The notes below the pieces were generated by a model. The model saw only the letters and a program-made list of their open reading frames with translations. It ran no database searches and had not been told where the DNA came from. A stretch of DNA of 21,372 bases from a virus: positions 1 through 21,372 of the IMG/VR virus record IMGVR_UViG_3300032093_000989, one strand, 5' to 3'. How positions within the stretch are numbered: position 1 is the stretch's first letter; every line of letters begins with the position of its first letter. Below, one piece after another: positions 1 through 21,372 of this stretch. The position numbers were made by a program, and so were the translations under genes.

Positions 1-44
1 TTGAACCAAGGGCCCCCTGCGGTTGTGTAATAAACATCATACAT
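1..44 (-). CDS. Possible start of a further gene, cut by the left edge
   Basis: Four bases after the TAA of the 1451-residue gene an ATG opens a frame reading MYDVYYTTAGGPWF to the window edge. Only 14 codons are visible, with no Shine-Dalgarno and no copy of the promoter-like motif before it. The tight spacing and minus-strand direction fit the operon style. The product cannot be named. Confidence 0.4.
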   Translation of the reverse strand, partial: MYDVYYTTAGGPWF

Positions 45-48
45 TAAA

Positions 49-3000
49 TTATAACCCTTTTTGCTTTCTACATTCAGTTAATTCAATTTTAAGATTTTCA
101 ATCTGAAGTTGTTGCTCTTTAATTGCTTCAACTAAAAGACCCATCATTTTTGAATAATCAAGACCCAAATGTCCATCACCTCTTTCTTTAACAACTTGCG
201 GAAGAACTTCTTGTACCTCTTGTGCGATAAGACCTGTATTTGGTGATTGTTTCGTTACATCATCTACTAAATTGTTCCATTCCCAAGTTACACCATTAAG
301 TTTTCTAACTTTATCCAATGCATTTGGTATAACTTCTACATTATCTTTGAATCTCTTATCGGATGAGAAGTATGCTGTGATATCACCAGTTGCTGTTATT
401 GAACCATTGATTGTTAAACCTGCGAATGTTGGCGATGATGATGTTGCTACTGCTTGTCCAATTGATATAGAACAGTTATCACCTGTTGTTGCACTTACCG
501 ATACGCCCGTACCTGCTGCGATACTTCTAACACCGGAGTTAGTAATTGTTGCGGTTGAACCTTCGCCTGGTGTATGTGTTATTGAAATACCACTACCTGC
601 TGATACATCAACCATATAATTACCAGTCGTATCAGTTCCTAATGCTACTGAATTTGCTGCGATAGTTGCTACACCATTTGAAGCGATAGTGATATCACCA
701 CTTACATTTGCAAAAACTTGTGCTGAACCAGTCACAACCGTTCCGATTGCTGTTCTAATTGTTTCTGCTGTCACAGTTCCACCTAATGCAGTTGATTGAC
801 CTGCTATTGTTATTGAACTATTTGTTAATTTATCATTTGCAATCGAACCTGCCAACATTGCGTTAGTTACACCACCCGTTGCTACTGAAATAGTTCTAGT
901 TGTAGATATATCACCACCTCCCGTCAAACCACTACCTGCTGATATAGAAACCGCAGTGTGGTCAACGTGTCTATTTGCTGAATACCCAGTCGTAGAGTCG
1001 TGTGAAACTTGTGAAGAACCAGAGAACAATGTTTTTACTGCACTTGCTCTACCTTCGTATGTAGTAGATAATGATGCAGTCAACGTATTCAATGATGAGG
1101 TACTCTCTTCAATTCTGCTTAATCTACTATTTTGAGCTGTGTTTGTAGTATCATTTGAACCTGTATAGGTATTTAATGAACTTAATATACCAATTACTTG
1201 AGAAGAACCCGATACAACCGTATTACTATTTAATTGTGTTTTAACATCAGTTGCGAAGTTTGTAGTTGAACCTGCGGTAATTTGCGATGAACCGGAAACT
1301 AAATTTGGAATAGTAATATCAGCGGAACCATTAAATGAAGTTCCGTTGATTGTTCTTGTGGTTTGTAAAGTAGTTGCAGTTGATGCATTGCCTGTTAGAG
1401 CTCCCGTAAATCCAGTAGAAGATACCGAAGTTAAACCTGCTAACGTCGTTGATGTTCCACCCAATGCGGTTGATGTTGAACCGATTGTTATTGTATTTGT
1501 AGTGATTGATGAACCAACAATTTGTGATGAACCCGATACAATGCCATTCGTTGCTCTAATTGGACCTGTAATATTTCCGGTCACAGTCAATGCTCCTCCG
1601 ATAGATACGGTTGTACCATCATCTGAAATTTGTGAATCAACTAAATGCTCTTTACCAGTTCCTTTTGGTAATCTATTGTTTGTTAAATATGTCTCATTAC
1701 CTAAATTATCATAAGTTTCAGGTCCTAATACAAAATGAGATGAAGTTACGTTAGTACCATTACCTCTATGAACGAAAATAAATTCATCTTGCACAGAATC
1801 ATAAAGGAATGAACCAGAACCACCTGCTGAACCCGAGTCGAATACAGCGATACCTCCGAATCTTAATACAGGATTATTTACGTTTAACTGAATAATGTTA
1901 TCACCAATATCCAAACGAGATGCGCTTATATTTTGAATTGATGAAGAACCTCCAACAATCAAATCCTGCGTAATAAATAAAGAACCTGTAATAGTTTGGT
2001 TTCCACTAAATGTGTTTGTAGAATTTGTTCTTGCATATGAACTCGTTAATGAGTTTAATGATGCGGTACTTTCTTCTAATCTACTTAATCTCGTGTTCTG
2101 CGTTGTATTAGTTGTATCGTTTGAAGCGGTATAACTATTCAAAGATACGTTACCATTACTTGCAGTAAATGTATTTAACGATGCTGTTGAAGCTTGTACT
2201 GCTGAAAATTTACTATCAACACTTGCAGTGTATGTTTGTAAAGTTGCTGATTTAGTGTTTTCGGAAGCACTAAATACGTTCAATGATGCGGTACTTTCTT
2301 CTAATCTACTTAATCTTGTGTTTTGCGTTGTATTAGTTGTATCGTTAGATGCCGTATAGGTATTTAATGATGTTAATATTCCAACTACTTGTACGGAACC
2401 TGAAACAACTGTGTTAGAATTTAATTGAGTTTTTACATCATTTGCAAAGTTAGTAGTTGAACCCGCTGTAATTTGAGATGAACCCGAAACTACACCACCA
2501 ATTAAGTTTGCTGTAATTGAACCTCCGCTAATTGTAAAATTTACATTAGTTGAGTTGGTAGAACCGGAAATAATATTTGCAGAAATACCACTCAATTGAG
2601 TAAAGTTCACTTGCGAAGAACCAGATACTAATACTTTTGCCGCACTCGCTCTACTTTCATATGTAGTTGCTAAAGATGCAGTCAATGTATTCAATGAAGA
2701 AGTTGATTCTTCTAATCTTGTTAATCTTGTATTCTGCGTAGTGTTGGTTGTATCGTTTGAACCTGTATATGTTGCTAATGTACTAAATTTAACATCAATA
2801 CTTGCAGTATATAATCTTAATGTTTCCGATTTTGTATTTTCAGATGCAGTAAATGCGTTTAAACTTGCAGTCGATTCTTCCAATCTACTCAATCTTGTAT
2901 TTTGAGTTGTATTCGTTGTATCGTTTGAACCTGTATAAGTTGCTAATGTAGTAAATTTAGTATCTACTGAAGCGGTGTATAATCTTAAAGTTTCTGATTT

Positions 3001-4404
3001 AGTATTTTCCGATGCACTGAATGCGTTTAAACTTGCAGTTGATTCTTGTAATCTACTAACTTGTGCTGCCATTGAAGCAGTTAAAGTTTGTAAAGTAGAA
3101 AACTTATTTGTATATAATGTATCTTGTACAGAAACATCAACACCATCAACCGTTCCGGTCAATGTAATATTACCTGCTACATCAATTGATTTATTAATAT
3201 CCAATGTAGATGCTGTGTTATCCCAAAGAATACTTGCATTTGCACCACTAATAAAAATACCTGCTCCATTTGCTGCTGCTGATGTTGTAGAACCTGATGC
3301 TATTTCTATTACCTTATCTTCTACCAATAAATTAGCTACATTCAATGTGACAGTATCACCTTGTACTGTTAAATTACCCAATACGGTTAAATCTGCACCA
3401 CTAACTGAAAATGCTGTTTTTAATGAAGATGTATATGTGTTAATATCAGAAATATGACCTGCTACACTTGCCGTTTGTAAATTAACGGATGAAGTACCTG
3501 CTGCTAATTGGTCAATTCTTGTAGTTTGTAATGTATTTGTTGTATTGTTGGAAGCGCTAAATGCATTTAATGATGCAGTTGATTCTTCTAATCTTGTTAA
3601 TCGTGTGTTTTGCGTTGTATTTGTAGTATCATTAGATGCTGTGTATGCATTTAATGATACGTTGCCGTTACTTGCAGTAAACGTATTTAATGATGCAGTT
3701 GAGGCTTGAACTGCTGCAAATTTTGTATCTACACTTGCTGTATATGTTTGAAGTGTTGCTGCTTTTGTATTTTCAGAAGCACTGAATGCGTTAAGTGATG
3801 CGGTTGATTCTTCTAATCTTTGAAATCTTGCAGTGTTTGCAGTATTGGTTGTAGATTGTGAAGAAGTAAATGAATTTACTGATGCAGTACCTGCTGCTAA
3901 CTGGTCAATTCTTGTAGTTTGTAATGCGTTAGTTGTATCATTAGAACCTGTGTATGTGTTCAATGATGAAAGTATACCTACTATTTGAGATGAACCACTT
4001 ACTACTCCGTTTGTTGCGTTGATTGCACCATATAAGTTTGTACCATAAATTGCTCTATATCTACTAGATGCCGAACCTAAATCAAATGCGTTATCATTAT
4101 TTGGAATAATAGATGAACTTAAATCTGCGTTTACTACTACATTATCGGAAGTATTATCACCGATTGTAATTGTACCACCCAATGTAAGATTACCATCAAT
4201 TGATGCATTACCTGTAATACTTAAAGATGTACCCGTTATAGCACCAAAATTACCTGAACTACCTGTTCCGGTTGTTGCTAATGTAACATCTCCTGTATCT
4301 AATCCAATTTGTAATGTCCCTAATGATGTATTTACATATGGTTCACCGAATGCTAACGAACCTGATTTCTGTGCGGTTGTCCCACGTCTAAATTTAAGTG
4401 CCAT
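49..4404 (-). CDS. Giant tail fibre with C-terminal peptidase S74 chaperone
   Basis: 1451 residues. Begins MALKFRRGTTAQKSGSLAFG with GEPYVNTSLGTLQIG, a phage fibre N-terminal pattern (F/L-R-R-G-T...GE). The shaft contains eight R-L/I-E/Q-E-S-T-A/S-S-L-N units plus two RIDQLAAGT variants. A module LTVLGNLTVQGDTVTLN with VEDKVIEIASG lies at ~331-405. A module LFITQDLIVGGSSS with DIGDNIIQLN lies at ~805-883. A Gly/Ser/Thr beta region follows, with many SGSSQ copies and repeated 'SAGSGLTGGGD', 'TNAMLAGSIANDKLTN' stretches typical of phage fibre knobs. Residues ~1346-1451 are a peptidase S74 chaperone: SSDKRFKDN with probable catalytic S1348 (codon 361-363) and K1353, GLIAQEVQEVLPQVV, LLVEAIKEQQ and a terminal coiled coil. 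Self-cleavage would release about 104 residues. Ends TAA at 49-51. Confidence 0.9.
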   Translation of the reverse strand: MALKFRRGTTAQKSGSLAFGEPYVNTSLGTLQIGLDTGDVTLATTGTGSSGNFGAITGTSLSITGNASIDGNLTLGGTITIGDNTSDNVVVNADLSSSIIPNNDNAFDLGSASSRYRAIYGTNLYGAINATNGVVSGSSQIVGILSSLNTYTGSNDTTNALQTTRIDQLAAGTASVNSFTSSQSTTNTANTARFQRLEESTASLNAFSASENTKAATLQTYTASVDTKFAAVQASTASLNTFTASNGNVSLNAYTASNDTTNTTQNTRLTRLEESTASLNAFSASNNTTNTLQTTRIDQLAAGTSSVNLQTASVAGHISDINTYTSSLKTAFSVSGADLTVLGNLTVQGDTVTLNVANLLVEDKVIEIASGSTTSAAANGAGIFISGANASILWDNTASTLDINKSIDVAGNITLTGTVDGVDVSVQDTLYTNKFSTLQTLTASMAAQVSRLQESTASLNAFSASENTKSETLRLYTASVDTKFTTLATYTGSNDTTNTTQNTRLSRLEESTASLNAFTASENTKSETLRLYTASIDVKFSTLATYTGSNDTTNTTQNTRLTRLEESTSSLNTLTASLATTYESRASAAKVLVSGSSQVNFTQLSGISANIISGSTNSTNVNFTISGGSITANLIGGVVSGSSQITAGSTTNFANDVKTQLNSNTVVSGSVQVVGILTSLNTYTASNDTTNTTQNTRLSRLEESTASLNVFSASENTKSATLQTYTASVDSKFSAVQASTASLNTFTASNGNVSLNSYTASNDTTNTTQNTRLSRLEESTASLNSLTSSYARTNSTNTFSGNQTITGSLFITQDLIVGGSSSIQNISASRLDIGDNIIQLNVNNPVLRFGGIAVFDSGSAGGSGSFLYDSVQDEFIFVHRGNGTNVTSSHFVLGPETYDNLGNETYLTNNRLPKGTGKEHLVDSQISDDGTTVSIGGALTVTGNITGPIRATNGIVSGSSQIVGSSITTNTITIGSTSTALGGTSTTLAGLTSVSSTGFTGALTGNASTATTLQTTRTINGTSFNGSADITIPNLVSGSSQITAGSTTNFATDVKTQLNSNTVVSGSSQVIGILSSLNTYTGSNDTTNTAQNSRLSRIEESTSSLNTLTASLSTTYEGRASAVKTLFSGSSQVSHDSTTGYSANRHVDHTAVSISAGSGLTGGGDISTTRTISVATGGVTNAMLAGSIANDKLTNSSITIAGQSTALGGTVTAETIRTAIGTVVTGSAQVFANVSGDITIASNGVATIAANSVALGTDTTGNYMVDVSAGSGISITHTPGEGSTATITNSGVRSIAAGTGVSVSATTGDNCSISIGQAVATSSSPTFAGLTINGSITATGDITAYFSSDKRFKDNVEVIPNALDKVRKLNGVTWEWNNLVDDVTKQSPNTGLIAQEVQEVLPQVVKERGDGHLGLDYSKMMGLLVEAIKEQQLQIENLKIELTECRKQKGL
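1013..1077. repeat. 65-bp perfect repeat shared with 5672-5736
   Basis: Partner of 5672-5736. Both copies are in frame with their genes and encode the same residues. Confidence 0.88.
2473..2652. repeat. 180-bp segment encoding the same 60 residues as 5101-5280
   Basis: Partner of 5101-5280, located in the 1451-residue fibre gene. Protein identical over 60 residues, DNA diverged at third positions. Confidence 0.85.
2565..2625. repeat. 61-bp perfect repeat shared with 5622-5682
   Basis: Encodes part of the S-G-S-S-Q-V-N-F-T-Q-L-S-G-I-S-A-N-I-I segment. Identity ends on both sides where the two genes diverge. Confidence 0.88.
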
Positions 4405-4443
4405 CTAGTTTACCTTTTTTTTAGTACGTTATTGTATAATATT

Positions 4444-4453
4444 TATAAATATC
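4444..4453 (-). promoter_or_regulatory. Candidate late promoter for the 1451-residue fibre gene
   Basis: GATATTTATA on the coding strand, overlapping the last base of the preceding TAG stop and 39 bases before the ATG. Here the flanks make TATAAATA appear on both strands (GATATTTATAAATATTA). An AAAAAAAAGG run 9-18 bases before the ATG may supply a weak ribosome binding site. Confidence 0.45.
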
Positions 4454-7400
4454 TATTTATTTTCCAATTCTTTTACTTTCGCTGATAATTCTTTAATCGC
4501 TTCAATTAAAAGTGGAACAATCTTATCATATTTTACTGCTTTATATCCATTTTCACGAGTTTGAACTAATTCTGGTGCAATCGCTTCGATTTCTTGTGCT
4601 ATTACACCGATATCGTGCCCTTCATATCCATGCTCTATTTTATTTTCTTCTTTCCAATCAAATTCATATCCGCCAACACTTTGTATTTTTTCTAAAGCAT
4701 TTTCTATTGGTTTGATATTATCTTTAAATCTTTTATCCGAAGATGAGAATGCTACGATATCATTTGTTGCATCAATTCTACCAGTAGTACCACTTGCAGC
4801 CATTCCAATTCCTAATGAAGCAAATTGTGGAGTTGCGGATGTATGAATATTTTGTGGTAATGATAATGTTACTGCCGCAGTTTCTACTCCAGAACCTGCT
4901 ACTGTTATTTGATTTGAAGTACCTGCAATAGTTGCGATATAATTACCAGTGGTTTGCGTTCCTAATGTAATATCTCCTGTTGCAGAACCTAATTGTACTT
5001 GTGCCGAACCTGATATTGTTCCCACAGGAAGTAATGGAGTTATTTGAGCTGCTCCACTAACTATACCATTAGAAATACCACTTAATTGAGTAAAGTTTAC
5101 CTGCGAAGAGCCAGAAACTACTCCACCAATTAAGTTCGCTGTAATTGAGCCGCCTGATATTGTAAAGTTTACATTAGTTGAGTTGGTAGAACCGGAAATT
5201 ATATTTGCACTTATTCCACTTAATTGTGTAAAGTTTACTTGTGAGGAACCAGATACTAATACTTTTGCTGCACTTGCTCTACCCTCATATGTAGTTGCTA
5301 ATGATGCAGTCAACGTATTTAACGATGCTGTACTTTCTTCCAATCTACTTAAACGATTATTTTGAGTAGTGTTGGATGTATCATTAGAACCAGTATATGT
5401 GTTTAATGATGATAGTATTCCTACAATTTGTGCGGAACCCGAAACTGTTCCTGTTGGTAATAAAGGTGTTACTTGTGATGAACCTGAAACTATTCCGTTT
5501 GATATTCCACTTAATTGTGTGAAGTTTACCTGCGAAGAACCGGAAATAACACCGCCATATAAATTAGCGGAAATGCTTCCACCATTTATTATCATATCCA
5601 CATTTGATGTATCAGATGATGCGGAAATAATATTTGCAGAAATACCACTCAATTGAGTAAAGTTCACTTGCGAAGAACCAGAGAACAATGTTTTTACTGC
5701 ACTTGCTCTACCTTCGTATGTAGTAGATAATGATGCTGTAAATACGTTAAGTGAAGATGTACTTTCTTCAAGTCTAGTTAATCTATTGTTTTGTACAGTA
5801 TTTGTTGTATCATTAGATTGGGTATAAGAATTTAATGATGCTAATATTCCAATTACTTGAGAAGAACCAGAAACTACACCTGTCGGCAATAATGATACAA
5901 ATGAACCCGATACAATCCCCATTCCATCTGTCAATACTTTAGCTTCAGCTCCTAAAGGACCTGCTATCCATCTATCATTTGTAGTATCCCACAATAAAGA
6001 ACCTGAAGTTGTAGTTGCTGCCGTTGCATCTCTAACTACCAAACCTCCATTAGTTGTACCGGTTCCATTAAGTTGAATAATGTTATCACCTATATTAACA
6101 GTAGTGGAATTTATAGTAGTTGTTGTTCCTGCTACAGTCAAATTACCATTAAGAGTAACATCTGAACCTGCGATTGTTATTGCGGTTTTAAGAGATGCTG
6201 TATAGGAATTTATTGATGCTGTACTTTCTTCTAATCTTGTTAATCTATTACTTTGTGCAGTATTGATTGTATTATTAGATGCAGTATAAGCATTTATATC
6301 TGTAATATGTTCGTTTACGCTTGCACTAAATGTAGAATTGTTAATCCAAATACTTCCGCTCTTCATTAAAAAATCACCATATGATGAATTTGTAGTTGAG
6401 TCTACAACATCATGTGCCTCACCTAATTCTGAACCATTATCTATTCTAACATATATTGAACCATTATTTTGTTGGTCTCTTAATACCTCACCCAATCTAA
6501 CACCATGTAGTGGTGCTACTGGCGATGTAGTTGTGAATGTGCCATTTGCTCCCAAATATATTAATTGGCCTGCTGTCATTCCTGTGGTATTCACTCCCAA
6601 TAAAATACCTTCGGTTACTACATATCCAAAACTATCATTTGGGATATTTTGAGTTGTAATACCTAATGTGTTTGCGGAATTTGCATCATTTTCATATGAT
6701 GCGGTAGAAATTAAAGGATTATCTCCAGTAGCACCAACTATTCTTACAACTTTACCTTTATCAATTTGTGCTCCACTTACATTTTTTACTAAAATGTCAA
6801 CTTGAGTTGCTCTTTCTGCTAATGATGCGGTAGGTACTATTTGTGAAGAACTATATGCTTCCAAAACATCTAACCTAGCATCAAATGATGAACTATGTGT
6901 TGAATAAGATTGTGTAAATAGATTAAGTGATGCAGTTGATTCTTTTAATCTTGCAATTGTAGAATCTACTGATGCTGTATACGTTTGTAATGTATTAAAT
7001 TTACTATTAATTGAACCTGTCCAACCATTAATATCTAATATATGTTCATTAGTACTCTTTGTAAAATCATTAATATTAGTAAGAGATGCTGATAAACCTG
7101 CTGGTGTTAAAATACTTGTTAAATATTCAACTTGGTCTAATCTTGCATCTACTGAAGTTGAGAATGGTTGAAATACTGAACCTGTCCATGTATTAAATGA
7201 TGCTGTCTGTAAATTTAAAGATGCTGTTACATTTTGTAATGTGGTATCTTTTTGTTTTTGAGAACCAGTCCAATCATTTATATCTACAATATGTCCTTTT
7301 ACTGATGCGGACCATATATTAATATCTGCTACATGTCCATTAATACTTGCGCTAAATGTATTAAGTGAAGCCGTACTTTCTTCAATTCTACTTAATCTTA

Positions 7401-9498
7401 TATTTTGGGTATTATTAGTAGTATCGTTGGATTGTGTATATAAGTTTAATGATGCAGTTGCTTCTCTCAATCTTGCAATAGTAGAATCTATACTTGCGGT
7501 ATAAGTTTGAAGTGTACTGAATTTTGTATCAACTGAAGCGGTGTATAATCTTAAAGTTTCAGATTTAGTATTTTCAGAAGCACTGAAAGAATTAAGTGAT
7601 GAAGTTGATTCTTCTAATCTACTTAATCTAGTTAATGCGGAAGCACTAAAAGTATTAAGAGATGCTGTTGATTCTTGCAATCTACTATCAACTGCTAACA
7701 TTGATGCAGTTAAAGTTTGAAGTGTGGAATCTTTTTGCAATTGAGAGGCAGTAAATGCGTTAATCGATGCTGTATAAACATTTATTGATGCTGTACTTTC
7801 TTCAATTCTGCTTAATCTTGTTAATGTAGAAGAACTAAACGTATTTAATGATGCTGTCGAAGCTTGAATTGAATTAAATTTGGTTTCAAAAGAGCCAGTT
7901 TTTACATTGATATCTGTAATATGACCATTTACACTTGCTGTATGATTATTCATTGAGCTTGTGTATGATGCTATTATTACATCTTTATTTTCTTGCGATG
8001 CACTAAATACATTTAATGATTCTAAAATACCAACTACTTGTGCAGAACTTGTTACAACAGAATCACCCCCTGCTAAAAGAATTTTTGTTTCGGCGTTTAT
8101 TGTACCTGCTTTCCAATAATCATTAGTAGAATCCCATATCAAAGAACCTGTAGCAGTATTTGGTGCTGTTGGGTCTTTAACAACTATACCGCCATTTGCT
8201 GCACCATTACCATTCAATTCTATTATATTATCACCTAATTGAACGGTTGTTGAATTAACTGCAGTTGTTGTTCCTTGAACTGTTAGGTTTCCTGCAATAG
8301 TTACATTAGTACCACTTAAACTAATGGCTGTTTTTAATGATGATGTGTATGATTCTATATTATTTAATCTACTTACATCACTACCACTTTGAGTTTCTAA
8401 TGCAGATAATCTTTGGTTTGCAGATGATGTGTACTGATGTATAGATTGAGTAAATGTATTTAGTGATGCAGTTGCTTCTCTCAATCTTGTAATAGTAGAA
8501 TCTAAAGATGATGTATAAGTTTGTAATGTACTAAATTTGGTATCAACACTTGCTGTATATAATCTTAAAGTTTCTGCTTTAGTGTTTTCCGAAGCACTGA
8601 AAGAATTAAGAGATGCAGTTGATTCTTCTAATCTAGTTAATCTATTGTTTTGATTAGTATTTGTTGTATCATTACTTGCGGTGTAACTATTCAAAGAAGT
8701 ATTACCATTACTTGCTGTGAATGTATTTAATGAAGCAGTAGATGCTTGAACTTCTGCAAATTTTGCATCAACACTTGCTGTATAAGTTTGTAATGTAGAA
8801 TCTTTAATTAATTGAGAAGCGCTAAAACTATTTAATGATGATGTACTTTCTTCAATTCTTTCGAATCTTGAAGTATTATTTGTATTAACAGATGCAGTCC
8901 ATGCGTTAATATCCGTAATATGCCCATTTACACTAGCGGTATATGTTTGTAGTGTTAAAAATTTAGTTTCAAAAGAGCCTGTTTTAGTATTAATATCTGT
9001 AATGTGTCCATTTACACTTGCTGTATGTCCATTAACTGATGCTGTACCAGCTGCTAGTTGATTAACTCTTGTACCCAATAAACCTATATCGATACCCCCT
9101 ATACTTCCTACAATATTAGATGCAGATATACTATTAGCATATATGTTTCTCCATTCATTTCCAATTGTACCAATATCGTATGTATTTGGTGAACCTGGTT
9201 TTAAATCGGATGTAAATAAACCCAATGCATTAATATTATCTGATGTGTTATTTCCTAAAAATAAATTACCAGATATGGAAACGTTTCCTAAAAAGAATGC
9301 ATTATTTACGGATAAATCTCCTGATGTTGATATTGCATTATTTAAATAAAAAGCACCATCGTTTACCGAATTGAGCTTTGCTATAACTACCTCACTCGAA
9401 CCATTACCAACAACCAATGTTGTTTTTGAAGTGTTAAATTCTAATTGGCCTGCTGTTGAAACCGCTGATGTTGTACTTTTTAAAATAAATGTTGCCAT
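4453..9498 (-). CDS. Giant tail fibre with C-terminal peptidase S74 chaperone
   Basis: 1681 residues, the largest protein in the window. N-terminal module MATFILKSTTSAVSTAGQLE, then a beta segment with the NNTSDNINALG and YDIGTIGNEWRNIYA patterns seen at fibre heads. The shaft holds at least 12 R-x-x-E/K-S/A-T-A/S-S-L/I-N units with TASVDTKFS spacers. Two 'LTVxGTTT...LxDNIIxLNG...SL-WD-TND-W' modules sit at ~396-479 and ~1106-1190. A globular module at ~895-1035 (LVKNVSGAQIDKGKVVRIVG, then FGYVVTEGILLGVNTTG, VRLGEVL and NGSIYVRIDNG) is of a type I recognise from phage structural proteins. After SGSSQ-rich repeats comes the S74 intramolecular chaperone, residues ~1586-1681: SDKRFKDN with probable catalytic S1587 and K1592, GVIAQEIE, and a terminal coiled coil. 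Family knowledge: S74 domains trimerise, fold the shaft, then cut themselves off before the Ser. This would release ~95 residues. Confidence 0.9.
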   Translation of the reverse strand: MATFILKSTTSAVSTAGQLEFNTSKTTLVVGNGSSEVVIAKLNSVNDGAFYLNNAISTSGDLSVNNAFFLGNVSISGNLFLGNNTSDNINALGLFTSDLKPGSPNTYDIGTIGNEWRNIYANSISASNIVGSIGGIDIGLLGTRVNQLAAGTASVNGHTASVNGHITDINTKTGSFETKFLTLQTYTASVNGHITDINAWTASVNTNNTSRFERIEESTSSLNSFSASQLIKDSTLQTYTASVDAKFAEVQASTASLNTFTASNGNTSLNSYTASNDTTNTNQNNRLTRLEESTASLNSFSASENTKAETLRLYTASVDTKFSTLQTYTSSLDSTITRLREATASLNTFTQSIHQYTSSANQRLSALETQSGSDVSRLNNIESYTSSLKTAISLSGTNVTIAGNLTVQGTTTAVNSTTVQLGDNIIELNGNGAANGGIVVKDPTAPNTATGSLIWDSTNDYWKAGTINAETKILLAGGDSVVTSSAQVVGILESLNVFSASQENKDVIIASYTSSMNNHTASVNGHITDINVKTGSFETKFNSIQASTASLNTFSSSTLTRLSRIEESTASINVYTASINAFTASQLQKDSTLQTLTASMLAVDSRLQESTASLNTFSASALTRLSRLEESTSSLNSFSASENTKSETLRLYTASVDTKFSTLQTYTASIDSTIARLREATASLNLYTQSNDTTNNTQNIRLSRIEESTASLNTFSASINGHVADINIWSASVKGHIVDINDWTGSQKQKDTTLQNVTASLNLQTASFNTWTGSVFQPFSTSVDARLDQVEYLTSILTPAGLSASLTNINDFTKSTNEHILDINGWTGSINSKFNTLQTYTASVDSTIARLKESTASLNLFTQSYSTHSSSFDARLDVLEAYSSSQIVPTASLAERATQVDILVKNVSGAQIDKGKVVRIVGATGDNPLISTASYENDANSANTLGITTQNIPNDSFGYVVTEGILLGVNTTGMTAGQLIYLGANGTFTTTSPVAPLHGVRLGEVLRDQQNNGSIYVRIDNGSELGEAHDVVDSTTNSSYGDFLMKSGSIWINNSTFSASVNEHITDINAYTASNNTINTAQSNRLTRLEESTASINSYTASLKTAITIAGSDVTLNGNLTVAGTTTTINSTTVNIGDNIIQLNGTGTTNGGLVVRDATAATTTSGSLLWDTTNDRWIAGPLGAEAKVLTDGMGIVSGSFVSLLPTGVVSGSSQVIGILASLNSYTQSNDTTNTVQNNRLTRLEESTSSLNVFTASLSTTYEGRASAVKTLFSGSSQVNFTQLSGISANIISASSDTSNVDMIINGGSISANLYGGVISGSSQVNFTQLSGISNGIVSGSSQVTPLLPTGTVSGSAQIVGILSSLNTYTGSNDTSNTTQNNRLSRLEESTASLNTLTASLATTYEGRASAAKVLVSGSSQVNFTQLSGISANIISGSTNSTNVNFTISGGSITANLIGGVVSGSSQVNFTQLSGISNGIVSGAAQITPLLPVGTISGSAQVQLGSATGDITLGTQTTGNYIATIAGTSNQITVAGSGVETAAVTLSLPQNIHTSATPQFASLGIGMAASGTTGRIDATNDIVAFSSSDKRFKDNIKPIENALEKIQSVGGYEFDWKEENKIEHGYEGHDIGVIAQEIEAIAPELVQTRENGYKAVKYDKIVPLLIEAIKELSAKVKELENK
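5101..5280. repeat. 180-bp segment encoding the same 60 residues as 2473-2652
   Basis: The 60 residues from RASAAKVLVSGSSQ to GGVVSGSSQ are identical in the 1681- and 1451-residue fibres, while the DNA differs at synonymous sites (for example CAG versus CAA for the last Gln). This is older duplication or exchange with conserved protein sequence. Confidence 0.85.
5622..5682. repeat. 61-bp perfect repeat shared with 2565-2625
   Basis: Read base by base, 5622-5682 in the 1681-residue gene equals 2565-2625 in the 1451-residue gene. Its right end overlaps the start of a different perfect repeat (5672-5736). Confidence 0.88.
5672..5736. repeat. 65-bp perfect repeat shared with 1013-1077
   Basis: Identical to 1013-1077 in the 1451-residue gene. 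Encodes the RASAVKTLFSGSSQ region. Shares 11 bases (5672-5682) with the neighbouring 61-bp repeat. Confidence 0.88.
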
Positions 9499-9518
9499 CT
9501 AATATCTTTTCTGTTTTG

Positions 9519-9528
9519 TATAAATATC
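9519..9528 (-). promoter_or_regulatory. Candidate late promoter for the 1681-residue fibre gene
   Basis: GATATTTATA on the coding strand, directly after the TAA of the 144-residue gene and 20 bases before the next ATG. Confidence 0.45.
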
Positions 9529-9963
9529 TTAAATATTAAAATCTAAATCTCCTGCTGTTGTTATATATTTTGCTAAATGCATATAGTTTGCTGTTATACT
9601 ACCAGTCGTTACCCACATTGCGGATGAACTTACCGATAATACGTTACTATTTGCAATTTCTATATTAAATGAACCCGTTCTAGCTATAGCAAGAGTGTTA
9701 CTTGTACTATCTTCTATATAGTTTACAGTACCTGCCGCTTCAGGGTCTAAATTAAAATCAAATGTGTTTGGTCCAGCGGATGCTCCCGATGAACCACTTA
9801 ATGCGTACCTTAAATCAAAAGATGATGTAAGTTGAGATGAGCCTGAAACTACTCCGTTTGTAGCTGCAATTGAACCTGTAAATGAGAATGCGGTAATAGA
9901 ACCTGTTACGGATGTACTACCACTTACTATAAGACCTTTTTTTACAACAAATTCATTTGCCAT
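9529..9963 (-). CDS. Minimal fibre-like protein
   Basis: 144 residues. Starts MANEFVVKKGLIVSGSTSVT, nearly the same N-terminal module as the 557-residue fibre just upstream (MANEF-x-VK-x-GL-x-V). It contains one VVSGSSQLTSSFDLRY segment and an NTFDFN...VNYIED stretch loosely like NNFDFN...PVNYIG in the 530-residue protein. The rest is Ser/Thr-rich beta sequence ending TAGDLDFNI. No coiled-coil array and no recognised tip domain. It may be a short fibre, an adaptor, or a decayed or donor copy of a fibre N-terminus. The frame is intact with a clean ATG and TAA, so it is called a gene. No Shine-Dalgarno is visible. The TAA is immediately followed by the promoter-like motif of the next gene. Confidence 0.72.
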   Translation of the reverse strand: MANEFVVKKGLIVSGSTSVTGSITAFSFTGSIAATNGVVSGSSQLTSSFDLRYALSGSSGASAGPNTFDFNLDPEAAGTVNYIEDSTSNTLAIARTGSFNIEIANSNVLSVSSSAMWVTTGSITANYMHLAKYITTAGDLDFNI

Positions 9964-10007
9964 TTAATACATCTGCTTTTCACTATCCAAACAGAAAGTT
10001 TCGGTTA

Positions 10008-10017
10008 AAAAAATATA
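10008..10017 (-). promoter_or_regulatory. Degenerate promoter-like motif before the 144-residue gene
   Basis: TATATTTTTT on the coding strand, 44 bases before the ATG. Only 7 of 8 core bases match ATATTTAT, in an A/T-rich context. Weak evidence; the 144-residue gene may instead be read from upstream. Confidence 0.18.
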
Positions 10018-10026
10018 TTTTTACAA

Positions 10027-11700
10027 TTACAATAAATCGTAAGATGTATTGATTGTGTATGTAGTCGAATCTACCGATGCTGCCACTATTGCATTACCAC
10101 CACTAATAGATACATTGAAAGTTAAACCAGATGTATCTCCAACATCAACAGTAGTAAATTCATTAAATACAGCAGTACCACCATTCCAATATCCAATCAC
10201 ATATCCTGCTCTACCATTTGCTCCTTTAGTTGCTGCGTATCTTACAAATATAGATGTGTAAGAACCTGTAGATACACTTATAATTGTATTAGAACCAACT
10301 GAATTTGCAGATGCTTGTAATCCTCTTAATGTTGCCGGTCCTAAAACAACTTGATTTGCAGATACTGAACCAGAGAATGAACCACTTACGGTTTTATTAG
10401 AAAGTGTTTGAGTTGCAGTTGTTGTTACAACAGGAACTTCAGAACCACTTGCTCCGGCTATCCATTGGTCAGTTGAACCATCCCATAATAATGAACCAGA
10501 TGATAATGTTCCAGTTGCATCTTTTGTTAAAATACCTGCTCTAACTGCAGAACCACCATAGTTTAATTCTAATATATTATCTGCTATATTAACGGTAGTT
10601 GAATTTACCGTCGTAGTTGTACCTGCTACAGTCAAATCACCATTAATAGTTACATTTGAACCATTAAGTGAAAGTGCAGTTTTTAAAGATGCTGTATATG
10701 AATTTATAGATGCTGTTGCTTCTTCAATTCTACTTAATCTTGTATTTTGTGTGTTATTTGTAGTATCATTAGATGCGGTATATGCATTTAATGATGATGT
10801 TGATTCTCTTAATCTAGCTAAAGTCGAATCTACCGATGCAGTATAAGTTTGTAAAGTAGAAAACTTCGTATCTACTGATGCTGTATAAGTTTGAAGTGTT
10901 GCTGATTTTGTATTTTCAGAAGCACTGAATGCATTTAATGATGCTGTACTTTCTTCAATTCTACTCAATCTAGTTAAAGTAGAAGCACTGAATGTATTTA
11001 ATGATGCAGTTGATTCTTGTAATCTACTATTTACTGCTAACATTGAAGCGGTCAAAGTTTGTAAAGTAGAAAACTTTGTATCTACTGAAGCGGTGTAAGT
11101 TTGTAAAGTAGAAAACTTCGTATCTACTGAAGCGGTGTAAGTTTGTAAAGTAGAATCTTTAGTTAATTGCGATGCGGTAAATGCATTAATCGATGCAGTT
11201 GATTCTTGTAATCTACTATCAACTGCCAACATTGAAGCGGTCAAAGTTTGTAAAGTACTAAATTTAGTTTCGAATGAAGCGGATTTAGTATTAATATCTG
11301 TAATATGACCTAAAACAGATGCGCTAAACGTATTTAAAGATGCAGTTGATGCTTGAACTGCTCCGAACTTTGTATCTACTGATGCGGTATAAGTTTGAAG
11401 TGTTGCTGATTTTGTATTTTCAGAAGCACTGAATGCATTTAATGATGCTGTACTTTCTTCAATTCTGTTTAATCTAACAGTTGCGGAAGATGTAAATGAG
11501 TTTACAGATGCAGTTGCTGCTGCCAATTGGTCAATTCTGGTTGCTACTGAGCCCCCGCCACCAACGGATGATTCCAATGAATCTAATCTACTATCAACGG
11601 ATTGAGAGAATGTTGATGCATTACCCAAACCATTAATCGTAGAACCCGATATATCTCCTACTACTAATAGGCCATTTTTGACTTTAAATTCGTTTGCCAT
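10027..11700 (-). CDS. Coiled-coil-rich tail fibre protein with shared 82-residue tip domain
   Basis: 557 residues. Begins MANEFKVKNGLLVVGDISGS, an N-terminal module shared with the 144-residue gene downstream. A FSQSVDSRLDSLE hinge with GGGGS leads into a long repeat shaft (~55-340). The shaft has six R-x-x-E-S/A-T-A/S-S-L/I-N units spaced by TLQTYTASVDTKFS units, which have 14-residue (two-heptad) periodicity and probably form a trimeric coiled coil. Part of it is an exact 42-bp tandem repeat at DNA level. At ~345-423 is the module LTVAGTTTTVNSTTVNIADN, ending in a SLLWDGSTDQW strand, also present twice in the 1681-residue fibre. The C-terminal 82 residues (476-557) align gaplessly with those of the 530-residue protein (G-S-Y-T, T-K-G, R-A-G, W-N-G, D-x-G-D-T, T-F). 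No S74 chaperone. Role as a host-recognition fibre is inferred. Confidence 0.83.
   Translation of the reverse strand: MANEFKVKNGLLVVGDISGSTINGLGNASTFSQSVDSRLDSLESSVGGGGSVATRIDQLAAATASVNSFTSSATVRLNRIEESTASLNAFSASENTKSATLQTYTASVDTKFGAVQASTASLNTFSASVLGHITDINTKSASFETKFSTLQTLTASMLAVDSRLQESTASINAFTASQLTKDSTLQTYTASVDTKFSTLQTYTASVDTKFSTLQTLTASMLAVNSRLQESTASLNTFSASTLTRLSRIEESTASLNAFSASENTKSATLQTYTASVDTKFSTLQTYTASVDSTLARLRESTSSLNAYTASNDTTNNTQNTRLSRIEEATASINSYTASLKTALSLNGSNVTINGDLTVAGTTTTVNSTTVNIADNILELNYGGSAVRAGILTKDATGTLSSGSLLWDGSTDQWIAGASGSEVPVVTTTATQTLSNKTVSGSFSGSVSANQVVLGPATLRGLQASANSVGSNTIISVSTGSYTSIFVRYAATKGANGRAGYVIGYWNGGTAVFNEFTTVDVGDTSGLTFNVSISGGNAIVAASVDSTTYTINTSYDLL
10883..10962. repeat. 80-bp perfect direct repeat, copy 1
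   Basis: Identical, by direct reading, to 11387-11466 in the same gene (spacing 504 bp, a multiple of three, so the reading frame is kept). Encodes part of the coiled-coil shaft ending in the R-I-E-E-S-T-A-S-L-N unit. Confidence 0.88.
11057..11155. repeat. 42-bp tandem repeat in the fibre shaft
   Basis: Two 42-bp copies (11057-11098 and 11099-11140) differ at one base (T versus C at the 21st position). A partial third copy runs to 11155. Each encodes a 14-residue unit of the YTASVDTKFSTLQT type, exactly four helical turns (two heptads). Confidence 0.9.
11387..11466. repeat. 80-bp perfect direct repeat, copy 2
   Basis: Partner of 10883-10962. Homologous recombination between the two would delete or duplicate 504 bp (168 residues) of shaft without a frameshift. 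Confidence 0.88.
11581..11610. repeat. 30-bp hinge-encoding repeat (also at 14357, 14927, 15419)
   Basis: A 30-bp sequence beginning ATCTAATCTACTATCAACGG recurs at 14357-14386 and 15419-15448 (identical) and at 14927-14956 (one mismatch). It encodes the FSQSVDSRLD hinge that precedes the Gly-rich linkers in the 557- and 774-residue fibres. Confidence 0.9.
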
Positions 11701-11724
11701 AGTTATTTTTTATAGTTATTCTGA

Positions 11725-11734
11725 TATAAATATA
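11725..11734 (-). promoter_or_regulatory. Candidate late promoter for the 557-residue fibre gene
   Basis: TATATTTATA on the coding strand, 24 bases before the ATG. ATAACT follows after five bases. Lies in the 43-base gap between two fibre genes. Confidence 0.48.
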
Positions 11735-11743
11735 GATTTTCTT

Positions 11744-13336
11744 TTAAATAAGTTGTTGTATTACTCTAATTTTCCAACCTGTATTAGAAGTATTTGCTAC
11801 CAATTGAACACTTCCACCCGTTAATGTCGATGTGAAGGTAACTGCGGTAGTATCTCCTATATCAGTTGTAAGAGTTTCTGTAAATGATAAATTACTTCCG
11901 TTCCACACACTCATCATCTGTCCTGCTCTAGCTGCTCCACCTTTGGTTACTATGTAATTATAGAAAGCGCCTGTATAAGAACCCGTTTGTACTGATGATA
12001 TAGTGTTATTATTAATAACCGATGATTGTATTTCGTATGTTGATGTTAAACTATATCCTAATTGTACTGCTCCACTAACATATAGATTTGAAGCAGATAT
12101 TTCGGACAAATAATTTGCAGAACTTCCTGTTTCTAATGCAGCTAACGATGCCGAATCTAACCCAGCCGTTGCTAATAATATAATTTGGCCGGATTGTTGA
12201 TTAACACTAATTCTGGCAACTTCTTCATTATTTCCACCAATAAATTTTATTGAACCGGTAGAAACATATATGTGTTGCCAAGGATTTGTATCACTACCTA
12301 AATCAAACGATGCACTACCAGATGGTATGATAGATCCCGTTATATACTGATTTCCCACAAATGAATTCGAACCCGTCGATGCAAATTGACCCGATGTTGT
12401 TGCTGCTATTATTCTACTATCAACTGATGCTGAAAATGATTGTGGGTTACCTAATCCAAAAATACTACCTGTAAAGGCGGATGCTGTTAATGGTACATTA
12501 AAATAAACACTTTGTGAGGTTATACTTCCTACATAAGATTCGCTAACAAAAAAATCTACTCCTGTTTTAGTTGGGTATATTACGGTACTGCCACTAATAT
12601 CTTGCAAAGCACCTATGTAATTTACAGGAGTTCCTACGGATTCTCCGGTATTTCCATCTATAACATATGCCGCACTTGCACTTAAATTATTAAAATCGGC
12701 AATTATAGAATTATCAGGTATATTAAAATCAAAATTATTTTGTGGTAAATTGGTTGCAACATTTACTAACCCAGAACCATCACCAATAAATGAACCTGTA
12801 AATGAACCTGTAAATGAACCACTACCTCCCGTTGCTGTTCCAATATCGTTTCCGTTTAAAAATAAGGAACCTGTTATATTTACCGAACCTGTGAACGTAT
12901 GTGTATCTGTTATTGTATCACCAAAAGATGTAGACCCACTAGCATATTGAGTTATCATATTAGTTACCGAAGAACTAATAATCATCTGCTGTGCTGTAAT
13001 TGTTCCGTAAATTAATAAATTGGAACCTGTGATACTACCCAATATATCAATATCACCATTAGTAACTATATCTCTCGATACAAATAGGTCTCTACCTATG
13101 TTTGCGTCTTGAGTTACTGATAATTCACCAAATGAACCCGTATGTGTAAGTGTAATTGAACCCGTAGTGATTGAATCGGTTGCCACCAATGATTGAATAG
13201 ACTCAATCGAACCTGAACGTTTGAGATATACCTTACCGTCGTAGGTATTAATTGCAATTTCACCTAAATTAAGCGAACCCGTATCTGGCACCTTACCTGG
13301 TAGCGCAGAACGCTTCAGTACGATTGTTTGTGACAT
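11744..13336 (-). CDS. Modular tail fibre / adhesin-like protein with shared 82-residue tip domain
   Basis: 530 residues. The N-terminus, KRSALPGKVP-x-TGSLNLGEIAINTYDGKVYLK, is the well-known phage fibre N-terminal pattern (K-R-S/G...G-x-L-x-x-GE-x-A-x-N-x-x-D-G-K-x-Y). Next come Gly/Ser/Thr beta repeats (ITGSLFLNGNDIG, then FTGSFTGSFIGDGSG encoded by 12-bp tandem repeats), a segment with NNFDFN and PVNYIG, one FSASVDSR hinge, and a stretch DLGSDTNPWQHIY that is common in phage fibre beta-helical parts. Residues 449-530 form a C-terminal domain paralogous to that of the 557-residue protein. No coiled-coil R-L-x-E-S-T-A-S-L-N array is present, unlike its neighbours. Likely a short fibre; target unknown. 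Confidence 0.82.
   Translation of the reverse strand: MSQTIVLKRSALPGKVPDTGSLNLGEIAINTYDGKVYLKRSGSIESIQSLVATDSITTGSITLTHTGSFGELSVTQDANIGRDLFVSRDIVTNGDIDILGSITGSNLLIYGTITAQQMIISSSVTNMITQYASGSTSFGDTITDTHTFTGSVNITGSLFLNGNDIGTATGGSGSFTGSFTGSFIGDGSGLVNVATNLPQNNFDFNIPDNSIIADFNNLSASAAYVIDGNTGESVGTPVNYIGALQDISGSTVIYPTKTGVDFFVSESYVGSITSQSVYFNVPLTASAFTGSIFGLGNPQSFSASVDSRIIAATTSGQFASTGSNSFVGNQYITGSIIPSGSASFDLGSDTNPWQHIYVSTGSIKFIGGNNEEVARISVNQQSGQIILLATAGLDSASLAALETGSSANYLSEISASNLYVSGAVQLGYSLTSTYEIQSSVINNNTISSVQTGSYTGAFYNYIVTKGGAARAGQMMSVWNGSNLSFTETLTTDIGDTTAVTFTSTLTGGSVQLVANTSNTGWKIRVIQQLI
12788..12820. repeat. 12-bp tandem repeat encoding FTGS units
   Basis: Unit AAATGAACCTGT (plus strand) occurs at 12788-12799 and 12800-12811, with a partial third copy at 12812-12820. 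In frame it encodes repeated F-T-G-S. The copies are identical, so recent expansion is likely. Confidence 0.85.
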
Positions 13337-13371
13337 ATTTAGTCTATTCTCTATGGTTATATAACAACAAC

Positions 13372-13385
13372 GTAGTATATACTAC
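13372..13385. repeat. 14-bp perfect palindrome in the leader of the 530-residue fibre gene
   Basis: GTAGTATATACTAC reads the same on both strands. It lies three bases downstream of the promoter-like motif and 35 bases before the ATG. It could be an operator or a leader hairpin; a related GTAGTATAAC follows the motif at 19933. Confidence 0.4.
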
Positions 13386-13388
13386 TTC

Positions 13389-13398
13389 AATAAATATA
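13389..13398 (-). promoter_or_regulatory. Candidate late promoter for the 530-residue fibre gene
   Basis: TATATTTATT on the coding strand, 52 bases before the ATG and immediately after the UUCG terminator. Differs from the other copies only in the last base. Confidence 0.48.
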
Positions 13399-13405
13399 CT
13401 ATATA

Positions 13406-13436
13406 AAATAAAAAACCCCTCCGAAGAAGGGTCTTT
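13406..13436 (-). terminator. Intrinsic terminator after the 774-residue fibre gene
   Basis: On the minus strand an 11-bp stem (arms 13426-13436 and 13411-13421, two G-U pairs) closes a UUCG loop at 13422-13425 with a C-G closing pair, an unusually stable tetraloop. It is followed by a U-run (13415 down to 13411, continuing AUUUUA). It lies 20 bases past the TAA stop and just before the next promoter-like motif. Confidence 0.88.
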
Positions 13437-13456
13437 AATATTTTATTTATTTTTAA

Positions 13457-15781
13457 TTAGAACGTACCACCATCAATCACATTACTCATTACAAAATTAG
13501 TACCATCCCATTGTGCAATATCCCCTGCCGTTGTAGGTGCTGTTATGAAATCTAAATTACCATTTGTTGTTCTAAATGCTAATCTTTTTGAAGAACCAAA
13601 ACCAGGAACATTAACGGATGCGGTTACTGCGGATGCTGAAATAGGAATATTTGCAGTCCACGCATTTGGTGTAGAATCGTAAGTAAATGTTGCGTTTGCT
13701 CCTAAAACTTCAATACCGGCACCATTTGCTGTTGCTGCGTTTGTAGAACCACTAGCTAATTGAATTGTTTTATCTTCAACTACTAAAGTATTAGTATTTA
13801 ATGTTACAGTATTACCTTGTACTACTAAATCACCACCGACTGTTAAGTCGTGTGTTGTTGATAAAGCTGCAAATGTTACGGTATTACCTGTACCAACCCC
13901 TTGAATTGTTCCTGCTCCTTCTAAAGTTGTTAATCTATTATTTGCAGATTGTGTAAATAAATTTATAGATGCTGTACTTTCCTCAATTCTTGTAAATCTA
14001 GTTAATGCTGAAGCACTAAAACTATTTAGGGACGCGGATGATGCTGCAACTGCTTCAAATTTAGAATCAACAGATGCCGTATAAAGTGCTAATGTACTAT
14101 TTTTTGCATTTTGTGATTGTGTGTAAAGATTTAAACTTGCAGTTGATTCTTTTAATCTTGCTATTGTTAAATCTAAACTTGCTGTATATGTTTGAAGTGT
14201 AGAATCTTTTTGCAATTGTGATGCCGTAAATGCATTCATTGATGCAGTATACGCTGAAATTATTATGTCTTTTTGTTCTTGTGAACCACTAAACACTTCA
14301 AGTGCTGATACTCTTGCTCCGATAGAGCCTCCACCACCAAGTGATGTTTCAATTGTATCTAATCTACTATCAACGGATTGAGAGAATACTGCTACATTAC
14401 CAATACCAGTTATGGATGATGCGCTAATTGCACCATTTACATCCAATCCTCCGGCAATAGTTATTTTAGTTGCACCTACATTTTGAGTGATAATCGAATC
14501 ACCAATATGATTTTCACCTAAAGCAACTTGAATTGAGCCGGAAGTTATACCAGCTTCATCACCAATTGTTCCGGTGTTCATTGGACCTGCTATAAGAATA
14601 GCAGAATTGTATCCTTCATTACTACCAGATGGTTGAACATACAACCAATGGTTTTTAAATGAATCCCAAATTAATGAACCACTTACACCTGCAAATGAAC
14701 CAGAATCTTGTACACTTATACCACCAAATCTAACCGATGGTGCCGCTGTATTAAGAGTAACTATGTTTGTACCAATATCAACTGCGGATGCGGTGATATT
14801 TTGTAAAGATGATGAACCTTGTACTACTAAATTATCAGTAATAAACAATGAACCGGTAATAGTTTGTGTTCCGTAGAATATATTAGAACCGGTAGTTGCT
14901 TGCGTTGCGTTTGTATTTTCAATTGCATCTAATCTACTATCAACGGATTGGGAGAATGCCGCAACATTACCAATACCATTTAAAGTAGAACCACTAATTT
15001 CACCACTTACAAATAAAGAACCAGTAACATTTGTATTACCATCTCTATTTACAATAAATCTTTTTACAAAATTACTACCATCGAAAGAAACTACTCTAAA
15101 TTCACCACCATTATTTCTTGTATCATAAACAAATTCTGCAGTACCTCTTTGAGTAGTCGATGCATGATTATTACCCCATAATTGGAAGTATGCACCCTGA
15201 ATTGCTGAACCATCGTACATACCAAATAATGTAGCTTCGGTATTGCTGTGGATTTGTATCTGTCCACCATTTGCTAATACAACATTACCTTGTATGGTTT
15301 GTGATGCTACAAATGTATTCGAACCAGTAGTTGCGTATGAACCTGTAAAAGATTCTAATCCGACAACTCTTGAACTCAATGAACCTCCACCTCCACCACC
15401 AATTTGTGATTCAACAGCATCTAATCTACTATCAACGGATTGAGAGAAAGGTTGAATGTTACCTATTAAATTTGGAACATCATTACTTCCTTCTCCTAAT
15501 AAATAAAGAGTTGCACTTCCACTAGCATAGTAAGGAACACCTTTAAGCATTCCATTATATGTACCTGCTGAAAATACATTCGGTGCATTATCTCCTATAA
15601 GAAATCTGTTTACCGCTTGTACCTGTCCATTTTCAGGAACAGCAAATACGATGGATGAACCATTACTTACTGATAGGTTACTTGAACCCGATGCTATTAT
15701 TATCTCACCCTTTGATAGTGAGGCAGTGACTGCTGATAGTGCTTCTAAACTACCACGTCTGTGTTTAATTATTTGCGCCAT
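13457..15781 (-). CDS. Modular tail fibre / adhesin-like protein
   Basis: 774 residues. Order: an N-terminal module MAQIIKHRRGSLEALSAVTA with SKGEIIIASG, similar in style to phage fibre N-termini (K/R-R-G-T/S ... GE-x-x); a hinge FSQSVDSRLDAVE followed by six glycines; a beta-rich globular insert at ~179-257 containing FGMYDG and FQLWGNNH; a second FSQSVDSRLD hinge; a module of the 'LFITDNLVVQGSSS...DIGTNIVTLN' type at ~305-387; a third hinge with GGGGS; a short coiled-coil-like array (~500-620) with two R-x-x-E-S-T-A-S-L/I-N repeats; and a second insert module 'DLVVQGNTVTLN...VEDKTIQLA' at ~644-714. It ends in a short segment finishing VIDGGTF, without an S74 or the 82-residue tip domain. 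GGAG lies too far (about 13 bases) from the ATG to be a standard site. Followed by a terminator. Receptor binding is inferred. Confidence 0.82.
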   Translation of the reverse strand: MAQIIKHRRGSLEALSAVTASLSKGEIIIASGSSNLSVSNGSSIVFAVPENGQVQAVNRFLIGDNAPNVFSAGTYNGMLKGVPYYASGSATLYLLGEGSNDVPNLIGNIQPFSQSVDSRLDAVESQIGGGGGGSLSSRVVGLESFTGSYATTGSNTFVASQTIQGNVVLANGGQIQIHSNTEATLFGMYDGSAIQGAYFQLWGNNHASTTQRGTAEFVYDTRNNGGEFRVVSFDGSNFVKRFIVNRDGNTNVTGSLFVSGEISGSTLNGIGNVAAFSQSVDSRLDAIENTNATQATTGSNIFYGTQTITGSLFITDNLVVQGSSSLQNITASAVDIGTNIVTLNTAAPSVRFGGISVQDSGSFAGVSGSLIWDSFKNHWLYVQPSGSNEGYNSAILIAGPMNTGTIGDEAGITSGSIQVALGENHIGDSIITQNVGATKITIAGGLDVNGAISASSITGIGNVAVFSQSVDSRLDTIETSLGGGGSIGARVSALEVFSGSQEQKDIIISAYTASMNAFTASQLQKDSTLQTYTASLDLTIARLKESTASLNLYTQSQNAKNSTLALYTASVDSKFEAVAASSASLNSFSASALTRFTRIEESTASINLFTQSANNRLTTLEGAGTIQGVGTGNTVTFAALSTTHDLTVGGDLVVQGNTVTLNTNTLVVEDKTIQLASGSTNAATANGAGIEVLGANATFTYDSTPNAWTANIPISASAVTASVNVPGFGSSKRLAFRTTNGNLDFITAPTTAGDIAQWDGTNFVMSNVIDGGTF

Positions 15782-15819
15782 ATTTTAAGTTATTCTCCGT
15801 TGATTATAGTTATTCAATC

Positions 15820-15829
15820 TATAAATATA
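15820..15829 (-). promoter_or_regulatory. Candidate late promoter for the 774-residue fibre gene
   Basis: TATATTTATA on the coding strand, 38 bases before the ATG, in the 61-base gap after the neck operon. Identical to the copies at 19933 and 11725. ATAACT follows six bases downstream. Confidence 0.48.
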
Positions 15830-15842
15830 AATTTTTTTCGGA

Positions 15843-16286
15843 TTACCATTCTCCCTGGTCTATTATATTTGATTGTGCACTTCCACTAACGTAAGGGTCC
15901 GATGGTGGTACACTACCTGTAACTAAATAAATTTGACCTGGAACGATTGTATCATTTTCAAAATCATCCGTTCCGGATAGGTTTGTAGCATCCACAACTG
16001 CCATCGCACCACTAACAACTAAAGAATATCTATCAGCATTTTCAGTTGAAATTGTAAGATTTTTTATTGTCGAACCATCCAATTGTGCAGAACCTGATAT
16101 TACTCCATCTGGAAATACTGCTGCTATATTATTAACAACTACATTTATAATTGATGCCGAAAGAATATTTGCAGCAGATTCACTAACAACATTATTAATA
16201 ACTGATGCCGTATCTGCTCCTACCACTGCTGCAGTTGATAATGCTGATGAACTTTCTATTTGTTTTAATCTAATTAAGTTTGCCAT
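15843..16286 (-). CDS. Small fibre-related protein
   Basis: 147 residues. The family is not firmly recognised, but it carries two copies of the short SGSAQ motif (VISGSAQLDG near residue 62 and VSGSAQSN near the C-terminus). This motif recurs as SGSSQ/SGSAQ throughout the giant fibres, and the protein shares their Ala/Ser/Thr-rich composition. It begins MANLIRLKQIESSSALSTAA, a short basic N-terminus like those of the following fibre genes (MA-x-x-I/F-x-x-K/R). The middle is Ala/Val-rich and probably helical (SVINNVVSESAANILSASII). It may be a fibre connector or short adhesin. ATG directly follows the previous TAA, so it is the last gene of the neck operon and the first with fibre-like sequence. 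Confidence 0.72.
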   Translation of the reverse strand: MANLIRLKQIESSSALSTAAVVGADTASVINNVVSESAANILSASIINVVVNNIAAVFPDGVISGSAQLDGSTIKNLTISTENADRYSLVVSGAMAVVDATNLSGTDDFENDTIVPGQIYLVTGSVPPSDPYVSGSAQSNIIDQGEW

Positions 16287-16775
16287 TTATTTAAATTTTC
16301 CTATAACATAAATATCATTAACAGTTACGGAATCATAATCTATGTAATTATCTAATAAAGTTATTACAATATTTCCGTTTTGTTCTTTAATTGTATAGTG
16401 ACCAGGTAAATGCAATCCATAAACTAATATTTCAAAATTTTCTGGAGATGCTCCTTCTGTTCCGTAATCCAATGATGAACTATAAATTGTTAGTGTTCCA
16501 AATCCTGTGTTATCAAACGTATCAATTCCTTTTCTAATTGTTTTTCCACTAAATTGTAAAATTTCATTATGAAATGCTTCTATTTTATTTTTATTATTTA
16601 CTAATTTTGTAGGATTTGGATTTGATTTGGTATGAGATTGAAATGATGTAGATGCTGGTAATTCTATATTCAATAAGCTGCCTGTGATGTATAAATCATC
16701 ATTTAAATTATTAGGATTTACTTTTGAAATAACCCTATTTAATTTTCTGGCATTTGAGTTAAATTGTTTAAGCAT
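16287..16775 (-). CDS. Small structural-operon protein, unknown function
   Basis: 162 residues; family not recognised. The N-terminus is basic and Asn-rich (MLKQFNSNARKLNRVISKV), followed by a linker and a helix with EAFHNEILQF. The C-terminal half is beta-rich (FGTLTIYSSSLDYG, then FEILVYGLHLPGHYTI, then VNDIYVIGKF). The last ~50 residues resemble the ends of the two upstream proteins. It starts inside the preceding gene (8-nt overlap). Its TAA stop directly abuts the next ATG. A purine-rich GGAG lies 11-15 bases upstream of the ATG, further than usual. Likely a virion component by context only. The 3' end also contains a promoter-like GATATTTATG at 16307-16316. Confidence 0.8.
   Translation of the reverse strand: MLKQFNSNARKLNRVISKVNPNNLNDDLYITGSLLNIELPASTSFQSHTKSNPNPTKLVNNKNKIEAFHNEILQFSGKTIRKGIDTFDNTGFGTLTIYSSSLDYGTEGASPENFEILVYGLHLPGHYTIKEQNGNIVITLLDNYIDYDSVTVNDIYVIGKFK
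16307..16316 (-). promoter_or_regulatory. Possible internal copy of the late-promoter motif
   Basis: GATATTTATG on the coding strand, 20 bases before the ATG of the 147-residue gene. It contains the full ATATTTAT core found in the intergenic copies. It lies inside the coding sequence of the upstream gene, where it encodes D-I-Y-V, so it may be chance. Confidence 0.25.
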
Positions 16776-17097
16776 ATTGTTCTATATCTCCGGTTACTTC
16801 TATATAATCATCATCATCTAAATTAAATCCAAAACGATTTTTTATAAATTTAAAAATAAGGCCATCTTGTCCCTGTTCTACTATATAATCTCTAGCTGAA
16901 ATATATTGTGTATTTATAATAACTCTTATTCTATCTTGATTTATTCTATTTTCCACTTCTCTCAAAACATCCACAAATTTCCAACCTTTTGCTTCCCAAA
17001 TCCAATATGTAGGATGGTTTAAATCCTTTGGAGTTAATTCAGGATCACCAAATTTTCTACTTATCTTTTGGGTTATATCTAAAAGTGTTCTTTTCAT
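16768..17097 (-). CDS. Small structural-operon protein, unknown function
   Basis: 109 residues; family not recognised. The N-terminal half is a charged, probably helical segment (LLDITQKISRKFGDPELTPK, then a Trp-rich TYWIWEAKGWKFVDVL). The last ~50 residues look like a beta domain, ending GFNLDDDDYIEVTGDI, and align without large gaps to the C-terminus of the preceding gp15-like protein (GFTVDSGDEISITGKF). It is locked into the operon: its ATG overlaps the upstream stop as TAATG, and its last eight bases overlap the next gene (16768-16775). Position suggests a minor neck, tail or tail-attachment component. No signal peptide, membrane segment or catalytic motif is visible. Confidence 0.8.
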   Translation of the reverse strand: MKRTLLDITQKISRKFGDPELTPKDLNHPTYWIWEAKGWKFVDVLREVENRINQDRIRVIINTQYISARDYIVEQGQDGLIFKFIKNRFGFNLDDDDYIEVTGDIEQYA

Positions 17098-18218
17098 TAT
17101 ACATCTATAAATTTACCTGTTATAGAAATTTCATCACCACTATCAACTGTAAATCCTAAATTTCCAGAATTAAAATTTATAGTCAATGAATTAGATGACA
17201 TTGCAACTAAAAAATGAGTTGTAAAATAATATCTAGTACCATTTATATAAACTTTAATATCATATGAATCCGAACCTATTGTAATTCCACTTGTAACTAC
17301 TGATGTTAGTGATGGCGGTGTTTTAATGGGTTTAATTCCTGTAAATGTGATTGTATTATTTGCTACAGGATTTTGTACTTTACTACCATTGATAGATAAA
17401 AAATCAATAAGGTCTTTATTATCGTAGTATGGAGATGGTGTGGTAAGGAATCCTTCCAATCTACCACTACCACTCGTAACATCCACTTCGGTCGCAACCA
17501 CAATTCTTTTTGTAGACATTGACTTTCTAGTAGTTAATTCTCCATCAAATTTTTCTGGTAATAAGTAAGCCTTTACATTCAATGAAAATTCTACTCTATT
17601 AATTCTTTCCGTTCCCTCACCAACTTCATTTACAACATTGAATTCATTTACAGATGTACGAAATTTAAATTTTTCTTTATCTCCCCAATATGATGATGCG
17701 AAATTTAATTGTTCAATTACTTCATTTAATTGTTCGGTATAGGAAGTCCAACACATACAATCGTAATTAACCTCCACATAATCCGGCATTGCAATTCGGA
17801 AAATTTCATACTTTGGTTTTACACTACCACCCAATGCAGTAAAACGGTCATACCTATTATCTTTTGACCATTTAGTAATTGCAGGATATGAAATGTGTCG
17901 ATTTGGCATTGACATAGTTTCATCTTTTGCAATTGATGTTCTACGAATCATTAGTATTGGTAATTGTATTTTACCTTTACCATCTCTGAAAACTCCTTGC
18001 CTTCTTGCACCATTCCATCTTTCTGAATTGCCATATACAACAGGGATTTTTACTGCAACACCTTTTCCATCTTTCAATGTCGGTAAAACGGTATCTTCCA
18101 AATATGACATCATAGCATAATCTATATCAAATAGCGTTACACTTTTTTTAAGGTCATTTTTTTCAGATTTTATTTCTTTACCCCTATTAAGGTCGGGTCT
18201 TAATGGATTTACTGACAT
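17097..18218 (-). CDS. T4 gp15-like tail terminator / tail completion protein with C-terminal extension
   Basis: 373 residues. Expected to cap the tail tube and sheath and join it to the neck. Residues 54-68 (VAVKIPVVYGNSERW) match T4 gp15 FIRVPITYASKEHF. PILMIRRTSI (87-96) matches its LPRINLHLVD strand. Residues 135-222 (KPKYEIFRIAMPDYVEVNYD, a helix EQLNEVIEQL, then RTSVNEFNVVNEVGEGTERI and an RVEFSLNVKAYLLP strand) follow the gp15 order KMIYEL..., IVEQILPYF, DEAIDGDNLSRRRIEWSLTFEVNGWMYPP. T4 gp15 is 272 residues. Here about 120 extra residues follow a Gly/Ser linker near residue 250 and form a beta-rich tail. The last ~50 residues resemble the ends of the next two genes. Its TAA stop overlaps the next ATG by one base (TAATG), suggesting translational coupling. 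Confidence 0.75.
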   Translation of the reverse strand: MSVNPLRPDLNRGKEIKSEKNDLKKSVTLFDIDYAMMSYLEDTVLPTLKDGKGVAVKIPVVYGNSERWNGARRQGVFRDGKGKIQLPILMIRRTSIAKDETMSMPNRHISYPAITKWSKDNRYDRFTALGGSVKPKYEIFRIAMPDYVEVNYDCMCWTSYTEQLNEVIEQLNFASSYWGDKEKFKFRTSVNEFNVVNEVGEGTERINRVEFSLNVKAYLLPEKFDGELTTRKSMSTKRIVVATEVDVTSGSGRLEGFLTTPSPYYDNKDLIDFLSINGSKVQNPVANNTITFTGIKPIKTPPSLTSVVTSGITIGSDSYDIKVYINGTRYYFTTHFLVAMSSNSLTINFNSGNLGFTVDSGDEISITGKFIDV

Positions 18219-18224
18219 TTATTA

Positions 18225-18695
18225 TTAGTTTATTCTTTCTTCAATATTAAGATTGGATTTAGATACCATAAATGTGGTACATATGATACTCCAATTTCTT
18301 CTATCCTCTTCCGTTCCTGGTAATCCACCAACAAATTGTATTTCATTTGTATTATCTATTTCATAATAAGAATCATTAAAATAAATAACATCACCAATTT
18401 CAGGATATGCGTTTCTTTCTCTACAATGTTCTCTATCAAAGCGAAACTCTAAATTTTGATTTGTATCTGGACCAAATCCTTCATATTGTATTGATTCAGG
18501 CTCTTTATTAATTAAAACATACAACTCAACACCTCTGTGCCAAGTTTTATTCATTGCCTCACCGTAAATATTAACTTTTGTTTCATTTATATTAATTTTA
18601 TATAAAACGCAAGTTTCTTCAATTACCTTTTCAACTAATTCTCTGGCAACATTTCTTAAAAATTGTATATCTCTACCTACTAAAAACTTTGGCAT
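18225..18695 (-). CDS. T4 gp14-like neck protein (short form)
   Basis: 156 residues. Probably the second neck-ring component, between the gp13-like protein and the tail terminator. The best visible match to T4 gp14 is residues 99-118, EIGDVIYFNDSYYEIDNTNE, which parallels gp14 EGDLIYFP...LFEINWVEP. A preceding helix (residues 8-31) and the stretch around HRGVELYVLI (54-63) could correspond to the gp14 VAESIQMRGVECYYV region. T4 gp14 is 256 residues; the C-terminal part is missing here. AGGA stands five bases before the ATG, one of the few plausibly spaced ribosome binding sites in the window. It starts one base after the gp13-like stop and ends six bases before the gp15-like start, so the three are almost certainly co-expressed. 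Similarity is weaker than for the neighbours; another head-closure family is possible. Confidence 0.58.
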   Translation of the reverse strand: MPKFLVGRDIQFLRNVARELVEKVIEETCVLYKININETKVNIYGEAMNKTWHRGVELYVLINKEPESIQYEGFGPDTNQNLEFRFDREHCRERNAYPEIGDVIYFNDSYYEIDNTNEIQFVGGLPGTEEDRRNWSIICTTFMVSKSNLNIEERIN

Positions 18696-18696
18696 A

Positions 18697-19905
18697 TTAT
18701 CCTACATATAATTTTAAAGGAACTTTTCTTAACATTTCTTGCTGATGGTCTGCTTCGTGTGCTTTATTTTCCATCACTTTGATTCTACTTAATTCCTCAA
18801 GGTTTTCTCTTAATTGTGTTATGAGCGCATCCTTTTCAACTTGTGCCTCTGCTCTCAATGCTGCACCATCCAATGATACTTCTCCATCTGGTATTGGAAC
18901 TGAATTATATTTTTCTCTAATTGCTCCTAAAAGTTCTTTAGAAAGTGCAAGTGTATATTTTCTAATCCACTGCTTACCAACATCATTTATATTTGAATAT
19001 TGAATAAAATCATATGGAATATCAGAATAATCTGAAAGCGAATCAGGCTGAATAGTTTGTGAATCATGCTCAAATTCATCTCTACTCATATAGTCAAAGT
19101 ATATTTTCGCTGGTGACCCTTGTGTTGGTACAGGAAATATTTCGATTTTATTATCTACAATATTGAATGTATGATGTGATTTTCTAATATGGTCATTAAA
19201 TTCTATATGTTGCATTCTTAATACATCCTCATATAAAGGCATCATTAAGAATTGTGCAGATGGAGAATAATTACCAAATCCTAATTCAGAAATTAAATTT
19301 AATGTGCCCTGAGCTCCTACTGAATATGGGTCAAAGAAACGAGTGATAGCCGGAATTGCTTCATGATATACTCTTACAACATCAATTGTAGAACTTCCGC
19401 TGAATATATTTGCAAAATTTTTGTTTTGTTCTAAATCGATTGAACTTGACATTAAATTATATCTTTGTACGGATTCAGTAAGTTCTATATATGCCTTTCT
19501 TATTTCCGTAGCCCCACCAACTCCTGCCAATGTTCCATATTGTTGGGACATACGAACTGCGGTTGGGAGGAATGAACCTTCTACAAGTGTTTGAGAATAA
19601 TTTGATACTTTACCTTTTGGTTGTCCTTTAAGAATATCAAGGTTATTTCGAAGATTAAATTGATTTACTTGAGATGAATATTCAGAAACTGCTTCTTCAA
19701 AACATGCCCAAATTTGCTCATTATCCAATTCAATATTAACAATTGGATATCCCAATCTTTTTGCAACCCACGTTGCAGTTTTAGGTGCATCGCTTCTAAA
19801 ATCAGCATCGGAATCATAAAGTCCAAAAGGAGTCGCTTGTGATAAAGCTACTGATGCGGAAAATTGTGATGCTGATGAACCTGACCAATAATTGTTATAT
19901 GACAT
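18697..19905 (-). CDS. T4 gp13-like neck / head-completion protein
   Basis: 402 residues. Likely a connector at the head-tail joint that seals the filled head. Residues ~50-78 (RLGYPIVNIELDNEQIWACF and following) match the N-terminal block of gp13-type neck proteins, where a 'lG-P-v-v-e-l-t-d-e-Q' strand-helix is typical. Residues 311-375 (KQWIRKYTLALSKELLGAIR, then PIPDGEVSLDGAAL and a charged helix) match the T4 gp13 pattern of a W-x-K/R-Y helix, then P-x-G-x-V-x-x-D-G and a C-terminal helix. T4 gp13 is 309 residues, so this protein is longer, with a Ser-rich N-terminal extension and a longer C-terminal helix. First gene after the capsid terminator; no Shine-Dalgarno is visible. Stop and next start are separated by one base. 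Assignment rests on motif memory and the adjacent gp14/gp15-like genes. Confidence 0.72.
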   Translation of the reverse strand: MSYNNYWSGSSASQFSASVALSQATPFGLYDSDADFRSDAPKTATWVAKRLGYPIVNIELDNEQIWACFEEAVSEYSSQVNQFNLRNNLDILKGQPKGKVSNYSQTLVEGSFLPTAVRMSQQYGTLAGVGGATEIRKAYIELTESVQRYNLMSSSIDLEQNKNFANIFSGSSTIDVVRVYHEAIPAITRFFDPYSVGAQGTLNLISELGFGNYSPSAQFLMMPLYEDVLRMQHIEFNDHIRKSHHTFNIVDNKIEIFPVPTQGSPAKIYFDYMSRDEFEHDSQTIQPDSLSDYSDIPYDFIQYSNINDVGKQWIRKYTLALSKELLGAIREKYNSVPIPDGEVSLDGAALRAEAQVEKDALITQLRENLEELSRIKVMENKAHEADHQQEMLRKVPLKLYVG

Positions 19906-19932
19906 TTACTAAAATTTATAGAGTTATACTAC

Positions 19933-19942
19933 TATAAATATA
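19933..19942 (-). promoter_or_regulatory. Candidate late promoter for the neck operon
   Basis: The coding strand reads TATATTTATA, with 27 bases between it and the ATG of the gp13-like gene. It lies directly after the capsid terminator, as expected for a new transcription start. The same 10-mer, or one differing at one or two end positions, recurs upstream of five other structural genes. Five bases downstream is ATAACT, also found at a spacing of five or six bases in the copies at 11725 and 15820. No conserved -35 element is visible, as in T4-type late promoters. Function is inferred. Confidence 0.5.
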
Positions 19943-19947
19943 GAAAT

Positions 19948-19980
19948 AAAAAAAGAGGAGTGATTTCTCACCCCTCTTTT
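19948..19980 (-). terminator. Intrinsic terminator after the capsid gene
   Basis: On the minus strand a 13-bp stem (arms 19968-19980 and 19951-19963, one G-U wobble) closes a GAAA tetraloop at 19964-19967. It is followed by seven U residues (19954 down to 19948, partly in the stem foot). It sits between the capsid stop codon and the gp13-like gene, and the candidate promoter motif lies just beyond it. The A-rich foot on the other side would also allow it to work on plus-strand transcripts, but no plus-strand gene is present. Confidence 0.85.
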
Positions 19981-20014
19981 ATATTTTAAGTTTAAAACTT
20001 AACTAATTACTCAA

Positions 20015-21372
20015 TTAGAGAGCTTCTAAACCATCAACGATAATCTTACCGTAAAACTCTGGTCTTACGATTTTCTTAGCGTATCTAGTCATAACACCTC
20101 TTCTCGGAGTGAAGTTAGTTGGGTCATAAACTAATGGAGTCATAATCAATGGTACATATGGTGCGTAAACTGCTCCTGTTTCGAAGAAGTTAGAACCTTT
20201 GAAACCTAATAAGATTACGTTCTCTGTCATATATGGGTTTTTGTAAACATCATATCTGTTAGAGATAGAACCGATGTTAGTTACACCTGCTGCGAACTGT
20301 AAAGCATCTTTACCTGGGTTTGCAGAGAATCCGTTCATTGATTCAAGAATTGTAGCTACGTTTGGAGATACAACGATAAAGTTTGCACCACCTCTCATAG
20401 TTAATTGGTGAATCTTGTTAGAGATTTTCTGTAATTTGATACCCAAAGTTTGATACCAAGTGTTCTTTGTGTAAGCACCTGCTGCTACTGCTGTAGAATC
20501 AGCTGCGAAACCTGTACCAGTCCAGTCATATCCAACTCTTGCAGACCAGTATTCAGTTGAGAATGCGTTTTGCTGTAACATCTCAAGGATTTCTAAATCA
20601 ATCTCTAAAGAGATGTATTCAGATAACATTTGAGTTAATTCAGCTTCAGCATCTACTGAATGGTATGCATTCAAGTCTTGTGCTAATTCTGGAGTCCAAA
20701 TTGCTTTCAACTTACGAGTTTTAGCAACGATTGGTTCAGATTTCAATTCAAGTTCAACTTCTGGAATTGGAAGGTCAGAACCTTTATCTTCGAAGTCACC
20801 TCTATTGTAATCAACTGGTTGCTTAAAGTATGCTAATTCAGCACCTACTGTTGAAGAACCTGACCAAGAAGCGTTTGTAATTTCTGCTACAAACACTACG
20901 TTTGAACCATTCTTCACAGTATATTGTGGATAAAGAACGTAGCCAGAACCTGATTGTTGTAAATCAAATGCTCTAACACCATTCCAATCTGCATCAGATG
21001 GTAATGCTACAGTTGCTTTTCTTAACTTACCTGCTGCGAAAGATGCAGATACAGTTGCGTTTGATAAATCGAATGAAATATCTGCTAAAGATGCCGATGC
21101 TACTGATGCAGCAACAACAGATTTAGTATCATTGATAGTGTATCCGAATCTACCTGCGCCAAATAAGCCACCTTCAGCAGCTTGAGTAGAACCTAACTTA
21201 TTAGTGTTAGCATCTAAACTATCTTTACCGAAAGTACCTAAAGCACCGAACATAGAAGAACCAGAAGCTGGTCTGTTGATATCCTTACCTGCTGTTGAAC
21301 CATATTTGAAGTCCATGTAGAAGATAAGACCTGATGGTAAGTTCATTGGTTGAACTGAAACGAATTCTTTAG
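20015..21372 (-). CDS. Major capsid protein, T4 gp23-like (5' end outside window)
   Basis: Forms the hexameric shell lattice of the phage head. 451 residues are visible. The reading frame is open to the right edge, and the codons before the first in-window Met (21344-21346) spell KEFVSVQP, so that Met is internal. VQPMN-PSG matches the T4 gp23 block GVQPMNSPTGQVF. Further matches to T4 gp23 are KTRKLKAIWTPELAQDLNAY with DAEAELTQML after it, RGGANFIVVSPNVATILES, and a C-terminal YAPYVPL followed by DPTNFTPRRG-MTRY. The region between the N-terminal match and KTRKLK is poorly conserved and contains an insert-like Ala/Ser-rich stretch. Family knowledge: T4 gp23 is 521 residues and is trimmed at its N-terminus by the prohead protease; that region is not in the window. 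The stop is TAA, followed 34 bases later by a strong terminator. The identification is secure; the true length is unknown. Confidence 0.93.
   Translation of the reverse strand, partial: KEFVSVQPMNLPSGLIFYMDFKYGSTAGKDINRPASGSSMFGALGTFGKDSLDANTNKLGSTQAAEGGLFGAGRFGYTINDTKSVVAASVASASLADISFDLSNATVSASFAAGKLRKATVALPSDADWNGVRAFDLQQSGSGYVLYPQYTVKNGSNVVFVAEITNASWSGSSTVGAELAYFKQPVDYNRGDFEDKGSDLPIPEVELELKSEPIVAKTRKLKAIWTPELAQDLNAYHSVDAEAELTQMLSEYISLEIDLEILEMLQQNAFSTEYWSARVGYDWTGTGFAADSTAVAAGAYTKNTWYQTLGIKLQKISNKIHQLTMRGGANFIVVSPNVATILESMNGFSANPGKDALQFAAGVTNIGSISNRYDVYKNPYMTENVILLGFKGSNFFETGAVYAPYVPLIMTPLVYDPTNFTPRRGVMTRYAKKIVRPEFYGKIIVDGLEAL

Follow-up and report, generated by a model that had tools for sequence, protein, structure and literature searches.

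The window analysed here is the full 21,372-base IMG/VR record IMGVR_UViG_3300032093_000989, a metagenomic virus fragment. Its minus strand carries, in order, a gene for a T4-type major head protein, a match to a head-tail adaptor and then a series of fibre-like genes, the two largest of which are adjacent:

20015-21346, minus strand: T4-type major head protein (PHROG 138).
18697-19905, minus strand: head-tail adaptor match (PHROG).
4453-9498, minus strand: 1681-residue fibre protein with a C-terminal Peptidase_S74 intramolecular chaperone (Pfam PF13884, E 1.5e-17; PHROG tail fibre / baseplate wedge initiator families); carries c1, the mosaic junction, and c2.
49-4404, minus strand: 1451-residue fibre protein with a C-terminal Peptidase_S74 domain (Pfam PF13884, E 5.9e-16; PHROG long tail fibre distal subunit families); carries c3 and c4.

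The Peptidase_S74 domains of the two fibre proteins score 58.9 and 64.1 bits against a curated cut-off of 22. The head protein is about 51-52% identical to its nearest cultured relatives, Microcystis phage Mel-JY01 and Flavobacterium phage immuto. All 868 cultured-phage matches to the last 499 fibre residues are below 60% identity, and many of those listed are named long tail fibre or baseplate wedge initiator. The junction module is predicted by AlphaFold2 with a mean pLDDT of 57.6 and without secondary structure.

Four paralogous copies, each centred on an SGSSQ pentapeptide (its joint), are found in these two genes, with joints at 5668-5682 (c1) and 5239-5253 (c2) in the 1681-residue gene and at 2611-2625 (c3) and 1009-1023 (c4) in the 1451-residue gene. 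The features that surround them are the following, contigs of other records being denoted by L and a number:

5622-5682, minus strand: tract A in c1, 61 bp equal to 2565-2625 (SGSSQVNFTQLSGISANIIS); exact repeat, its 20-codon run reached in 0 of 400,000 shuffles.
5672-5736, minus strand: tract B in c1, 65 bp equal to 1013-1077 (ASLSTTYEGRASAVKTLFSGSS); exact repeat, its 21-codon run reached in 115 of 400,000 shuffles.
5668-5682, minus strand: SGSSQ joint of c1, meeting place of tracts A and B (common 11 bp, 5672-5682), from sequence comparison.
2565-2625, minus strand: copy of tract A in c3 (exact repeat).
1013-1077, minus strand: copy of tract B in c4 (exact repeat).
5193-5307, minus strand: paralogue c2, which has the same 20-residue tract-A peptide but synonymous changes in 9 of 20 codons and serves as an internal control.
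1024-1212, minus strand: 63-codon joint-to-joint module with almost all of c4's copy of tract B; L053/L054 lack it as a single exact unit.
2665-2727, minus strand: 63 bp (21 codons) missing in L089, from comparison with that contig.

Both identities (61/61 bp for tract A, 65/65 bp for tract B) are exact and maximal at these coordinates, as had been reported in a preliminary description of this DNA, and both matching sites lie, as it also said, in one other gene (the 1451-residue gene, 49-4404), about 1.5 kb apart. Read in the coding direction, c1 equals c4 on the 5' side of the SGSSQ block, over the 18 codons before the joint and on into it. On the 3' side c1 is the same as c3 over 20 codons counted from the joint, and the homologous flanks are heavily diverged. 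Upstream, outside the tracts, 104 of 138 bases are identical between c1 and c4 and 79 of 138 between c1 and c3; downstream of tract A, c1 and c3 are 60% identical. Many codons outside the tracts differ, synonymously or not, in proteins that are still homologous. The locus shows one hallmark of intragenomic gene conversion between paralogues, an exact tract between diverged homologous flanks, except that tract B is bounded on its joint side by a different module instead, since c4's next module is not homologous to that of c1.

The two tracts overlap in the sequence GAAGAACCAGA, which the preliminary description had correctly given and which is common to c1, c3 and c4. It had been taken to encode SGSSQ, but these 11 bp stop short of the full pentapeptide, ending after SGS and two bases of the following Ser codon, and one base differs in the fourth paralogue (joint 5239-5253). 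Synonymous divergence of the same protein segments elsewhere was confirmed by c2 at 5253, which differs from tract A at 9 of 20 codons, and by the paralogous modules 2473-2772 and 5101-5400, where 95 of 100 residues and 58 of 100 codons are identical. The latter pair are old copies under strong protein-level selection.

Among the exact repeats of the window, one of 80 bp in the 557-residue gene is the longest, tracts B and A come second and third, and the next has 36 bp. Chance was assessed by permuting synonymous states among amino-acid-identical codons within ungapped homologous segments of six fibre genes (94 pairs). Runs of 20 and 21 identical codons arose in 0 and 115 of 400,000 shuffles of the segments that hold tracts A and B (99 and 71 codons), which after correction for the 94 pairs corresponds to less than 0.0003 for tract A and to about 0.03, only modestly significant, for tract B. 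No other pair among the 94 had, after correction, an exact run too long for its synonymous divergence. For the 80-bp repeat (10883-10962 and 11387-11466) the codon-shuffle p value was 0.016, not significant after correction.

The junction is most probably the product of recent homologous copying of a short patch, or gene conversion, between paralogous modules of the two adjacent fibre genes. A recent crossover or conversion between fibre genes was what the preliminary description proposed; the two exact tracts, their diverged flanks and the rejection of DNA-level constraint (below) uphold the recent exchange, but the protein arrangement it produced is not a new one. The order TTYE(G/S)RAS..K..-SGSSQ-VNFTQLSGISANIIS is common to c1, c2 and c3, with a close form in L084 and L085, so that the event would have overwritten an arrangement already in place, as conversion does, and a patch of conversion accounts for it better than a new fusion would.

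The most likely course of events is homologous strand exchange in which c4 and then c3 were copied into c1, the template being switched at SGSSQ. During replication or the repair of a double-strand break, the c1 strand would have been copied on c4 up to the end of the c4 module at the SGSSQ block; it would then have re-paired through the 11 bp common to c1, c3 and c4, and after some 50-60 bp of c3 had been copied it would have returned to c1. The machinery was probably a phage strand exchange system of the RecA/UvsX type, which relatives make plausible: a RecA-family gene is present in nine of the ten related records searched, the tenth being a 47-kb fragment. Repeated in-frame exchange of this kind at SGSSQ blocks would reassort, add and remove modules, and would in this way remodel the length and content of the fibres.

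Identity alone carries no direction, and c1 may instead have been the donor in two independent conversions that replaced the tract-A stretch of c3 and the tract-B stretch of c4; tract B would end at the c4 joint in either case, because beyond it the modules of c4 and c1 are not homologous. We regard this as unlikely, because two events are needed where copying from c4 and c3 into c1 needs one, and because tract A would have no reason to start within the same 11 bp, c1 and c3 being homologous further upstream, whereas with c1 as recipient the switch coincides with the end of the homology to c4. Tract B of c4 is as close to the L009 orthologue (53/65) as are the flanks of c4 (114/138 and 36/45), but the c1 flank agrees with that orthologue at 104/138, too near these values to separate donor from recipient.

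The join might also be an assembly chimera of a repeat-rich contig, as a metagenomic virus record with repeats of 61-80 bp in its fibre genes could suggest. This is improbable, since an assembler cannot bridge an overlap of only 11 bp, so that reads across the join should exist, and since the independent contig L089, which does not reach c1, reproduces the copies in c3 and c4 without a single base changed. Even less credible is that the tracts were held identical, without recent copying, by selection on the DNA itself, as a regulatory or RNA element, a recombination site or an overlapping gene. Peptide conservation around SGSSQ is strong, and the SGSSQ codons are more uniform than codons elsewhere in most contigs; yet the 21 different versions of this module found in relatives (L089, the same phage, being set aside) are only 63-83% DNA-identical to tract A, the one with the identical 20-residue peptide reaches 80%, and c2, in the same gene, 83%, so that constraint does not explain the identity of the tracts. 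Exact 38-mers of either tract occurred in no IMG/VR contig but L089, in a search that may omit the window's own genome. DNA-level constraint was rejected on these two grounds, the divergence of the relatives' copies and the confinement of the exact 38-mers to the window and L089. Finally, diversity-generating retroelements and site-specific inversion are known to vary phage receptor-binding genes, but remodelling by either is extremely improbable here, as a reverse transcriptase (PF00078) was matched in none of 11 records including the window (records that may be fragments), the tracts are identical and not adenine-mutated copies, and the window holds no inverted repeats of 30 bp or more, a threshold that leaves shorter sites outside.

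Alternative junctions, for which the preliminary description proposed to look in related phages, were found, SGSSQ joints there having other neighbours. Behind the same upstream module, TTYEGRAS..K.., SGSSQ leads into no fewer than four types of module, including VSHDSTTGYSANRH (c4 and L009), VSYTGLSGIPAGIV (L084) and IDIT.TTNYTTF (L015 and L085), and the joint is therefore a place where modules change partner. Nor is the arrangement invariant among relatives, as vertical inheritance of both tracts had been supposed to require. L053/L054, a relative at about 85%, lacks the 63-codon module that reaches from joint 1198-1212 to joint 1009-1023 as a single block of 189 bp, the 60 codons on either side being identical at 166 of 180 and 156 of 180 bases, and L009 retains this c4 module (1024-1212) with a different module before it.

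Contig L089 is identical to the window without mismatch over 1-2664 and 2727-4574, but lacks 63 bp (21 codons, in frame) of the 1451-residue gene. This gap shows one base of microhomology and lies about 40 bp from c3's copy of tract A, and its edges are not at SGSSQ, so that more than one process alters these fibre genes. As the other copies keep the missing stretch, it is probably L089 that has changed. No near-identical relative that spans c1 was found, L089 ending at window position 4574 and L102 spanning 17057-21197 only.

Scans with the fibre gene, the junction peptide and the head protein gave loci with 274 fibre-like ORFs, reduced to 145 when near-identical ones were removed, and SGSSQ is the commonest pentapeptide in this non-redundant set, with 532 occurrences. 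It is an evolutionary seam joining fibre modules in this phage group, and the modules on its two sides combine almost independently. For the 527 occurrences with full flanks (64 contigs), and with pairs identical on both sides dropped before counting, the probability of a similar downstream sequence given a similar upstream one is 0.124 at the joint, compared with 0.075 for random pairs. The inside-module controls are 0.81 (19 residues upstream) and, for the reverse probability, 0.70 (19 residues downstream), and linkage at the joint was below both in 300 of 300 contig bootstraps. Of 60 frequent pentapeptides, SGSSQ has the lowest linkage between preceding and following sequence, with the exception of ISGSS, a pentapeptide overlapping it, and one upstream family may be combined with as many as 18 different downstream families.

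Gain and loss of modules follow the same boundaries. Pairwise comparison of 162 unique ORFs (233 before near-identical ones were removed) from 80 contigs gave 2282 indel events, collapsed to 1610, which are not independent across related contigs. Both edges of an in-frame length difference lay at a joint in 255 of these non-independent events against 69.7 expected, and at a strict SGSSQ in 173 against 40.8 expected, the highest ratio of the 60 frequent pentapeptides; where both flanks were at least 80% identical, and with the same dependence among events, the count was 56 of 277 against 10.3 expected. The units in these fibres are modules of roughly 15-290 codons edged by the common pentapeptide. 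A chain of such modules, represented by one composite query of 80 residues, was matched in phage records only by Flavobacterium phage immuto (4 of 50,697 records); 131 stretches in prokaryote genomes fitted a pattern and none was confirmed.

The codons of the joint exceed the background in uniformity, with a Gly homozygosity of 0.78 against 0.49 (higher than background in 42 of 45 contigs) and AGT rare among the Ser codons of positions 3 and 4. This pattern points to a shared ancestry of the joint DNA; it is no proof of homogenisation, as codon uniformity exceeds background in other repeated motifs too.

In the preliminary description the short shared sequence encoding SGSSQ was the switch point. 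The SGSSQ codon block at the join, its position as a module seam and the very low linkage across it agree with this, but tract ends are not generally enriched there. A conversion scan of the 145 ORFs, in which 130 of 1749 segments were tested (runs below 12 codons or with fewer than five synonymous differences being excluded), detected 39 conversion-like tracts at p<=0.001 in 15 contigs, with 2 of 68 internal ends at SGSSQ against 0.8 expected; the count was 2 of 37 without the collagen-like contig L099, and 1 of 10 for homology-limited ends. Most of these tracts sit in coiled-coil or collagen-like repeats without joints. The idea of a general conversion hotspot at SGSSQ was rejected, most other conversion-like tracts ending elsewhere. 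Three of the tracts come from segments containing a joint, and each of them abuts one, which is suggestive only; two are tracts A and B, and the third is in L053, where a 40-codon module (QVYSGVSGD...) occurs at residues 1361 and 1490 of the ORF from 5595, DNA-identical from the Q of SGSSQ and preceded by two different upstream modules. In L099, many conversion-like tracts lie in the ORF from 16969, whose very long product is collagen-like and built of GSSGTSG/GSTGSSG repeats.

A further, speculative reading, which we would not favour at present, is that SGSSQ is a dedicated in-frame recombination joint, a 15-bp codon block kept at module boundaries by a large group of uncultured T4-like phages, so that any two boundaries, in one gene or in different ones, could serve RecA-type exchange and template switching and an intact new fibre would result. 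If this were so, the codon pattern would be maintained partly by exchange and not by protein function alone.

The nearest known kind of system is the modular shuffling of T-even gp38 adhesins between conserved motifs. The T-even gp38 adhesin and distal tail-fibre locus reportedly has glycine-rich motifs alternating with hypervariable segments (work attributed to Tetart 1998 and Trojet 2011). Passages of PMC6630733 describe modular reshuffling through conserved motifs that gives chimeric adhesins (see also PMC12529663 and PMC3797505). In both systems short conserved motifs part variable segments and recombination occurs at the motifs, as the low linkage at SGSSQ and the joint-to-joint module differences indicate here. 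The present fibres differ in that the motif is SGSSQ, with many copies in each of the very long S74 proteins, and in that exchange also takes place between two neighbouring genes of one genome; the likeness is one of working only, the window is a fragment, and we do not file it as a gp38 member. With the long tail fibre and baseplate wedge initiator proteins of T4-like cyanophages and pelagiphages they share the S74 domain and the PHROG distal-fibre families, whereas they are set apart from the S74 fibres of cultured phages by the low identity of all 868 matches and by a module chain that the composite query matched, among phage records, only in those of immuto. Tail-fibre mosaicism is well described in T4 relatives and pelagimyophages, as in PMC2993671 and PMC7029224, and there too a fibre region lies beside structural genes; the variation described in the passages concerned is on the scale of genes or islands, in contrast to the modules with a common pentapeptide edge found here. 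No paper in the open-access literature, outside which most subscription journals fall, was found to mention SGSSQ together with phage.

Fibres determine which bacteria a phage infects. With a repeated joint, nearly free combination of neighbours and a fresh copying event, fibre mosaicism, long known and poorly resolved, becomes a parsable module grammar, which allows fibres to be split into modules at SGSSQ and these to be catalogued and compared from phage to phage and host to host, and the SGSSQ seam gives a testable prediction of where the next recombinants form.

Past the left end of the window, L089 (4435-8894) continues with ORFs of 343, 580 and 539 residues, the last of which we take to resemble a tail sheath protein.
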